Below are positions 1 to 64,000 of a DNA stretch of 64,000 bases, piece after piece. Numbering within the stretch: the stretch's first letter is position 1; every line of letters starts with the position of its first letter. Position numbers and translations under genes: made by a program. Under the pieces are notes generated by a model. The model saw only the letters and a list, made by a program, of their open reading frames with translations, was not told the origin of the DNA and did no database searches. Source of the stretch: Marinifilum caeruleilacunae (lineage in GTDB: Bacteria > Bacteroidota > Bacteroidia > Bacteroidales > Marinifilaceae); NCBI RefSeq assembly GCF_013141825.1, contig NZ_RZNH01000012.1, forward strand, positions 1 to 64,000, in the 5' to 3' direction.

Positions 1-73
1 AACACTTTCTAAAGGAACTGGAGGAGTATATAAATTACTACAATAATATTAGAATAAAGACTCATTTAAACGG

Positions 74-102
74 ATTGAGTCCGGTAAAATACCGAACTCA
101 AT
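74..102 (-). terminator. Hairpin downstream of purC
   Basis: Two 13-nt arms (74-86 and 90-102) flank an AAA loop. The single mismatch on the plus strand becomes a G-U pair on the minus strand, so the hairpin is best formed in RNA from the purC direction. There is no strong U-run after it, so termination is inferred from position, about 85 nt past the purC stop. Confidence 0.5.
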
Positions 103-187
103 ATCATTAACTTATTTTATAACCGTCCAATATTTGGGGTTCACTTCATTGGAATTCGGCTTTTCTTATATTTTGTAAGCTTATTTT

Positions 188-1135
188 TTACATTTCTTTC
201 AAACAAGCTTCGATATTGTCTTCGATTCTTGCTTTTACGCTTGTTGCTTCAGCTTTCACGAATTTTTCACCAATAATTTGCTCGTACAATTCGATGTAAC
301 GCTCAGAAATCTGATTGATTCTCTCTTCATTCATATCAGGAACTTCTTGTCCTTCCTTACCCTGAAATCCGTTTTCCATCAACCACTCACGAACAAACTC
401 TTTCGACAATTGCTTTTGAGCTTCGCCATTTGCCAAACGCTCTTCGTAACCTTCTGTATAGAAATAACGCGATGAGTCTGGTGTATGAATTTCATCGATC
501 AGGTAAATTTTACCATCTTTTTTACCAAACTCGTATTTGGTATCAACCAAAATCAAGCCTTTTTCAGCTGCAATTTCAGTTCCTCTTTGGAATAGAGCCA
601 ATGTGTACTCTTCCAATTTTGTGTAGTCCTCTTCCGAAACCAATCCCTGCGCTAAGATTTCTTCTCTCGAGATATCCTCATCATGACCTTCCAATGCTTT
701 TGTTGTTGGCGTAAGAATTGGTTTTTCAAACTTTTGGTTTTCAACCATTCCTTCAGGAAGTGGCACACCACATAAAGTTCTTTTACCAGCTTTGTACTCT
801 CTCCACGCATGTCCTGTAAGGTATCCACGAATAACCATCTCTACCATAAATGGTTCTGCAAGATGACCAACTGTTACCATTGGATCTGGAGTAGCAATTT
901 TCCAGTTAGGAACAATATCAGCGGTAGCATCCAAGAAGCGTGCTGCAATTTGGTTTAAAACCTGTCCTTTAAAAGGAATTCCCTTAGGCAAAACAACATC
1001 AAATGCCGAAATACGATCCGAAACAACCATTGCAAGATATTCGTCGTTGATATTATAAACGTCTCTTACCTTACCCTTGTAAACATTTTTTTGATTCGGA
1101 AAATTAAAATCTGTTTTAACAATAGCTTCTTTCAT
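188..1135 (-). CDS. purC: SAICAR synthase (phosphoribosylaminoimidazole-succinocarboxamide synthase)
   Basis: This enzyme joins aspartate to CAIR with ATP to give SAICAR in cytoplasmic purine synthesis. The 315-residue length fits the longer PurC form found in Bacteroidota. The N-terminal KVRDVY motif of the ATP site, the [10 protein letters not shown] motif and the SSRYF segment near residue 222 are all visible. It starts at an ATG with no clear Shine-Dalgarno site. A TATCTTCG element at 1226-1233 (minus strand) could be its -7 box, but no TTG is seen at the usual distance. The neighbouring gene on the same strand, phoH-like, ends 220 nt upstream, so purC is probably transcribed alone. Confidence 0.95.
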
Positions 1136-1355
1136 TGCTCCAAAAAATTCAAATAATTTATAAAACGGTTTCCTTAAAAGCCTATAGTTTATAGCTATTA
1201 GGCCTGGTTATTTTTAAATTCAATGCGAAGATAGATAAAAGTAAGATTGTAAAAAAGAACAAATGTCGAATTTGTTACACAAAAATTTACTTGAACTTAG
1301 CAGTTTGAAAAACGAGCATAAAAATCAATATTTTCATGACTGATAAGTTTTACAA

Positions 1356-2354
1356 TTATTCCTCTTTCTTTTTATCCTCAAGCTTCTTTTCTTTTATTTT
1401 TTGCTCTACCCTTTCGTCTTCTTTTTCGTAGGCTGCAACAATTTCTTTTACCAATCGATGACGGATAATATCCGAACTATCGAACTCAACCATGGCAATT
1501 CCTTTAATTTTTCTAAGGATTCTGAATGCCTGTATTAAACCAGATTGTTGTTTTCGTGGCAAGTCGATTTGGGTAATATCACCCGTAATCATAAATTTAC
1601 CGCTGGTTCCCATTCGGGTAAGAAACATTTTCAGCTGTTTGGTAGTTGTATTTTGAGCCTCATCAAGAATTACAAATGCATCGTTTAATGTACGTCCACG
1701 CATATAGGCCAAAGGTGCAATCTGAATTACTTCTGCTTCCAAATAATCAGCCAGTTTTCGAGGAGGAATCATATCCAGCAAGGCATCGTAAAGCGGTTGC
1801 AAATAAGGATCGATTTTCTCTTTTAAATCGCCAGGAAGAAAACCCAGATTTTCTCCTGCTTCTACTGCTGGTCGGCTTAATATAATGCGTTTCACCTCCT
1901 GGTTTCGAAGCGCTTTTACTGCAAGAGCAATGGCTGTATAGGTTTTACCCGAACCTGCTGGTCCGACTGCAAACACCATATCATTTTTAGCCGCTTTCTC
2001 AACAAGCTTTCGCTGATTGGCTGTTTTTGCACGAATAATCTTCCCATTGTTCCCAAAAATAATTACGCTTTCAGGATCATCGGGATCCTGTATGCCTGGA
2101 GTATTTTCAAGGATAATGCGTTTGATATTGGAAAGAGTAAGTACATTGTATTGGTTGTAGTGCTGGATCAACAAATTCATTTTGTCCTCGAATACCTCGA
2201 GTATTTTATTCTCTCCGCTTGCAATGATCTCATTACCTCTTCCTACTATTTTTAGTTTAGGGAACATTTCCTTTATCACTTCAAGCTTTGCATTGTTAAT
2301 TCCGTAAAATTCAAGAGGGTCAATTACCCCTAGCGATATACTCTTTTCAATCAT
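1356..2354 (-). CDS. PhoH-like ATPase
   Basis: A cytoplasmic P-loop ATPase of the PhoH/PhoL family, thought to act in RNA metabolism or under stress; the precise substrate is not established. At 332 residues it has the usual PhoH layout: an N-terminal small domain, a Walker A motif GPAGSGKT near residue 133, and a Walker B-like motif VILDEAQN. The C-terminal 25 residues are almost entirely Lys and Glu, a low-complexity charged tail. The ATG start is the first in frame. It diverges from the small monooxygenase gene at 2443, leaving an 88-nt shared promoter region. Confidence 0.9.
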   Translation of the reverse strand: MIEKSISLGVIDPLEFYGINNAKLEVIKEMFPKLKIVGRGNEIIASGENKILEVFEDKMNLLIQHYNQYNVLTLSNIKRIILENTPGIQDPDDPESVIIFGNNGKIIRAKTANQRKLVEKAAKNDMVFAVGPAGSGKTYTAIALAVKALRNQEVKRIILSRPAVEAGENLGFLPGDLKEKIDPYLQPLYDALLDMIPPRKLADYLEAEVIQIAPLAYMRGRTLNDAFVILDEAQNTTTKQLKMFLTRMGTSGKFMITGDITQIDLPRKQQSGLIQAFRILRKIKGIAMVEFDSSDIIRHRLVKEIVAAYEKEDERVEQKIKEKKLEDKKKEE

Positions 2355-2442
2355 ATAATTTCATTACTTTTGAGCTCACAAATTAGTTATTAATTCTGAT
2401 TTGTGACCTCATAACAAGTGAAAATTATCAAATAAAATTGCA

Positions 2443-2721
2443 ATGATTATTCGATTTGTAAAACTTGAAATACAAAGCAAACACATTGAAGATTTTAAAA
2501 TGCTGACAAGGAATGAAAAAGCTGATATATTGGCTTTCGAAGGTTGTTCACATTTAGAGGTTTTGCAGGATAAAAATAATCCATGTATTTTCTTTACAGT
2601 AAGCCATTGGGAATCGGAATTGGCCTTGAACCAATATCGGGAATCAGATTTTTTTCGTGGCAACTGGAATCAGGTAAAACAATGGTTCGCCAACAAACCA
2701 GAAGCCTGGAGTCTTGTGTAA
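2443..2721 (+). CDS. Antibiotic biosynthesis monooxygenase (ABM) domain protein
   Basis: A 92-residue single-domain protein with the dimeric alpha-beta barrel pattern of the ABM/YgiN family: an MIIRFVKLEI opening strand, a central CSHLEVLQD strand, then ISFTVSHW-like strand with FTVSHWESE and a helix before a WF segment. Family members include quinol and heme monooxygenases as well as proteins with no known reaction, so the substrate cannot be named. It probably works in the cytoplasm without a cofactor. It diverges from the phoH-like gene and is followed by a 205-nt gap before a sensor kinase. Confidence 0.8.
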   Translation: MIIRFVKLEIQSKHIEDFKMLTRNEKADILAFEGCSHLEVLQDKNNPCIFFTVSHWESELALNQYRESDFFRGNWNQVKQWFANKPEAWSLV

Positions 2722-2926
2722 TTTTATTACCCCATTACATTTTCCTCATTAACGATATTTTTTACTTTATATTCAAAACTTATAGTATACAATAAATTTT
2801 TGTGTCTTTTTACAACTTTTAACCAAAGCATTCGTAAAGTAGTTTGGACAAATCATAAGATTGTTATTATTTAGCAACTCGAAAACGACTAGACAACCCA
2901 ATACAACTACTTATTTACATTTATTT

Positions 2927-4495
2927 ATGAATAAAGACATTAGACACATCAAGCAATTCTTTATTGCTACCAGTATTGGATTCATTTTTTTATTGGCATC
3001 TTCATTAATATGGAATATCCACGAAGAAAAACGAACAACCTACGAGCTGGCCAGAGTCGAAGCCATAGGAAATCATAATAAAGATCTTACTTTCCGACGC
3101 TGGGCTGCAATGCATGGTGGTGTTTATGTTCCGGTAACCGAACATATCAAACCTAACGAATATCTCGATTTTATTCCGGAAAGAGACATTACAACTGCCA
3201 GTGGTCAAAAGCTAACCCTAATTAATCCGGCTTACATGACTCGCCTGGCATTTGAACTTGCCGAAGAGCAAACCGGTGAAAAAGGGCATATCACCAGTCT
3301 GGACCCCTTACGCCCCGAAAACAATCCTGATGAGTGGGAAAGCAAGGCCTTACACTTATTCAAAACAGGCGTTAAGGATTACAGCAGCATCGAAATGATT
3401 GACAACAAGGAATACTTACGATACATGAGACCAATGGTGGTTGAAGAGGGCTGTATCAAATGTCATGAATCGCAAAACTACAAGTTAGGCGATATTTATG
3501 GTGGTATTAGTGTTGCCATTCCCATGGAAAAATACGCTCCTATTTTAAAAACCAAAATACTCGACTATGCCTATTCTCACTTGATTATTGCTATTGTCGG
3601 TATATTTTTAGGATGGTTGGCTTACCGAAGAACTTTACGATCGGTAAAAGAACGAAACCTTTCTCAGGAGAAAGTTTTGGCAAATGAAACACTACTAAAA
3701 GAAAAGAACAAAGAACTTACCTATGCGAAAGAAAAAGCTGAAGAGAGCGATCGACTGAAAACCATTTTTCTTCAGAACATGAGTCACGAAATCAGAACTC
3801 CAATGAATGCTATTCTTGGTTTCTCATCATTAATACCAAACGAGTTTGATAATCGACGAAAGTTAATTGAATATACAGATATCATTAATCAGCGAGGCAA
3901 CGATTTGCTCTGTATTCTGAATGACTTGCTCGATATTTCCAGGATTGAATCGGAAAAGATTGAGATATATCCCGAACAGTTTGGCTTAAAAAATTTCCTC
4001 ATGGAACTAAAGGCAATTGCCGAAGCCAATCAAAGCCGTTTCGATAAGCATCACATTCAGATTCTTGTGCCTCATCAAACCTGTGCCGAAAATATCAGTT
4101 TAAACACTGATAAGGGAAAACTAAACCAGATTTTTTCTAACTTAATCAGCAATGCATTTAAGTTTACACACGAAGGTAATATTGAAATTGGCTATAAAAT
4201 AATCGACCAGGACATTCACTTTTTTGTATCGGATACAGGAATCGGAATTCCAAAAGAAGAATTAAATCATGTATTTGAACGATTCTCCCAGGTAGATCAG
4301 AGTATCAGCCGACAACATGAAGGAACAGGCTTGGGATTATCAATTGTTAAAGGACTGATTACACTCCTTAATGGTAGCATTAAAGTTGAATCGACTCCGG
4401 GAATGGGAAGTAAATTTAGCTTTTCAATCCCCATTGATGGATATCCGTTGGAAGAAAATATTCAAACAAAACTAGAATTTGAAGCACACTCATGA
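2927..4495 (+). CDS. Membrane histidine kinase with heme-c type (Tll0287/DUF3365-like) sensor domain
   Basis: A 522-residue sensor kinase. An N-terminal membrane segment (about residues 10-30) is followed by a periplasmic domain with a RRWAAMHGGVYVPV stretch, a signature of the Tll0287-like/DUF3365 sensor. A CIKCH motif (Cys176, Cys179, His180) fits covalent c-type heme. A second membrane segment (about 215-235) leads into a coiled coil, a HisKA box MSHEIRTPMN (His287) and an ATPase domain with GTGLGLSIVKG. No receiver is fused. The likely signal is redox state, a gas or heme-bound ligand. The frame is open further upstream to a TTG at 2861, but the ATG at 2927 lies directly before the signal anchor and is preferred. 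The next gene overlaps by 4 nt. Confidence 0.85.
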   Translation: MNKDIRHIKQFFIATSIGFIFLLASSLIWNIHEEKRTTYELARVEAIGNHNKDLTFRRWAAMHGGVYVPVTEHIKPNEYLDFIPERDITTASGQKLTLINPAYMTRLAFELAEEQTGEKGHITSLDPLRPENNPDEWESKALHLFKTGVKDYSSIEMIDNKEYLRYMRPMVVEEGCIKCHESQNYKLGDIYGGISVAIPMEKYAPILKTKILDYAYSHLIIAIVGIFLGWLAYRRTLRSVKERNLSQEKVLANETLLKEKNKELTYAKEKAEESDRLKTIFLQNMSHEIRTPMNAILGFSSLIPNEFDNRRKLIEYTDIINQRGNDLLCILNDLLDISRIESEKIEIYPEQFGLKNFLMELKAIAEANQSRFDKHHIQILVPHQTCAENISLNTDKGKLNQIFSNLISNAFKFTHEGNIEIGYKIIDQDIHFFVSDTGIGIPKEELNHVFERFSQVDQSISRQHEGTGLGLSIVKGLITLLNGSIKVESTPGMGSKFSFSIPIDGYPLEENIQTKLEFEAHS

Positions 4496-4947
4496 TTTCC
4501 AATTACAAAACCGGCAAACTGCCCCCAAATTTTATGATGCTGGGGATTTTATTCCTATTCATCGGAATCGTAATAATTCTTGATGAAGGACTCGCCGGCA
4601 TCATGTTTATTCTCCTGGCTTTGCCTTTTTTACTAACTCATTCTGGTTTGAGTATCGATTTGGAAAAACAACAAATCAGGAAGTTCACCAGTTTATTGGG
4701 AATTAAATTTGGTTCCTGGATCGATGTATCGGGAACCAGCAAACTTTTAATTGGAAAAATCAGGCAAAACAAAGGAATGGCTGTACTTTCAATTTCAAGA
4801 AACGAAATCAGCTTTACCTACAAGCTATACGCAATAATCGATAACCGACGATGCGAAATTGTTTCGGGAAATTACGATTTTGTTAAGGATGTGGCCAAAC
4901 AAATATCAGATCGTACGGGAGCCCAAATTAAAAGTGCGGAAAAATAG
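4492..4947 (+). CDS. Small two-span membrane protein of unknown function
   Basis: A 151-residue protein starting in an ATGA overlap with the heme-sensor kinase stop, so the two are translationally coupled. Residues 14-48 form one or two hydrophobic membrane spans; the remainder, about 100 residues, is a soluble mixed domain with a possible PH-like strand pattern (GLSIDLEKQQIRKFT, then GSWIDVSG). I do not recognise a named family. Tight coupling suggests a role tied to the kinase, but the sequence alone does not show what it is. Confidence 0.75.
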   Translation: MISNYKTGKLPPNFMMLGILFLFIGIVIILDEGLAGIMFILLALPFLLTHSGLSIDLEKQQIRKFTSLLGIKFGSWIDVSGTSKLLIGKIRQNKGMAVLSISRNEISFTYKLYAIIDNRRCEIVSGNYDFVKDVAKQISDRTGAQIKSAEK

Positions 4948-4996
4948 TCTGGCTGCCTTTCAAATAAAAAAATCAAAAAGCGGTACAGCTGCAAAA

Positions 4997-5004
4997 TACT
5001 TTTG
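4997..5004 (+). promoter_or_regulatory. Candidate -7 element for mazG
   Basis: TACTTTTG matches the Bacteroidota -7 consensus TAnnTTTG exactly and lies 36 nt before the mazG start. No TTG is seen 19 nt upstream, so the promoter is only half supported. Confidence 0.4.
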
Positions 5005-5039
5005 TAAATTTGATTTTCGATTAGAACAAATGCAAAAGT

Positions 5040-5816
5040 ATGGATAGAAAATTAAAAGCCTTCGAGCGCTTATTAGATATAATGGACCAACTTCGGGAAG
5101 GTTGTCCGTGGGACAAAAAACAAACTTTCGAAAGTCTTAGAACCCTTACCATTGAGGAAACCTACGAATTGGCCGATTCGATTTTGAAAGGCGATAAACA
5201 AGAAATCAAAAAGGAATTGGGCGACATCTTGCTTCACATTGTTTTTTATGCAAAAATTGGTTCGGAAACCAATGACTTCGACATTGCCGATGTGTGCGAC
5301 GGAATTAGTGAAAAGTTAATCTATCGCCATCCCCATATTTTTAGCGATACCAAAGTTGCCGATGCCAAAGAGGTAGAGGAAAACTGGGAACAATTAAAAC
5401 TAAAGGAAAAAGATGGAAACAAATCGGTTCTCGAAGGAGTTCCTCACTCCTTGCCTGCCCTTGTAAAAGCAAATCGCATACAAGATAAAGTTCGTGGCGT
5501 AGGCTTCGATTGGGACGAAAAAGAGCAAGTTTGGGAGAAAGTGAGTGAAGAGATGCAGGAGGTTGAAAACGAAATCAGAAATGGAGACCAGGACAAAATG
5601 GAACAGGAGTTCGGTGATTTGTTCTTCTCGCTGATTAATGCTGCCCGCTTGTATGGTGTAAATCCTGAAAATGCCCTGGAAAGAACCAACCAAAAGTTCA
5701 TGAAGCGATTCAATTATCTTGAAAGTAAAACCTTAAAACAAGGTAGAAACTTAAAAGAGATGAACCTGGAAGAAATGGACGAAATCTGGGAAGAGGCAAA
5801 ACAGTTTGACAAATAA
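5040..5816 (+). CDS. mazG: Nucleoside triphosphate pyrophosphohydrolase MazG
   Basis: This enzyme hydrolyses (d)NTPs to monophosphates and pyrophosphate, clearing abnormal nucleotides in the cytoplasm. The 258 residues hold two MazG folds: the first has CPWDKKQTFESL and EETYELADSI with GDILLHIVFYA; the second has EEMQEVENEI and EFGDLFFSLINAAR. These supply the acidic Mg-binding residues. The length matches full-size E. coli-type MazG, not the short phage form. It sits alone, with gaps of 92 nt before and 84 nt after; there is no adjacent mazE/mazF toxin pair. Confidence 0.95.
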   Translation: MDRKLKAFERLLDIMDQLREGCPWDKKQTFESLRTLTIEETYELADSILKGDKQEIKKELGDILLHIVFYAKIGSETNDFDIADVCDGISEKLIYRHPHIFSDTKVADAKEVEENWEQLKLKEKDGNKSVLEGVPHSLPALVKANRIQDKVRGVGFDWDEKEQVWEKVSEEMQEVENEIRNGDQDKMEQEFGDLFFSLINAARLYGVNPENALERTNQKFMKRFNYLESKTLKQGRNLKEMNLEEMDEIWEEAKQFDK

Positions 5817-5900
5817 TATTTCTCTTGCCTGTATGTAAAGTAGCTTCAGTAAAATGTGTTAACTTTAAATACAGATCAGTTACACTTTAAGATTAGCCTT

Positions 5901-7193
5901 ATGAACATACTTCAAATCATACCCGGATCGGGAGGAAGCTTCTATTGCGGAAATTGCTTACGCGATGATAAATTTTACCTGGCAATGAAAAAACAGGGAC
6001 ATCAAGTTACCAAATTACCCATGTACCTTCCCCTTTTCTCCGATGAACATGATTTGAACGAAGTGCCTGTTTTTTATGGGGCAATCAGCATTTATTTGAA
6101 GCAGCTTTACCCCATTTTTCAAAAGGCTCCTGCCTGGGTCGACAAGTTGTTGAATTCGAAACCAATGCTTAAACTCGCTGCAAGCATGGCCGGTTCTACC
6201 AGTGCAAAAGGATTGGAGGAAATGACCATTTCGATGCTCATGGGCGAAGAAGGCAAGCAAAAAGAAGAATTGCACCGCATGGTAAGCTGGATGGCTGAGC
6301 ATCTGCAACCAGATGTAATTCATTTATCGAATGCGCTCTTGCTTGGCCTGGCGCCAAAGTTACGCGAAGAATTTCCTAATGCAGTAATTGTTTGCTCCTT
6401 GCAAGATGAAGATGTATGGGTTGATGCCATGAATGACTCCTTTCGGGATAAAATTTGGAAACTGATGAGTGAGAAAGCAGAAGCAGTGGATGGTTTTATT
6501 GCGGTTTCTGATTTTTATGCAAAAGTCTCACTGGCAAAAATGGACATCCCAGAAAGCAAAGTTTTCATCAACCATTTGGGAGTTGAACCTACAGATTACC
6601 AGGTAAAATCCTTTAAAGAGAAAAAACGAAACATTGGATACATTTCAAGAATGTGCGAAGCCAATGGCTTTGATATCATCATTGATGCTTTTATCCTACT
6701 AAAGAAAGATCAGGAGTTTGAGGATGTAATTCTGGTTTTAACTGGTGGATCGACTGGTGATGACAAGGGAATTTTAAAGGAAAGTGAAAAGAAATTAAAA
6801 AAAGCAAAGCTTTGGAATGAGGTAGAATTCCATGAAGATTTCGATGGAATTGGACGACACGATTTCTTTGGTAAAGTACAAATGATTTCTGTTCCTGTTC
6901 GCAATGGCGAAGCTTTTGGACTGTACCTTTTAGAAAGTATGGCATCGGGTGTTCCTGTTGTACAACCAAAATTGGGTGCATTTCCCGAGATTGTTGAAAA
7001 ATCGAAGGGTGGAATTACATTCGATCAAAACAACAGCGAAGCACTTTGTACTGCTTTAAAAGAGTTACTTCGCGACCAGGAAAAACTGCAAGAATTATCG
7101 CTTAGCTGCCGAAATGGAGTTGAGAAAGAGTTCAACATATCCGGGCAAACCAAAAACCTGCTAAACATTTACAATCAACTTACTAGAAATTAA
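5901..7193 (+). CDS. Family 4-type glycosyltransferase
   Basis: A 430-residue GT-B glycosyltransferase that transfers a sugar from a nucleotide donor; the acceptor is unknown. The N-terminus MNILQIIPGSGGSFYCGN is a first Rossmann strand with a glycine-rich acceptor loop, and the C-terminal half has an ISRMCEANGFD strand and a FGLYLLESMASGVPVV donor motif (the EX7E type). The frame is open 15 codons upstream to 5856, but the ATG at 5901 begins exactly at the expected first strand and is preferred. It has no signal peptide or membrane span. It is not next to other sugar genes, so its product is not indicated by context. Confidence 0.85.
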   Translation: MNILQIIPGSGGSFYCGNCLRDDKFYLAMKKQGHQVTKLPMYLPLFSDEHDLNEVPVFYGAISIYLKQLYPIFQKAPAWVDKLLNSKPMLKLAASMAGSTSAKGLEEMTISMLMGEEGKQKEELHRMVSWMAEHLQPDVIHLSNALLLGLAPKLREEFPNAVIVCSLQDEDVWVDAMNDSFRDKIWKLMSEKAEAVDGFIAVSDFYAKVSLAKMDIPESKVFINHLGVEPTDYQVKSFKEKKRNIGYISRMCEANGFDIIIDAFILLKKDQEFEDVILVLTGGSTGDDKGILKESEKKLKKAKLWNEVEFHEDFDGIGRHDFFGKVQMISVPVRNGEAFGLYLLESMASGVPVVQPKLGAFPEIVEKSKGGITFDQNNSEALCTALKELLRDQEKLQELSLSCRNGVEKEFNISGQTKNLLNIYNQLTRN

Positions 7194-7289
7194 TTCATTT
7201 TCATAAAAATTCAATCTACTACAAAACAATTGCTATATTTATGGTAATAATTACTATTTTATTATCGTAAATACTTAAAACCCTATGCA

Positions 7290-7862
7290 ATGAGTAGAGT
7301 AAGACTTGAAATAGATGGAATTCGAATTTATCGTCCCAAAAAGAACTGGAAACTATATTTCGTGGTGGTTGCCGACCATCCTAGCGAAAAGGATAAAATG
7401 ATTGTTAGCACCATTCCCCAGGAACCCTTTAAATTAAGCAAGCGACACGAGAACGAGTATTTTTTTGATACCGATCAGGAAGGATCGGAAGGCTTGTACA
7501 TTTTGAGTAGGGAAATGCCCAAAGACAGGGAGTTGAATGTTCACATCTATTTGCGCCATACCCGGAAATCGAATCGAAATTTAGGCGAAATATTGGCAGA
7601 TATTGAAAATGGTATTGCTGGCGAAGCTTTTGGTATTGTTACTGATATTGTAGGAGCTGCAACTGTTCCGTGGTTGGTGATTTCGAAAAAAGCAGTTTCG
7701 TTGGTAGGAAAAATTCTAAAAGATATTCCCGACAGAGATTTTGGATTTGTGAGTGCCTTTGAACGATTTGGGGATGAGTTTGAGACACAAACCGAAATTG
7801 ACAGAGAAAAGGATTTTACCGGAGATGCTTCCTTAATTTACAGTTGGTCGATGGAAGAGTAA
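7290..7862 (+). CDS. Conserved-looking protein of unknown function
   Basis: A 190-residue soluble protein that I do not recognise. The N-terminal 90 residues look like a beta-rich domain (RVRLEIDGIRIYRP, then WKLYFVVVADHPS) like those seen in small beta-sandwich proteins. A glycine- and alanine-rich segment from about 108 to 148 (GIAGEAFGIVTDIVGAA, VPWLVISKKAVSLVG) is hydrophobic enough to touch or cross a membrane. The C-terminus is acidic. There is no signal peptide. It stands alone, 96 nt after the glycosyltransferase, and ends at a strong bidirectional terminator. Confidence 0.7.
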   Translation: MSRVRLEIDGIRIYRPKKNWKLYFVVVADHPSEKDKMIVSTIPQEPFKLSKRHENEYFFDTDQEGSEGLYILSREMPKDRELNVHIYLRHTRKSNRNLGEILADIENGIAGEAFGIVTDIVGAATVPWLVISKKAVSLVGKILKDIPDRDFGFVSAFERFGDEFETQTEIDREKDFTGDASLIYSWSMEE

Positions 7863-7884
7863 TAAAAATTACATGATGATAAAA

Positions 7885-7920
7885 AAAGAACGCAAAGCAT
7901 AATTCCTTTGCGTTCTTTTA
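7885..7920. terminator. Bidirectional intrinsic terminator
   Basis: Perfect 14-nt arms (7885-7898 and 7907-7920) around an 8-nt loop, with A-runs on the left and T-runs on the right, sit between two converging genes. It can terminate both the unknown gene at 7290 and the acyl-CoA ligase gene. Confidence 0.9.
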
Positions 7921-7945
7921 TTTTTATAATGTTTTTCAAATCATT

Positions 7946-9586
7946 TTAATGATATAAAAATCTCTTGATTTTGTGAGTTGCTGTTTTTTGGAAAGGATCG
8001 ACATGCGCAACAACCATTTGTACCTGCGAGAATTTATTGACACGAGAATTTACATAAACCTGTAACTCTGCAATCAACTCATCAACGGTATGATCTACAT
8101 AGCCTTCCACTTCTTTCTTAAGATGTTTGTACTGTTGCTCAAGCTCCTCATAATTAAAGTGAACCATGGCCACCAGCTTTCCTTTCTTCTCTACCACAAT
8201 CGACTCCACAACATGCTTAAAGTTGTTGATTACCGATTCAATTTCTTCCGGGTAGATATTCTCACCACTCGCACCAACAATCATATTCTTAAGTCGACCT
8301 TCAATGTACAAGTAATTGTCTTTATCCATCTTAGCCAAATCGCCAGTTTTAAACCAACCATCTTCGGTTAAGACTTCTTTGGTTTTTTCAGGTTCTTTGT
8401 AATAACCCAACATTACATTATCGCCTTTGGCCCAAACTTCTCCAATCTGGGTTACAGGATCAGGATTATGAATTTTTAGTTCCACACCCATTAATGCCGG
8501 CCCAGTTGATTGAAACCTGGTTTTCGATGGTCCTATACCTGCCAGTAATGGTGCGGTTTCGGTTAAACCATACCCAATGGCATATGGAAATTTTGCTTCA
8601 CGTAAAAATCGCTCAACATTCGAATTTAACTTGGCACCACCAATTCCAAAAAAGGTCAGTTCTCCACCAAAAGTCTGCATGAGCTTCTTCCCTGCTATTG
8701 CATTTAATCTTTTCCTGAAAAATGGAATCTTATATAAAAACCTGGTGATTGCTTTCGAATTGATCGACTGAAGAACTTTTCCCTGGTAAATTTTCTCAAT
8801 AATAAGTGGAACAGAAAACATTACCGTTGGTTTAACCTCTTTAAACGCCGAAATCAGCAATGAAGGAACCGGGGTTTTACCCAGGTAATAAATACATGCT
8901 CCTGCAATCATTGGAATTACATAGCCCAAAGTATTTTCGTAGGTATGAGATAGCGGAAGAATGGATAAAAAACGATCCTTTTCATCGATTGGATGAATGG
9001 TTTTTGCTCTGCTAGCATTTGAACAAATGTTCTTGTGCGAAAGCATTACTCCCTTCGAATTTCCTGTTGTTCCAGAGGTATAGATTATGGCAGCCAAATC
9101 GTCTTCCTCAACCTGGTATTCCATCTGCGATTGAACAGAGGAATCGAACTGACAAGCCACAGCTTCCCCAATAATTGAATAATCTTCGATTGCAATTTTA
9201 TACTGAAGACTCTCAGCCTTGATATTGTCCAATTTTGGAAGCAAGCCATTTGAAACCAATATTACTTTAGCTTCCGAATGTTGTAAAATATTCTCTATTT
9301 CGCTTAGGCTAAAATCGGGCAACATTGGCACAACAACTGCGCCCATAAAAACAGTTGCATAATAAGCCATACCCCAATTGGGCATATTGGTACTTAGAAG
9401 TGCAACTTTATCGCCTGGTTTTATCCCAAGCTTCTCGTAAAATGCGATTAAAGATTTAATGGTTGAATCAACTTCCTTGTAGGTTAAAGGATTTTGTCCC
9501 ACTAGAGCCATTGCGTTACAGTTTCCATACTTTTTAACCGTAGTTTCAAACAAAGCTGGAAAGGTAAACTTATTAATGTTTTCCAT
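7946..9586 (-). CDS. Long-chain acyl-CoA synthetase / AMP-dependent ligase
   Basis: A 546-residue adenylate-forming ligase that activates a fatty or other carboxylic acid to its acyl-CoA through an acyl-AMP. It has the P-loop IIYTSGTTGNSKGV, the A5 motif GYGLTETAP, the A7/A8 motifs KTGDLAKMD and GRLKNMIV, and a C-terminal lysine in THKIKR. The frame stays open 49 codons upstream, but that stretch is basic and unlike the family; the ATG at 9586 begins with the usual MENINKFTFPALFE opening and is chosen. A TATCTTGC element near 9655 (minus strand) might be its -7 box. It diverges from the amidase gene. Confidence 0.9.
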   Translation of the reverse strand: MENINKFTFPALFETTVKKYGNCNAMALVGQNPLTYKEVDSTIKSLIAFYEKLGIKPGDKVALLSTNMPNWGMAYYATVFMGAVVVPMLPDFSLSEIENILQHSEAKVILVSNGLLPKLDNIKAESLQYKIAIEDYSIIGEAVACQFDSSVQSQMEYQVEEDDLAAIIYTSGTTGNSKGVMLSHKNICSNASRAKTIHPIDEKDRFLSILPLSHTYENTLGYVIPMIAGACIYYLGKTPVPSLLISAFKEVKPTVMFSVPLIIEKIYQGKVLQSINSKAITRFLYKIPFFRKRLNAIAGKKLMQTFGGELTFFGIGGAKLNSNVERFLREAKFPYAIGYGLTETAPLLAGIGPSKTRFQSTGPALMGVELKIHNPDPVTQIGEVWAKGDNVMLGYYKEPEKTKEVLTEDGWFKTGDLAKMDKDNYLYIEGRLKNMIVGASGENIYPEEIESVINNFKHVVESIVVEKKGKLVAMVHFNYEELEQQYKHLKKEVEGYVDHTVDELIAELQVYVNSRVNKFSQVQMVVAHVDPFQKTATHKIKRFLYH

Positions 9587-9963
9587 TTTTTTGGTCTTAA
9601 GGTTGGAGCAAGCACTATGCTTATAGATAGGAATTATAGTTGTTTGCTCTAACGCAAGATATAAAAAATATGATTTGAGCCGGAATTTTAAGGCTTTAAG
9701 AAGAGATTCTAATCGATATTTTGAATGGTGCAAAAGCTTCTGCCCATTGCATAAACACCTAATATTAGGAGCATAAGAACCGATCCCTATTCAATTCCAG
9801 TTCTTAAAGTTTTTAATCATATTAATCTTGAAATTATTCTTTTTTTAATACATTTATTGATCTAATCAGAGACATTACACGCTATAGAGTGAATTTCTTA
9901 TTCACTCAATTCAGATGTTTGTTAAAATCAATTGACAATTATTAAAAGCCATAACTCAACACT
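9587..9963. other. Divergent intergenic region with small palindromes
   Basis: A 377-nt non-coding stretch between the acyl-CoA ligase and the amidase. It holds a perfect 12-nt palindrome CCTAATATTAGG at 9758-9769 and an 8-bp hairpin (GAGTGAAT / ATTCACTC) at 9887-9907, 57 nt before the amidase start. These may be operator sites. I see no gene, RNA or repeat in it beyond this. Confidence 0.4.
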
Positions 9964-11580
9964 ATGAAACGTCGTCATTTTTTATCGGTATCTGCCATTG
10001 CAGCTACCATGCTATCCGGATTTGGCCTTACAGCTTGCAAGAATACTGAATCAAATCAGAAAGAAACAGAGCAGCCTAACTTCAACAAGTTTCCTTTTAA
10101 CGAAAAAAGCATTTCGGAACTTCAAAAAATGATGGAGAGTGGAGATCTCAGCTGCGAGGAACTGGTTATTGCTTTTATGGACAGAATTGAACAAATCGAT
10201 AAAAACGGCCCAAGTTTAAACTCGGTAATTTCGATTAATCCTGATGCCCTACCCCTTGCTAGACAGCTCGACGAGGAGAGAAAAAATGGTCAGTTAAGAG
10301 GTCCTTTACATGGCATTCCTATAATGCTTAAAGACAATATCGACACAGCAGATAAAATGATGACAACCGCTGGTTCTTTTGCTTTGGAAGGCAATTTTGC
10401 CAGCCAAGATGCTTTTATCGTAAAGAAACTTAGAACAGCTGGTGCCTTAATTTTGGCCAAAACCAATTTAAGTGAGTGGGCCAATTTTAGAAGCACACGC
10501 TCGTCTAGCGGATGGAGTGGTAGAGGTGGACAAACCCATAATCCTTATGTAATTGATCGTTCTCCATGTGGTTCGAGTTCTGGTTCGGGCGTTGCTGTAG
10601 CCGCAAATTTGTGTGTGGCAGCTGTTGGAACAGAAACCGATGGATCGGTAGTTTGTCCTTCGGGTCAGAATGGCATTGTAGGTATTAAACCTACCTTAGG
10701 ATTGGTGAGCAGGTCGGGAATTATTCCAATTGCCCACTCGCAAGATACGGCTGGTCCTATGGCCAGAACAGTTTCGGATGCTGCAATTTTGTTGAGCGCG
10801 ATGACTGGTCCTGATCAAAAGGATGACATTACTGTAAATGATGAAAATAAGCCTAAAGAATATGGTTCTAATCTCAATAAAGATACTTTAAAAGGCAAAC
10901 GCATTGGTGTGGTTAGAAAGCTCATGGGCTTCCATTCAGAAGTAGACAAAATTATGGAGCAGGCCTTTGAAGATATGAAACAAGCTGGAGCGGAGCTTGT
11001 TGATGTTGAACTTGAAAACCTGCACCAGTATGGCAACGAAGAGTATCAGGTTTTGCTGTATGAGTTTAAACACGACCTTAACAAGTACCTTAGCCAATGT
11101 AAATTCCCAATTGTAAAAAGCCTGGATGATATTATCAAATTCAATGAGCAATACAAAGATTTGGAAATGCCTTGGTTCGGACAGGAAATCATGGAAATGG
11201 CAAATCAGAAAGGCGATTTGAATGAAAGTGAATACAAGGAAGCACTGGCAAAATGTAAAAAACTGGCTGGAGAAGAAGGAATTGATTTAACACTGAAAAA
11301 ACACAAGCTAGATGCTTTGGTAGCTCCAACAAATGGCCCTGCCTGGAATATCGATCTGATTAATGGCGATCATTTTGGTGGTGGAAGCAGTCAGGCTGCT
11401 GCAGTTTCAGGTTATCCAAACATTACCATTCCTGCAGGTTTTGTTCACAGTCTTCCTATCGGGATATCATTTTTTGCCGAAGCTTTCTCTGAAGAAAAAT
11501 TAATAAACATAGCCTACTCTTACGAGCAAAATACAATGCACCGCAGACCACCTGAATATTATTCCACAATTATGCAGTAA
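9964..11580 (+). CDS. Exported lipoprotein amidase (amidase-signature family)
   Basis: A 538-residue amidase related to GatA, which hydrolyses an amide bond through a Ser-cisSer-Lys triad. The start carries an RR-containing signal sequence and a lipobox LTAC with Cys25, so it is anchored outside the cytoplasm. The catalytic Lys123 sits in LKDNIDTAD, the GSSSGSG loop at 203-209 gives the cis-Ser, and the nucleophile is probably Ser228 in GTETDGSVVCPS. The extracytoplasmic location argues against a role in tRNA amidation and for scavenging amides or peptides. It converges on the TPR kinase gene with only 3 nt between the stop codons. Confidence 0.9.
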   Translation: MKRRHFLSVSAIAATMLSGFGLTACKNTESNQKETEQPNFNKFPFNEKSISELQKMMESGDLSCEELVIAFMDRIEQIDKNGPSLNSVISINPDALPLARQLDEERKNGQLRGPLHGIPIMLKDNIDTADKMMTTAGSFALEGNFASQDAFIVKKLRTAGALILAKTNLSEWANFRSTRSSSGWSGRGGQTHNPYVIDRSPCGSSSGSGVAVAANLCVAAVGTETDGSVVCPSGQNGIVGIKPTLGLVSRSGIIPIAHSQDTAGPMARTVSDAAILLSAMTGPDQKDDITVNDENKPKEYGSNLNKDTLKGKRIGVVRKLMGFHSEVDKIMEQAFEDMKQAGAELVDVELENLHQYGNEEYQVLLYEFKHDLNKYLSQCKFPIVKSLDDIIKFNEQYKDLEMPWFGQEIMEMANQKGDLNESEYKEALAKCKKLAGEEGIDLTLKKHKLDALVAPTNGPAWNIDLINGDHFGGGSSQAAAVSGYPNITIPAGFVHSLPIGISFFAEAFSEEKLINIAYSYEQNTMHRRPPEYYSTIMQ

Positions 11581-11583
11581 GAA

Positions 11584-13554
11584 TTAGTTTAGCGAAGAAT
11601 TACATGGAAATTGTAGTGTAAAGGTAGTACCAAGTCCTTCGCGACTTTCTACCTTTATGCTTCCTTTGTGTAATTGTACCAGTTCTTGCACAACGCTCAA
11701 TCCCAAACCCGTTCCCTGCTCTCCTCGTACTCCGGCTTTGCTTTGAGTAAACGTTTTTTTGGTAAATAGTTGATCTACCAAAGATTCTGACATTCCGATT
11801 CCCGAATCTTTGATTTCAATGTGTATGTTTGTGGCATTTTGAGAAGCATTCAAACAAATCGTTCCATTTTCATCGGTATATTTAATGGCATTTGATATGA
11901 TATTCATCAGCACAATCCTGATGATATCAGGATCAACAAATACAGAATTCACAGTATTTTGAATTTGTAATTCAATATGGTGCTGATTTACTTCAATCTC
12001 ATAAAACTCGTACAATTCCTTCATGATATCATTAAAATCGCTTTCCTGAGGATTAAATTGAATTTTACCTGCTTGCGAGAGCGACCATTGCAGTAAACTT
12101 GTGAGTAATTTTAAACCTTCTACCGCTGCCTGGTTGATGTATTTTGCGAATCGTTTCGATTTATGGTAATCTTCTTTATCAATTTCCAAAAGCAGTAATT
12201 CACTAAAGCCAATCAGCGAATTAAAGGGATTTTTCAAATCATGAGAAATAACCGAAAATAGCTTGTCTTTACTCTGATTCATCTCTTCCAATTTCCTGCT
12301 GATTTTTTTATTGGTTCGATACCTCCATATCATTACAGCAATTACCACAACCATTAGTAAAATAACAATTACGAGATTTTGTTCTAACAACTTGTTGGTT
12401 TGTAACTCTTGTTCGGTATGCAGTAAATCATTCTGAACTTCGAAACTACGTTCCATCTCGTTGATAATTTCGAACTGCTGCAAGGATAAAACCGAATCGT
12501 ATAAAACATGAAATTTCTCTGAGCTTAAAGTAGCATGTTCAAAGTCGCCCAGTATTTTATAAAAATCTATATACGATTTAGAAACTTCAATCATTTGCCT
12601 GTTTACACCAAGTTTCAAAGCGGTATTCATTGCATATGTCAGATACTTTTCGCCTTCCTCTCGATTTCTTTTATACGCATTAACCAGTGCAATCCCAATA
12701 TAATTATCGACCAGTCCAAATTCATGATTTTGTTTTCGGTTTAGATGTAAAGCCTTGGTATAATAATCCAAAGACTTTTCGTATTCACCCTGGATTAAAA
12801 AGATATTGGCCATACCGTTTAAACAAAAAGCAGCATATCTGTGTTTTTCATTTCCCAGGCTCATTGCATAGGACTTCTGATAATAGCTCATGGCTTCATT
12901 CAGGTCGCCCATGGCTTCATGCGTTCGGGCAACTTCACGATAAACTGAACCAACACCAATCTCATTACCCGTACTTTTCCATATTTCAACCGCCTTGTTG
13001 AAATAATTCAAAGCTGAATCAAAATCTTTATTCTCCCGATATACCAACCCTACATTTACGAATGCATACGATTTTCCGGCTGGATGATTCAATTTTTCAA
13101 ACAAATCGACCGATTGAATTGAATATCTTAAAGAAAGAGGCACATTCCCGGTCATCAGGTATAAATCGCCCAAATTGTTATAGGAATAGGCCAATTGAAT
13201 GGAATCCTTCTGCTGTAAGCTGTATTTTAAAGCATTTTGAAGATTAGGAATAGATTCTTTTGTTTTGTACAGATAATGGAGCTGAATCACACCAATGAAT
13301 CCGTAAATTCTCGGCAACTCACCATTCAACTTATATTCCAAGGCTAGATCCAATGCTTTTTGTCCAAGAATTAGTGCGCTATCAGAATGTAATTCTCTTA
13401 ATCGCCAACACTCATTGCTTAAGTTTTGCACTTCCTCCACTACTTCTTTTTCAGTAAACAACTGGCTTACAGTCTTTCCTCCCGACTGACTCATAAGATC
13501 AGCAGAAGTTAGGATACAAAAAGAAAATAAGAGAAATAACCACTTTAATGGCAT
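11584..13554 (-). CDS. TPR-domain sensor histidine kinase
   Basis: A 656-residue membrane kinase. A signal peptide (residues 1 to about 22) is followed by seven or eight tetratricopeptide repeats in the periplasm, with repeated YNNLGDLYLMTGN and YFNKAVEIW patterns. One membrane span (LVIVILLMVVVIAVMIW) comes next, then a HisKA box VISHDLKNPFN and an ATPase domain with GTGLGLSVVQ. The family is common in Bacteroidota and usually acts with a LytTR or LuxR regulator, but none is adjacent. The -7 candidate TATTTTTG lies at 13611-13618 on the minus strand, 57 nt upstream of the start. Confidence 0.88.
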   Translation of the reverse strand: MPLKWLFLLFSFCILTSADLMSQSGGKTVSQLFTEKEVVEEVQNLSNECWRLRELHSDSALILGQKALDLALEYKLNGELPRIYGFIGVIQLHYLYKTKESIPNLQNALKYSLQQKDSIQLAYSYNNLGDLYLMTGNVPLSLRYSIQSVDLFEKLNHPAGKSYAFVNVGLVYRENKDFDSALNYFNKAVEIWKSTGNEIGVGSVYREVARTHEAMGDLNEAMSYYQKSYAMSLGNEKHRYAAFCLNGMANIFLIQGEYEKSLDYYTKALHLNRKQNHEFGLVDNYIGIALVNAYKRNREEGEKYLTYAMNTALKLGVNRQMIEVSKSYIDFYKILGDFEHATLSSEKFHVLYDSVLSLQQFEIINEMERSFEVQNDLLHTEQELQTNKLLEQNLVIVILLMVVVIAVMIWRYRTNKKISRKLEEMNQSKDKLFSVISHDLKNPFNSLIGFSELLLLEIDKEDYHKSKRFAKYINQAAVEGLKLLTSLLQWSLSQAGKIQFNPQESDFNDIMKELYEFYEIEVNQHHIELQIQNTVNSVFVDPDIIRIVLMNIISNAIKYTDENGTICLNASQNATNIHIEIKDSGIGMSESLVDQLFTKKTFTQSKAGVRGEQGTGLGLSVVQELVQLHKGSIKVESREGLGTTFTLQFPCNSSLN

Positions 13555-13719
13555 ATGGCAAATGATTTTATCAGGTTAAATGACAGGTAACAATGGCATC
13601 TTACGCAATACAAAAATAAAAGTTGAATCGAAACTACATTTATGCTTTGATCTATTATTCAATTTATTTTACGAAAGGAAAACTTAGCCACCAGAATGTT
13701 CGCTTTAAGATAAAAAAGA

Positions 13720-13751
13720 ATGACCAAAAACACGAAAGCATTTTTGGCCAT
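13720..13751 (-). terminator. Intrinsic terminator after the TonB receptor
   Basis: Arms of 11 nt (13720-13730 and 13741-13751) with one G-U pair in the minus-strand RNA, followed on that strand by a T-rich run. It lies 21 nt past the stop of the TonB-dependent receptor gene. Confidence 0.75.
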
Positions 13752-13771
13752 TGGAATCTGGAATCTATTTT

Positions 13772-16099
13772 TTACCAACTTTTTAATCTTACACCTACAT
13801 AAAAGGTTCTTGGAGAACCTGGTCCGTACACATAGTTACTGTCCCTGTTTTTACCACTGTCAAAATCATCCTGGTATGCATTGGTGATATTCTTAATACC
13901 GCCAAATAGCTCCAAACCCGAATCAACTTGCTTTAATTTAAAGGTATACGACAGCTTTAAATTTAACTCTGTAAACGAATCTGATTTTTTATACTCGTCA
14001 ATGCTCTGTTCTGGAGCTCCACCAAAGTGAGCCAGAATCATCGGCCCAGTATAAACACTGCTTAAAGTTGCATTGAACTTTGATGATGGCATGAAAGACA
14101 AACTAGCATAACCATACTTTTCGGGAGTTCTTAAAAACTCACGCTTGGCCTCTAATCCCTCAATGTTCTCAACAGCTTCGTCGAACTTGCTCGACTGTAA
14201 TGTAAAGCCTGCTTCGAATTGTGCCAACCTGTTATAGTTTGCACGCAATTCCAAAGTAACACCTTGTACTTTTGCTCCCGATCCATTTCTTTTTTCGAAG
14301 GTTTCTCCCAACTCATCTTCGCCTAGTGGTTCCAGGTAAAATGCATCATCCAACTTGGTGTAAAATCCTTCAAGGGTAAAACCAGCAATCCATTTTTCGG
14401 TTGCTTTATCGTAATTAATCGATCCACTCAAAGAGTGCGATCTCTCCTCTTTCAAATCATCAGCCAGGATAATTCTTGATATTCCTCCACCTGCAAAGGC
14501 AATGTGCATATCGGAATCAAAAGCCTGTGGGGCTCTAAAGCCTGTTCCCCAGGTCAATCGAAATTGTGTATTGGTTTTATACTTGTACAGAAGCGATAAA
14601 CGCGGACTAAGAATGGCTTTGTCTACAAGGTTATGCTTATCTACACGTATCCCGGCAAGGAAATTCAGATTTTTACGTACTTCCCAATCCGACTGCAAAA
14701 ATCCACCAAAGTTTTTAGTGGTTTGATCGGTACCATATTGGTAAGCCGGAATTGAATCCAAAACATCATCGTACATGTATTCTGTTCCAATCGTTATCAC
14801 ATTTTTTCCACCTAAAAAATCATTTAATCTATGGTTTAACTGCGTACCAAACTGCAAGGTTGTATTTTCGGTATCGCCGTAAGGAGGATTGCTTAAGTGC
14901 TGATCTATTTCATCCTGATCATCAGGAAAAATTCCCGTGTAATGATCTCGTTCTGTATATTGACCAGCTGCATAAGCAATAAAAGATGAGTTGTCTTCAT
15001 TAAAGTTGATTTGATAATCCAATCCGGCCATTAAGACATCATGTGTTCTATCCTCAGATTGTTTGGCTAAATGTGCTGCTTTATCAACTATTTCGCCACC
15101 ATACCTGTACTCATGCAAACTGGTAAAGCTCAATTCAATTTTCTGATTTTCTGTTGGTTTATAAAATAGGTTGGCACCAAAGGAGTTATTTTTTAACTCT
15201 GGCAACTCAGAGTAATTGTCTCCATTTGCATCATATGCATTTCTTGTACGGCGATTCACATATATGGATGCCCCGGCATTTCGTTTCTGATTCAGCATAC
15301 TGATATTTCCATTCATGATTACATCAGTTTCATTGCCATCGATAAACTGAGTGGTTATGCCAAAGTCATAACTTGGCTGATTGGGAATTTTTGTAATTAT
15401 ATTTACAGTTCCTCCAATAGCACTGGAACCGTACAATGCCGATCCACCGCCTCGCACAACCTCGATACGCTCAACCATATTGGCTGGTATCTGCTCCATA
15501 CCATACAAGCCGGTTAATGGACTAAAAATAGGACGCCCATTAATTAAAATCTGCGAATAACCACCTCCTAAACCATTCATTCTAAGCTGTGTGTAGTTAC
15601 AAGTCTGGCAATCGGTTTCAACACGCAAACCTGGCTGAAAACGTAAACCTTCGGATATATTACACGCCTGAACCTGATCCAGGGCTTTACTCTCGAGAAC
15701 ATTTACAATTACAGGAGATTCTGTTTTGCGCTTAAATGTTTTTGTTCCTGTAACCACCACATCATCAAGTGCCATAACCTTCTCTTTCAAAATAAAGTTA
15801 ACCTCAATGGTTTTGCCGGCCTCAACTACTATTTTTTGGCTTGAATTTTCATAACCAATCGATTTTGCCACTATGGTATGCTCGCCCACAGGCAAATTCA
15901 CCAACAGATAGTGACCCGTATGATCGGTAGTAATCCCTAATGTTGTTCCTTCAAGGTATATGCTCACAAATGGAATGTGCTCTCCACTCTGTTCCGATTT
16001 TACATCACCAAAAACATTGGCATCCGTTTTCTGCGCTACAAGATGTTGATACATCGCTAAAAAGCAGAGAATTAAAAAAGTGTGTCTAAGTAGTTTCAT
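13772..16099 (-). CDS. TonB-dependent outer-membrane receptor, probably for metal uptake
   Basis: A 775-residue receptor that imports a ligand across the outer membrane using TonB energy. A signal peptide (to about residue 22) precedes a carboxypeptidase-regulatory-like domain (about 28-105), a plug domain (about 125-235) and a beta-barrel ending in the aromatic tail LKSW. The plug has an unusual Cys pair, Cys164 and Cys167 in DCQTCNYTQ, with Cys146 nearby, perhaps for metal or disulfide chemistry. The gene shares one base (TAATG) with the upstream DtxR-family regulator, so both are cotranscribed. This linkage points to iron or manganese as the cargo, but the ligand is an inference. Confidence 0.9.
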   Translation of the reverse strand: MKLLRHTFLILCFLAMYQHLVAQKTDANVFGDVKSEQSGEHIPFVSIYLEGTTLGITTDHTGHYLLVNLPVGEHTIVAKSIGYENSSQKIVVEAGKTIEVNFILKEKVMALDDVVVTGTKTFKRKTESPVIVNVLESKALDQVQACNISEGLRFQPGLRVETDCQTCNYTQLRMNGLGGGYSQILINGRPIFSPLTGLYGMEQIPANMVERIEVVRGGGSALYGSSAIGGTVNIITKIPNQPSYDFGITTQFIDGNETDVIMNGNISMLNQKRNAGASIYVNRRTRNAYDANGDNYSELPELKNNSFGANLFYKPTENQKIELSFTSLHEYRYGGEIVDKAAHLAKQSEDRTHDVLMAGLDYQINFNEDNSSFIAYAAGQYTERDHYTGIFPDDQDEIDQHLSNPPYGDTENTTLQFGTQLNHRLNDFLGGKNVITIGTEYMYDDVLDSIPAYQYGTDQTTKNFGGFLQSDWEVRKNLNFLAGIRVDKHNLVDKAILSPRLSLLYKYKTNTQFRLTWGTGFRAPQAFDSDMHIAFAGGGISRIILADDLKEERSHSLSGSINYDKATEKWIAGFTLEGFYTKLDDAFYLEPLGEDELGETFEKRNGSGAKVQGVTLELRANYNRLAQFEAGFTLQSSKFDEAVENIEGLEAKREFLRTPEKYGYASLSFMPSSKFNATLSSVYTGPMILAHFGGAPEQSIDEYKKSDSFTELNLKLSYTFKLKQVDSGLELFGGIKNITNAYQDDFDSGKNRDSNYVYGPGSPRTFYVGVRLKSW

Positions 16100-16767
16100 T
16101 ATATTATTGTTTTTATTTTTTTAACATAGATATTATTTGAGAATTCTTTTGGAATAATAATTTGTCTTCCTTGAATTGCAATTTCTGTTAACTTGTTATT
16201 CGCATATTGCTTTACCAATTGAACTTCACTTCCAATTTCCAATTGATTGTCCTGGCAAAAATTGTAAAATTCCTCATCGTCACTCACCAGTCTAACGATC
16301 TTATAAATTTGGCTTTCTTCAGCCTTAAAAAGAACAAGGCTATCCTTTTCAGAATCTACAAATCCAAATACATTTGGAATAGGATCACCATGAGGATCAA
16401 AATTTGGTTTTTCCAGGTAGTTCCATAAAATATCAGCCATTCGGTCCGAAGTTGCATGCTCCAACTTTTCTGCCTCAACATGAATTTCATGCAAAGACAT
16501 GTTAAAGGTTCGGTAAAGAAAAGTTTCCCAAAGACGGTGTTTGCGAATTACCTGAAGAGCAATCCTCTCACCTTTGGGGGTTAAATTCAATGGTCTATAC
16601 TTCTGGTATACAACCAGATTTTTCTCTGACAACTTGCGAGCCATATCTGTTGCCGCAGCATTACTAATACCCAAAGCGCTGGCGATTGAACCAGGTTTGG
16701 TATCGCGTGCTTCCAGATTACAAAAGCAGTATATGGTTTTTAGAAAGTTCTCAATCGAAGACGACAT
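16099..16767 (-). CDS. DtxR/MntR-family metal-dependent transcriptional regulator
   Basis: A 222-residue metalloregulator that represses uptake genes when Fe(II) or Mn(II) is bound. The N-terminal winged helix (about 1-65) has a recognition helix in SNAAATDMARKLSEK; the dimerisation and metal domain has RKHRLWETFL, EAEKLEHATSD and PHGDPIP, which supply typical His/Glu ligands. The C-terminal 75 residues look like an SH3-like FeoA domain. It overlaps the downstream TonB receptor by one base and probably controls the operon itself. A palindrome at 16824-16836 lies 57 nt upstream. Confidence 0.9.
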   Translation of the reverse strand: MSSSIENFLKTIYCFCNLEARDTKPGSIASALGISNAAATDMARKLSEKNLVVYQKYRPLNLTPKGERIALQVIRKHRLWETFLYRTFNMSLHEIHVEAEKLEHATSDRMADILWNYLEKPNFDPHGDPIPNVFGFVDSEKDSLVLFKAEESQIYKIVRLVSDDEEFYNFCQDNQLEIGSEVQLVKQYANNKLTEIAIQGRQIIIPKEFSNNIYVKKIKTII

Positions 16768-16809
16768 TATCTATTTTTTTAAGCTTACTTAAATCTTAAA
16801 TTAAATATA

Positions 16810-16836
16810 CTAAATTATTTCTTATTTAGACTAAAT
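16810..16836. promoter_or_regulatory. Candidate operator of the DtxR-family regulator
   Basis: A perfect palindrome ATTTAG-A-CTAAAT lies at 16824-16836, with a third half-site CTAAAT at 16810-16815 in the same block. On the minus strand the site lies where a -33 element would be for a candidate -7 box TATATTTA at 16802-16809, so a bound repressor would block the dtxR-receptor operon. The match to regulator and position is inference. Confidence 0.55.
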
Positions 16837-16898
16837 TAATTTACAATTTTATTTATCATGCACTTTCTTCTTTTAATATGATCTCACACTAAAATCCC

Positions 16899-16906
16899 TA
16901 CATTTG
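16899..16906 (+). promoter_or_regulatory. Candidate -7 element for rarD
   Basis: TACATTTG matches TAnnTTTG exactly, 23 nt before the rarD start codon. There is no TTG at the expected upstream distance. Confidence 0.45.
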
Positions 16907-16929
16907 CAAATCAATCTGAAAACTACAGC

Positions 16930-17826
16930 ATGGAAAATTCCAAAAACTCCAGTATTGGCTATATATATGCATTGCAAGCTTTTTTTGCCTGGGGAATATT
17001 GCCCTTGTTCTGGAAGCTATTGAGTGATATTCCTGCTCTCGAAGTATTGGCTCATCGAATTTTCTGGTCTTTTATTTTTCTATTGCTTTTTATACTGATT
17101 AAGAAGCAAAAGCGAATTGTCGATCTGCTAAAGCAGAAAAAAACAAGAAACAGTCTGATTGTATCATCTTTGCTTATTGGCGGAAACTGGGGATTATTTA
17201 TTTATGCTGTCAATATCAATCAGATTGTTGAAGCGAGTTTGGGTTATTACATTAATCCCATTGTTAATGTTCTACTGGGAATGATTATCCTGAAAGAAAA
17301 ACTGGATAAATTAAAAAGCATTGCACTAATTATTGCCTGTATTGCAGTAATTTACCTCACCATCGACTATGGTAAATTTCCATGGATTGCCATAATTTTA
17401 GCTGGTTCGTTTGGTTTTTATGGTTTGGTGAAGAAAACTGCCGGGATCGAAGCCATTCCAGCTTTAACGGTAGAAACATTTATTTTAGCTCCATTTGCAG
17501 CAATATCCATAGGCTGGCAACTGTTTGATGGTACAGGAGCCATATTTGTTGGTAATATCTCAACTGATATCTACCTTATTTTAACAGGAATTGTGACCAC
17601 TCTGCCATTGTACTGGTTTGCCAAGGGCGCGCAACGAATCCCCCTTTCGGCTATTGGTTTTATGCAATATATTGGTCCAAGCCTTATGCTATTAATTGGT
17701 GTTTTTGTGTACAATGAACCCTTTAGACGAGAACAAGCTATTGCTTTTGGCTTAATTTGGTTTGCATTGGTACTTTACTCATTTTCAATGGTCAGAAACA
17801 CCAAACAAAAGACAAAATCCAATTAA
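16930..17826 (+). CDS. rarD: RarD-type EamA-family transporter
   Basis: A 298-residue inner-membrane protein with about ten hydrophobic helices, the two-fold EamA repeat and the RarD hallmark opening YIYALQAFFAWGILPLFWK. E. coli RarD is linked to chloramphenicol sensitivity, but its natural substrate is unknown. The second repeat contains AKGAQRIPLSAIGFMQYIGP, also typical of RarD. The gene converges on the small lipoprotein gene and they share the bases of their stop codons (TTAA). Confidence 0.88.
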   Translation: MENSKNSSIGYIYALQAFFAWGILPLFWKLLSDIPALEVLAHRIFWSFIFLLLFILIKKQKRIVDLLKQKKTRNSLIVSSLLIGGNWGLFIYAVNINQIVEASLGYYINPIVNVLLGMIILKEKLDKLKSIALIIACIAVIYLTIDYGKFPWIAIILAGSFGFYGLVKKTAGIEAIPALTVETFILAPFAAISIGWQLFDGTGAIFVGNISTDIYLILTGIVTTLPLYWFAKGAQRIPLSAIGFMQYIGPSLMLLIGVFVYNEPFRREQAIAFGLIWFALVLYSFSMVRNTKQKTKSN

Positions 17827-18287
17827 GGTTGATCACCTAAGCCTTGGTTGCCTGAATCAAATACATATTTCCAAGCCTGATTTTTCCCCTTTTTCCATAT
17901 CGATACATAGGTTCCTTTCATTATGGTATCGGGTGTGGTATATTTATAAATTCCATATGTATATCCCAGTTCACCTGATTTGGCCACATCGGCAAAAATA
18001 GGTTTCCAACTGAGTGATACACCGGCTGTTTTACCTTCAGGAAAAAGATTCTTGATTTTTTCCCTCCCAATAATTGGATAGGAGTTTTCTCTTAATATTA
18101 CCGCTGAATCATGAGCAAATGCAAAGAATGCTTCTCTCACCCCATTTTGAATTGAATAATCGGAAAATTCCTGGTCAACATTCATGATTTCCTGTTTGGC
18201 TTTCTCTAAATCTGCCTTCGATTCACAAGCAGAAAGCAGGATGCCAATTAAAAGGAGAAAATTTACTTTTCTTATTGCCAATTTCAT
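17823..18287 (-). CDS. Lipoprotein with SnoaL/DUF4440-like domain
   Basis: A 154-residue lipoprotein with a signal peptide ending in the lipobox LLSAC. The mature part has the NTF2-like cone fold pattern: an N-terminal helix (IMNVDQEFSDYSIQNG), then HDSAVILREN, and strands ending in WKYVFDSGNQG. Members include isomerases, hydrolases and non-catalytic ligand binders, so no reaction is claimed. It stands alone, sharing its stop bases with rarD on the other strand. Confidence 0.75.
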   Translation of the reverse strand: MKLAIRKVNFLLLIGILLSACESKADLEKAKQEIMNVDQEFSDYSIQNGVREAFFAFAHDSAVILRENSYPIIGREKIKNLFPEGKTAGVSLSWKPIFADVAKSGELGYTYGIYKYTTPDTIMKGTYVSIWKKGKNQAWKYVFDSGNQGLGDQP

Positions 18288-18371
18288 ACATTAGTGGTGT
18301 TTTAGAAACTATAGATTTAATTACAAAGTAAATTACTTATTTTCACACAATAAAACCTAATTGCGATTACA

Positions 18372-18674
18372 ATGTTATTGAAAAAATTATCGACAAAACT
18401 TGAGATTTCGAAGGTACAAAAGGAGCAAATCTATTCAAATTCACAATTCGAAAGTCTAATTGTAAGCATTGAAAAAGGCGTGGAAGTTCCACCACAGCCA
18501 GCACCTGCCAATGCAGGTCTTTATGTAATTAAAGGAAAATTAACTTTCGATATTGAAGGCAATATACACCAGGTAGAAGAAGACGACTTTTTTTCATTTG
18601 AAAAGGGTCAAATGCATGGTTTAAAAGCTGAAGAAGATTCTAAGTTTTTAATTTCAAGAATTCTACCGGAATAG
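18372..18674 (+). CDS. Small cupin-domain protein
   Basis: A 100-residue single cupin. A glycine-poor first motif around GVEVPPQPAPANAGLYV and the second motif ending in KGQMHGLKAEED give the double-stranded beta-helix pattern, with His at MHG as one likely metal ligand. The usual second and third His ligands of motif 1 are absent (PPQPAPA stands there), so metal binding and catalysis are doubtful; it may be a sensor or binding protein. It ends at a perfect terminator palindrome. Confidence 0.7.
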   Translation: MLLKKLSTKLEISKVQKEQIYSNSQFESLIVSIEKGVEVPPQPAPANAGLYVIKGKLTFDIEGNIHQVEEDDFFSFEKGQMHGLKAEEDSKFLISRILPE

Positions 18675-18686
18675 AGTAAAAAAAAA

Positions 18687-18710
18687 GCTTGATCAGAATT
18701 CTGATCAAGC
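18687..18710. terminator. Perfect palindromic terminator
   Basis: A perfect 24-nt inverted repeat, flanked by an A-run on the left and TTATTTT on the right. It lies between the cupin gene and the converging outer-membrane gene, so it serves both strands. Confidence 0.85.
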
Positions 18711-18741
18711 CTTATTTTGAATTGATGTAATGAACTACCTG

Positions 18742-19509
18742 TTAAGGCATTCTTATTGATAATCCTAAACTAATAAAAAAATCTGGAGAAACCTTGCTCA
18801 AACCAATTCCAGTTGAAAAATCCAACTGTAAATTATCTGATACAGCGTAAGTTAATCCTCCATCCCAACGGTGATCGTTCTTTCCTTCACCAGGCAAAAA
18901 ACCATAAAGTTCAGCATAAGCTCCCACCTGTTCTGATATGGACAAGCCGATTACTGCTGCATACATCCAGACAGCAAAATCTTCTTCTTTTGCCCCACTC
19001 CACATCACACCAAAGTTCGCGCCAAGACTCATGGCTTGATTCAATGTATAATCAGCATTAATACGGATATCTGCGCCTAAGTTATCATTCTCGAATGCCG
19101 AACTGCCTGTATTTGGTATTGCTAAAGTGGATAAAAGAGCCAATTGAGGAGATTGCTCACTTTCGGCAAGCAATAAAAACTTTGCTCCTGCAGTAAGAGG
19201 GCCAAAACCACTCTCATCGCTATCGCCTCCATCGAGAGATTCATATGAGCCCAAATATTGAAAGCCCAATCGTAATTCAATATTCTCTACCAAACCATAT
19301 CGCAATAGCGTGGTATTATAGCTCACATTGTTTAGATTGGCATTCACCTTTTCAAATGAGAATCCCGACTCTACCTGAAAAGATTTTATCGACATCACAC
19401 TGGCAGATTCGGCCTGTCCTGGCCGATCGGTTACCATTTGAACTGTTTCCTGGGCATAAACTCCACCACTTAAAAGGATGAAATATACGAGAATCTGAAA
19501 TTTATACAT
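18742..19509 (-). CDS. Outer-membrane channel-like protein (phenol-degradation MetA-like / PF13557 type)
   Basis: A 255-residue protein with a signal peptide ending near VYAQ and alternating hydrophobic strands typical of a small outer-membrane barrel, starting VTDRPGQAESASV. The family is annotated as transporters for aromatic compounds on weak grounds; here I infer only an outer-membrane barrel. The frame runs 40 codons further upstream, but the ATG at 19509 starts directly at the signal peptide. It follows the DUF2007 gene by 25 nt and may be cotranscribed with it. Confidence 0.75.
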   Translation of the reverse strand: MYKFQILVYFILLSGGVYAQETVQMVTDRPGQAESASVMSIKSFQVESGFSFEKVNANLNNVSYNTTLLRYGLVENIELRLGFQYLGSYESLDGGDSDESGFGPLTAGAKFLLLAESEQSPQLALLSTLAIPNTGSSAFENDNLGADIRINADYTLNQAMSLGANFGVMWSGAKEEDFAVWMYAAVIGLSISEQVGAYAELYGFLPGEGKNDHRWDGGLTYAVSDNLQLDFSTGIGLSKVSPDFFISLGLSIRMP

Positions 19510-19534
19510 CGTAAATATTAAATAGGTTAGGAAA

Positions 19535-19765
19535 CTATTCTTGCTCCTGAAGATTTGAAATACAATTACGAGCTTTGGCTTCATTCTCTTCTTCCACAAA
19601 CAAATCAACTGTATCTGGTGTTCCACCAATACCTACAATTGTTCCAGAACTAAACTCATCTTTCAGAAGAGAAGGAATACCAATTTCTTCCAATCTTTCT
19701 TTATAATATTTTACATTCACCATCGATCCCGTATATACGCAAACTAAATTCGTTCCATCTGTCAT
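19535..19765 (-). CDS. DUF2007-type small protein
   Basis: A 76-residue protein with the DUF2007 pattern: an opening VCVYTGSMVNVKYYKERLEE helix after a strand, then IPSLLKDEF, and VDLFVEEENEAKARNCI. The fold is ferredoxin-like and the function is not established. The reading frame is open another 59 codons upstream, but that stretch is basic and gives no domain; the ATG at 19765 fits the family start. It precedes the outer-membrane barrel gene by 25 nt. Confidence 0.75.
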   Translation of the reverse strand: MTDGTNLVCVYTGSMVNVKYYKERLEEIGIPSLLKDEFSSGTIVGIGGTPDTVDLFVEEENEAKARNCISNLQEQE

Positions 19766-19895
19766 AAGCTGTAATTTTAATGATTTATGTTTCTTTCTAA
19801 GATAGAGAAATTCCACAAATGTTCCTATTCTATTAAACTTTAAATAAAACGATAAAAAATTTTTTGAAGGCTTCACATTAATTTTTAATGGAATG

Positions 19896-19938
19896 GGACA
19901 TTTGTCCGTGTTTCTATGTAATTTCAATCGTAGATTTG
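19896..19938 (+). promoter_or_regulatory. Candidate promoter and operator of the Crp/Fnr gene
   Basis: TAGATTTG at 19931-19938 is an exact TAnnTTTG -7 box, 21 nt before the start codon. A 12-nt inverted repeat GGACA-TT-TGTCC at 19896-19907 lies just upstream, in the place where a regulator could act; autoregulation by the Crp-type protein is inferred. Confidence 0.45.
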
Positions 19939-19959
19939 CCATAACAAAAGCTGCACACT

Positions 19960-20601
19960 ATGAATTATCTGGAACTGGTTCAAAAAAATGCCGATGGAAT
20001 ACTACATGGAGCATGGGAGGAAGTCACGCTCGAAGCCGATCGATTTGTTCTCGAACAAGGTGATCCATCGCTTTACTGCCACATTTTGCTGGAAGGAAAA
20101 GTGAAGGTTTTCCACACCACTACAACGGGACAAAGCTTTCTGTTTGGAATATTCGACCAGCCACAACTTTTTGGACATCTTGAAATTCCAACCGGCGATG
20201 CTTTTTTCAATTCAGTCTTATGTTTGAGTAAATGTAAACTACTTAAAATTACAAGGGAAACCTATCTAAACTGGTTAAAAAAGGATAGTGAATTTGCCAT
20301 GAAAGTAAATCTTGATCTTTGTTCTAAGCTAATGAACACATCCTACCGTATGGTCGAGGACAATTATTTTCCCTTGGAGTATCATTTAATCAAGTTCATT
20401 ATAGACAGCAGCGATAATTTCAATTTGCAAAGCATTGAGATTAACAAAACGGATTTGGCCAATTATTTTGGAACAAATGTAAGAAGCATTAACAGACTTT
20501 TGAAACAACTAAGCAACAATGAATTAATATCCTTAAACAAAAACAAATTGGATATTATTAAGCAACACGAATTAAATACCTTAATTAAAAAATACTTCTG
20601 A
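19960..20601 (+). CDS. Crp/Fnr-family transcriptional regulator
   Basis: A 213-residue regulator. Residues 20-120 form a cyclic-nucleotide-binding-like beta barrel (LEQGDPSLYCHILLEGKVKVF), but the usual cAMP-contact RPLF-type phosphate cassette is not evident. A long helix follows, then a winged helix at about 160-205 with the recognition segment TNVRSINRLLKQLSNNELI. No Cys cluster for an iron-sulfur centre is visible at the N-terminus, so it is not an Fnr-type oxygen sensor. It overlaps the CAT-like gene by one base (TGATG), so the two are coupled. Confidence 0.85.
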   Translation: MNYLELVQKNADGILHGAWEEVTLEADRFVLEQGDPSLYCHILLEGKVKVFHTTTTGQSFLFGIFDQPQLFGHLEIPTGDAFFNSVLCLSKCKLLKITRETYLNWLKKDSEFAMKVNLDLCSKLMNTSYRMVEDNYFPLEYHLIKFIIDSSDNFNLQSIEINKTDLANYFGTNVRSINRLLKQLSNNELISLNKNKLDIIKQHELNTLIKKYF

Positions 20602-21224
20602 TGAAGAGGATAGATATCAACAGTTGGGAAAGAAAAACTCAGTATGAATTTTTTAAAGATTTTGAAGATCCATTTTTTAGTGCAACTTCCAATATCGATT
20701 GTACGAATTTGTATTTGAGTGTCAAAAAATCAGGAAAATCTTTTTTTACTGCTTACATGCACAAAGCACTTAAGGCACTGAACGAAATTCCGGAATTTTG
20801 CACCAGAATTGTTGATGATCAAATTATTCAATTCGGACAAATCAATGGGTCGACTACAGTTTTTAAGGAAGATCACACCTTCAGTTTTTGTTATTTCGAC
20901 TATATGGAAGATTTTGAAAGCTTTTCGCTGGCAACAACAGCTTCCATTAACAAAGCAAAACATTCGAATTCCCTGAAAACCATCCAAAACCTTGATTTGA
21001 TTTATGTTTCGGTTATTCCATGGCGAAGTTTTACCAGTTTAAAACATCCACGGAGTGGCGATAAAAAAGATTCTGTACCCAGAATTGTATTTGGAAAAGT
21101 ATTTGAGCAGAACGGTAAATTCATGATGCCGGTTACTGTGGATGCGCATCATTCATTGGTAGATGGTTTTCATGTGAGCAAATTCTTTAATCGATTCGAG
21201 GAATTATTGATTATAATTAGGTAG
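20601..21224 (+). CDS. Chloramphenicol acetyltransferase-like protein (CatA family)
   Basis: A 207-residue trimeric-type acyltransferase. It has the active-site His in HHSLVDG near residue 188, with the following DGFHVSKFF, and the family pattern of an N-terminal RKTQYEFF-type motif (RKTQYEFFKDFEDPF). CatA members acetylate chloramphenicol or other hydroxylated compounds; genomic CatA-like proteins without resistance data should not be called resistance genes. It shares its start with the stop of the Crp-type gene, suggesting its expression is set by that regulator. Confidence 0.85.
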   Translation: MKRIDINSWERKTQYEFFKDFEDPFFSATSNIDCTNLYLSVKKSGKSFFTAYMHKALKALNEIPEFCTRIVDDQIIQFGQINGSTTVFKEDHTFSFCYFDYMEDFESFSLATTASINKAKHSNSLKTIQNLDLIYVSVIPWRSFTSLKHPRSGDKKDSVPRIVFGKVFEQNGKFMMPVTVDAHHSLVDGFHVSKFFNRFEELLIIIR

Positions 21225-21225
21225 C

Positions 21226-21283
21226 AAACACTTTTACCTATAATTTCATTATGATATGAATTTTATGGGCAAAAGTGTTTTTT
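21226..21283 (+). terminator. Terminator after the CAT-like gene
   Basis: Perfect 10-nt arms at 21226-21235 and 21271-21280 with a 35-nt loop, followed by TTTATC. It lies 2 nt after the stop codon and would end the Crp-CAT transcript. Confidence 0.65.
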
Positions 21284-21431
21284 ATCACTCAAATTTTCCC
21301 AATAATCATGAATAATTGAGCATTGAAAACACAAATTTACATTCTGTTCAAATTATTTTAGAAAATCTTAATATAATTTCATTAGGTCGCCCAAAAAACT
21401 TATTTTAGAAGATGAATTAAGGGGAGCCAAA

Positions 21432-21806
21432 ATGAATAAAATCAAAAACAAAACTATCCTTGTTGTAGAGGATGAAGAATTCAACCGCATTTACTTCGAA
21501 GAATTACTCAATCAAATTAATTGTAAGGTAATTGTAGCTAACAATGGTGTTGAGGCAATTGAAATCTGTCAAAACAATTCTAAAATTGATTTGGTTCTAA
21601 TGGATATTAAAATGCCATTAATGAATGGTTACGAAGCCACAAAAGAAATTAAAAAAATACGACCAAATCTACCAATTATAGCACAAACCGCTTTTGCCTT
21701 GTTGGGCGATAAGAAAAAATCATTGGATAATGGTTGTGATGACTATGTTGCCAAACCGGTAAAAAAAGATGTTTTAATTAAACTTATCAGCAAGCATTTG
21801 CAATAA
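21432..21806 (+). CDS. Single-domain response regulator (receiver only)
   Basis: A 124-residue CheY-like receiver. The acidic pocket VVEDEE at the end of strand 1, the phospho-acceptor Asp58 in LMDIKMP, and Lys in AKPVKK are all in place. There is no output domain, so it probably works in a phosphorelay or by protein contact. It has a strong Shine-Dalgarno-like AGGGGAG 7-8 nt before the start, unusual in this organism. No kinase gene is adjacent. Confidence 0.88.
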   Translation: MNKIKNKTILVVEDEEFNRIYFEELLNQINCKVIVANNGVEAIEICQNNSKIDLVLMDIKMPLMNGYEATKEIKKIRPNLPIIAQTAFALLGDKKKSLDNGCDDYVAKPVKKDVLIKLISKHLQ

Positions 21807-21912
21807 ACCTATTTTCTTCATCTCATATTTTAAGTTTTTATAACATTCTCGCTATTGTATTTCAGACTAAAAAGTATTTTATTTATTACGGTCTGATTTA
21901 TAGAGGTGTGAG

Positions 21913-22782
21913 ATGAAGAAAAAGATAAAATACGTATTGGTTATTCTAAGTGTAACTGTTTTACTCCTTATGGGTATAACGGTTTTTCTTATTGAAAAAA
22001 TGAGATCTGCTTTTAACGACGAAAAAGTTGTTAGCGAATTAATCGATATTGGAATACACCCTTCTACAGCTTACATTCCATTTGGAGAATATCAAATTCA
22101 CACCAAAGCAATTGGAGACCCTTCGGCACCAAAAGTACTTTTTATACATGGCTCGCCCGGATATTGGTTCGATTTTAAGAAGATTTTTTCTGACAGCCTG
22201 TTAGTTAAGAACTTCCAATTAATTGCATTCGATCGAGCAGGATTTGGTAAAACCACGGTTCCAGCCATGAAAAACCTTGCCAATCAGGCCAGAATTACCA
22301 ATAAGGTTTTGGAACATTACACCAAGCCTGGAGAAAAAAGCATTGTACTGGGACACTCATTTGGAGGAGCGGTATTGGAACAGTTCCTACTCGACTTCCC
22401 TGAGAAAGTAAGACATGCAATTTATGTTGCACCATGCCTTTCTCCTGAATATCAGGAAGCTAAATGGTATAACCTTATCGCCTCCGGCGGATTACCTCAA
22501 AGAATTATGCCACACGAATTGAAAAACAGCAATAAGGAAATGCTTTCGCTTTCTGAGTGTTTGCAAAAAAATGAAACCCAGCTTTTCAATATTGAAACAC
22601 CAACAACCTACATACAAGGTAAAAAAGACATTTTGGTTCCATATCAAACATTGGATTATTATAAAAATCACCATCAAAATATTGAAGCCATATTGCTCGA
22701 CGAGTTGAATCATTTTGTACCCTGGTCGAAGCCAGAATTAATTGTTGAAGCCATTTATAATGCGCATCAATTCACGAATTAG
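21913..22782 (+). CDS. Alpha/beta-fold hydrolase, membrane-anchored
   Basis: A 289-residue hydrolase with an N-terminal membrane anchor (about residues 6-28). The nucleophile elbow GHSFGG, the oxyanion HGSPGYWFD and late residues ELNHFVPW (catalytic His) fit the family; the acid residue is likely the Asp in KKDILVPYQ. Substrate cannot be named. It is followed after 14 nt by msrB and likely cotranscribed with it. Confidence 0.82.
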
Positions 22783-22796
22783 TAATTAAAAATATC

Positions 22797-23258
22797 ATGA
22801 TGAAAAATATACTTACATTAATAGGCTTAGTTCTATTTTTAAGCCACAACTTAAACGCACAAAAAGCCATGAATAAGGATCAGTACAATAAACTTACCGA
22901 AGCTGAAAAAAGAGTAATTCTGCATAAGGGAACAGAATATCCGGGAACGGGCAAATACCTTAACAATAAAGCAACAGGAGTATACACTTGCAAGCAATGT
23001 AATGCTGAGCTGTATCTTTCAACGGACAAGTTTGATTCTCATTGTGGCTGGCCAAGTTTCGATGATGAAATTGAAGGTGCGGTAAAGAGAATTCCTGATG
23101 CCGATGGAAGAAGAACAGAAATTGTATGTGCCAATTGCGATGGACACCTGGGGCATGTATTTATTGGCGAAGGCTTTACCGAAAAGAATACCAGGCATTG
23201 TGTCAATAGCATTTCGTTGAACTTTATTCCAAAGGAAGAGTTAAAAGAGAAAAAGTAA
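22797..23258 (+). CDS. msrB: Exported peptide-methionine (R)-S-oxide reductase
   Basis: A 153-residue MsrB that reduces methionine-R-sulfoxide in proteins. Zinc is held by two CxxC pairs (CKQC and CANC), GWPSF and RHCVNS carry the catalytic Cys. The N-terminus is a signal peptide (about residues 1-22, cleaved after LNAQ), so this copy works in the periplasm, unlike the usual cytoplasmic enzyme. Two ATGs stand in tandem at the start; either may be used. It is linked to the upstream hydrolase. Confidence 0.93.
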
Positions 23259-23280
23259 AATATTTCATACTCACGACCAT

Positions 23281-23310
23281 AAGAGTTTTCATTGGAAAAC
23301 TCTTTTTTTT
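23281..23310 (+). terminator. Terminator after msrB
   Basis: AAGAGTTTTC and its perfect complement (23281-23290, 23295-23304) flank a 4-nt loop and are followed by a T-run to 23310, 22 nt past the msrB stop codon. Confidence 0.9.
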
Positions 23311-23314
23311 ATGC

Positions 23315-23344
23315 TTGAATATTGAGATAAAAAACATATCTTCG
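23315..23344 (+). promoter_or_regulatory. Promoter for marC
   Basis: TTG at 23315-23317, a 19-nt spacer, and TATCTTCG at 23337-23344 match the Bacteroidota pattern with a TTCG variant -7 box. The start codon is 164 nt further on, giving a long leader with an 8-bp hairpin at 23409-23436. Confidence 0.55.
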
Positions 23345-23507
23345 CGAAATGTTTGAATTTTTCACACATCAAGCACTATCGTGTATAAATTTTAACAACT
23401 TATATTCCAACTGTTTCTTATTTTGAAAAAACAGTTTAGAATGGATCATAAAAATATTGTAAGTTTACGATTAAGATTTTCTATTAACTCATTAAAACTC
23501 TTTGACT

Positions 23508-24122
23508 ATGAATCTAAATTTTCTTGAGATTGTTTCCGCTTCTATGGTACTTTTTGCTGTGATTGATATCATCGGATCTATCCCAATAATATTGGATTTA
23601 AAGAAAAAAGGCGGACAAATTGAAGCTTTAAAGGCAACATTGGTTGCTTTAACTGTACTGATAATATTCACCTTTTTGGGAGAGAAACTGTTGGGAATAT
23701 TTGGTGTAGATATCTCCAGTTTTGCCATTGCAGGTTCTATTATCCTGTTTATTATGGGTGCTGAAATGGTGATGGGAATCGAAATCATTAAATATGATGG
23801 TCCGAGTGGTGTATCTATTGTTCCTATTGCCTTTCCGTTGGTGGCAGGTGCAGGTTCATTTACCACAGTATTGGCTTTGAGGGCTGAATATGCCGTTGAG
23901 AATATTATTGCTGCAATTATTTTAAACCTTGCCTTTGTTTACCTGGTGTTAAAATCAACCAATTTCGTAGAAAGAGTTCTTGGCGATGGCGGCATTCACA
24001 TCTTACGCAAGGTATTCGGAATCATCCTATTGGCAATATCTGTTAAACTATTTATGAGTAATGTTGCCATTCAAATTCATACTTTGTTTCCATTCTTAAA
24101 AGACGCTGTACAACATCCTTAA
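23508..24122 (+). CDS. MarC-family (UPF0056) membrane protein
   Basis: A 204-residue integral membrane protein with about six spans. The pattern FAVIDIIGSIPIILDLKKK after the first helix and PIAFPLVAGAGSFTTVL in the middle is typical of MarC. Despite its name from the mar locus, no antibiotic role is established for the family. A TTG in frame 6 nt upstream is possible but the ATG at 23508 is preferred. It lies alone. Confidence 0.85.
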   Translation: MNLNFLEIVSASMVLFAVIDIIGSIPIILDLKKKGGQIEALKATLVALTVLIIFTFLGEKLLGIFGVDISSFAIAGSIILFIMGAEMVMGIEIIKYDGPSGVSIVPIAFPLVAGAGSFTTVLALRAEYAVENIIAAIILNLAFVYLVLKSTNFVERVLGDGGIHILRKVFGIILLAISVKLFMSNVAIQIHTLFPFLKDAVQHP

Positions 24123-24160
24123 TTTAACGCATTTAGTGCTATTATTTGCAGTGCTTCCGT

Positions 24161-24168
24161 TAACTTTG
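24161..24168 (+). promoter_or_regulatory. Candidate -7 element for the TauE/SafE transporter
   Basis: TAACTTTG matches TAnnTTTG exactly, 33 nt before the start codon. The -33 TTG is not at the expected distance. Confidence 0.4.
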
Positions 24169-24201
24169 CAGAAGGTAAAACTCAATTAATTTGCATCCAT
24201 A

Positions 24202-24948
24202 ATGCATGACATTACACTGATACAAATAGTACTTTGCAGTATCGTAATTCTATCGGCAGCCTTTATTAAAGGAATGACAGGCTTTGGATTTGCGCTACTT
24301 GCTGTGCCATTTCTTTCATTGATATTCCCAATGCAAGTGCTGGTTCCTGCAATGAGTTTGTTCAACCTGATTACCAGCCTGGTGATCCTGTTTAAATTGC
24401 AGGAAAGAATTAAGGCCAAGCTGTTTATTCCCATGTTTATTGCAAGTTTAGGAGGCATTCCATTAGGTGTGTATGCCCTTAAATTTATGAGCAGCGAAAA
24501 CCTCAGATTAATTACCGGCATCCTTGTCATTGTATTTTCAATTAGAATGTTAGGTAAGGTTAAATTGTCGAAGCACTTTAGAAAATACCCAATTGTTTTT
24601 GCAGGTTTTGTAAGTGGAATTTTAAGTTCATGTATTTCGGTAGGAGGTCCACCATTGGTAATTGCCATGAACAGAAAAGGCTATTCGAAAGATCGCTTCC
24701 GCGGAATTTTTGCATGGTTTAGTACATTCTCTTCTTTCTTTACCACTGCAGCCTTTGTAATGAATGGTATGATTGAAGCCGAATCGGTAAACCTTGCATT
24801 GTTTTGCTTACCGATTCTGTTCTTTGGTTCCCATTTGGGCTCTAAATTTTCTGGTAAAGTAGAGCCTGAAAAATTCCGAAAAATGGTAATTGGAATCAAT
24901 ATCGTTACCGGTGTTTTTATTGTTGTTTCTACCTTAATTCACCACTAG
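24202..24948 (+). CDS. TauE/SafE-family sulfite/anion exporter-like protein
   Basis: A 248-residue inner-membrane protein with two repeats of about four helices and the family marks GMTGFGFALLAVPFL in repeat 1 and SGILSSCISVGGPP in repeat 2. Family members export sulfite, sulfoacetate or related anions; the substrate here is not known. The last stop base lies immediately next to the stop of the converging nfo gene, with no gap. Confidence 0.85.
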   Translation: MHDITLIQIVLCSIVILSAAFIKGMTGFGFALLAVPFLSLIFPMQVLVPAMSLFNLITSLVILFKLQERIKAKLFIPMFIASLGGIPLGVYALKFMSSENLRLITGILVIVFSIRMLGKVKLSKHFRKYPIVFAGFVSGILSSCISVGGPPLVIAMNRKGYSKDRFRGIFAWFSTFSSFFTTAAFVMNGMIEAESVNLALFCLPILFFGSHLGSKFSGKVEPEKFRKMVIGINIVTGVFIVVSTLIHH

Positions 24949-25791
24949 TTAGTTTTGCAAAGAGTAGAGTAATTGAATTTCCTGTGCCCAGTTTTCAGAA
25001 TTTGGTGTTTCCAAAACCATTGGGATTTGATTAAACCTGGCATCATTCATCAGCCATGTAAATGCATCTAATCCGATAAAGCCCTTGCCAATTACTTCAT
25101 GTCGATCTACTCTCGATCCCAGTTCCTTTTTGGAATCGTTCAGGTGCATTCCTTTGAGGTACTTAAATCCGATAATTCTTTCAAAATCGGAAAATACCTG
25201 GTCAAAACTCTTCTGTGTTGAAAGGTCATAACCTGCAGTAAATGCATGACAGGTATCAATGCACACTCCTATCCTCTCCTTGTCTTCGACGCGGTGAATA
25301 ATTTCAGCAATTTGTTCGAAAGTAAAGCCAAGATTACTGCCTTGTCCTGCCGTATTTTCAATAACGGCACAAACGCCTTGTGTTTGATCCAGGCTAATAT
25401 TTATCGATTCGGAAATTGTAGCCAGGCATTCATCAATGCTTACTTTCTTTAAATGACTTCCGGGGTGAAAGTTCAGGCGATTTAGGCCTAATTGTTCGCA
25501 ACGTTGCAACTCGTTCAGGAAAGCATTTCTTGATTTCTCCAATGCCAATGAGTCGGGATGTCCCAAATTAATCAGGTAACTATCGTGAGGAAGAATATGG
25601 TCGGGCGCAAAACCAAACTTTTCGCAATTGGCTTTAAATTCATCGATATTCTTATGAGTAAATGGCTTGGCATTCCATTGTCTTTGATTTTTAGTAAACA
25701 ATGCAAAAGCTTTGGCTCCTATTTTATTTGCATTTGCAGGTGCATTTTCAACACCTCCTGCCGTACTTACATGGGCTCCTATTAATTTCAT
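24949..25791 (-). CDS. nfo: Endonuclease IV (AP endonuclease)
   Basis: A 280-residue enzyme of base-excision repair that cuts DNA 5' to abasic sites, using a trinuclear zinc centre in a TIM barrel. The family motifs [35 protein letters not shown] and [11 protein letters not shown] are all intact. The frame opens 8 codons upstream, but the ATG at 25791 gives the canonical [13 protein letters not shown] start. It converges on the TauE/SafE gene and lies downstream of the terminator of a large outer-membrane gene. Confidence 0.96.
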
Positions 25792-25828
25792 ATGGTTTTT
25801 TTTAACATTTCGCAAATTAGTACAAACA

Positions 25829-25858
25829 AAAAACTCACGAAATAAAATCCGTGAGTTT
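25829..25858 (-). terminator. Terminator after the outer-membrane barrel gene
   Basis: Perfect 9-nt arms (25831-25839 and 25850-25858) with the A-run on the left giving a U-run in minus-strand RNA. It sits 20 nt past the barrel gene's stop. Confidence 0.88.
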
Positions 25859-25878
25859 CTTGATATCTGTATGCTTTT

Positions 25879-28335
25879 TTACATTTCAAATTCTTCAACA
25901 TCCACTCCGTTTACCGATCGTCTTCCTCGTTTTTGCTTATAATTGTTGATCTTATAGCTTAAATTCAGACGAAACACAGGCGAATCCATTTCGAATTGAT
26001 TGAAATTGTAGAATCCATCTCCCATGTATTCCACTTCGTGTTTGAATGTACCCAACACATCGCGAACCTGGAAAGTTGCTGATAGTTTACGCTTGAAGAA
26101 ATCTTTTCTTAAAGCGATTGATGTGGTCAGGAATCCTGCACGTTCTCCTTGAGCCCAATCGGTAGGTGATCGGTAATTGATATTCATTTGAAGTCGTGTA
26201 CTCTTATCAAAAATAATGGTAGAGTTGTTGCGGATACTCCAGTTAAAGCTTTCGGTTGAAAAGTCCTGAGCTACAATTTCGCCCAGTGCATTTTCGGTTT
26301 CAAAGCTACCTTCTTCCTTGTAGTGATAGATATTACCAATTAAATCGTTTTTGAACCATTTGGCAAAACTTAAATTCAATGTTGCCTCGATACCCAATGA
26401 GTAATCTTTTCCAACATTGGCAACACTGCTTAACATTACATTCTCATCGTAAACGGTTCTAATTCTCTCCACTTTGTTATGAGTTACCTTATAGTACGAC
26501 TCGACAGAAATAGCCTGATCTCCAAATCGTTTCATATAACCCAATTCATAAGAATCAATGTACTCCGGGTCCAAATCAGGATTTCCTTGTCGAACATTAT
26601 AGGCATCGGTCCAGGTAATAAATGGTTCAAGATAATAACCTCTCGGACGGTCAATTCTTCGCGTATAACTGGCCATTAACTGGTTTCTTGATCCCAAATC
26701 CAATTGTGCATGAATGGTTGGAAAGAAATCCCACCTGTTAATCTTGAATTTTTCTGCTTCTCCACTATAATCTACCTCACGATTGGTATGTTCGGTTCTA
26801 AAACCCACCTGATATCCTAAGATACCAGCCTTATCAGCAAATGTTGCATATAAACCATGTACACTTCTGTCGTAGGTAACATCATTGCTATATTGTTCCT
26901 GGTAATCGTACAAGTTGGTTGATGTATTGTACTCGAAGCGTTTTGTATCTGCTTCGCTCGAACGAATCTGTCCCTGGTATCCAAACTCCAATTTTCTTTC
27001 CTCGCCCATCGGAAGCGTGTAATCCGAACGAATTTCAATTCGTTGTCCAGGACCTTCTTCGGTAGATCTCTGACCAGAAATCTGATTTCCTGCATCATCA
27101 AATCTTGCATTAATCGATTCCTCATCTCCACTGGTTCGACGCGAAAAGCTAACCTGGCTATACCACTGGTGGCCTTTCCCTTCGAATTTCTTTGTATAAG
27201 ATAAACTTGAATTTACAAAGTTCATTTCCCTGTTCCACTGATCTCGGCTATCATAAAATACAGAAGGTTCTCCTTCGGCATATTCTTCATAATCAAGAAA
27301 CGATTTGCGCTCCATATCACGGGTACCATATCTAAATGCAAATGACAACTGGTTTTTATCATTGATATCGTAATCTACCCCGGTTTTGAAACCATAACCA
27401 TCGCGGTGGCGCTCGGTATCACCACTAGATAATAAGTAGTTTGTCGTCCCCTGAATTTCAGTTCTGTTTTCCGATTCCGAAGAACCTTTAAAACCTCTTC
27501 TGCTATAGTCCAAGCCAAAATTGAAGTTCCATTTCTTCTTGCGATAGTTCAACAAAAAATCGGCACTATTATTTTCGTGGCTCCCCAAATTCACATTTAC
27601 CACCCCGGTTAAACCCGATTCTTTATTTTTCTTGGTAATTACATTAATAATACCAGCCGTTCCTTCTGGGTCATATTTTGCAGAAGGGTTGGTAATGATT
27701 TCTATATTTTCAATCATACTGGCAGGCATTTGTTCCAGAATATCAGCTGCATCGAGAATAGACGGTTTACCATCAACCAGGACGGTAAAGTTCGAACTTC
27801 CTCGTAAACTTACATTTCCTTCAATGTCGACAGTTACCGAAGGTACATTCTCCAATACATCAACAGCATTTCCACTGGCAGCCGTAATTTGCCTGCTTAC
27901 AGGAATCACTTTCTTATCGATTTGATATTGAACCGGAATTCTTTCGGTGGTTACCGTAACCTCATCTAATGCCTCGGTTGATTGACGCAGGCTAACTGTT
28001 TTTAAGTCGATTACTTTTCGTTTTTTGTTGATTGGAATATTTCGAACTGCAGCTTTGTTGTATCCAATAAATGAGACTTCAACAAAGTAACTTCCAGGTT
28101 TTAACTTTTTTAATTCGAAAGCACCCTTTGCATCGGTTATGGTTCCGTCTATTAAGGTTGAATCTGCCATGGTGTACACCGATACGGTTGCGTATTCAAC
28201 TGGTGCTTCCAATGCCTGATCTTTTACAACTCCTTTAATAACTCCCCCCTGAAGTTCGGGTTTTACAACAGGTTCAACTGCTTTCGCAAAAATTGCCAGG
28301 CACAAAAAGCCAAGCAATAGTGTTAGTTTATTCAT
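25879..28335 (-). CDS. Outer-membrane beta-barrel family TonB-receptor-like protein (PF14905 type)
   Basis: An 818-residue outer-membrane protein. A signal peptide and a carboxypeptidase-regulatory-like domain (about 32-115: GVVKDQALEAPVEYATVSVY) are followed by a plug-like domain (about 135-235: NAVDVLENVPSVTVDIEG) and a long barrel. The order is that of the outer membrane beta-barrel family, a relative of TonB receptors whose cargo is mostly unknown. The C-terminal tail is basic (KINNYKQKRGRRS) before VEEFEM, not the classic aromatic end. No surface lipoprotein SusD partner is adjacent. Confidence 0.88.
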   Translation of the reverse strand: MNKLTLLLGFLCLAIFAKAVEPVVKPELQGGVIKGVVKDQALEAPVEYATVSVYTMADSTLIDGTITDAKGAFELKKLKPGSYFVEVSFIGYNKAAVRNIPINKKRKVIDLKTVSLRQSTEALDEVTVTTERIPVQYQIDKKVIPVSRQITAASGNAVDVLENVPSVTVDIEGNVSLRGSSNFTVLVDGKPSILDAADILEQMPASMIENIEIITNPSAKYDPEGTAGIINVITKKNKESGLTGVVNVNLGSHENNSADFLLNYRKKKWNFNFGLDYSRRGFKGSSESENRTEIQGTTNYLLSSGDTERHRDGYGFKTGVDYDINDKNQLSFAFRYGTRDMERKSFLDYEEYAEGEPSVFYDSRDQWNREMNFVNSSLSYTKKFEGKGHQWYSQVSFSRRTSGDEESINARFDDAGNQISGQRSTEEGPGQRIEIRSDYTLPMGEERKLEFGYQGQIRSSEADTKRFEYNTSTNLYDYQEQYSNDVTYDRSVHGLYATFADKAGILGYQVGFRTEHTNREVDYSGEAEKFKINRWDFFPTIHAQLDLGSRNQLMASYTRRIDRPRGYYLEPFITWTDAYNVRQGNPDLDPEYIDSYELGYMKRFGDQAISVESYYKVTHNKVERIRTVYDENVMLSSVANVGKDYSLGIEATLNLSFAKWFKNDLIGNIYHYKEEGSFETENALGEIVAQDFSTESFNWSIRNNSTIIFDKSTRLQMNINYRSPTDWAQGERAGFLTTSIALRKDFFKRKLSATFQVRDVLGTFKHEVEYMGDGFYNFNQFEMDSPVFRLNLSYKINNYKQKRGRRSVNGVDVEEFEM

Positions 28336-28541
28336 TTCTTAGTAGGTTAAATTTTTCTTTTGCCAAGCTAAACTTACAATTACTCCATCGATAAATATGT
28401 AATAATGTATCATTTTAGATATTTATTAACATTTACCCGATGAAACTGTAGTCTGTTTCGACTTAATGTCGAAGTATAGACACTCAAAGCGCAGAAAGGT
28501 TTAATCCCTCTTTTGAATATTAACAATTTTTTAAGAAATCA

Positions 28542-28559
28542 GTTCGGATTTTTCCGAAC
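28542..28559 (-). terminator. Hairpin after the patatin gene
   Basis: Arms GTTCGG and CCGAAC flank a 6-nt loop, 14 nt past the patatin stop; the minus-strand RNA continues into a loose U-rich stretch. A second small hairpin (TTCGAC/GTCGAA) lies at 28457-28473. Confidence 0.55.
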
Positions 28560-28572
28560 GCCGGAAGAAATA

Positions 28573-29424
28573 TTAACGATCATTCCATTGTTTAATGGCT
28601 TCCAGACCTTGTTCTTTTCCCAAAAGATAATCTTTGTTCAGGATATCAATATCAGTCGTAAATCGCTTGGTAGCAAACGAATCGGCAGGACATACATCAA
28701 TCATCTCAACTCCATTGGGAGGATGATGAATTAAATGGATACTTTGATTGTAAATTTCTGGTCGATTTTGAATTGCTTTTGCCAAGCCTGGGTGTTTTCT
28801 GAATAAAAATCGCGACAGTTTATTTTCATTCCCATTTTTCATCCTGTAATCCGATTTACGAGAACGGATTACCATAATTTTGTTGGCACCTTTATCCAGT
28901 GCGCGTTGCACCGGAATTGGCGCAGAAACGCCACCATCGGCTACAATATCGTCATCTATTTTCAGAAAGTTTCTGTAGAACAATGGCACAGAGCAACTGG
29001 CCTTCATCACATCGCTTAAATTTTCAGGATTCGCTTTTATAAATTTAGAGTTCCCATCCTTATTTAATGTGATTCCAATTTCGAAATCCACATTCTTCGA
29101 AAAAAGTACATCGGTATTTATGGGCAATTCTCTTCCTGTAATCTCCCACGACCAATCCAAATCCATTAAATGACCACCTTTCAGGAATTTTTTCCAACTG
29201 ATATATTCTGGTCGCAAGGAGTAATCGGTAAAAACTTTATAGTTCCTCCCTTTCTGGTTTGCCAAATAGGCAGCTGCATTAATCGATCCGGCAGATACAC
29301 CAATTACCATATCAAAAGGAAGAAAAGCTTGTTCCATAAAAGCATCGAGTACACCAGCTGCAAAAATGCCACGCATGGCTCCTCCTTCAACTACCAATGC
29401 TGTTTTGCCTTCTCGCTTTTGCAT
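28573..29424 (-). CDS. Patatin-like phospholipase
   Basis: A 283-residue cytoplasmic-type lipase with a Ser-Asp dyad. The oxyanion glycine loop is in VVEGGAMRGIFAAGV, the nucleophile in GVSAGS near residue 43, and the catalytic Asp in VADGGVSAPIPV. It hydrolyses acyl chains of lipids or lysophospholipids. It begins 1 nt after the stop of an acyltransferase gene (plsC), so both lie in one operon and likely act on phospholipid turnover. Confidence 0.9.
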   Translation of the reverse strand: MQKREGKTALVVEGGAMRGIFAAGVLDAFMEQAFLPFDMVIGVSAGSINAAAYLANQKGRNYKVFTDYSLRPEYISWKKFLKGGHLMDLDWSWEITGRELPINTDVLFSKNVDFEIGITLNKDGNSKFIKANPENLSDVMKASCSVPLFYRNFLKIDDDIVADGGVSAPIPVQRALDKGANKIMVIRSRKSDYRMKNGNENKLSRFLFRKHPGLAKAIQNRPEIYNQSIHLIHHPPNGVEMIDVCPADSFATKRFTTDIDILNKDYLLGKEQGLEAIKQWNDR

Positions 29425-29425
29425 G

Positions 29426-30163
29426 TTACAACTGGTTTAATTTCTTACGAATTAGCTGTTCCGCTTCATTGGTAATTTCGATGGCCGATTTTCCTTCTGT
29501 TTCGATAGGATCAAGTATACTGTATTTCACTTTCTGCCCAATACATAAAGGAAACATTCCTCTTTTTTCGATTTTGTAATTCCCTTCAACAGCAAAAGGA
29601 ACAATTAAGGCATTTGGGGCAGCTTTCAGAAGGGTTTCGATTCCCCCCGATTTAAACTTTTTCATTTTACCGGTTTTACTTCTTGTTCCCTCCGGAAAAA
29701 TACAAGCTGCGTAATTATTTTTAGCAATCAGTTGTCCAAGTTTATAGATTTCAGGAATGGCCTGCGCCCTGTTTTTTCTATCGATTAAAGCGGCGCCACT
29801 GTGTCGTAAATTATAGGAAACACTGGGTATGTTTTTGGCCAGCTCTTTCTTCGAAATAAACTTTGGATGGTATTTGCGAAACAACCACACAATGGGCGGA
29901 ATATCGTAAGTTCCCTGGTGATTAGAAACAATAATTAAAGGTCGATCTTTTGGGAAATTAGCCTTTCCTTCGTAGGTAATTCGAACCGCAAGAATACCAA
30001 CCAAACGCATCAAAAGAAAATTCAGTACATCAACTGAATTTTTGTGTGCCCTGTATCCAAATACTTTTAGGCAAATGACCTGAATAGGGTGAAAAATTAC
30101 CAGTAAAAGAAAGAATAAAATGTAAAATAATGTGGTTAAGAAATATGATAAAATTTTGGTCAT
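29426..30163 (-). CDS. plsC: 1-acyl-sn-glycerol-3-phosphate acyltransferase
   Basis: A 245-residue membrane-bound acyltransferase that makes phosphatidic acid from lysophosphatidic acid. One or two N-terminal spans precede the NHX4D motif VSNHQGTYDIPP and the substrate motif FPEGTRSKTGKMK. The frame opens further to a GTG at 30190, but the ATG at 30163 directly before the membrane anchor is preferred. It is followed by the patatin gene with a 1-nt gap. Confidence 0.88.
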   Translation of the reverse strand: MTKILSYFLTTLFYILFFLLLVIFHPIQVICLKVFGYRAHKNSVDVLNFLLMRLVGILAVRITYEGKANFPKDRPLIIVSNHQGTYDIPPIVWLFRKYHPKFISKKELAKNIPSVSYNLRHSGAALIDRKNRAQAIPEIYKLGQLIAKNNYAACIFPEGTRSKTGKMKKFKSGGIETLLKAAPNALIVPFAVEGNYKIEKRGMFPLCIGQKVKYSILDPIETEGKSAIEITNEAEQLIRKKLNQL

Positions 30164-30278
30164 TGTTCTTTGTTGATTTAAATTCACCACAAAAGAACAA
30201 AAATTTCATTTATTGGTAAAGAATGAAGAAGATTTTCTAATTCAAGTATCGCATCAAATCGGAAAAATACAATCATAA

Positions 30279-30346
30279 AGACCACAGCAGGCATGAGTGA
30301 AACAAGGTCCTCCAATCTATGTTCCGTCAAATGCAAGCTGTGGTCT
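30279..30346. other. Long-loop hairpin between plsC and the SIMPL gene
   Basis: Ten-nt perfect arms (30279-30288 and 30337-30346) enclose 48 nt, with an inner GCAT/ATGC pair. On the plus strand a T-rich tail follows at once; on the minus strand a short TTTAT follows. It may be a two-way terminator for the SIMPL gene or a small RNA. Neither is proved. Confidence 0.5.
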
Positions 30347-30353
30347 GTTCTTT

Positions 30354-31049
30354 TTATAACAATTCGAAACGAAGTTGAACCGTATATTCCAACTTAATTT
30401 TCTGAAGGTCAAGATTAGGAGTTTTCATAGCTCCCATGCTGGCTGCTCCTCTTATTCTAATTGCTGAATTGGAATAATCATTTCGAAAATGCGAAGCATT
30501 CTCGTTAATATAAATGGCTTTACCTACCTCTTGTCCAATGGCCTCCGTTAATGCTACAGCTTTTTCCTTACCTGCTTTTATGGCATTAACTTTTACCTGT
30601 TTACGATATTTCTCGATCTCTGAATGATCCATTCGTACAATGCTCACATTTGAAATTTTGATCTTTTCCAACTCAACAAATACCTTTGCCAAGGTATTTG
30701 AATCGTGAAGCAGGAGTTCAAATATCTTCGATTTTAAAATATTGGATCTTTTGAGAAAGTGAAACTTGATATTACTGGCAAAATCGGATACCGAAAGCTG
30801 TTTTTCCAAATCGACACCAGCTTTTTCGAGAGCTTTAAACATTTTTTGTTCCAGCTGTTCGATACTCTCTTTATTCTTGGTGTCTTTCTCATCCAGTACG
30901 ATATTCAGGTAAATTTCGTCAGGGGCAATTTCCATTTCAGCAACTCCTTTTACTTCGATGTAGTTTTGATCGATAAAATTCTTCTGGTTTTGCGCATTTG
31001 CATATAATGCAATCAATAAGGCAAATAGAATTACTATACTTTTTTTCAT
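30354..31049 (-). CDS. SIMPL-domain (DUF541) periplasmic protein
   Basis: A 231-residue exported protein with a signal peptide cleaved after NANAQ. The SIMPL pattern is clear: IEVKGVAEMEIAPDEIYLN at the start, a long helix, and KVNAIKAGKEKAVALTEAIGQE followed by barrel-like strands. Family members bind to the cell envelope, some to kinases or outer-membrane proteins; no enzyme activity is known. It stands alone between the hairpin at 30279 and a terminator at 31133. Confidence 0.85.
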   Translation of the reverse strand: MKKSIVILFALLIALYANAQNQKNFIDQNYIEVKGVAEMEIAPDEIYLNIVLDEKDTKNKESIEQLEQKMFKALEKAGVDLEKQLSVSDFASNIKFHFLKRSNILKSKIFELLLHDSNTLAKVFVELEKIKISNVSIVRMDHSEIEKYRKQVKVNAIKAGKEKAVALTEAIGQEVGKAIYINENASHFRNDYSNSAIRIRGAASMGAMKTPNLDLQKIKLEYTVQLRFELL

Positions 31050-31132
31050 GTGTTATATTTTATTAAATATTTGAATTTTCAATAGTCCTTACATAACATA
31101 TATTGTGCCATAAACACCTACTTTCCCCGCAT

Positions 31133-31168
31133 AAAAAAACGAGATTGAAAGTTATCAATCCCGTTTTT
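31133..31168 (-). terminator. Intrinsic terminator after the 31188 gene
   Basis: The arms AAAAACGAGATTGA and TCAATCCCGTTTTT, in minus-strand RNA, pair throughout with one G-U. An A-run on the left gives a U-run in that RNA. It lies 20 nt past the stop codon. Confidence 0.85.
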
Positions 31169-31187
31169 CTTTATTCAAACTGATGTG

Positions 31188-31757
31188 CTAATTGGTCACA
31201 AAATCCAAATTGAGTTTATGTTTGATATGACTTATAATATCTCGATGATCACGTGTACCGTAATTTTCATCTCTCCTTTTTGAATTTCGTATTTTGATAT
31301 CCCTTATTTTTTCACCGGTAGCATTGTCGATTAATTGTCCATGGAAATGTTTCATCCTGAAGTAACGAACTCCTGGGTCTTTGATATAATATTTCATTTT
31401 GAGTATGTAAACACTCTTATACTCCTTCATCTCTACTTTTAAATCCAGAGTATCCAACATGCTTATTTTCTCGGATATGTCTGCTTTACCTTTCTCATTT
31501 TCCTTCTCTTCATCTTCCTTCTTCACCACATCAACAACATCTGGTTTAGCAACTACATTGAAATACTGGGTTTTCAGTGTGAACATCAATTTTGGAATAA
31601 ACTCCGACCTGTCGTAATTGGGATATTCCAATATTAATAAAGTGGATTCTTTTTTTCTCAGCTTGGTATCCTGTGCAAATGCAAAGCTTGCAGGAATACT
31701 TATTGCAAGTAGCAACAAAACCAAAACTCGTGTCGTTTTTCTTAAAGGTTTTTTCAT
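31188..31757 (-). CDS. Exported protein of unknown function
   Basis: A 189-residue protein with a signal peptide ending FAFAQ. The mature part is rich in Lys and Glu. A pattern of KSVYILKMKYYIKDPGVR and LKVEMKEYKSVYILK strands suggests a small beta domain. I do not recognise a family. It stands alone with its own terminator and a 83-nt gap to the BNR lipoprotein. Confidence 0.7.
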   Translation of the reverse strand: MKKPLRKTTRVLVLLLLAISIPASFAFAQDTKLRKKESTLLILEYPNYDRSEFIPKLMFTLKTQYFNVVAKPDVVDVVKKEDEEKENEKGKADISEKISMLDTLDLKVEMKEYKSVYILKMKYYIKDPGVRYFRMKHFHGQLIDNATGEKIRDIKIRNSKRRDENYGTRDHRDIISHIKHKLNLDFVTN

Positions 31758-31840
31758 AAGTTTGTGATTTAAGTTAATGCGAATTATTGATCATGCTGCA
31801 ATGCAACATGATGGATGAAGGAATCTTTACGATATCAGTA

Positions 31841-32920
31841 TCAATCAATACCCTTCTCTTTTTGCAATTCATATAGTTTTTGCTCTACAAGTAAGAAATA
31901 TCTGCTATCATTCATTTTAAAGCAATCGACATAATTAACTATAAGGTTGGTAAACTCTTGACTTTCTTCCCAACTATGTCCACCATCGGTAGTAAATGCA
32001 ATAACATCCTGATCTAATGGATAATCTGCAACTGGGCATGAAGCTTTATTCAGCAAAACAAGACCGGTGTCTTTATTGGTAAAATCGAGCAATCTTTTAT
32101 AGTTGGCTTCAAGACTTGTCCAATTCAAACCTCCATCAGCTGATTGATAAGTTTTATTTCCATGAGACACAATAATATGATCATGGTCTATGATTTCAAC
32201 ATCCAAAAAATCCGATAAATCAGTTTCGATTACCTTCAATAAATCCCCGTCTAAATCGGTCACAATCAGTTTTCCATGTTTTCCTGATACGTAAATCTTA
32301 TCCTCAAGAATCTTAAAACTAAATGTTGAATAAGTAGCGCCAAAATCATACGATTCATTGATAATATTCCAGGTATTTCCCTCATCAGTAGATTTAATCA
32401 ACACAGAATGAGCATCTGAAATTCTTGATATCGCATACAAATTGTTTTCATGATCCTTTTGAATGCGATGCAGCATACCATTAATGTTCTCATAATGAAT
32501 CTCAGTCCAGTTTAAGCCTCCATCTATGGTTTTAAGTAATTTTCCTTTATCGTTAGTAGACACGAAGCCAATTTCCTTGTTAAGAAAAAACATATTTTCC
32601 GGAGACCTTCTAAGTTGTAGGTTTAGATCTGACCAGGTTTTTCCACCATCTTCGGATTTAAAGACATCGGCATGGCCTCCATAGTTATTGGATCCCAAAA
32701 TATAAGCTACATCTTCATTTAGAAATTGAATTTCCTTAAGCGAGCCATTCATTTCAATGGAGCTTTTTTCTTCAATGGTAAAACCTTGTGGTGCGGTCAT
32801 TTCAGTTTTGTACTGGCAGTTTTCATCATGCAGATGTTCCTCTGGAGCAGGTTCTATCTCATCGTTCTGACAAGAAAAAAACAGGGGTGCTCCAAGCAAT
32901 AGCATTAGTGCTTTCTTCAT
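31841..32920 (-). CDS. Exported lipoprotein with BNR / Asp-box repeats
   Basis: A 359-residue lipoprotein: the signal peptide ends in the lipobox FFSCQ. The mature protein has at least five Asp-box repeats of the SxDxGxTW type (SEDGGKTW, TIDGGLNW, STDEGNTW, SADGGLNW, TTDGGHSW), so it folds as a beta-propeller like Ycf48/sialidase-type propellers. No sialidase active-site residues are evident. It may bind carbohydrate or protein at the cell surface. An acidic His-rich stretch after the lipobox (EEHLHDENC) might bind metal. The frame extends upstream to 33010, but the ATG at 32920 gives the signal peptide. Confidence 0.82.
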   Translation of the reverse strand: MKKALMLLLGAPLFFSCQNDEIEPAPEEHLHDENCQYKTEMTAPQGFTIEEKSSIEMNGSLKEIQFLNEDVAYILGSNNYGGHADVFKSEDGGKTWSDLNLQLRRSPENMFFLNKEIGFVSTNDKGKLLKTIDGGLNWTEIHYENINGMLHRIQKDHENNLYAISRISDAHSVLIKSTDEGNTWNIINESYDFGATYSTFSFKILEDKIYVSGKHGKLIVTDLDGDLLKVIETDLSDFLDVEIIDHDHIIVSHGNKTYQSADGGLNWTSLEANYKRLLDFTNKDTGLVLLNKASCPVADYPLDQDVIAFTTDGGHSWEESQEFTNLIVNYVDCFKMNDSRYFLLVEQKLYELQKEKGID

Positions 32921-33307
32921 TTTGTTTTTATTATTTAGGTATATAAATAGGTTCTTCTTTTGTACATGTTTAATGGAATTGGCCTTATTCTGTATACATA
33001 CATAATCCAATTACGAAGAAAACTACAAGTGCTTTTCACCCCACACTTCCCAAATCAGCAAAACAAACAACAATCGATCACACAAGCACCTAATTGCCTC
33101 ATATCGTTACACTTTAACAAGATCTCATAGTTATATTCATCATTTTAAAAGTCTCGTATCAACATCATAATTTATAAATATGATATATTCAATTTAACAA
33201 CATAAATCATGCCATAATCCACACAATATCAGACCACCAAGTCCTTTATTGTTTTTTTTCGTATCTTATGAATACAGTTATACATTCATCCACCAATAAC
33301 ACACGAT
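32921..33307. other. Divergent AT-rich intergenic region
   Basis: A 387-nt stretch between the lipoprotein and the repeat protein. Apart from a TTTATTGTTTTTTTTCGTA element before the repeat protein, I see no clear gene, terminator or structured RNA. Promoters for both directions presumably lie here. Confidence 0.35.
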
Positions 33308-34897
33308 ATGAAAAAGACGATATTCTGCCTCCTATGTATCTTTTTTGTAAGTCAGACTCATGCACAAAAGCAAAATGTATCCATTGAGCTTGTGAATGGT
33401 ATTAGTATTCCCAATAGCGATTTTAAAGATTTTGTTGAAGATGGTTTCAACAACGAGTTATCGATTAGTAAACATTTTTGTGATAAACTATCGATTGGGA
33501 TGGGTGTAAAGCATTCCTCATTTAATGTGAGACAAGAGTTTGGACAAACACAAGGAAGCAGAAAACAATATAGAAGCCTGGGCTTTGATGTAGGGCCACA
33601 GTTTGGTTTGGGAACGGATAAACTCTCTGTAAAGCTATATGGAAGAACAGGCATCATGGTAAACAGCACGCCAGAGCTACACCAGGTTCATCCAAATTCC
33701 GATATCACAACGGACCAGTTAAAACAACAGAGCTTAACTGCACTAAGTGCAAGATTTGGTGCCAAAATAAATACGGAATTATGCAAGGGACTTGAACTTT
33801 TTATCAGCGGTGAATACCTCACTGCTTTACAAGGCGATCTTACTTACCAATCGAAAGACATATCGAAAGCCATTGGTGCCGATGGTAGGATTGATCTGGA
33901 TTTGGCAAGCGAAATCCCCACAACCAATACCAAGTTTAAATTTTCGAGTATGAATGTAAACTTTGGGATCAGCATTGTTATGGGAAAAATGGGCAACCAT
34001 CCTAACAGGAGAAGTTCAAATCCTTTATACCAAGGCAATCAGAACAAAGGCGAAAACCCAATGTACCAGGAAAAAGGAAACAAGAATAACAATCCTTTGT
34101 ACCAGGAAACAGGGAATACAGGAAGCAATCCAATGTACGAACAAGGGATAAGTGGAGGTAGTGGTCATGTAGGACAAAGTTCTGGCACCAGGGCACAAGA
34201 CTATAATTCGAGCAGAAGCAATACAACTAGCGCAATTGAATTGGAAGAAAACAAGGATGATTTTGATAAGAACAACCTGAAAGCCCAGGATTACAACTCT
34301 AGCCGCAGCAATAATTCAAGTGGAACTACCAACAATCCTAATACGGGAAATACAAAAAGCGTTCAGGCGCAAGATTACAATTCGAGCAGAAGCAATACAA
34401 CTAGCGCAATTGAATTGGAAGAAAACAAGGATGATTTTGATAAGAACAACCTGAAAGCCCAGGATTACAACTCTAGCCGCAGCAATAATTCAAGTGGAAT
34501 TACCAACAATCCTGAAACTGGAAATACTAAAAGTGTTCAAGCGCAGGATTACAATTCAAGTAGAAGCAATACAACCAGTGCAATTGAATTGGAAGAAAAC
34601 AAGGAAGATCTCGATAAGAACAACCTGAAAGCGCAGGATTACAACTCTAGCCGCAGCAATAATTCAAGTGGAATTACCAATAATCCTGATACAGGAAATA
34701 CAAATGGCGTTCAAGCGCAGGATTACAATTCCAGTAGAAGCAACACCACTGCTGCAATTGATACCAGTGATGCTATCAGGGAGTCGATGTTGGCATCGGA
34801 GAAAAGAAAAATCAAGCGAAAGCTGAGAAAAGAAGAGAGAAAGAGACTGAAAGAAGAGAAGCGAAGGCGAAAACTTCAGGCAAATGAAATTTATTAA
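33308..34897 (+). CDS. Outer-membrane barrel protein with tandem AQDYNSSRSN repeats
   Basis: A 529-residue protein of three parts. A signal peptide ends THAQ. Residues 24 to about 230 look like a small outer-membrane barrel, with alternating strands ending MNVNFGISIVMGK. Then a linker (about 235-280) carries four NP[L/M]Y[Q/E] elements. From residue 296 a 58-residue unit repeats three times and starts again, each unit holding two AQDYNSSRSN elements (seven in all). The last 30 residues are almost all Lys, Arg and Glu. The repeats are rich in Asn and Ser and probably disordered or surface-exposed. I know no named family for the whole protein; a role in adhesion or surface assembly is a guess. 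Confidence 0.8.
   Translation: MKKTIFCLLCIFFVSQTHAQKQNVSIELVNGISIPNSDFKDFVEDGFNNELSISKHFCDKLSIGMGVKHSSFNVRQEFGQTQGSRKQYRSLGFDVGPQFGLGTDKLSVKLYGRTGIMVNSTPELHQVHPNSDITTDQLKQQSLTALSARFGAKINTELCKGLELFISGEYLTALQGDLTYQSKDISKAIGADGRIDLDLASEIPTTNTKFKFSSMNVNFGISIVMGKMGNHPNRRSSNPLYQGNQNKGENPMYQEKGNKNNNPLYQETGNTGSNPMYEQGISGGSGHVGQSSGTRAQDYNSSRSNTTSAIELEENKDDFDKNNLKAQDYNSSRSNNSSGTTNNPNTGNTKSVQAQDYNSSRSNTTSAIELEENKDDFDKNNLKAQDYNSSRSNNSSGITNNPETGNTKSVQAQDYNSSRSNTTSAIELEENKEDLDKNNLKAQDYNSSRSNNSSGITNNPDTGNTNGVQAQDYNSSRSNTTAAIDTSDAIRESMLASEKRKIKRKLRKEERKRLKEEKRRRKLQANEIY
34193..34757 (+). repeat. Tandem 174-bp coding repeat
   Basis: Unit starts are at 34193, 34367 and 34541, and a partial fourth begins at 34715, an exact 174-bp period. 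The first two units are nearly identical in DNA, including silent positions; the third is more diverged. This fits recent duplication inside the gene. Confidence 0.95.
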
Positions 34898-34942
34898 TCT
34901 TTGTTAAAACCATTACCTTCGGGATAAATTAAAGCAAAGAAC

Positions 34943-35332
34943 ATGAATCGAATAGCAAATGTCACAGTTTTGGTAAAGGATTATGATGAAGCCATTAATT
35001 TCTACACCAAAAAGTTAAATTTCAATCTTGTGGCCGACCAGGAAATTGGTGAAGATATGCGGTGGGTTCTTGTATCGCCTGGCGGAGAAAATGATGCTTC
35101 CCTCTTACTTGAAAAAGCACAAACAGAAGATCAAAAAGCACGAATTGGCAATCAGACCGGTGGTAGCGTTTTTATGATACTCCATACCGATAATTTCGAA
35201 TTAGATTATCAAAATTTAATAAATAATGGCGTAAAAATTACGCGCGATCGTTCGGATGAAGTTTATGGAACAGTTTGTGTATTTTCGGACCTCTACGGTA
35301 ATTTATGGGATTTGATTGAAGCAAAAAATTAA
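34943..35332 (+). CDS. VOC-family (glyoxalase/bleomycin-resistance-like) protein
   Basis: A 129-residue protein with two VOC beta-alpha-beta-beta-beta modules. Module 1 has ANVTVLVKDYDEAINFYTKKL; module 2 has VFSDLYGNLWDLIE, the usual closing. A metal centre seems possible but the ligands cannot be fixed. VOC members include lyases, dioxygenases and antibiotic-binding proteins, so no reaction is named. It overlaps the converging jelly-roll gene in their stop codons. Confidence 0.8.
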   Translation: MNRIANVTVLVKDYDEAINFYTKKLNFNLVADQEIGEDMRWVLVSPGGENDASLLLEKAQTEDQKARIGNQTGGSVFMILHTDNFELDYQNLINNGVKITRDRSDEVYGTVCVFSDLYGNLWDLIEAKN

Positions 35333-36360
35333 TATCTGTTCCTGCGACTTTTCCAGTGCTTGATGTAATGATCTTGTGATATCAGGCCAACCGAACCTGT
35401 ATAAATACCTCCACCTTGTGTGGCATCGTAAACGCGCACAAGTATGGTATTTTTTCCCTCGCTTTTTAGGAGGTTAATCGGCAAGTAATAATTTCTGATT
35501 TGTTGCCAGGAACTGGATCTTTCTTTCACAGTTTTAGGATTAAATTCTCCTGATTGCCCTACCAATACACCATTTAGGTATACCTGGTCGATATCGTCAA
35601 TTTTACCCAGAATCAAAACCATTCTTTCTCTTACAAACTCCTCTTCCAGCTCAAACTCTAATGCGTAACAAGCATAGCCATCATAATCTTTGTAGCCCTG
35701 GTTTTCCCAATTTCCAGGCACAACAATATCATCCCAATTGTCAATATTATTTAGATTTTCATGTGCATATGCCCCTAACTTAAATTTCCATGTTCCACTC
35801 AAATCTATATCTACAGGAATGGCTTCACGATCAACCAAAAGAGATACATCGCCATGAATAATTCCACCTTCTCCAACATCATCGTATACACGAACTGCAA
35901 TGGTATTGGTTTCTTTTATTAATTCTGCCGGAACATTGTATCGGCGATAAGATTTGTAAGCTGTTGCATATTTTGGCGGAAAATTTCCTGTTTTCCCAAT
36001 TCTTTTTCCATTAAAAAACACTTCATCTACATCATCGATATTTCCCAATTGCAGGTACAAAGCCTGATTTTCGGGAAGCTGTCTCTTATCGAAAGTTTTA
36101 CGATACCATGCATAACCATTGTAACCATGAAAACCCTGGTTTTCCCATGCCGATGGAACATCAACCCATTCCCAGTTGGAATCATCATATTCAGGATCGG
36201 CCCACTCTTCACGATCGCCAATTGAAAATTTCCATCGTTCGTTTAGGTCCATCACCTTTTTAAAATCCTGTGCTGAACCTGCAGAAATACTTGCAATGAA
36301 AAGAATTGCAATTAAAAATAGCTTTCCGATAGGATTTGATATGTACGATTTATTCATCAT
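35329..36360 (-). CDS. Secreted protein with two GH2-type jelly-roll domains
   Basis: A 343-residue exported protein with a signal peptide ending SAGSAQ. The mature part is two copies of a beta-galactosidase-type sugar-binding domain (GH2 N-domain-like): the first starts LNERWKFSIGD and has WENQGFHGYNGYAWYRKTF and NIDDVDEVFFNG; the second starts DLSGTWKFKLG with WENQGYKDYDGYACY and IDDIDQVYLNG. No catalytic GH2 barrel is present, so the enzyme is absent and a carbohydrate-binding or structural role is likely. It follows a paralogue at 36379 by 18 nt. Confidence 0.82.
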   Translation of the reverse strand: MMNKSYISNPIGKLFLIAILFIASISAGSAQDFKKVMDLNERWKFSIGDREEWADPEYDDSNWEWVDVPSAWENQGFHGYNGYAWYRKTFDKRQLPENQALYLQLGNIDDVDEVFFNGKRIGKTGNFPPKYATAYKSYRRYNVPAELIKETNTIAVRVYDDVGEGGIIHGDVSLLVDREAIPVDIDLSGTWKFKLGAYAHENLNNIDNWDDIVVPGNWENQGYKDYDGYACYALEFELEEEFVRERMVLILGKIDDIDQVYLNGVLVGQSGEFNPKTVKERSSSWQQIRNYYLPINLLKSEGKNTILVRVYDATQGGGIYTGSVGLISQDHYIKHWKSRRNRY

Positions 36361-36378
36361 TCTAAACGTGTGTTTTTC

Positions 36379-37461
36379 TTAATCGAACCAGTAATCTAAT
36401 AGTTTTTGGAAAGAACTTCTGGTGTCTTTCAATGATTTGATGATAATTGGTTTTGCTGTATCCATGTCAACAATTCCAATTGGTCCATCATAGATTCCTC
36501 CTGGTCCGGTGTGATCTCTCACAATAATTTCAATAACATTTTCACCACCTTTATTCAGTAAGTGATCTGGAATTGTATATGCCCTTAAAATAAAATTATC
36601 AGATGCATACGAATATTTTCTGTTTTTCCTCCTCAAGTCTCTTACTGTTCCAATCTTCTCACCATTCAAATATACCTCATCAACATCGTCGATATAACCA
36701 GCAAACAGAATTTGATTTCTTGTACTTAAATGATCAGGATACACAAATCGTTTGGAATAAATGGCTCTTCCGTCTAACTGATTGTAGCCACGGGCTTCCC
36801 AAAATCCGGGCACGAAAATTTTTCCTTCACGATAGCTTACTACATTTCGGTTATTTTCGTCAACACTTCTGCTGGTTTCAAAATCCCAATGTCCGGTAAG
36901 GTCTACATTCATTTTAAACTGATCGGCATCAAATGAAATGTTAATATCACCTCCAACAATACCTCCATCATGGTAGTCGTCGAAGACCCGAATGGCAATC
37001 ACATTTTCAGCTTTATGATTCAGCACCTCTCGTGGCACCGGATACATTCTTGGTATGTTATAGGCTGTTTGAGCTATTGGTCCCATATGTCCTGATGCAC
37101 CAACTAATTTCCCATTTACATACACTTCATCGGCATCATCGATGTATCCAAGGTTCAAGTAGACATATTTTGCTGCCTTCGGAATTGTAATGGTAAAATT
37201 TTTTCGATACCAGGCATACCCATTGTAATTGCTATATCCGCTAGACTCCCACGATTGTGGTACAAATAGCTTATCCCACTCGGTATCGTTATAATCGGGA
37301 GATGCCCAGGCTGGGTCATCCCCGATTGTAAACTTCCAGTATCCTTTTAAATTCACCAGGGATCTAAGGTCTTTTGCAAATGCATTACCAAGCGGTGTTA
37401 GCAGTAAGAATGCAATAAGAGATATCCTTAACAAAACCAATATATTATTTCTATAATTCAC
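36379..37461 (-). CDS. Secreted paralogue with two GH2-type jelly-roll domains
   Basis: A 360-residue exported protein, clearly a paralogue of the neighbour at 35329. The signal peptide ends GNAFAK. Domain 1 starts VNLKGYWKFTIGDDPAW with SWESSGYSNYNGYAWYRK and YIDDADEVYVNG; domain 2 has VDLTGHWDF with FWEARGYNQLDGRAIYSK and YIDDVDEVYLNG. As in the neighbour, there is no catalytic domain. The order (37479 gene, this gene, 35329 gene, gaps of 17 and 18 nt) suggests one operon. Confidence 0.82.
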   Translation of the reverse strand: MNYRNNILVLLRISLIAFLLLTPLGNAFAKDLRSLVNLKGYWKFTIGDDPAWASPDYNDTEWDKLFVPQSWESSGYSNYNGYAWYRKNFTITIPKAAKYVYLNLGYIDDADEVYVNGKLVGASGHMGPIAQTAYNIPRMYPVPREVLNHKAENVIAIRVFDDYHDGGIVGGDINISFDADQFKMNVDLTGHWDFETSRSVDENNRNVVSYREGKIFVPGFWEARGYNQLDGRAIYSKRFVYPDHLSTRNQILFAGYIDDVDEVYLNGEKIGTVRDLRRKNRKYSYASDNFILRAYTIPDHLLNKGGENVIEIIVRDHTGPGGIYDGPIGIVDMDTAKPIIIKSLKDTRSSFQKLLDYWFD

Positions 37462-37478
37462 CTTAAAACTTCTTTAAT

Positions 37479-37844
37479 TTACTTTTCGTAGGTTGCAAAT
37501 TTTAATCTCAAAGCCAACTCTTCGCCACTTAAAGCAGCAGTTGTTCTAATCTTTTTACTTTCCATGGTTTTACGAACTGCCTTTTTAAGCTCTTCGTCGA
37601 AACCAATCACCTTACTTACCACAACCTCGTTGTTTTCATTTACTGTGCAACGCAATACAATTAATTCCGATTCTCCTTTTCGAACGTAGTCGGTAAAACT
37701 AGTTTGGCTGGCAAGTTTCTGAATTTTTTTCAGTACAGCGCTTTTCTCTTTTTCAATCTTTTTTGTTTCAGGCGTAATTGCCATTGTTACATTAATACTT
37801 AGCAAACATGCTAAAACCAATACGATACTTTTAATATTTTTCAT
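37479..37844 (-). CDS. Small exported protein with TonB-C-like domain
   Basis: A 121-residue exported protein with a signal peptide ending NVTMA. The mature part, ELIVLRCTVNENNEVVVS and a helix ending in KSKK-like RKTMESKKI with a closing LALRLKFATYEK strand, resembles the TonB C-terminal fold seen in many small exported Bacteroidota proteins. It lacks a membrane anchor and a proline-rich spacer, so it is not a TonB energy transducer. It is first in the operon with the two jelly-roll genes. Confidence 0.7.
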   Translation of the reverse strand: MKNIKSIVLVLACLLSINVTMAITPETKKIEKEKSAVLKKIQKLASQTSFTDYVRKGESELIVLRCTVNENNEVVVSKVIGFDEELKKAVRKTMESKKIRTTAALSGEELALRLKFATYEK

Positions 37845-37962
37845 GACCCTAATTTTTACAGTTTATAGTTCAGTTAGAATTTTAAGAAATCGGAATCGCG
37901 CGCCTTCCGTTTTTCTAATCTTAAATTTCTATTGTAAAATTAGGGCGACTTTAGATCATAAG

Positions 37963-37998
37963 TGTCACCATGAAATCAGCAATTGTCACAAGTTGTCA
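37963..37998. promoter_or_regulatory. Three phased TGTCA half-sites
   Basis: TGTCA occurs at 37963-37967, 37984-37988 and 37994-37998, spaced 21 and 10 nt, so all three lie on the same face of the helix. OmpR/PhoB-type regulators bind such direct repeats with 10-11 nt spacing. They lie between the regulator gene (38068) and the jelly-roll operon start (37844). Confidence 0.5.
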
Positions 37999-38067
37999 TC
38001 AATCGTGAATCGATATCAGGAGCCAAACATCAGCAAAGCATTACACACTTATTCTTCACGCTATTTA

Positions 38068-38757
38068 TCAGCTATTTACGAGCTTATAGCCAACACCATG
38101 TACCGTTAAAATAATTTTTGCATGATTTGGGTCATCTTCTATTTTTTGTCTCAACTTTAACACAAAATTGTCAATTGTTCTCGATGTAGGCTGATATTCC
38201 ATTCCCCATACCTTATCCAACAAATCATCTCTGCTCACCGTTTTATTTCTATTGTCCCATAAATAGTGTAAAATTTCTACTTCTTTGTGCGACATTTTCA
38301 CTTCTTTATCTTCCACCTCACCAACATATGAATTGAAATCGATGCTTAGGCGTCCAATATGTAATTTTTCTGATTGCTTCGGAGATGAGATATCTTGTGT
38401 ACGTCTTAAAACAGCACGAATTCGTGCCAACAGCTCTCTTAAGCTAAATGGTTTTGTAATGTAATCGTCGGCGCCAAGTTCCAATCCAAGTACCTTATCG
38501 ATTTCCTCCCCTTTTGCGGTAAGCAGTATTATTGGCGTTTTAACTCCCTGGGCTCTTGCCTTTTTACAGATATCAAAACCTGAAATATTGGGCAACATTA
38601 CATCCAGCAAAACCAAACTGTATTGGTTCTCAAGAATCTTTTTCAACCCAAGTTCACCATCATCTGCAGTATCTACCTGGTAAGATTCAAATTCCAGGTT
38701 ATCTTTTAAGCCCATTAGCATACTGGGCTCGTCTTCTACAATTAAAATGGGATTCAT
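38068..38757 (-). CDS. OmpR/PhoB-family response regulator
   Basis: A 229-residue regulator with an N-terminal receiver (acidic pair in VEDEPS, phospho-acceptor Asp52 in LLDVMLP, KPF near residue 103) and a C-terminal winged helix (about 130-229) with SRTIDNFVLKLRQKIE and VHGVGYKL, the classic recognition segment and turn. It follows its kinase gene (38782) by 24 nt. It is a plausible RprY-like regulator; the match is by order and size only. A nearby run of TGTCA repeats could be its target. Confidence 0.9.
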   Translation of the reverse strand: MNPILIVEDEPSMLMGLKDNLEFESYQVDTADDGELGLKKILENQYSLVLLDVMLPNISGFDICKKARAQGVKTPIILLTAKGEEIDKVLGLELGADDYITKPFSLRELLARIRAVLRRTQDISSPKQSEKLHIGRLSIDFNSYVGEVEDKEVKMSHKEVEILHYLWDNRNKTVSRDDLLDKVWGMEYQPTSRTIDNFVLKLRQKIEDDPNHAKIILTVHGVGYKLVNS

Positions 38758-38781
38758 TTGCTCTATATTTATTGTGATTTG

Positions 38782-40317
38782 TTATTTATTAATTGGAAAA
38801 ACAAGTGTAAAACACGAGCCTTTTCCTTCCGAACTTTCCAGTTCAACCTTGGCCTGATGAGCATCCATAATATGCTTAACAATGCTTAGGCCAATGCCCG
38901 ATCCTTTTGCTTTCAGGGCCAGATTACCAGTGCTTACTCTAAAGAATTTATCGAAAATAAAAGCCTGGTCTTTCCGGGCAATACCAATTCCATAATCCTT
39001 TACACTAAGGTAAACCCGATCAGCCTTAAAAGTTGTACGAATTTCTATTCTCTTCACATCTTCACTGTATTTCATAGAATTATCAATTAAATTGATAATT
39101 GCTTCGCCTACAGCCTCTTTATCGAGAATTAATTCGGGAAGATTTTGGTCCTTTTCGAATAGAATTTCAAATCCATTCTGATCGAAATGTTGCTTGTAAT
39201 TCTCCAGAATGGTTTCAAGCTCCACATTTAAATTGCAAGGGGTAAAATGATATTCGCGTTTTCCCCTTTCTATTCGGCTAAAATTGAGAATTTTATTTAC
39301 CATTCTCGATAATCGGTTTGCCTCGGTATTGATCACCTTATAGTACTCCATTTTCTTTTCTTCGCTGGGAATTCGTCCCATTTCAAGTGTTTCGGAATAC
39401 ATATTAATAAGAGCCAGCGGCGTTCTAATTTCATGCGACACATTGGAAATAAAATCTGTTTTCAACTGGTTTAATTTGATTTGCTTACGGATATTTTTAA
39501 ATACAAACCATGCGCCCAGAAGTAAAATCACATCCATTACTATTAGCAGGATAATATTGGTTCTCGTTCTCTCACGAACCAGATCTTCGATGGTATTTCC
39601 TCTCATTTGAATGCCCAAATCGTATTCCGGAAACAACCAGATCTCTTTCCTTTGCCTGATATTTTTATCCTCACCAGCCTGTAAGTCGTTTGTGAATACT
39701 TCGTCGGAACTGTTTTCTCTAAACACCGAGATATAAAATCGCTCTTGTGCCACCATTTGTATTTTTGGCCCTAAGTTCTCGCGTATAAACTTATCGGTAT
39801 CAACTAAAAAAAGAACTGTGTTTACCAATACAGAGTCTTTCTGAACTGCAAAGGCAAACAGGCTTCGATCCTGATAAGAATTTTGTAAAGCTTCAATTTT
39901 ACGATAGCCACTCTTTACATATCTCTGTAATTGCTCAATCTTCTTCAGATTTAATGCAAAATCAAGCTCTAAGCGCTTTTTGAGAGAAACAGTGCTATCC
40001 TCAGGAATTTTTTCTTTGGTAATTAAGTTTAAATCTGTACTACTCTTTAACCCAATGGCAAGAATCGAATAATTTTTGGTAAGAATGGATTCAATATCAT
40101 CGGTTTCACGTTCCAATTGATTGGCCCAGCCACTTAAAACATCTTCGGAATACTGGTTTAAAGAAAACAAGACAGATTCCAGTTGCCCAGTGTAAATAGA
40201 ATCGATAACCGCTTCGTTTTTACTCAAATTACTAATTTCGTATGCCGAGAAAAACAAGGATGGCAAAACCAATATCAAGGTAAGGACAATGCCGATTTTT
40301 AGTCCAGGTTTTATCAT
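38782..40317 (-). CDS. Two-component sensor histidine kinase
   Basis: A 511-residue kinase with a first membrane helix (about 7-28), a periplasmic domain of about 220 residues, a second span (about 253-273), a HisKA box with His295 in NVSHEIRTPLA, and an ATPase domain ending GSGIGLSIVKH. The periplasmic domain has no obvious family. It lies upstream of its regulator gene in the same operon. Its layout resembles RprX of Bacteroides, though identity was not tested. Confidence 0.88.
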   Translation of the reverse strand: MIKPGLKIGIVLTLILVLPSLFFSAYEISNLSKNEAVIDSIYTGQLESVLFSLNQYSEDVLSGWANQLERETDDIESILTKNYSILAIGLKSSTDLNLITKEKIPEDSTVSLKKRLELDFALNLKKIEQLQRYVKSGYRKIEALQNSYQDRSLFAFAVQKDSVLVNTVLFLVDTDKFIRENLGPKIQMVAQERFYISVFRENSSDEVFTNDLQAGEDKNIRQRKEIWLFPEYDLGIQMRGNTIEDLVRERTRTNIILLIVMDVILLLGAWFVFKNIRKQIKLNQLKTDFISNVSHEIRTPLALINMYSETLEMGRIPSEEKKMEYYKVINTEANRLSRMVNKILNFSRIERGKREYHFTPCNLNVELETILENYKQHFDQNGFEILFEKDQNLPELILDKEAVGEAIINLIDNSMKYSEDVKRIEIRTTFKADRVYLSVKDYGIGIARKDQAFIFDKFFRVSTGNLALKAKGSGIGLSIVKHIMDAHQAKVELESSEGKGSCFTLVFPINK

Positions 40318-40516
40318 TAGAGATGCTTTTGTTTACTCAAATATAAGCATTAATGACGACGATAAAACAGGAGATGCATTTCAACTTCAAGAAAACTAAT
40401 TTCCCTTTTTAATTAACCTTTATGTTGATTTTACGTAGAACAGAGGTGATCCTATTTTTTTTACTAACGTGCCGTATTGATTTTGAGCTGAATGAGAATT
40501 TTAGAGCCTCGCTACA

Positions 40517-42427
40517 ATGATAAAATATCTACAAGTATTTGCATCCTTTCGCATCTGTTTAACCATTATTCTAGCGCTCTTTTATTGCACAACACTTTAC
40601 TCCTCTTCCACTCCAAACAAAAAGAAGGAAAGTAAAAAAATCCTGATTCTCCACTCCTATCACAAGGGTTTTAGTTGGACCGATGGAATCATGAATGGAA
40701 TCAACTCAGTTTTTAACAATGAAAATGTTGAGCTTTTCGTAAATTACATGGACACCAAAAGGTGTGCTGATGAAGATTACTTTGCCCTCTTAAAACAGGT
40801 TTATCAATTAAAATATTCGCAGGTAGAGTTCGATGCCATTTTATCTTCTGATGATCATGCCTTGAATTTTTTGCTTCGTTATAAACAAGATTTATTTCCA
40901 GATATACCTCTCGTATTTTGTGGAATTAATGATTTTCATCCGGAACGAATCGAGAAGCATAAAAACATAACTGGAACGTTTGAAACCTATGATGTTTTAG
41001 GAACGATTAATCTTATTCGAAGCTTGCACCCAGAACTTACATCCATTGCTGTGATTAACGATGGAAGCATTTCCGGACAGGCATTTCAAAACAGGGTAAA
41101 TCGGGCAGAACAAATTCTGAATCAGCCCATTCAAATTGAATACCTATCCAATCTTTCAAGAGATAGTTTACAAAGCCGATTAAAAGAACTGCCAAAGACT
41201 TGCGCTGTAATTTGGGGGATTTACATTCTCACACCTTCGGGAAAAACACTTACCTACCAGGAAAGTGTTAAACTTGTAAAGCAATCTACAAATCTTCCTG
41301 TTTATTGCATTTGGGATGTAGTTGGATCGGGAGTAATAGGAGGTAAAATCACCAGTCCGGTTTACCAGGGAGAAAAAGCATCGAAAATGCTTCTACAAAT
41401 TTTAAATGGGAACAATGCATCAGATCTAGAAATATCAGGTAGTCCAATGGTTTATAAATTTGATGCTGCAATGCTTCAGGAACACCAGATTTCTGAAGAA
41501 ATTCTTCCTGCCAATCACATCATGATAAACAAGGATGATTCAATTTATGAGCAGTACAAAGGGCTGATCTGGAGCATTGCGATTGTTATTACTGTTTTAG
41601 TCCTGATTATTTTTACCCTTTCGCATCTTCTGAAGAAAATAAGTTTAACCAGCAATAGTTTAAAAATCACAAACCAGCAATTGGCAATTGCCAAAAACAA
41701 AGCCGAAGAAAGTGATCGATTAAAAACCAGTTTTTTGGCCAATTTAAGCCACGAGATTCGTACACCTATGAATGGTATTGTAGGCTTTGCCGAATTGTTG
41801 GATTTTAAGGGAATTACACCTGAAAAGCAGCAAAAATATTTACACCTGATAAAAACAAGTAGTCAGCGAATGCTGGAGTTGATTAACAATCTTGTAGACA
41901 TTTCAAAAATTGAAACAGAACAAGTAGATATTAGCAAAAGTACTACCAACCTAAATGAGGTCATGCAAAATATGCATCAGTTCTTTCTTCCAATTGCCCA
42001 AAAGAAAGGTCTGGAATTGCATTACAAAATAGATTTGCAAAATGGGCAGCACTTTGTGTATACCGACCAGACAAAACTTGAACAGATCATTTCTAACTTA
42101 CTCACCAATGCCATTAAATTTACAAAGAGTGGAGAAATCTGGTTTACCTGCAGAATTTATAATTCCAATTTGAAGTTCTCTGTTATTGATACAGGGATCG
42201 GCATAGATCAAAGTATGCAAAAAGTAATTTTTGAACGATTCAGAAGAACCGAAAACAAGTCAATAAGAACAGAAGAAGGCAGCGGATTGGGTTTAGCAAT
42301 ATCCAAATCATTGGTAGAATTAATGGAGGGGGAAATTCACGTAAAATCGGTACCAAACCAAGGTTCTACTTTTGTTTTTACACTTCCGTTCGAAAAAATC
42401 TGCAAGGAGGTAGAATTCAAAACCTAA
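40517..42427 (+). CDS. Histidine kinase with periplasmic binding-protein sensor domain
   Basis: A 636-residue kinase. After a signal anchor (about 10-28), residues 40 to about 330 form a periplasmic ABC-substrate-binding-like domain (KILILHSYHKGFSWTDGI, then VVFCGINDFHPE-type and PVYCIWDVVGSGVIGG), a type used to sense small molecules. A membrane span follows (349-371), then HisKA with His412 in NLSHEIRTPMN and an ATPase domain with GSGLGLAISKS. No receiver is fused and no regulator gene adjoins. It lies 78 nt from the end of the arsenite pump gene on the other strand. Confidence 0.85.
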   Translation: MIKYLQVFASFRICLTIILALFYCTTLYSSSTPNKKKESKKILILHSYHKGFSWTDGIMNGINSVFNNENVELFVNYMDTKRCADEDYFALLKQVYQLKYSQVEFDAILSSDDHALNFLLRYKQDLFPDIPLVFCGINDFHPERIEKHKNITGTFETYDVLGTINLIRSLHPELTSIAVINDGSISGQAFQNRVNRAEQILNQPIQIEYLSNLSRDSLQSRLKELPKTCAVIWGIYILTPSGKTLTYQESVKLVKQSTNLPVYCIWDVVGSGVIGGKITSPVYQGEKASKMLLQILNGNNASDLEISGSPMVYKFDAAMLQEHQISEEILPANHIMINKDDSIYEQYKGLIWSIAIVITVLVLIIFTLSHLLKKISLTSNSLKITNQQLAIAKNKAEESDRLKTSFLANLSHEIRTPMNGIVGFAELLDFKGITPEKQQKYLHLIKTSSQRMLELINNLVDISKIETEQVDISKSTTNLNEVMQNMHQFFLPIAQKKGLELHYKIDLQNGQHFVYTDQTKLEQIISNLLTNAIKFTKSGEIWFTCRIYNSNLKFSVIDTGIGIDQSMQKVIFERFRRTENKSIRTEEGSGLGLAISKSLVELMEGEIHVKSVPNQGSTFVFTLPFEKICKEVEFKT

Positions 42428-42432
42428 ACAAA

Positions 42433-42461
42433 AAGCCATGACTCAAATTGAATCATGGCTT
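42433..42461. terminator. Terminator between converging genes
   Basis: AAGCCATGA and TCATGGCTT, with inner TCAA/TTGA pairing, form a 29-nt hairpin between the kinase and acr3 genes, with an A-run on the left giving a U-run for the minus strand. Confidence 0.75.
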
Positions 42462-42505
42462 AGAATTTACTAACTCACAATAACCCGTGTTTAAATGAAA
42501 CACAG

Positions 42506-43588
42506 TTAACTTTTTGTATCGGCAGCACACTTTACAACATCTACTTTGCCACCAAAATATTTTTCTTTAAATCGTAAGGCTACATTTACCAAAGCAATTA
42601 GAACAGGAACCTCAACCAATGGCCCAATTACCGCTGCAAAAGCAACTCCCGAATTGATACCAAACACTGCAATAGCTACCGCAATTGCCAACTCAAAATT
42701 GTTACTGGCAGCTGTAAAAGACAGGCTTGTTGTTTTTGAATAACCCGCTTTAAACTTATGTCCCATAAAGAATGAAATCAGGAACATGATTACAAAGTAA
42801 ATCACCAACGGAATGGCAATACGAACCACATCAAAAGGCAACTGAACAATGTATTCACCTTTTAACGAGAACATCACAAAAATGGTAAACAACAATGCAA
42901 TTAAGGTAAGGGGACTAATTTTTGGAATGAATTTCTTCTGATACCAGTCTTTCCCTTTTGCTTTAATTCCAAAGTAACGGGTAATCATACCTGCAAAAAA
43001 TGGAATCCCAAGATAAATCAACACACTCTCTGCGATATCGCCCATAGTAACATCAACTTCGGATCCCTGGAGACCAAAGTACTCCGGCAATACAGTAATA
43101 AATACATATGCATAAACCGAGAAGAACAATACCTGGAAAATACTGTTGAATGCCACTAAACCTGCTGCATATTCAGGATCACCTTTGGCCAAATCATTCC
43201 AAACAATTACCATGGCAATACATCTTGCCAAACCAATTAAAATTAATCCGGTCATGTATTCGGGATAATCCTGAAGGAAAATAATGGCCAAGCCAAACAT
43301 TAGTGTTGGTCCCAAAAGCCAGTTCTGTACCAGCGACAGAATCAAAATTTTACGATTCCTGAATACATCCTTCAGCTCTTCGTACTTTACTTTCGCCAAA
43401 GGCGGATACATCATGATTACCAAACCAATGGCTATTGGTACATTTGTGGTTCCTACCGACAATTTGTTCCAGAATCCCGCCATTGAAGGGAAAAAGTAAC
43501 CTGCTCCTACCCCAATTGCCATTGCAGCAAAAATCCATAAGGTAAGATATCTATCCAAAAAGGATAATTTTTTATTTAATGATCCCAT
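42506..43588 (-). CDS. acr3: ACR3-family arsenite efflux pump
   Basis: A 360-residue inner-membrane antiporter-type protein with about ten spans that exports arsenite (and often antimonite). The opening [24 protein letters not shown] and the [15 protein letters not shown] segment are ACR3 marks, and the [18 protein letters not shown] segment is the helix-10 region. It is the last gene of the arsR-arsC-acr3 operon, 30 nt after arsC. Confidence 0.95.
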
Positions 43589-43618
43589 AATTACTAACTA
43601 CTATTTGCTACCCTTAAA

Positions 43619-44044
43619 TTATGCGTTCTTTACAATGTATTCTTCGTTGAATTTTGCGAAATCTCTTCTGATTTCGTCACGAACACGACGGAATACTTCA
43701 AAAATTTCTTCTTCAGTTCCTTCTGCATAAGCAGGATCGTCGAAACCAATATGAAGGCGAGTTCCAACAGGCCCAAGAAATGCCGGACATGCATCTTTTG
43801 CACCACCACATACCGAGATTAAGAAATCAACACCTTCTTCAAGGAACTCATCCACCATTTTTGGGCGCTGAGAACTGATGTCAATTCCAATTTCAGCCAT
43901 CGCTTTTACCGCCAAAGGATGCACCTGATCTGCAATTTTGGTTCCTGCTGATACCACTTCCAATTCAGGATTGATATCTCTTAAAATTGCTTCACCCATC
44001 TGACTTCTACATGAGTTTCCTGTACACAACACTAATACTTTCAT
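43619..44044 (-). CDS. arsC: Arsenate reductase, low-molecular-weight phosphatase type
   Basis: A 141-residue reductase that converts arsenate to arsenite, with electrons from thioredoxin. The P-loop CTGNSCRS carries Cys7 as the nucleophile (CX5R), and the reducing pair Cys79 and Cys86 stands in SVCGGAKDAC, so the full three-Cys cascade is intact. The DPAYAEGT segment near residue 105 gives the general-acid Asp. It sits between arsR and acr3 in one operon. Confidence 0.95.
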   Translation of the reverse strand: MKVLVLCTGNSCRSQMGEAILRDINPELEVVSAGTKIADQVHPLAVKAMAEIGIDISSQRPKMVDEFLEEGVDFLISVCGGAKDACPAFLGPVGTRLHIGFDDPAYAEGTEEEIFEVFRRVRDEIRRDFAKFNEEYIVKNA

Positions 44045-44091
44045 TTTTCTTAATTTTTATCATTTGTTCCGGCACAAAAACCGGGTAATTC

Positions 44092-44418
44092 TTAACAAGT
44101 TTTATTTTCGATTGGAGTAATTTCTTCAAACAATTCTCCAAACCCATTCTTTAGTTTCTCAATACCAGCCTTATTCAGACAATACTTCACCTTTAAACCT
44201 TCAACATCACCCTGAATGAGTCCAATGGATTTTAGTTCTTTCAGATGCTGCGAAACCGTTGTTCGGCTAAGTGGTAAATAATCTGATATATCGCCAGAAA
44301 TACAGGTTGGAGTTGCTGCTAAAAACTGCAAAATTGCAATTCTTGCAGGATGAGATAATGCTTTTGCCAGCGAGGCAAGTTCCTGTTGTTTTTCTTCAAA
44401 TAATTCCAGTTTCTTCAT
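44092..44418 (-). CDS. arsR: ArsR-family arsenic-sensing repressor
   Basis: A 108-residue winged-helix repressor that leaves DNA when arsenite binds. The recognition helix LSRTTVSQHLKELKSIG and the opening ALSHPARIAILQFL are typical. A Cys in PTCISGDI and a Cys at the very end are possible arsenite ligands; the classic ELCVCDL box is not present. The ATG at 44418 is preferred over the upstream ATG at 44454 because the latter lies inside the promoter -7 box and GGAG stands 5 nt before 44418. Confidence 0.85.
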   Translation of the reverse strand: MKKLELFEEKQQELASLAKALSHPARIAILQFLAATPTCISGDISDYLPLSRTTVSQHLKELKSIGLIQGDVEGLKVKYCLNKAGIEKLKNGFGELFEEITPIENKTC

Positions 44419-44447
44419 AAGTTCTCCATTTCTTATTTCTAATGTCG

Positions 44448-44478
44448 CAAACATACGTCATTAATTTTAAACTGCAAA
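44448..44478 (-). promoter_or_regulatory. Promoter of the arsR-arsC-acr3 operon
   Basis: On the minus strand TTTG at 44475-44478, a spacer of exactly 19 nt, and TATGTTTG at 44448-44455 fit the Bacteroidota consensus. The inferred start is near 44441, giving a 20-25 nt leader to the ATG at 44418. A 9-bp AT-rich inverted repeat (AATTTTAAA at 44463-44471, TTTAAAATT at 44486-44494) overlaps and may be the ArsR operator. Confidence 0.75.
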
Positions 44479-44513
44479 TATTTTTTTTAAAATTTAGATT
44501 TCCTTAACACAAA

Positions 44514-44544
44514 AAAGGTCCTTCTCACATCGAGAAGGACCTTT
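44514..44544 (-). terminator. Terminator after the YqhD-type dehydrogenase gene
   Basis: Perfect 13-nt arms (44514-44526, 44532-44544) and a U-run from the A-run on the left. It lies 22 nt past the stop of the alcohol dehydrogenase and insulates the ars promoter. Confidence 0.92.
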
Positions 44545-44565
44545 CACCCAAATTATCTTGAATTT

Positions 44566-45720
44566 TTATAAGCGTGACTCCAAAATTTCAGCAACATCTG
44601 CTGCTGCAACATCTGGTAACATACCTACATATCCACGATCAATAAATCTTTTAGAAATGGTATCGATGCTATCCTGACCAACACTATGGTCTCCTAAACG
44701 AGTAGCAATACCAACACTTTGGAAGAATTCTTCTGTTTTCTGAATGGCAAGCATCTTTCTCTCCTCCTCAGTTCCTTCTGTGATGTTCCATACTCTCTCA
44801 GCATATTGAAGTAATTTTTCACCACGCTCCTCTTTTAGTTTATTCAACAAACCAGGAAGAACAATAGCCAGGGTAACCGCATGATCAATACCATGGAAAG
44901 CTGTTAATTCATGGCCAATCATGTGAGTTGCCCAATCGCTTTTTACACCCATTCCAATCAAACCATTCAATGCCATGGTAGCAGCCCACATCAGGTTTGC
45001 ACGGTTTTCGTAATCAGGCGTTTCAGTAGCCAATGCTTTTGGTCCTTCTTCGATTAAGGTTAACAACAAACCTTCAGAAAAACGATCCTGTACAGGAGAA
45101 TTAACCGGATAGGTTAAGTACTGTTCCATTACGTGTACATATGCATCAACAATACCATTGGTAATTTGGCGCATTGGCAATGAATAAGTGGTTTCAGGAT
45201 CAAGTACCGAAAATTTAGGGAACAACAATGGATTGCCAAAAGCCAGCTTTTCTTGAGTTGCTGCTTTTGTAATTACACCACCACTATTCATTTCAGAACC
45301 TGTAGCTGCTAAAGTTAATACAGCTCCCAAATCAACAGCTTTATTAATTTCGGCACGTTTTGCTAAAATATCCCACTCATCATCTCCTTCGTAGTGTACA
45401 GCAGCAGCAATAAATTTTGTTCCATCAAGAACTGAACCTCCACCAACTGGCAATAAGAAATCGATTCCTTCATTTCTAACAATTTCAACCGCTTTCATTA
45501 AGGTTTCGAAATGTGGATTTGGTTCAATACCGCCAAATTCTGTAATGCTGTAATCTTTTAAGGCATCCATTACCTGGTCGTAAACACCATTCTTTTTAAT
45601 GCTACCACCACCATAGGTCATTAAAATTTTAGCTCCTTTCGGGATATGTTTTCCCAATTCAGCTATTTTACCTTTTCCAAAAAGGATTTTTACCGGATTA
45701 TAAAAATCGAAATTTTCCAT
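44566..45720 (-). CDS. Iron-containing alcohol/aldehyde dehydrogenase (YqhD-like)
   Basis: A 384-residue NADPH-dependent dehydrogenase that reduces short toxic aldehydes and ketones such as methylglyoxal, butanal or acrolein in E. coli YqhD. The cofactor motif GGGSVLDGTKF, the metal-binding stretch AYVHVMEQY, HMIGHELTAFHGIDH with conserved His and Asp, and the overall size fit the group III iron ADHs. The gene follows the DJ-1-like gene by 26 nt, so both are cotranscribed. Confidence 0.9.
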   Translation of the reverse strand: MENFDFYNPVKILFGKGKIAELGKHIPKGAKILMTYGGGSIKKNGVYDQVMDALKDYSITEFGGIEPNPHFETLMKAVEIVRNEGIDFLLPVGGGSVLDGTKFIAAAVHYEGDDEWDILAKRAEINKAVDLGAVLTLAATGSEMNSGGVITKAATQEKLAFGNPLLFPKFSVLDPETTYSLPMRQITNGIVDAYVHVMEQYLTYPVNSPVQDRFSEGLLLTLIEEGPKALATETPDYENRANLMWAATMALNGLIGMGVKSDWATHMIGHELTAFHGIDHAVTLAIVLPGLLNKLKEERGEKLLQYAERVWNITEGTEEERKMLAIQKTEEFFQSVGIATRLGDHSVGQDSIDTISKRFIDRGYVGMLPDVAAADVAEILESRL

Positions 45721-45746
45721 TTTATCTAGTTTAAATATTTAGTATT

Positions 45747-46421
45747 CTATTTTTTCTTATTAAATGCTTTTAGCAGTTCTTTTGCCATTAATAAATCAGA
45801 TGCAGGATTTTGGCCTGTAATTAATCTTCCATCTACCACAACATATTCCTGCCAATTGGCTTTGCAGGAGTATTTTGCACCACGCTCTTTCAAAGCTGTT
45901 TCCAGTAAAAATGGCACTTTTTCATCTGTGCCTATGGCCACTTCTTCCTGGTTGCTAAAAGATGTAAGCTGCTTTCCACTTATCAGGTAAGAATTATCTT
46001 TAAGCTTTACATTTAAAAGCCCTGCACCACCATGGCAAACGGCACATACAAAGCCATTATTTTCATAAATTTCAGCAGCAATTTCCGCAATTTCTTTGTT
46101 CAAAGGCAAATCGTACATTACCCCATGTCCACCCGGAAAATAGATGGCATCGTATTTTCCTGCATCAATATCAATTGGGCGATAGGTATTCAGAAACTTT
46201 TTGCTAGCCTCTTTATCTTTAAAAAAACATTTTACTTTCGGATCATCTAAATCCAATTGCTTCACGGGAACTTCTCCGCCATTAGGCGATACAAAATCAA
46301 TTTCAATTCCATTTTTAATAAAATGATAATAAGGAATTGCGACTTCGAGAACATAGCATCCCGATTCCCATCCGTTTTCGTCTTTAAAGTGACTTGTTAC
46401 TGCAAATAATACTCTGGCCAT
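45747..46421 (-). CDS. DJ-1/PfpI-family glyoxalase- or chaperone-like protein
   Basis: A 224-residue protein of the DJ-1/PfpI family, closest in layout to Hsp31/glyoxalase III proteins. The nucleophile Cys is in VCAVCHGGAGLLN and the opening has a Glu in ESGCYVLEVAIPYY; the catalytic His follows the Cys directly. Members have deglycase, glyoxalase or holdase roles. A TTG at 46445 extends the frame by 8 codons, but the ATG at 46421 is preferred. It is likely cotranscribed with the YqhD-like gene and diverges from the LysR gene. Confidence 0.87.
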   Translation of the reverse strand: MARVLFAVTSHFKDENGWESGCYVLEVAIPYYHFIKNGIEIDFVSPNGGEVPVKQLDLDDPKVKCFFKDKEASKKFLNTYRPIDIDAGKYDAIYFPGGHGVMYDLPLNKEIAEIAAEIYENNGFVCAVCHGGAGLLNVKLKDNSYLISGKQLTSFSNQEEVAIGTDEKVPFLLETALKERGAKYSCKANWQEYVVVDGRLITGQNPASDLLMAKELLKAFNKKK

Positions 46422-46515
46422 GCTTACTGATTTATTTTGAGACAAAAATAAGTGCTCTTTTTGTATTAGAAAAGTTATTCTTTTTATACTTTTATATAAA
46501 TTTATTTATAGATAT

Positions 46516-47418
46516 ATGGTGAACTTAGAGTGGTACCGCACTTTTAAAGCAATTTACGAACGCGGAACCTTAACCGGAGCAGCAGAAACTTTATTGATAA
46601 CACAACCAGGTGTGAGTCAGCAACTCACAGCACTGGAAACCTATATGGGTGTTAAATTATTTGAGCGCAAACCGCGAAAAATGCTTCCAACACCCCATGG
46701 TATGCAGCTATACAACCAGATTGAAGAAGCCATTCAACAACTCGAAAAAACAGAAGAAAATTTTAAGCGGAAAACATTAATCAACCGCCCAACAGCAAAA
46801 GTGGGAATGTCCATAGAAATGTTTAATCATGCCTTTGCCTATATTCTGGATGAGCTGGAAATGAATGTTGAGTTTACTTTTGCGGAATACGAGGAGCTGC
46901 AATCCAAATTATTCGATAAAAAACTCGATCTCATTATAACCACTCTACAACACAATTATCAGCATGTTGAATACAAGCATTTTTGTAAAGAGGCATTATT
47001 ACTGGTTTGCAGTAAAGAGCTTGATACCATCCCTTTCAATCGCTATATCTACGAAAAGAAATTAAATGAGGCTGAAAAGTGGTTGAGCCAGCAAAACTGG
47101 TATTCCTATACGCACAAAATGGAAACCATTAAGTCGTTTTGGAACCATAATTTTAAAAAGAAACCCTATTTTAAACCTCGCTATGTAATTCCGAATTTAA
47201 GCGGTATGCTGCAAGCCATTCAATTGAATAAAGGAGTGTGCTTATTGCCCCTGAGTTTGTGCCAGGAGTTACTGGATAAAAATGAAATTAAGGAGTTGTG
47301 GCAAGGTGTTCAAACAACCTACTACGATAAATATTTTGCCTACCACACTCAAAGTAAAAATCTTACACAAGTAGAAGAAATTATTCAAATTATAGTGAAT
47401 CAATCAGTATGTAATTAA
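46516..47418 (+). CDS. LysR-family transcriptional regulator
   Basis: A 300-residue activator or repressor. The N-terminal helix-turn-helix holds GTLTGAAETLLITQPGVSQQ and ALETYMGVKLFERKPRK; the rest is a substrate-binding co-inducer domain. It is divergent from the DJ-1/YqhD operon with a 94-nt shared region, the standard layout in which a LysR regulator controls its neighbour. The next gene, an ArsC/Spx-like protein, starts 11 nt later and is likely cotranscribed. Confidence 0.9.
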   Translation: MVNLEWYRTFKAIYERGTLTGAAETLLITQPGVSQQLTALETYMGVKLFERKPRKMLPTPHGMQLYNQIEEAIQQLEKTEENFKRKTLINRPTAKVGMSIEMFNHAFAYILDELEMNVEFTFAEYEELQSKLFDKKLDLIITTLQHNYQHVEYKHFCKEALLLVCSKELDTIPFNRYIYEKKLNEAEKWLSQQNWYSYTHKMETIKSFWNHNFKKKPYFKPRYVIPNLSGMLQAIQLNKGVCLLPLSLCQELLDKNEIKELWQGVQTTYYDKYFAYHTQSKNLTQVEEIIQIIVNQSVCN

Positions 47419-47429
47419 ATCAATATCAA

Positions 47430-47783
47430 ATGAAAAAAATATACCATTTAAGTACTTGTACAACTTGTCAGAGAATTATAAAGGAACTTCAAATCGGTTC
47501 TGAGTTTGAAATGCAGGATATCAAAACGGATAAAATTGATAAAGTCCAGATCGAAGAAATGAAACAACTTTCAGGATCATACGAATCCTTATTCAGCAGA
47601 AGAGCCATGAAATACAAAGAACTTGGTTTAAAAGATAAGGTACTAGGTGAGGAGGATTATAAAGAATACATTCTTCAGGAATACACATTCCTAAAAAGAC
47701 CAGTTCTTTTGATTGATGGTGAAATATTTATAGGCAATGCTAAAAAAACAGTTGAGAATGCCAGAAAAGCATTGGGCAAATAA
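47430..47783 (+). CDS. ArsC/Spx-family thioredoxin-fold protein (YffB-like)
   Basis: A 117-residue protein with a thioredoxin-like fold and a redox motif CTTC near residue 9, LDIK-type strands (MQDIKTDKID) and a closing RPVLLIDGEIFIGN. Family members are glutaredoxin-linked arsenate reductases or Spx-type regulators; the true arsenate reductase of the window is the LMW-type ArsC at 43619. It probably acts in thiol stress. It follows the LysR gene. Confidence 0.82.
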   Translation: MKKIYHLSTCTTCQRIIKELQIGSEFEMQDIKTDKIDKVQIEEMKQLSGSYESLFSRRAMKYKELGLKDKVLGEEDYKEYILQEYTFLKRPVLLIDGEIFIGNAKKTVENARKALGK

Positions 47784-47910
47784 GGAATTCTGAAGTACAT
47801 GCATTTTGTATTTTTCTGATTAAGTGATAACTTATGCAATGTATCAATTCATTTTTGTGGATTGATAGATCAATTATGAAGTTCTATTAGAAACCTTAAA
47901 ACTTTTACTT

Positions 47911-48255
47911 ATGCCATATTTAAAAGTTCAGACCAATGAAAGTTTCTCTAATAAGAAACAACAAAGCTTTTTAAAAGAGTGCTCCGCCTTAATCTCTTTT
48001 GAGCTGGGAAAACCTGAAAAATATGTAATGACCGCTTTCGAACCAAAAATTGAAATGACCCTAAGTGGATCGGCAGAACCAGCCATGTTTTTACAATTAA
48101 AAAGCATTGGTTTGCCCGACACAAAAACCAAAGATTTATCGAACAAATTTGCAAGTCTTGTAGAAGAGCAACTAAAAATTCCAAAAGATCGGGTTTACGT
48201 TGAATTCATGGATGTACCCAGAGGTTTTTGGGGTTGGAACGGAATTTTATTCTAG
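47911..48255 (+). CDS. MIF-superfamily (tautomerase-like) protein
   Basis: A 114-residue protein of the macrophage migration inhibitory factor superfamily. The catalytic Pro2 follows the initiator Met (MPYLKVQTNE), the family segments KPEKYVMTAF and KIPKDRVYVEF are present, and it ends with the ordered MDVPRGFWGWNG. It may tautomerise phenylpyruvate-like compounds; the real substrate is unknown. Bacterial MIF homologues are uncommon. It lies 128 nt after the Spx-like gene with no shared promoter evident. Confidence 0.85.
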   Translation: MPYLKVQTNESFSNKKQQSFLKECSALISFELGKPEKYVMTAFEPKIEMTLSGSAEPAMFLQLKSIGLPDTKTKDLSNKFASLVEEQLKIPKDRVYVEFMDVPRGFWGWNGILF

Positions 48256-48382
48256 GCATTTTTGACATCACGAAAGTGCAAAAATAAATTTTCAGTTAAT
48301 TTTTTAACAATTAGATAAATTTTTATTGTTTTTATAAATTTTTTATACAACTTTACATCCGAAATTAAAATTGTAAGCACAG

Positions 48383-48445
48383 ATGACATTAACATTGAAA
48401 TACAAGAAACAGAATAAACGCAATAAACAGTTGTTGTTTGGATGA
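48383..48445 (+). CDS. Lysine-rich leader peptide of lysC-lysA
   Basis: A 20-codon open frame too short for ordinary gene finding. Its product MTLTLKYKKQNKRNKQLLFG has five lysines (codons at 48398, 48404, 48407, 48416, 48425), three of them in the middle of the frame. It lies between a plausible promoter (TTG at 48326-48328, TACAACTT near 48346) and the terminator at 48479, ahead of lysine-biosynthesis genes. No strong Shine-Dalgarno is seen, which is normal here. Expression is not shown by sequence alone. Confidence 0.6.
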   Translation: MTLTLKYKKQNKRNKQLLFG

Positions 48446-48447
48446 GA

Positions 48448-48506
48448 TTGTAGAATAATGTAATGCTTAAAACATAAGGCCTGCAGAGATTCTGCAGGCT
48501 TTTTTT
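48448..48506 (+). promoter_or_regulatory. Candidate lysine attenuator
   Basis: The terminator hairpin has perfect 9-nt arms (48479-48487, 48491-48499) with a GAT loop, then seven T at 48500-48506. A competing segment TTGTAGAAT at 48448-48456, just past the leader stop, can pair with ATTCTGCAG at 48489-48497 (nine pairs, two G-U). A ribosome paused at the lysine codons would leave it free; one reaching the stop would cover it. It meets the terminator's 3' arm, not the usual 5' arm, so the exact switch is uncertain. Confidence 0.6.
48479..48506 (+). terminator. Intrinsic terminator in the lysC leader
   Basis: GCCTGCAGA and TCTGCAGGC pair perfectly and are followed by seven T. It stands 75 nt before the lysC start codon, between leader peptide and gene, not after a gene, so it must be read through for lysC to be made. 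Confidence 0.85.
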
Positions 48507-48581
48507 GAACTGTAATTAAATATTTAAGCGAAACATACAAACTCCCATTATAAATGGGATAACAAATTAAACTATTAACCA

Positions 48582-49892
48582 ATGAAAGTTTTAAAGTTTG
48601 GTGGAACTTCAGTCGGATCCCCTGAAAGAATTCAGAATCTGGCAAACCTGGTTCAATGCAACGAACCTGTAATTATTGTTTTATCGGCTATGGCAGGAAC
48701 CACAAATGCTTTAGTTGAAATTACTGATCTCCTTTACCGAAAGGATATGAGCAAAGCTAGTGAACAAATCAATAATCTGGAAGAACAATATCGAAAACGA
48801 ATTGAAGAACTGTACACCAGCGAGGAATATAAAACCAAAGGAAATGAACTGATTACATCCCATTTTGATTACATCAGAAATTTTGTAAACAGAAGTTTTA
48901 CGGCATTACAGGAAAAAGCAATTTTAGCACAAGGCGAATTAATATCGACTGCCATGTTCCATTTTTACTTGTCTGAAATTGGTGTAAATTCGGCCTTGCT
49001 ATCGGCTTTAAACTTTATGAGAATTGATAAGGATGGTGAACCTGACTATTTCTACATACAGGAAAACCTTGAGCGTATTCTTACAGAACAAGCAGACCAA
49101 AATTTGTTTATCACACAGGGTTTTATTTGTCGAAATGCATATGGAGAAGTAGACAATTTAAAGAGAGGTGGCAGCGATTACACAGCATCTCTTATTGGAT
49201 CTGTTTTACAGGTAGATGAAGTTCAGATTTGGACCGATATCGACGGGTTTCATAACAATGATCCAAGATATGTGGACAATACTTCGGCATTGCAACAATT
49301 ATCATTCGATGAAGCTGCTGAGTTGGCCTATTTTGGGGCTAAAATTATGCACCCTTCCAGCATTATGCCTTGTAAACTCAAAAGTGTTCCGGTGCGACTA
49401 AAAAACACATTAAGCCCTGCCGAAGAGGGAACTCTAATAACCGATGATGAAACAGGAAAAGGAATTAAGGCAATTGCTGCTAAAGATGGAATTACTGCGG
49501 TAAAAATTAAATCGGGCAGAATGTTATTGGCTTATGGATTTCTAAGAAAAGTATTTGAAATTTTCGAAATCTATAAAACACCAATTGACATGATCACCAC
49601 TTCGGAGGTAGCCATTTCCTTAACCATTGATGATGCAACAAATTTGAAAGCAATTGAGGCAGAATTGGTAAAATTTGGGATGGTAGAAATCGATGAAAAC
49701 CAATCGATAATTTGTATTGTTGGTGATTTTATTTCAGAATCGACCGGAAGTGCAAAAAAAGTACTGGAAGCATTGGAAAACATACCATTACGAATGATAT
49801 CTTACGGCGGTAGCAAACATAACATTTCAGTTCTTATCAATCAGGAAGATAAAGTTTCGGCCCTTCAAACATTAAGCAAAAATTTATTTTAA
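48582..49892 (+). CDS. lysC: Aspartate kinase, monofunctional
   Basis: A 436-residue enzyme that phosphorylates aspartate, the first step to lysine, threonine, methionine and diaminopimelate. The kinase marks KFGGTSVG at the start, RGGSDYTASLIG near residue 195, and a C-terminal regulatory part with ACT domains (KIKSGRMLLAYGFLRKVFEIF, then SIICIVGDF) are all present. It is not fused to homoserine dehydrogenase. It is followed 28 nt later by lysA and preceded by the leader and terminator, so lysine level likely sets expression. Feedback inhibition through the ACT domains is likely but not tested. Confidence 0.94.
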   Translation: MKVLKFGGTSVGSPERIQNLANLVQCNEPVIIVLSAMAGTTNALVEITDLLYRKDMSKASEQINNLEEQYRKRIEELYTSEEYKTKGNELITSHFDYIRNFVNRSFTALQEKAILAQGELISTAMFHFYLSEIGVNSALLSALNFMRIDKDGEPDYFYIQENLERILTEQADQNLFITQGFICRNAYGEVDNLKRGGSDYTASLIGSVLQVDEVQIWTDIDGFHNNDPRYVDNTSALQQLSFDEAAELAYFGAKIMHPSSIMPCKLKSVPVRLKNTLSPAEEGTLITDDETGKGIKAIAAKDGITAVKIKSGRMLLAYGFLRKVFEIFEIYKTPIDMITTSEVAISLTIDDATNLKAIEAELVKFGMVEIDENQSIICIVGDFISESTGSAKKVLEALENIPLRMISYGGSKHNISVLINQEDKVSALQTLSKNLF

Positions 49893-49920
49893 ATTTGCTG
49901 CTCAAAATCTAAAATGAATC

Positions 49921-51078
49921 ATGTTTAACAAGAGTAGAATAGAACAATTCAAGCATTTACCCACTCCATTTTATTATTATGATATGGAGTTGCTTAAAGA
50001 GACTTTAGATCTTATTCATACCGAATCGTCGAAGTATGGATATCATGTTCATTATGCGGTAAAAGCCAATGCCAATCCAAAAATCATGAAATTGGTACAA
50101 TCTTATGGTTTTGGTGCCGACTGTGTAAGTGGAAATGAAGTAACCAGATCTTTAGAAACCGGGTTTTCAGCAGACAAAATTGTGTATGCTGGTGTTGGAA
50201 AATCAGACAGAGAAATCTTAACTGCGCTAGAAGCAGGGATTTTTTGTTTCAATTGTGAGTCGATTCCTGAAATAGAGTTAATCAATGAATTGGCTGAACA
50301 GACTAATAAGACTGCAAGAATTGCAATCAGGATTAATCCAAACGTTGACGCCAACACGCATCACTACATCACCACCGGCATTGAGGAGAACAAATTTGGA
50401 ATTAACCGTTGGGAATTTGATTCGGTACTGGAAACACTTGAAAAGTCGAAGAATATCAAATTGGAGGGCTTACATTTCCATATTGGTTCTCAGATTACCG
50501 ACACCGAAGTATTTAAAGGTCTTTGCATTAGAGTAAATGAAATCCAGCAATGGTTTAACGATCGCCAAATATTTGTAGACCACCTAAATGTGGGTGGCGG
50601 TTTTGGTATTGATTACGATCAGCCAGATGTAAATCCCATTTCTGATTTTGTTACCTACTTTGGAATTTTTAATCAATTCCTTGATTTAAAACCAAATCAG
50701 CAGTTGCATTTTGAATTGGGGAGATCGGTAGTAGCACAATGTGGAAGTCTGATTTCTAAAGTCTTATATATTAAAAATGGTGCTAAAACCAAGTTTGCCA
50801 TTCTTGATGCAGGAATGACTGAACTTTTGCGTCCGGCTCTTTACCAGGCTTATCACAAAATTGAAAACATTACTTCTGTTGAAACAGAGGAGGTTTATGA
50901 TGTGGTTGGACCAATTTGCGAATCGTCGGATAGTTTTGGTAAGGCTGTTAGCTTGCCAGCAACCAAAAGAAATGATTTGATTGCTCTAAGATCGGCTGGT
51001 GCTTATGGTGAGACCATGGCTTCGAGATACAATCTTAGAGATATCGCAGAATCGATTTTCTCAGATGAATTAAAATAA
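49921..51078 (+). CDS. lysA: Diaminopimelate decarboxylase
   Basis: A 385-residue PLP enzyme that decarboxylates meso-diaminopimelate to lysine, the last step. The PLP lysine is in HYAVKANANP, with HIGSQ, GGGFGIDY for the phosphate, ELGRSVV and the cross-subunit Cys in CESSDSF. The final GAYGETMASRYN also fits. It forms an operon with lysC, so the first and last enzymes of the lysine path share control. It ends at a strong terminator. Confidence 0.94.
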   Translation: MFNKSRIEQFKHLPTPFYYYDMELLKETLDLIHTESSKYGYHVHYAVKANANPKIMKLVQSYGFGADCVSGNEVTRSLETGFSADKIVYAGVGKSDREILTALEAGIFCFNCESIPEIELINELAEQTNKTARIAIRINPNVDANTHHYITTGIEENKFGINRWEFDSVLETLEKSKNIKLEGLHFHIGSQITDTEVFKGLCIRVNEIQQWFNDRQIFVDHLNVGGGFGIDYDQPDVNPISDFVTYFGIFNQFLDLKPNQQLHFELGRSVVAQCGSLISKVLYIKNGAKTKFAILDAGMTELLRPALYQAYHKIENITSVETEEVYDVVGPICESSDSFGKAVSLPATKRNDLIALRSAGAYGETMASRYNLRDIAESIFSDELK

Positions 51079-51101
51079 TCAGCGAAAGCTGTAACAAATA
51101 C

Positions 51102-51131
51102 AAAGGCAATATTCTTAAGAGTATTGCCTTT
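51102..51131 (+). terminator. Terminator of the lysC-lysA operon
   Basis: Two 15-nt arms (51102-51116 and 51117-51131) form a nearly perfect stem with one G-U, and a T-rich run follows. It lies 23 nt past lysA. Confidence 0.9.
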
Positions 51132-51161
51132 TTCTTTCTCGTTTTTTAGAACGGACTCAGC

Positions 51162-52253
51162 TTATTTAAATCCAATTTTTTTGAGTAGTGATTTGGAAGG
51201 CACAATAAAAAGCGTAAGGTTGTAAAACATTCCTCCTTTTGCATAGGAATCAATAATATTGTCTTCACTTGTTAGCTTACTTCCCGATAAACTTAGTGCG
51301 TTGTTTTTGTTGGTTACATCAAAATTGATATTGCTTCGGTATCCACCTTCGAATGATAACCAAAGCCAATCGGTAATTCCTTTTTCTATTTCCAGAGAGA
51401 AGTTTACATCAGATCTTCTGAATTCAAGGGTTTTAAAATCACTTAATGATGGATTATCTGCCGAAGCATCACCATCTGCCGGCACTTCATCGAAATGGAT
51501 ACTGTAACTGCCCCCTTTTAAATAAGCTTTGGCATTGATAAAACAAAGCTCCGATGGTTGATACCTCAATTTCACCTTGGCAGGCAGAAAAGCTTCTACG
51601 CCCCATTTATCGGCAAAAGTATGGTTGTAAACAAAGGTTGGAAATACCAGTGGATCACCAAAAGTGTAGGAAAAGGCTACTCCAACTCCCCAGGATTTGT
51701 ACTTATTTATTTTCCATCCCATTACAGGAGAAATCTCCATTTTAAGAAAAGTATATTTGCTTACATCGCCGATATGATCTTTCCAGTAATCTCCTTTTAA
51801 TTTTCCATTAAAACGAAGCATAAAATATCGATTCCTTTTCCATTGAGTCATCAGGTAAAAGCTACCGCCCAAACTCTTCATATTTTTATCATGAAGTCTT
51901 CTGTAAAAAGGATAAGTTATATTTTTACTATCATGAAAATGAATTTCCTCATCGCTATATTCGATACTACCGGCTATTTTAAGATTCTTTTTTACTGATA
52001 TTGGAAATCGGAGCTTGGTCTTGAAAATTCGATTGTAATCCACCTTCCCTTTTCCATCGCCATATATTTCTGATTTTGAACCAACATCAAATCCGGTCAT
52101 TCCGTGATAGGAAGCCTCGTATCCACGCACCGGACCACTTCCCACAACACTTGGGTTCCAATCGTATACGGTTGTGTCGCTACTAAACTGAGCCTGAACA
52201 CAACAAGCAATTCCAAGAAAACAAAAAGTGAAGATTAACTTTTTAAAACTCAT
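51162..52253 (-). CDS. Outer-membrane beta-barrel protein of unknown function (DUF6268-like)
   Basis: A 363-residue protein with a signal peptide ending CVQAQ. It has alternating short strands with aromatic girdle residues (KIAGSIEYSDEEI, YFMLRFNGKLKGDY, VGVAFSYTFGD, FSLEIEKGITDWLWLSFEGGY), a pattern of a porin-like barrel. The match to a DUF6268-type family is from memory and low in confidence. The reading frame extends four codons to 52265; the ATG at 52253 precedes the signal peptide and is preferred. Confidence 0.7.
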   Translation of the reverse strand: MSFKKLIFTFCFLGIACCVQAQFSSDTTVYDWNPSVVGSGPVRGYEASYHGMTGFDVGSKSEIYGDGKGKVDYNRIFKTKLRFPISVKKNLKIAGSIEYSDEEIHFHDSKNITYPFYRRLHDKNMKSLGGSFYLMTQWKRNRYFMLRFNGKLKGDYWKDHIGDVSKYTFLKMEISPVMGWKINKYKSWGVGVAFSYTFGDPLVFPTFVYNHTFADKWGVEAFLPAKVKLRYQPSELCFINAKAYLKGGSYSIHFDEVPADGDASADNPSLSDFKTLEFRRSDVNFSLEIEKGITDWLWLSFEGGYRSNINFDVTNKNNALSLSGSKLTSEDNIIDSYAKGGMFYNLTLFIVPSKSLLKKIGFK

Positions 52254-52342
52254 ATATTGTATCATTATTAAAGCACTAAGATAATGCTTTAGTACTTTGA
52301 TACGAACGAAATAATCTTTTGTTTATTGCCAAAAGTTTTAGC

Positions 52343-54547
52343 TTAGAACCAATAGCCCAAGCTTACATAGTTTAACACCTTTTTCTTTTTATTGGAAAAC
52401 ATTAAAGAAAACTCCATTGGCCCAATAATACTATTGTAAGAATAGGTCAAACCCAATCCCCGAATCCATTCACCTGTCGTTAACGATTCGTTCACATCTT
52501 CGGTAATTTTTCCAATATTTGCTTTAAATATCAGGTAATTGTTCCGAAACAGTTCATATTGAAAATCGCCCCTAAATACAAAGGAATTGGTTGATGCAAC
52601 TTCCATTCGTTCCAAGCCTACAAAAGGCATCTGAATATCGAAATAATCTGTTTGATCAATTCCACCAGTATAGGTCAAAAAGAAAGCTGGAATATTCTTT
52701 CCCCAAATGACTCTACCATAGAATTTAGGATAAACCGTAAACTTATCGGTAAGGCTAATGGCTTTCTGAAATTTCACGTGAGCAATAGATGCTGGTCTTT
52801 CCATTCCATCAAGGCTTGCACCATTATTGGTCACCAACTTGTATTCAGCAAACAAACTGATCCCTCTTTTCGGATAATATGCTTTCTCATGCGAGTCCAA
52901 ACGCAGGAAAGCATAATACGAAAAGAAATAATCTTCATCGTTTCCTTCCTCTAATTCGGATAAAATAAAATTCGATTTTACTTTGTAATACTCAGCTTTA
53001 GCACCAATACCAATCGAATAGGATTCCTTAAAAATCGAATGAATATTCATATCGAATTTCAGATAATCCAGGTCATAATTCCCCACCTGCTCCCAGTCTT
53101 CGTAGGCATTCACATTCCAATCGTTGTATTCTGCCTGCAAGGTAATACCTGGTTTTAGGCCATTATCAATGGCATAGGTAGTTACGAACCTTGGAGTCTC
53201 CGATAATTTTAAATCGAAGGATAAATGAGAACCACTTCTCAGTTTATTACGAAAGGTTGTATTTAAAAGTACACCGGCTTTGTTGTCCGAATCGTAACGA
53301 AGCCCAACATTAAATCGCTTTGTCGTACGTTCCTTCACCCTAACCTGTAGCGTTTTGGCTCTATTACCAAGCATTCTAAAGTCTACCTGGTCAAAATACT
53401 TGCTTCCATATCCCCAGTTGATCCCTTGTTTTAACTGGTGTAAGCTAACTTCACCAGGGATATCAAGATTAAATTTACCTGCCAATAAAGATTTACTTAC
53501 CTCGTTAAGTCCACTGTATTCTACATTTTTGATATAGTATGTTGTGGTATCTACAGGTGGTTTATACCTTTTTACCTTACTTTTCTTAAGCTGATATTTC
53601 TCTTTTAGATCTTTTAAAACCGGTACAAATTCACGACCAATTTCTTCCCCTTTTCGAATTAAAGAATCTGCTTCATTAAAACTTCCTACTGAGTAATTGT
53701 TAATGTTCGGCTTAATATAAACATCAACAAAATCAATGTTCTTTTTAAACTCATTAAGCGACATTAAAGAAACTGTCTGGTTGATTATATCCAGAAAAGA
53801 GCTTAATTCTTCCTTCGATTTAGGTCCTGCCTGAACATCAACACCAATCACAATATCGGCTCCCATGTCAACCACTTCCTTTACCGGAAAGTTATTCACC
53901 ATTCCACCGTCAACCAATAGTCTGCCATCAATTTCGATGGGCGAAAAAACAGTAGGAATGGCCATACTTGCCCGCATGGCTTCGGGCAGGTATCCATTGT
54001 CCAATATTACGGCCTCCCCGGTTTCGATATCAGTGGCAACACAAACAAAAGGGATTGGTAATTTATTAAAATCTGTTACATCGTGATAATCGATGGATAA
54101 CCTTTCGAAAAGATTGATTACATTCTGACCTTTTACAATTCCGCTAGGCAATTGAATGCCTTTGGGTTTTATGGGGAAGGACAAAACATGGCGTTCGTAA
54201 TTTTGTTTTTCGTGAAACGGAACATATTTACGCGAAATTTCATCGGCAAGCAATTTGTCCCAATTCTGACTCAGAATCATATCTTCTATCTGCTGTGCAG
54301 AATAACCAATGGAGTAAAAGCCTCCAATGATACTTCCCATACTTGTTCCCGAAATGTAATCGATTGGGATTTCCAATTCATCGATAATTTTCAGCACTCC
54401 AACGTGAGCAAAACCCTTGGCTCCGCCACCACTTAGTACCAAACCAATTTTAGGTCTTTTCCCATTGTATAAAGAATCGTTTTTAACATTTGCCATCGTC
54501 GAAAAACTAATTGCAAATAGTAAAAACAGGAGTAAAGGGTGTTTCAT
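52343..54547 (-). CDS. Patatin-domain outer-membrane protein (PlpD-like type Vd candidate)
   Basis: A 734-residue exported protein. A signal peptide ends MANVK; a patatin domain follows (about 33-230) with GLVLSGGGAKGFAHVGVL, the Ser nucleophile in GTSMGSIIGG and the Asp in VDGGMVNNFPV. A POTRA-like region (about 330-400) and a C-terminal BamA/surface-antigen barrel (about 400-734, ending LNYVSLGYWF) complete it. This is the arrangement of PlpD-type autotransported lipases, where the barrel places the lipase at the cell surface. It is cotranscribed with nothing obvious. Confidence 0.85.
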   Translation of the reverse strand: MKHPLLLFLLFAISFSTMANVKNDSLYNGKRPKIGLVLSGGGAKGFAHVGVLKIIDELEIPIDYISGTSMGSIIGGFYSIGYSAQQIEDMILSQNWDKLLADEISRKYVPFHEKQNYERHVLSFPIKPKGIQLPSGIVKGQNVINLFERLSIDYHDVTDFNKLPIPFVCVATDIETGEAVILDNGYLPEAMRASMAIPTVFSPIEIDGRLLVDGGMVNNFPVKEVVDMGADIVIGVDVQAGPKSKEELSSFLDIINQTVSLMSLNEFKKNIDFVDVYIKPNINNYSVGSFNEADSLIRKGEEIGREFVPVLKDLKEKYQLKKSKVKRYKPPVDTTTYYIKNVEYSGLNEVSKSLLAGKFNLDIPGEVSLHQLKQGINWGYGSKYFDQVDFRMLGNRAKTLQVRVKERTTKRFNVGLRYDSDNKAGVLLNTTFRNKLRSGSHLSFDLKLSETPRFVTTYAIDNGLKPGITLQAEYNDWNVNAYEDWEQVGNYDLDYLKFDMNIHSIFKESYSIGIGAKAEYYKVKSNFILSELEEGNDEDYFFSYYAFLRLDSHEKAYYPKRGISLFAEYKLVTNNGASLDGMERPASIAHVKFQKAISLTDKFTVYPKFYGRVIWGKNIPAFFLTYTGGIDQTDYFDIQMPFVGLERMEVASTNSFVFRGDFQYELFRNNYLIFKANIGKITEDVNESLTTGEWIRGLGLTYSYNSIIGPMEFSLMFSNKKKKVLNYVSLGYWF

Positions 54548-54573
54548 TCTGTAATGATGCTTATGAATTGATC

Positions 54574-56943
54574 TTAATTTTCAATTTTTAGTTCTTCGGC
54601 AAGTTTTAATACATCCTTCTCTTCTTTCCCATTCTTTACCTTCACACGTATTGCTCTTAAACCATACACACCTTGTAAATCTTCCAGTGTGTGATATTCG
54701 ATCTGATCTTCGAAATAACCAGCTGCAATCAAATACTCTAAATAACGCTGATATTCGGCCATTTCTTTCTCCTGGCTGAAGATAATAGCCAGCATTCCCG
54801 GTTGGGTCAATCGCTCGTCGGTTCCCTTAATTTTGGCCTTATCGATTCGCTTCTTCACAATTTCGTAGCGAATGTTATAGGCTCCATCTACATCAAACTT
54901 CTTCTCATCCTGGCGGAAACGAATGGCCAAAGGCTGACTGTGCACAAGAATCAGACCTGTGGTATCCATAGGAATAGGCAACGATTTCTTCAGATGATCT
55001 GTTTTGCGAGCCAATTCAGCACTTACGATCAATTGCCACAATCTTAAATTCTTTAAATAAATTCTGTCGAAACTTAAGTTATTTGCAATGCTTTCGCCAA
55101 TATAAATATTGTGCTCAACACCGTCTGTTCGGTATTTTTCGAAGTAATGAGGGAACATGCTTTGCGCTTTTTCCTCTTCCTGTTCCAGGTAGCTGGTAAC
55201 ACAGTCGTTAATAATTCCCAGGCTATCCTCAAAATCTTTTCGGCGTTTGTACACCAAATTCAATTCTGGATTGATATTGCTCTTGTAGTTGGCAATGGTT
55301 TGTGTCACCTCATCTCCGTTTTCTTCGAAATGCGGGAAAAGCGGCTCCACTTCGTGTCGGATAAAATTCAAAACATTCATTTCATCGCCCGACGATAAGC
55401 CCTTTTGAATCCCATCTTTAAAATAATCGATCTTATAAATCAACTGATCGTAAATAGGCATCGCCTTAATTTCATTCACTTTGGCAACAACATTACGAAC
55501 TAAATCGAGTTGTTCCATTAAGTCGTCCTGAATGGTTTGATTTCTAATTACCGATGAATGACGAACATCAATGGCACCATAAAGCGGAAATACATTTGGA
55601 AAAACGATCTCCTCCATTTGAGAAGTTTCGTTTCTCTCTTTCTTTAATAACAGGTTCGAAGCTGCTTGTGAGAATCGCCACTCAACACTTGGATGAATTG
55701 CAGTACATTCTTCTTTGATAATGGCTTCGATTCTATTTTGGAGTTCCTCGCTTGTTCTTTGTATTGCGATTGAAAATACTGGAATAATATCTTTGATTAT
55801 ACGAAGTTTCGAGAAAGTAATATCATATGCCTTGTTCGACCCCAACTCCATTACGCCAACCAACTCGTCGTCGTTATATAGCGGAACAATAGCGATATTC
55901 CTAATTCCTTCGTCCAACAATGCTTTTTCAACATGATTTGGATTCTCTTTTTTTGAAAGATCGTTTACCAAAACTGGCATGCCCTGCATTCCGGCTTCTT
56001 CGTACATGGTTCCCCTGTAATCTTCACATCTAAAACGATCGGCATCAAGAAATCCATGCCAAAAGTCCGATGGATTCTCAACATTTCCCTGGTTCATTCC
56101 AAGGGCAATAATTCCCAATTTAAGATTTGGCAATTCTAATAAAGAACGCACATTTTGCTCCAGCTGATTAAAATTATTCCTGTTAATGATGGATGATTTT
56201 TCCAGTAATTGCGATTTCAATGAAGAGATCACTTCAATTTGGCTCACATCCACATATCTAAATGGAAGAAATCCCGAGAATTTGAATTTATCCAGCGGAA
56301 GGGTTTCCAACCAGAAATCCATATTCATTGGGTCGTTAATCATCTTATGCAAATCCTCTTCGCTAACCTGTGGCAGCTTTCCTGTATATGAAATATCAAT
56401 ACATGATTTATCGAACTCAAGCTTGTAATACTTCACCAGATCGTTCAGCTTATCGGTTACTTTATACATGAACAAGTATCCAAGGCCAAGCTCAAAATTG
56501 TAAAATCTTTTTAAAATCATCGAGTAGGCATAGAACAACATGCTAAAGGTTTTAAAGCATTTATCCTGTTCCTTTTGCTCTACCATCTCTACGGTTAAAT
56601 TCTCATTCCCATACAGTTCAAGGTACTTGGGTGTAAAGTAAAAGTTCTGGTCATCAAAAGGAGTTGCAACCACTCCAATTTCTTCGCGATACTGCACAGG
56701 CGTAAAGAAGTAACTCATGAGTACATGAATTTCATCTTTATACTTTTCAATATCCTTGATATTAAAGTCGACTTTTGCCAATTCTGGTTTTTCTTCCACC
56801 AGCTTTAAAATGGCTTCTCCCTGAATATCAAGCGATCCATTTAATGTTTTATGCTCTTTTAGTTTGTTGATTAGTGGTACAAAACTAAGCGACTTTTTAA
56901 ATGGAACTTCCTCTATACTAAGCTTTAACCGATCCAGTTTCAT
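54574..56943 (-). CDS. Large GAF-domain protein of unknown function
   Basis: A 789-residue cytoplasmic protein. A GAF-like ligand domain occupies about 290-415, with ALLDEGIRNIAIVPLYNDDELVGVMELGS; the flanking 280 residues on the N-side and 370 on the C-side are not familiar and are rich in helix. There is no kinase, cyclase or HTH. It stands 26 nt upstream of the patatin-barrel gene and may share its transcript. Its length and soluble nature suggest a sensor or scaffold; the function is unknown. Confidence 0.75.
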   Translation of the reverse strand: MKLDRLKLSIEEVPFKKSLSFVPLINKLKEHKTLNGSLDIQGEAILKLVEEKPELAKVDFNIKDIEKYKDEIHVLMSYFFTPVQYREEIGVVATPFDDQNFYFTPKYLELYGNENLTVEMVEQKEQDKCFKTFSMLFYAYSMILKRFYNFELGLGYLFMYKVTDKLNDLVKYYKLEFDKSCIDISYTGKLPQVSEEDLHKMINDPMNMDFWLETLPLDKFKFSGFLPFRYVDVSQIEVISSLKSQLLEKSSIINRNNFNQLEQNVRSLLELPNLKLGIIALGMNQGNVENPSDFWHGFLDADRFRCEDYRGTMYEEAGMQGMPVLVNDLSKKENPNHVEKALLDEGIRNIAIVPLYNDDELVGVMELGSNKAYDITFSKLRIIKDIIPVFSIAIQRTSEELQNRIEAIIKEECTAIHPSVEWRFSQAASNLLLKKERNETSQMEEIVFPNVFPLYGAIDVRHSSVIRNQTIQDDLMEQLDLVRNVVAKVNEIKAMPIYDQLIYKIDYFKDGIQKGLSSGDEMNVLNFIRHEVEPLFPHFEENGDEVTQTIANYKSNINPELNLVYKRRKDFEDSLGIINDCVTSYLEQEEEKAQSMFPHYFEKYRTDGVEHNIYIGESIANNLSFDRIYLKNLRLWQLIVSAELARKTDHLKKSLPIPMDTTGLILVHSQPLAIRFRQDEKKFDVDGAYNIRYEIVKKRIDKAKIKGTDERLTQPGMLAIIFSQEKEMAEYQRYLEYLIAAGYFEDQIEYHTLEDLQGVYGLRAIRVKVKNGKEEKDVLKLAEELKIEN

Positions 56944-57178
56944 AATTCAATATTTTTCCCCGATTTCAAACTACTAAAGTAGTTGTTTTTAAAATGCTTT
57001 GAAAGCAGACAAAGTCAAACTGCCGACATTTAAAGCATTTTTAACAAATTAAAGATACAAAAGACTAATTAACAAGTAAAGCGGTGGGAATCTAAAGCAA
57101 AAATCGGTAAATGGAATTTCCCCATAGGTAAGTTGTAAAACAGTTTGTTCCTGTTTTTACAAAGTGCGAGAACGGAAG

Positions 57179-57214
57179 TAAAATTCCCCGCATGACAGTA
57201 TGCAGGGAATTTTA
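57179..57214 (-). terminator. Hairpin after the hybrid kinase gene
   Basis: TAAAATTCCCCGCAT and its near-complement (57179-57193, 57200-57214; one G-U in the minus strand) form a stem ending in a U-rich arm, 29 nt past the kinase stop. No long U-run follows, so terminator strength is uncertain. Confidence 0.65.
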
Positions 57215-57242
57215 TTCAAAGGGCAATATTATTTTTTTCAGA

Positions 57243-60215
57243 CTACTGCAGGTAGGTTTTAAGTTCGATTACCACCTTATCGAAACCGCCAATCTGTTTC
57301 TCAATTAGCTCAATATCGAAGGATTGAATGGCCAGGTCTAAATCCTTACAGTAATTATCGAGTATAATGCATGATTTTTTAAAGGCGAAATCAGACAAGT
57401 TTTTACTAAAGTCTTCAATTTCGTAGATAATCAAATCATTTTTAATCTTCTTCCAATCGGTAATGAATTTTGATTCTAGGCCTTCAATAATTTCAGGCAA
57501 TGCAGCAATGCATTCTCCCGAAAGTTTCACCTCATCTTCGATAATTTGGGCATCCTCGGCATTTAGGTATTTAATTTTCATAAACCTCTTCAGCACAGCG
57601 AAAACATCTTTTCTGAATACAGGTTTTTGTAGGTATTCATCGAAAAGTTTATGAATTCGTTCCAACTCATCATTCATAATTGAAGCGGTAAATGCCACTA
57701 CAGGAATATGGTTCCATTCCGGATTATTACGGATCACTTCGGTAGCATCGTAGCCATTCATCCCTGGCATCCTGATATCCATAAAAACAATATCTGGTTG
57801 CTCGGTTTCCATGATTTCAATGGCCTGTTCACCACTTTCAGCCTCAAGGAAGGTTACATTATCGAACTCTATAATTCGTTTCAATACCAGGATATTGAAT
57901 TTTAAATCGTCTACAATTAATATTTTACAAGGTTCAAGTACAAAATCGTTCAGCTCTTTTGCTTTTTGATCTTCTTCAGCCGACACCTCGGCAATTTTTA
58001 CATCCTTAAATTTGATTGTAAATTTCGAACCTCGCCCAACTTCACTCTTCAGGCTAATTTCTCCATTCAATTTCTTTAAAAGTCCGCCTACAATGGTTAA
58101 TCCTAGTCCTGTTCCTTCGTAATATCGGTTACTCTGACCACTTTGCTGGGTAAAAGCTTTAAATACATCCGCCTGCTGATCTTCCTTAATCCCAATTCCG
58201 GTATCTTCTACACTTAAAATTAAATTAATTGCATTTGGATCTGATGTTTTGGCAGCTGATACAGAAACATGAATAAATCCTTTCGAGGTAAACTTAATGG
58301 CGTTTCCAACCAGGTTGAACAAAATTTGGTAAAACCTGACCTCATCCATGTAAATGTACATTGGAACTGAGGAATCGACACTAATATTAAATGCCAGGTT
58401 CTTAGCTTCCAGCTTTTGTTTGAAAACCTGTTTCATTTGATTGATTACCACCTTACATTGCATCGGTTCCAATTCGATATTCATTTTTCCCGATTCAATT
58501 TTGGATAAATCCAGAATATCATTGATTAAAGCCAGTAGGTTTCTACCACTTGTCATGATGGTATGCAGATAATTCTTATGCTGTGGATTCTCAACATTGG
58601 AGTGCAACCATTCACTAAATCCTAGAATGGCGTTCATTGGAGTTCTGATCTCGTGAGACACGTTGGCCAGAAATTCCGATTTTGCTTTAGAAGCCTGTTC
58701 TGCCTTGTTTTTAGCGATTTGAAGCTGCTTCTCGTTCTCTTTAATTTCACTCACATTTCGTACAATAACAAGTACTTCGGTTGAATTTAGCTTCACAAAG
58801 CGGGCTTCGAAATACTGCATTGTATCGTGATGAAAGCTACTAAAGTTGAACTCAAAATTGCCTTTTACAATACACTCTTCAATAGATGAAATGAATGAAT
58901 TGCTTAAATCTTCTGACAAAACATCTATAATCGAGTTGACCTCTGGTTGATTTAATTTTTCGAAGATACTTACATCGCATCTCGACTTGTATGATATTAC
59001 AGTTCCTTCTCTGTTCAGTCTAAGTATTTCATCAGGAATAGAATCAATAATTCCCCTGTTCTCCTTTTCGCTGATTACCAAATCGGTCTGAATCCTATGT
59101 CTTAAAAAAGCTGTAGAAATGGTGCTGCTTACTGTTCGAAGCAATTCAATTTCAGATTTGGTCCATTGGTGATTGGAATCGCATTCATCAAAACCAATAA
59201 ATCCGAAAATGTTACCAGATTCAATCAGTGGCAATACGATAATTGATTTGATTCCCTGGGGTTCTAAAATTAATCTGATGTCTTCAGGCAATTGCTCAAT
59301 TTTATCAGAATAAACAATTCCCTCTTCCTTTAAAAGTTTCTTCCAGGAAGGAATTTCACTGTATGGAATTTCTTGTAGTTCGTGAATTTGAGATTCAATA
59401 CCATCGTTACACCATTCGTATGTATTGCTGGTACTTAAACCATCGGCGCTATCTTCGAACAAATAAACACGGCTTACTCCCGTATGTTGTCCAATAATTC
59501 TAACTGCTTCGTTTGTATTTGATTCGAAATCAGAAATAGAATTGTAATTCACCGATATTTCGGTTAAGATTTCCTGCTGTTTCAGATTCCTTGCAATTTC
59601 AAGTTCATTTCTTCTGCGTTCGGTAATGTTGTGAGCCACAATAATAATTTCATTAAACTCACAATTGTTGCTTGAGATTACATCATCGGTAAGTCCGGCA
59701 AGAAAACATCGTTTCAGATCACAGTTTTTGCAACGATCTTCGGTAAATTGAACATTTACCCTCACCCATAGTATATTTTTCTGACCAGTAATAATGGGCA
59801 GATCGAAATAGCTAATACACTTGTTTCTCAGAAATTGTCGGGCAAAATATTTAAAGATTTTACTTCGGTAATCGCGAGGGATAAAATTAAGTACCCTCTG
59901 ACCCAAAAGTTCTTCTTTCGACTGCCCCATAATGGTACTGGCAATTTGGTTTACAAACACAATTTCGCCACGTAGATTTACCTTACAGATAATGTCGGTA
60001 ATACTCTCAACCAAAGCATAATACTCCTGTTCCGTATCGAAGAGTTTTTGTGTTCTCTCCTCAACCAAATGCTCCAGGTTATTATTCAAACTTTTAAGTT
60101 GCTGGTTCGATTCATACAATTCCAACGATTTTTCTTCCAGCAGTTTTTCAGCTTGTTTACGGGCCAATCTTTCCCGCTCTATCTTCTTTAATAACAGGTC
60201 CGTTTCTTTGCTCAT
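57243..60215 (-). CDS. Hybrid sensor kinase (PAS-GAF-PAS-HisKA-HATPase-REC) paired with H-NOX
   Basis: A 990-residue soluble kinase. A coiled coil (about 15-60), a PAS domain (65-200), a GAF domain (about 215-375), a second PAS-like domain (385-490), HisKA with His521 in NVSHEIRTPMN, an ATPase domain with GTGLGLTIVGG, a receiver with FMDIRMPGMN and a helical tail of about 90 residues. The first PAS carries Cys162, Cys165, Cys170 and Cys185, perhaps for metal. No membrane spans. It begins 2 nt after the H-NOX gene, so NO sensed by H-NOX would act on this kinase. The tail lacks a clear phospho-transfer His. Confidence 0.88.
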   Translation of the reverse strand: MSKETDLLLKKIERERLARKQAEKLLEEKSLELYESNQQLKSLNNNLEHLVEERTQKLFDTEQEYYALVESITDIICKVNLRGEIVFVNQIASTIMGQSKEELLGQRVLNFIPRDYRSKIFKYFARQFLRNKCISYFDLPIITGQKNILWVRVNVQFTEDRCKNCDLKRCFLAGLTDDVISSNNCEFNEIIIVAHNITERRRNELEIARNLKQQEILTEISVNYNSISDFESNTNEAVRIIGQHTGVSRVYLFEDSADGLSTSNTYEWCNDGIESQIHELQEIPYSEIPSWKKLLKEEGIVYSDKIEQLPEDIRLILEPQGIKSIIVLPLIESGNIFGFIGFDECDSNHQWTKSEIELLRTVSSTISTAFLRHRIQTDLVISEKENRGIIDSIPDEILRLNREGTVISYKSRCDVSIFEKLNQPEVNSIIDVLSEDLSNSFISSIEECIVKGNFEFNFSSFHHDTMQYFEARFVKLNSTEVLVIVRNVSEIKENEKQLQIAKNKAEQASKAKSEFLANVSHEIRTPMNAILGFSEWLHSNVENPQHKNYLHTIMTSGRNLLALINDILDLSKIESGKMNIELEPMQCKVVINQMKQVFKQKLEAKNLAFNISVDSSVPMYIYMDEVRFYQILFNLVGNAIKFTSKGFIHVSVSAAKTSDPNAINLILSVEDTGIGIKEDQQADVFKAFTQQSGQSNRYYEGTGLGLTIVGGLLKKLNGEISLKSEVGRGSKFTIKFKDVKIAEVSAEEDQKAKELNDFVLEPCKILIVDDLKFNILVLKRIIEFDNVTFLEAESGEQAIEIMETEQPDIVFMDIRMPGMNGYDATEVIRNNPEWNHIPVVAFTASIMNDELERIHKLFDEYLQKPVFRKDVFAVLKRFMKIKYLNAEDAQIIEDEVKLSGECIAALPEIIEGLESKFITDWKKIKNDLIIYEIEDFSKNLSDFAFKKSCIILDNYCKDLDLAIQSFDIELIEKQIGGFDKVVIELKTYLQ

Positions 60216-60217
60216 AC

Positions 60218-60754
60218 CTACTTCTTAATGGTAAATAATACTTGGCTTTGATCTTCGCTTAGGAATTCTTTCGAAATACTTGCATTCTCGTTGAAATATT
60301 TCATGCAACCTTGTATTAAACCTTCGGCAAAATCAGACATTTTTCGTTTAGAAGTATACACCAACTCCAAAAATTCATCTGACCTGTTTTTTACTTCTAT
60401 TCGAGGCAATTCAGCTTCCGGATATAATTTTAGAACCTGAACATGAATGGTATCTTCTACTCTACATAAAAAATCGAACGCATTTTCATAACCTAGTATC
60501 AATTCTTTATAGGCATTCCCAAAAACGCCAAAAACGTACTCACCATAGGCATAAAATAATTTTGAAACAGGGATATTGGTTTTGGCACTAAGTTGTCCAA
60601 CCAGCGCAAACATTTCTTCGTGAGAATAGGTTCCAACCGAAGTATAAACCCCATTGCTAGGTAAGTTTGTATTTTCGATAATGTGGTCAACAGTTTCGTA
60701 GCCGAACTCTTTTTCGACCATCTCAAGAAATTCACAAAAAACAAGTCCTTTCAT
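60218..60754 (-). CDS. H-NOX heme nitric-oxide sensor
   Basis: A 178-residue heme protein of the H-NOX (heme NO/oxygen-binding) family. The proximal ligand is His104 in DTIHVQVLKLYP and the YxSxR heme-propionate motif stands at Tyr133-Ser135-Arg137 (YTSKR). The position of the distal Tyr that stabilises oxygen in Thermoanaerobacter-type proteins (five residues after the Arg) is Phe142 here, so an NO-only sensor is inferred. It is 2 nt from the hybrid kinase and cotranscribed with it, the usual H-NOX/kinase pair. Confidence 0.9.
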   Translation of the reverse strand: MKGLVFCEFLEMVEKEFGYETVDHIIENTNLPSNGVYTSVGTYSHEEMFALVGQLSAKTNIPVSKLFYAYGEYVFGVFGNAYKELILGYENAFDFLCRVEDTIHVQVLKLYPEAELPRIEVKNRSDEFLELVYTSKRKMSDFAEGLIQGCMKYFNENASISKEFLSEDQSQVLFTIKK

Positions 60755-60984
60755 ATGCAGTAGATAAATTTAAGTAGTATTCGTAGTCGTTGCCAGTCGA
60801 TAAAATTTGGCAATAAATCAAATGATACGTAAGAAGCCAAACATGGTTTTAAAATATGCTGTATTTTACTAAAAAAAAAGCCTGTTTTTTAAGAACCCTT
60901 GCGCTCTTCTAACGTATCAAATCATATTAGCTCCAAAAGAGCAATAACAAATGACTACTTAAAATTTAAATTTACGATAAGCCT

Positions 60985-62112
60985 ATGGAATTTAACATTC
61001 CGGGAAAAACCCCGACTGTTTTAGTTGTTGATGATAATCCCAACAACCTAAAAATTGTTGCTCTAACTCTTAGAGAGTTGAATTTTAAAATTGTAATTGC
61101 CACCAATGGTAAGGATGCATTAGACCTTGTTGAGAGAACCAAACCAGATTTGATTTTATTGGATGTAATGATGCCGGAAATGGATGGTTTCGAAGTTTGT
61201 GAAATTCTAAAATCGAAGGAAGAAAATAAGAACCTGCCAATCATTTTCCTTACGGCAGTTGGCGAAAAATCTAAAATTGTAAAAGGATTTGAATTGGGAG
61301 GTGTCGATTACATTACCAAGCCTTTTAATAAAGAGGAGCTGATTATTCGTATCAAAACACATTTAGAGTTGAAATTTACCCGCGATGAGTTGCAAACCAC
61401 TACCGATCATCTAAGCGAACTAAACGAACTCAAAGACAAAATGTTTTCGGTTATTGGGCATGATTTACGAGGTCCGTTGGGAAATATAAAAATGACTCTT
61501 GATCTTTTATCGAAAGGATTATTCGAATACAACAGTGAGGATTACAAAGAGACAATGTCTACCCTGGTTCAGTCGAGCGAAGAGGTTTCTGAATTGTTGG
61601 AGAATCTATTGGGATGGGCAAAATCGCAAAGTGGAATTTTGAAATATCACCCAGAAGACATTGCCATTAATAACCTGATAGAAAGCACCTATTTCATGTT
61701 TAAAGGGAATTTAACCCATAAGAACATCAGCTTTGAGCCTAGTATTCAGGACAATTTAAATGTGAATACAGATGCCTACATGCTGAAAATGATATTGAAA
61801 AATGTAATGTCGAACGCCATTAAATTTACACACGAAGGAGGAAATATTCGTGTGAGTGCAGAAGCCAATAATGGAGACATTAACATTTCAATTAGCGATA
61901 ATGGAATTGGTATTTCTTCTGAAGATATTCCAAAACTTTTTGATGAAAAAGAGCATTTATCGACCTATGGAACAAATGGTGAGGCCGGTAGTGGTCTGGG
62001 ATTAAAGGTAGCCAATAGTTTTGCCACCAATATGGATGGTAAAATTGATATAAAAAGTAAGCCTGGTGAAGGCTGTACAATCACACTCAAATTACCAGTG
62101 AGTAAAAATTAA
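60985..62112 (+). CDS. Receiver-histidine kinase (REC-HisKA-HATPase)
   Basis: A 375-residue soluble protein. An N-terminal receiver (VVDDNPNN, Asp60 in LLDVMMP, KPF near 112) is joined by a short coiled segment to HisKA with His159 in VIGHDLRGP and an ATPase domain with GSGLGLKVANS. No membrane spans. It is divergent from the H-NOX operon over a 230-nt intergenic region, so it is a candidate partner that could be phosphorylated by the hybrid kinase. It ends at a strong terminator. Confidence 0.88.
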   Translation: MEFNIPGKTPTVLVVDDNPNNLKIVALTLRELNFKIVIATNGKDALDLVERTKPDLILLDVMMPEMDGFEVCEILKSKEENKNLPIIFLTAVGEKSKIVKGFELGGVDYITKPFNKEELIIRIKTHLELKFTRDELQTTTDHLSELNELKDKMFSVIGHDLRGPLGNIKMTLDLLSKGLFEYNSEDYKETMSTLVQSSEEVSELLENLLGWAKSQSGILKYHPEDIAINNLIESTYFMFKGNLTHKNISFEPSIQDNLNVNTDAYMLKMILKNVMSNAIKFTHEGGNIRVSAEANNGDINISISDNGIGISSEDIPKLFDEKEHLSTYGTNGEAGSGLGLKVANSFATNMDGKIDIKSKPGEGCTITLKLPVSKN

Positions 62113-62120
62113 TCAGACAA

Positions 62121-62149
62121 AAAACCCCGAGCCTACAACTCGGGGTTTT
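62121..62149 (+). terminator. Terminator after the receiver-kinase gene
   Basis: AAAACCCCGAG and CTCGGGGTTTT (62121-62131, 62139-62149) with a 7-nt loop, 8 nt past the stop codon. Confidence 0.92.
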
Positions 62150-62335
62150 CTATCTATGAAAAAACAGGCCTTAAGGCCCAACTGGATAAACAGTTTAATT
62201 TTGAACTTACAAGACTATAACAGCTAAGTTTGAAAAAGGGGTGACAAAAGTTTATTTTTTTTTCAATTTATTTTGAAAACATGAAGTCTAAAACACCTCC
62301 TTTCCTTCACATTCATGCGTTTTCACCATAAAAAA

Positions 62336-62358
62336 AGGACATGCATTAAGCACGTCCT
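62336..62358 (-). terminator. Terminator after the family 2 glycosyltransferase gene
   Basis: Arms AGGACATGC and GCACGTCCT pair in minus-strand RNA with one G-U and are followed by a run of U from 62329-62335. It lies 44 nt past the gene's stop. GGCC palindromes stand nearby at 62167-62178 and 62371-62382. Confidence 0.8.
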
Positions 62359-62402
62359 GTTTAGAGACTAGGCCTTTTGGCCAGTATCAACACATAATTT
62401 TT

Positions 62403-63590
62403 TTATCCTCGTTTGGCTCGTTCCCATTTTACCGATTGATTTCCTTTCATGTATCTTCTGAATCCAAGGTATACCGATAAATTCATGATAAAGAAATAGT
62501 AAGGAACAAAGAGCGCTTTGATTTTAATTCTACGATTTTCTAAAAACCAGCCAATTAGGGCAGCCGAATAAAACGCGACTTGTCCATAAAACAGCAGGGT
62601 GTAAATGTTTTCAGGGTTCATACCCGAATTGTAGGCCAATGCAAAATTCATTGGTAAAATAAATAGCAATAACAATGGCGTTAATGTCCATCTAAGTACC
62701 CTGTGCGAAATGTACTGGAAAGACAAGGTTCCATATTTAAACGGATTTAATAGTGGCGATAAGCGAACAACAGACTGAATGCCTCCCGCCGAAATTCTTA
62801 CCTTTCGTTTAAGTTCTTCTTTTACGTTGGCCGAAGCGGTTTCTATTGCATAAGCATTGGGGTTGTACTGAATAGTATATCCAGACATGGCTACACGCAA
62901 TGAAATGATAAAATCATCGAGCAATGTATCTTTTTCAACCTCTTGCCAAAGTTCGGTTCTGATGGCAAACAGTTCACCTGCTGCACCCACTACCGAATAC
63001 CATTCGGCATCCCATTTTTTTAGAGTCGACTCATATTTCCAATACAGCCCTTCTCCTGCACCAGCTGCAGCATCGGCATTTTTCTGGTAGATTCTCTTTT
63101 CTCCCGAAACACAACCTACTTTAGGATCTTTAAACAGGTTTACAATTTCCTGAATTGAATCTTCGCCCAGGTTGGTGTTCCCATCCGAAAAAATAACAAT
63201 CGGAGTTTTTACGAATTGCATTCCACGATTCATGGCACCAATTTTACCTCCTCTGGCATTTTCATGATAAACTTCTACTCCTTCATACGTTCTAAGCAAA
63301 TCGGGAGTTCCGTCATCCGATCCATCGGTTACCCAAACATGCTTCACCTTTTCTTTTGGGTAGTTTAAACTAAATGAGTTCTTCACTTTTTCGTCAACAT
63401 AGTCCTTTTCGTTGTAGGCTGCTACAAAAAGTGTTACCTCTGGTTCATAATCTTGGTTGCCTGTAAACTTTTTCTTCAGACCGAATAATCTTCTCAATTT
63501 TACGATCAGGAATAATAGAATTCCATATCCCAAATAGGAATAAAAAATGATAAACAATGCAATCCAAAATAATATTTCGATAGTCTTCAT
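62403..63590 (-). CDS. Family 2 membrane glycosyltransferase
   Basis: A 395-residue processive-type GT2. An N-terminal span (about 5-30) leads into a GT-A catalytic domain with VWVTDGSDDGTPD, the metal-binding FSDGNTN and an acceptor-side DDFIISLR; RKVRISAGGIQSV is in the QxxRW-like position. Three spans follow (from about 290). Members make or extend extracellular polysaccharides. It is 47 nt downstream of a family 4 glycosyltransferase, so both likely serve one surface polysaccharide. Confidence 0.87.
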   Translation of the reverse strand: MKTIEILFWIALFIIFYSYLGYGILLFLIVKLRRLFGLKKKFTGNQDYEPEVTLFVAAYNEKDYVDEKVKNSFSLNYPKEKVKHVWVTDGSDDGTPDLLRTYEGVEVYHENARGGKIGAMNRGMQFVKTPIVIFSDGNTNLGEDSIQEIVNLFKDPKVGCVSGEKRIYQKNADAAAGAGEGLYWKYESTLKKWDAEWYSVVGAAGELFAIRTELWQEVEKDTLLDDFIISLRVAMSGYTIQYNPNAYAIETASANVKEELKRKVRISAGGIQSVVRLSPLLNPFKYGTLSFQYISHRVLRWTLTPLLLLFILPMNFALAYNSGMNPENIYTLLFYGQVAFYSAALIGWFLENRRIKIKALFVPYYFFIMNLSVYLGFRRYMKGNQSVKWERAKRG

Positions 63591-63637
63591 AAGTAGTAGA
63601 TTTAAGTCAATTTATTCTGCGTAAAATATTTAGAGAA

Positions 63638-64000
63638 TCAATTCAGATTTTTTTCTTCGGCATAAACTTCATGGTACAATTTTAAATACTCTTTGGCCAT
63701 GTTCTTCCAGGAAAAGAGTTTTGCTCTTTCGAGCCCTTTTCTGCATAGCTTTTCCCTGTAATCGTCATCACTTAAAATTTTCTCAATTCCAGCAGTAATT
63801 TCCCCGCTTTTGTGCGGATCTACAATTAAGGCTGCATCGCCGGCAATTTCGGGCATGGATGATGTATTGGAAGTAATCACCGGTACACCACATGCCATTC
63901 CTTCCAATATTGGAATTCCGAAACTTTCTCGCAGCGACGGATACAAAAATACCTTACACTGACTGATGATTGCAGGCAGGTCTGTATTCACGACATAGCC
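63638..64000 (-). CDS. Family 4 glycosyltransferase, C-terminal part, cut by window end
   Basis: The visible 120-odd residues are the donor-binding half of a GT-B enzyme: GYV, DLPAIISQCKVFLYPSLRES, then FGIPILEGMACGVPVI, the EX7E motif with PEIAGDAALIVDP. The frame continues past position 64000, so the true start is outside. It is upstream of the family 2 gene on the same strand. Confidence 0.87.
   Translation of the reverse strand, partial: GYVVNTDLPAIISQCKVFLYPSLRESFGIPILEGMACGVPVITSNTSSMPEIAGDAALIVDPHKSGEITAGIEKILSDDDYREKLCRKGLERAKLFSWKNMAKEYLKLYHEVYAEEKNLN

Follow-up and report, generated by a model that had tools for sequence, protein, structure and literature searches.

A probable ribosome-mediated attenuator with a lysine-rich leader peptide upstream of lysC-lysA in Marinifilum caeruleilacunae

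The leader-peptide attenuators trp, his, thr, leu, ilv and phe of Proteobacteria provide the general scheme of amino acid control by a stalled ribosome. Lysine control of lysC is usually explained by a riboswitch or by feedback. Lopatovskaya 2010 is said to describe a leader ahead of lysQ in Lactococcus lactis. In the available passage of PMC4833913, the lysQ leader is grouped with histidyl-tRNA regulation, the specificity of the permease being altered; because that sentence concerns histidyl-tRNA, lysQ was rejected as an instance of a lysine leader. In the available passages of other papers, lysine operons are described as riboswitch-controlled and histidine, threonine and phenylalanine operons as attenuator-controlled (PMC1262725), lysine riboswitches are described as rare in metagenomes (PMC2211319), and a leuA attenuator with an anti-antiterminator is reported for Shewanella, whose lysC is assigned to a riboswitch (PMC2659441). 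According to the passages at hand of PMC2965389, leader-peptide systems had not been demonstrated outside Proteobacteria and Actinobacteria before the Firmicutes case presented there. Bacteroides short frames reminiscent of leader peptides are mentioned in the passages at hand of PMC7366714. PMC9723704, to which a list of 64 structured 5' regions belongs, gives clues for leader-peptide attenuation at Flavobacterium amino acid operons, lysC not being named in its main text. In the passages at hand, both of these later papers on Bacteroidota treat such leaders in general terms only. The literature searched, which excludes most subscription papers, contained no description of a lysC leader rich in Lys, and the lysine specificity of the leader switch may itself be new.

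The window, i.e., the whole 64-kb stretch of DNA that was analysed, carries on its + strand, in this order, a short leader frame, a spacer, a terminator, lysC and lysA (Table 1). A sequence-only reading of this DNA had described a 20-codon frame with five Lys codons, a stop codon, a terminator with seven T and then lysC and lysA, and all of this was borne out by direct reading, which placed the leader start ATG at 48383 and the stop TGA at 48443-48445. The putative translation contains 5 Lys in 20 codons, so that a short frame upstream of the operon has a cluster of codons for the amino acid that the operon makes. Window lysC was found to be 92% identical to lysC of M. flexuosum. The leader region folded better than 200 of 200 shuffled sequences (z -4.39). 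No tRNA genes were found in the 64-kb window.

Table 1. Positions of the leader, RNA and gene features in the window.
Feature	Position	Strand	Basis
Leader peptide frame MTLTLKYKKQNKRNKQLLFG, 20 codons + TGA	48383..48445	+	Homologues of the frame in all 23 unique leaders of the family
Control region, Lys codons 6, 8, 9, 12, 15	48398..48427	+	Codons 9, 12, 15 Lys in 23/23
Segment 1, protector 5' strand (leader codons 2-8)	48387..48405	+	22/23 folds
Segment 2, protector 3' strand (48448-48452 + 48456-48465), overlaps antiterminator 5' strand	48448..48465	+	Folds
Antiterminator 5' strand: UGUAGAAU (48449-48456), UGUA (48459-48462), GCUU (48465-48468)	48449..48468	+	Folds, conservation
Antiterminator 3' strand: AGGC (48477-48480), UGCA (48482-48485), AUUCUGCA (48489-48496)	48477..48496	+	Folds, conservation
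Intrinsic terminator, 12-bp hairpin 48476-48502 + U-tract 48500-48506	48476..48506	+	Read directly; folds
lysC, aspartate kinase	48582..49892	+	TIGR00657 above cut-off; AA_kinase + ACT domains
lysA, diaminopimelate decarboxylase	49921..51078	+	TIGR01048 above cut-off

Alignment of the 23 unique family leaders demonstrated that three Lys codons, with an exact three-codon spacing, were invariant in 23/23. At these positions (codons 9, 12 and 15), AAA and AAG were used in 11 and 12, 22 and 1, and 22 and 1 leaders, respectively. Three of the four codon positions lying between the invariant Lys varied (Gln, His, Leu; Asn, Tyr, Ile, Val; Arg, His, Pro), and the fourth was an unvarying Asn AAT in all 23. 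Invariant Lys with synonymous codon changes and mostly varying neighbours points to selection on lysine rather than on nucleotides alone. Two additional Lys were found in 14/23 and 16/23 of the leaders.

A very improbable alternative is that the hairpin merely terminates the upstream MIF-family gene and that AT-rich DNA alone accounts for the Lys-rich frame. Lys codons are common in such DNA, the single-sequence shuffle p value was 0.005 in the window and reached 0.144 among the other family leaders, and the MIF-family gene ends at 48255, approximately 220 nt before the hairpin. However, the conservation of the Lys codons with synonymous change is a stronger argument than a chance test on one sequence, and the pattern proved to be rare. 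When 264 kb of the genome itself, window included, was scanned on both strands for terminator hairpins within 200 nt upstream of ORFs of at least 150 codons, 39 were found; when short frames were scored for Lys within 12 codons, only the hairpin of the window (1/39) had one with at least four Lys, the runners-up having three. A search of the 5.27-Mb assembly with the Lys-core pattern, two mismatches being allowed, gave a single hit. A covariance model built from the whole family element likewise detected one copy in this genome; when 198 genomes of the order were searched, 11 others gave matches, all weak, with a best E of 0.049. Moreover, the frame, the Lys codons and the hairpin persist at lysC loci that showed no MIF-family gene: in Ancylomarina-type loci, the leader was kept with lysC and the upstream MIF-family gene was found in 0/8 (six distinct genomes, within the DNA examined). 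The upstream-gene terminator was rejected on this ground, and lysC in flavobacteria has versions of the element with a different sequence, which also speaks against it.

The terminator, positioned between the leader and the first structural gene, consists of a stem 48476-48487/48491-48502 of 12 bp, including one G-U, and of seven T at 48500-48506; its pairing was held in 97.8% of cells among 23 family sequences. The earlier reading had proposed a competing structure of nine pairs (48448-48456 with 48489-48497) and had named as its weakness that it pairs with the 3' arm of the terminator. The nine pairs exist and include wobble pairs. They form the outer helix of an antiterminator, UGUAGAAU/AUUCUGCA, but not the whole of it: two nested inner helices, UGUA/UGCA and GCUU/AGGC, take the terminator 5' arm, to which AGGC and UGCA belong, AUUCUGCA lying in the terminator loop and 3' arm. 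The weakness is therefore answered because the inner helices capture the 5' arm. The antiterminator is one long hairpin that was the best fold once the transcript entered the 3' arm and a ribosome covered the first Lys codons; with five bases of the 3' arm transcribed, it still ranked first in 6/7 sequences shown, L016 having already switched away. Its pairs were kept in 90.2% of cells among the 23 family sequences, vs 27-55% for slid partners, and no pair was changed on both sides in these 23 sequences. It had also been considered that the nine pairs merely reflect the CTGCAG palindrome and that the antiterminator acts on the 5' arm only; this was dropped since, in transcripts ending a few bases into the 3' arm, both pairings are nested within a single hairpin.

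A third, predicted structure, the protector, pairs bases among the first 30 of the leader with an AUGURA element; this helix was part of the best fold in 22/23 family sequences, the exception being L007, and it agrees with the ribosome-mask results given below. Covariation of the protector in fixed columns of the 23 family sequences was not above shuffles; we think that this null result arose because the family protector shifts by codons between genera. In folding, the protector, the antiterminator and the terminator were mutually exclusive.

Direct binding of lysine or tRNA-Lys by a riboswitch or T-box-like RNA, the frame being incidental, was also considered. A conserved non-coding stretch, GAATnATGTRANGC, lies between the frame and the terminator in most family members and speaks for such an RNA, but it is accounted for as an antiterminator strand, and the frame is conserved at the amino acid level. 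The whole 64-kb window contained no Rfam match at the gathering cut-off, L-box and T-box included, and both the T-box and the lysine riboswitch were also absent among ten matches at E up to 5; the riboswitch and the T-box were rejected on this basis. The statement of the sequence-only reading that no L-box is present was therefore correct for the window, and it was extended to 0/39 genomes searched for the lysine riboswitch (RF00168), with at most 50 first-pass candidates per genome scored; the control for this search was positive in 4/14 control genomes. A + strand match to Thr_leader (RF00506) remained below gathering (19.0 bits vs a cut-off of 55, E 0.31). Given these results, an RNA that binds its ligand directly is extremely improbable, and a leader-peptide attenuator is preferred.

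The dependence of folding on the position of the ribosome was calculated with a mask that, counted from the first base of the A-site codon, covered 18 nt upstream and 12 nt downstream, which is an assumed footprint. The readout was the mean probability that the terminator 5' arm was captured before the 3' arm emerged, and the folds were equilibrium folds of truncated RNA, not kinetics. For the 23 leaders, mean capture was 0.68 with the mask at the first Lys, 0.28 at the last invariant Lys, 0.32 at the stop and 0.23 with no ribosome. Measured against the stop or the no-ribosome state, whichever was higher, the mean gain was 0.34, vs -0.07 for shuffled leaders; individually, 14/23 family sequences were at or below 0.05 (60 shuffles each), these sequences being related and so not independent, and in 9/23, window included, the predicted switch was not above shuffles at 0.05. 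The capture of the window itself was 0.72 at the first Lys, 0.62 at the stop and 0.09 without a ribosome, with a shuffle value of 0.15 when taken alone. It had been suggested earlier that a ribosome at the stop codon would mask the competitor; in the window, capture was still high at the stop and fell only after release. The stall position thus selected the fold in silico.

This effect was not specific to Lys. Masks from the start through three codons before the last invariant Lys all gave 0.60-0.69 (0.60 at the latter position), including 0.61-0.67 at codons ahead of the Lys run. Since early-codon masks act alike, the effect needs an early stall, and the Lys codons would explain, in the folding model, why that stall falls at lysine. 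A leader attenuator that senses general translation speed, or an amino acid other than lysine more than lysine itself, is worth weighing: the mask result would suit a stall anywhere in the initial two thirds of the frame, one leader position is Arg in 19/23 family leaders and another is the Asn noted above, and Odoribacter-like relatives have one Lys, then Gln or His, then Met-Met. Nevertheless, Lys alone occupies several invariant positions while its codons change synonymously, lysine is the product of the operon, which was counted in favour of a lysine attenuator, and a KK.KK cluster is common to 18 flavobacterial leaders. An attenuator of this other kind is considered very unlikely.

On full-length RNA, the terminator was the best fold even with the ribosome mask in 7/7 sequences folded; therefore, the switch must be kinetic. 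With high confidence, based on leader conservation and modelled folds, we propose that the region belongs to the trp/his/thr type of ribosome-mediated transcription attenuators, senses charged tRNA-Lys and controls lysC-lysA, and the earlier suggestion of ribosome-mediated attenuation at lysC is supported to that extent. When lysine is ample, the ribosome would run through the leader and depart, after which codons 2-8 would pair with 48448-48465; with the protector so formed, the terminator 5' arm would stay free and transcription would end at approximately 48506. When lysine is short, the ribosome would stall on the first Lys codons, in and beside segment 1, and block the protector; 48449-48468 would then capture the emerging 5' arm and, after it, the loop and the upper 3' arm, and polymerase would continue into lysC. 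The protector is likely the reason why a ribosome that has finished and departed allows termination. This is a known mechanism at a new address: its parts and their conservation were found by sequence comparison, and the exclusive pairings and the mask dependence by folding; in the cell, the leader would presumably be translated, transcription would presumably end at the terminator, and the switch would presumably respond to lysine.

Attenuation is probably at home in this genome since a Thr-rich leader, MMNMPIIGMGGAMGIITTTTTTTTGTL, precedes a thrA-like gene. At this locus (L082:1208-1291, contig C136), the leader is followed by a hairpin, GGGGACCCTTTAGGGGTC, ahead of the thrA-like aspartokinase (826-codon frame), and together they are likely a second leader-peptide attenuator. 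The 264-kb scan described above misses the Thr leader at thrA as the hairpin there is without the required T-run. When that scan was run for 11 other amino acids at a threshold of at least five per 12 codons, one Thr case was flagged, on the minus strand at 13752. Two more aspartokinase-like genes lie approximately 5 kb apart on contig C11 (94013-95155 and 99862-101007; L083 and L084), and inspection by eye of 250 bases upstream of each revealed no Lys leader.

The distribution of the leader was studied in GTDB species genomes. A leader and terminator with Lys were found at 24 of the 80 closest lysC loci (L001-L019, L023, L061 and L064-L066); in this reading, L018 has three Lys per 12 codons, L023 was judged by eye with its hairpin below the cut-off, and L038, with 12 bases upstream, offered nothing to read. 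Window-type lysC was present in 54/57 genomes of the GTDB family of the window. In the six genera of the Marinifilum-Labilibaculum-Ancylomarina group, the leader was found in 23/23 lysC genomes, two of which rest on coordinate matches (L118 with L006, L135 with L016). Of the remaining 31 family genomes, 27 were read: 8 had a terminator and a Met-containing leader, and 19 had no accepted leader-terminator pair, two of these being flagged by a lax rule and not accepted. In a phylum sample, 37/296 genomes had window-type lysC (E up to 1e-90); among 29 loci besides that of the window, 2 had a leader, both of the Flavobacterium type, and 27 had none; the lax rule picked out four more loci of this sample, which were rejected. 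Candidates flagged by the lax rule were rejected because the frames were tails of longer open frames (L136, L178, L182), because there was no Lys-rich frame by a stricter rule (L099, L103) or because the hairpins were weak (L101, L108, L153). The sequence-only reading had proposed to check in relatives whether the frame and the terminator co-occur at lysC; together with the Lys codons and the antiterminator, they do so in 23/23 unique leaders of the family and, in a different sequence, in 18 flavobacterial leaders. The arrangement is absent at most other lysC relatives, and therefore it belongs to certain groups. Judged by these sequences, two groups carry the leader throughout, and elsewhere its occurrence is scattered.

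The gene lysA lay directly 3' of lysC in 45/62 leader-bearing loci, and in the other 17, all of the Flavobacterium type, it was not found. Because lysA also adjoined lysC in 59/98 comparison loci, one of which (L135) has a leader, this neighbourhood is no marker of the leader. In a Marinifilum MAG (L006:2757-3000, also L118), approximately 156 extra bases separate the terminator of the leader from lysC; a single inverted repeat, short and imperfect, was all that was found in them. Odoribacter-like lysC loci (L137, L138, L143-L146, L160, L161) combine a terminator with a frame that contains [YH]K[QH]MM close to its end; these frames have few Lys and at least two Met, with FAG before the stop in 7/8, and in the loci read by eye, GCAGGCU can pair with AGCCUGU of the terminator 5' arm.

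A second type of leader was found in flavobacteria. In the Flavobacterium family, 24/197 genomes had window-type lysC; the leader was present in 15/15 loci from three genera, and of nine loci from a fourth genus, 8 were without an accepted leader, two flagged frames there being tails of longer open frames, and one was not oriented. The 18 Flavobacterium- and Myroides-type leaders (17 distinct) read MILSNLKK[GAS]KKQ[YN]LRRTS and relatives and share the KK.KK cluster. In their antiterminator, GUCGUGA, which includes the stop codon of the leader, is paired to UCACGAC, located in the loop and 3' arm of the terminator, and a second helix joins UUCCU to AGGAG of the 5' arm; its covariation score was reached by 7/500 shuffles, and the antiterminator's score was slightly exceeded by one slid version. 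The protector pairs UCUAAC, from the codons that immediately precede the Lys run, with GUUAGA, which follows the stop, and is rebuilt in other letters in L061, L066 and L064. Its covariation (0.131 vs 0.072) was reached by 0/500 shuffles and exceeded that of every slid version. The flavobacterial protector is thus supported by covariation. In the mask test, the gain was 0.39 vs -0.06, with 15/18 sequences at or below 0.05 (40 shuffles each). Modelled in this way, the flavobacterial leaders follow the same logic as the Marinifilum type in a different sequence.

A TAnnTTTG box, which we take to resemble the Bacteroidota -7 promoter element, was located 24-29 nt before the leader ATG in 20/20 flavobacterial loci, including two repeats (L061, L064, L066, L096, L097, L163-L177); a promoter right before the leader fits attenuation. 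The 15 loci L163-L177 have no lysA beside lysC within 1.5 kb, and L061, L064 and L066 have it. Two further, unrelated versions, in L019 and L023, also fold into an antiterminator. The antiterminator of L065 folds as well, but a mask on its first Lys codon changes nothing.

It is possible, although rather doubtful, that Bacteroidota have repeatedly come to sense lysine at lysC by leader-peptide attenuation, which would take the place held in other phyla by the riboswitch, with several origins or rebuilds (Marinifilaceae, the Flavobacterium type, L019, L023 and L065), and that in Odoribacter-like relatives the control codons have moved off lysine, the attenuator changing the amino acid it senses. 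A lysine-specific switch operated by a stalled ribosome would widen the set of amino acids handled by attenuation and would give a testable control to a group without a detected lysine riboswitch. The sequence-unrelated versions would offer material for studying how attenuators evolve and how they may come to sense a different amino acid.

Among known systems, the lysQ leader resembles the present one in being a predicted leader gene at a gene named for lysine. The lysine riboswitch (RF00168) acts at the same gene, lysC, and likewise leads to termination when lysine is plentiful, but it senses lysine itself through a conserved aptamer. The leuA attenuator of Shewanella differs in its use of leucine codons and in belonging to Gammaproteobacteria. 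Compared with the Proteobacterial attenuators, the proposed element differs in that lysine would be sensed, in its occurrence in Bacteroidota, in matching no Rfam family at the cut-off and in its antiterminator, which at lysC takes the terminator 5' arm, the loop and the upper 3' arm. It shares with them a frame rich in codons for the product, a mutually exclusive set of antiterminator, terminator and predicted protector, and control codons located in or beside segment 1.
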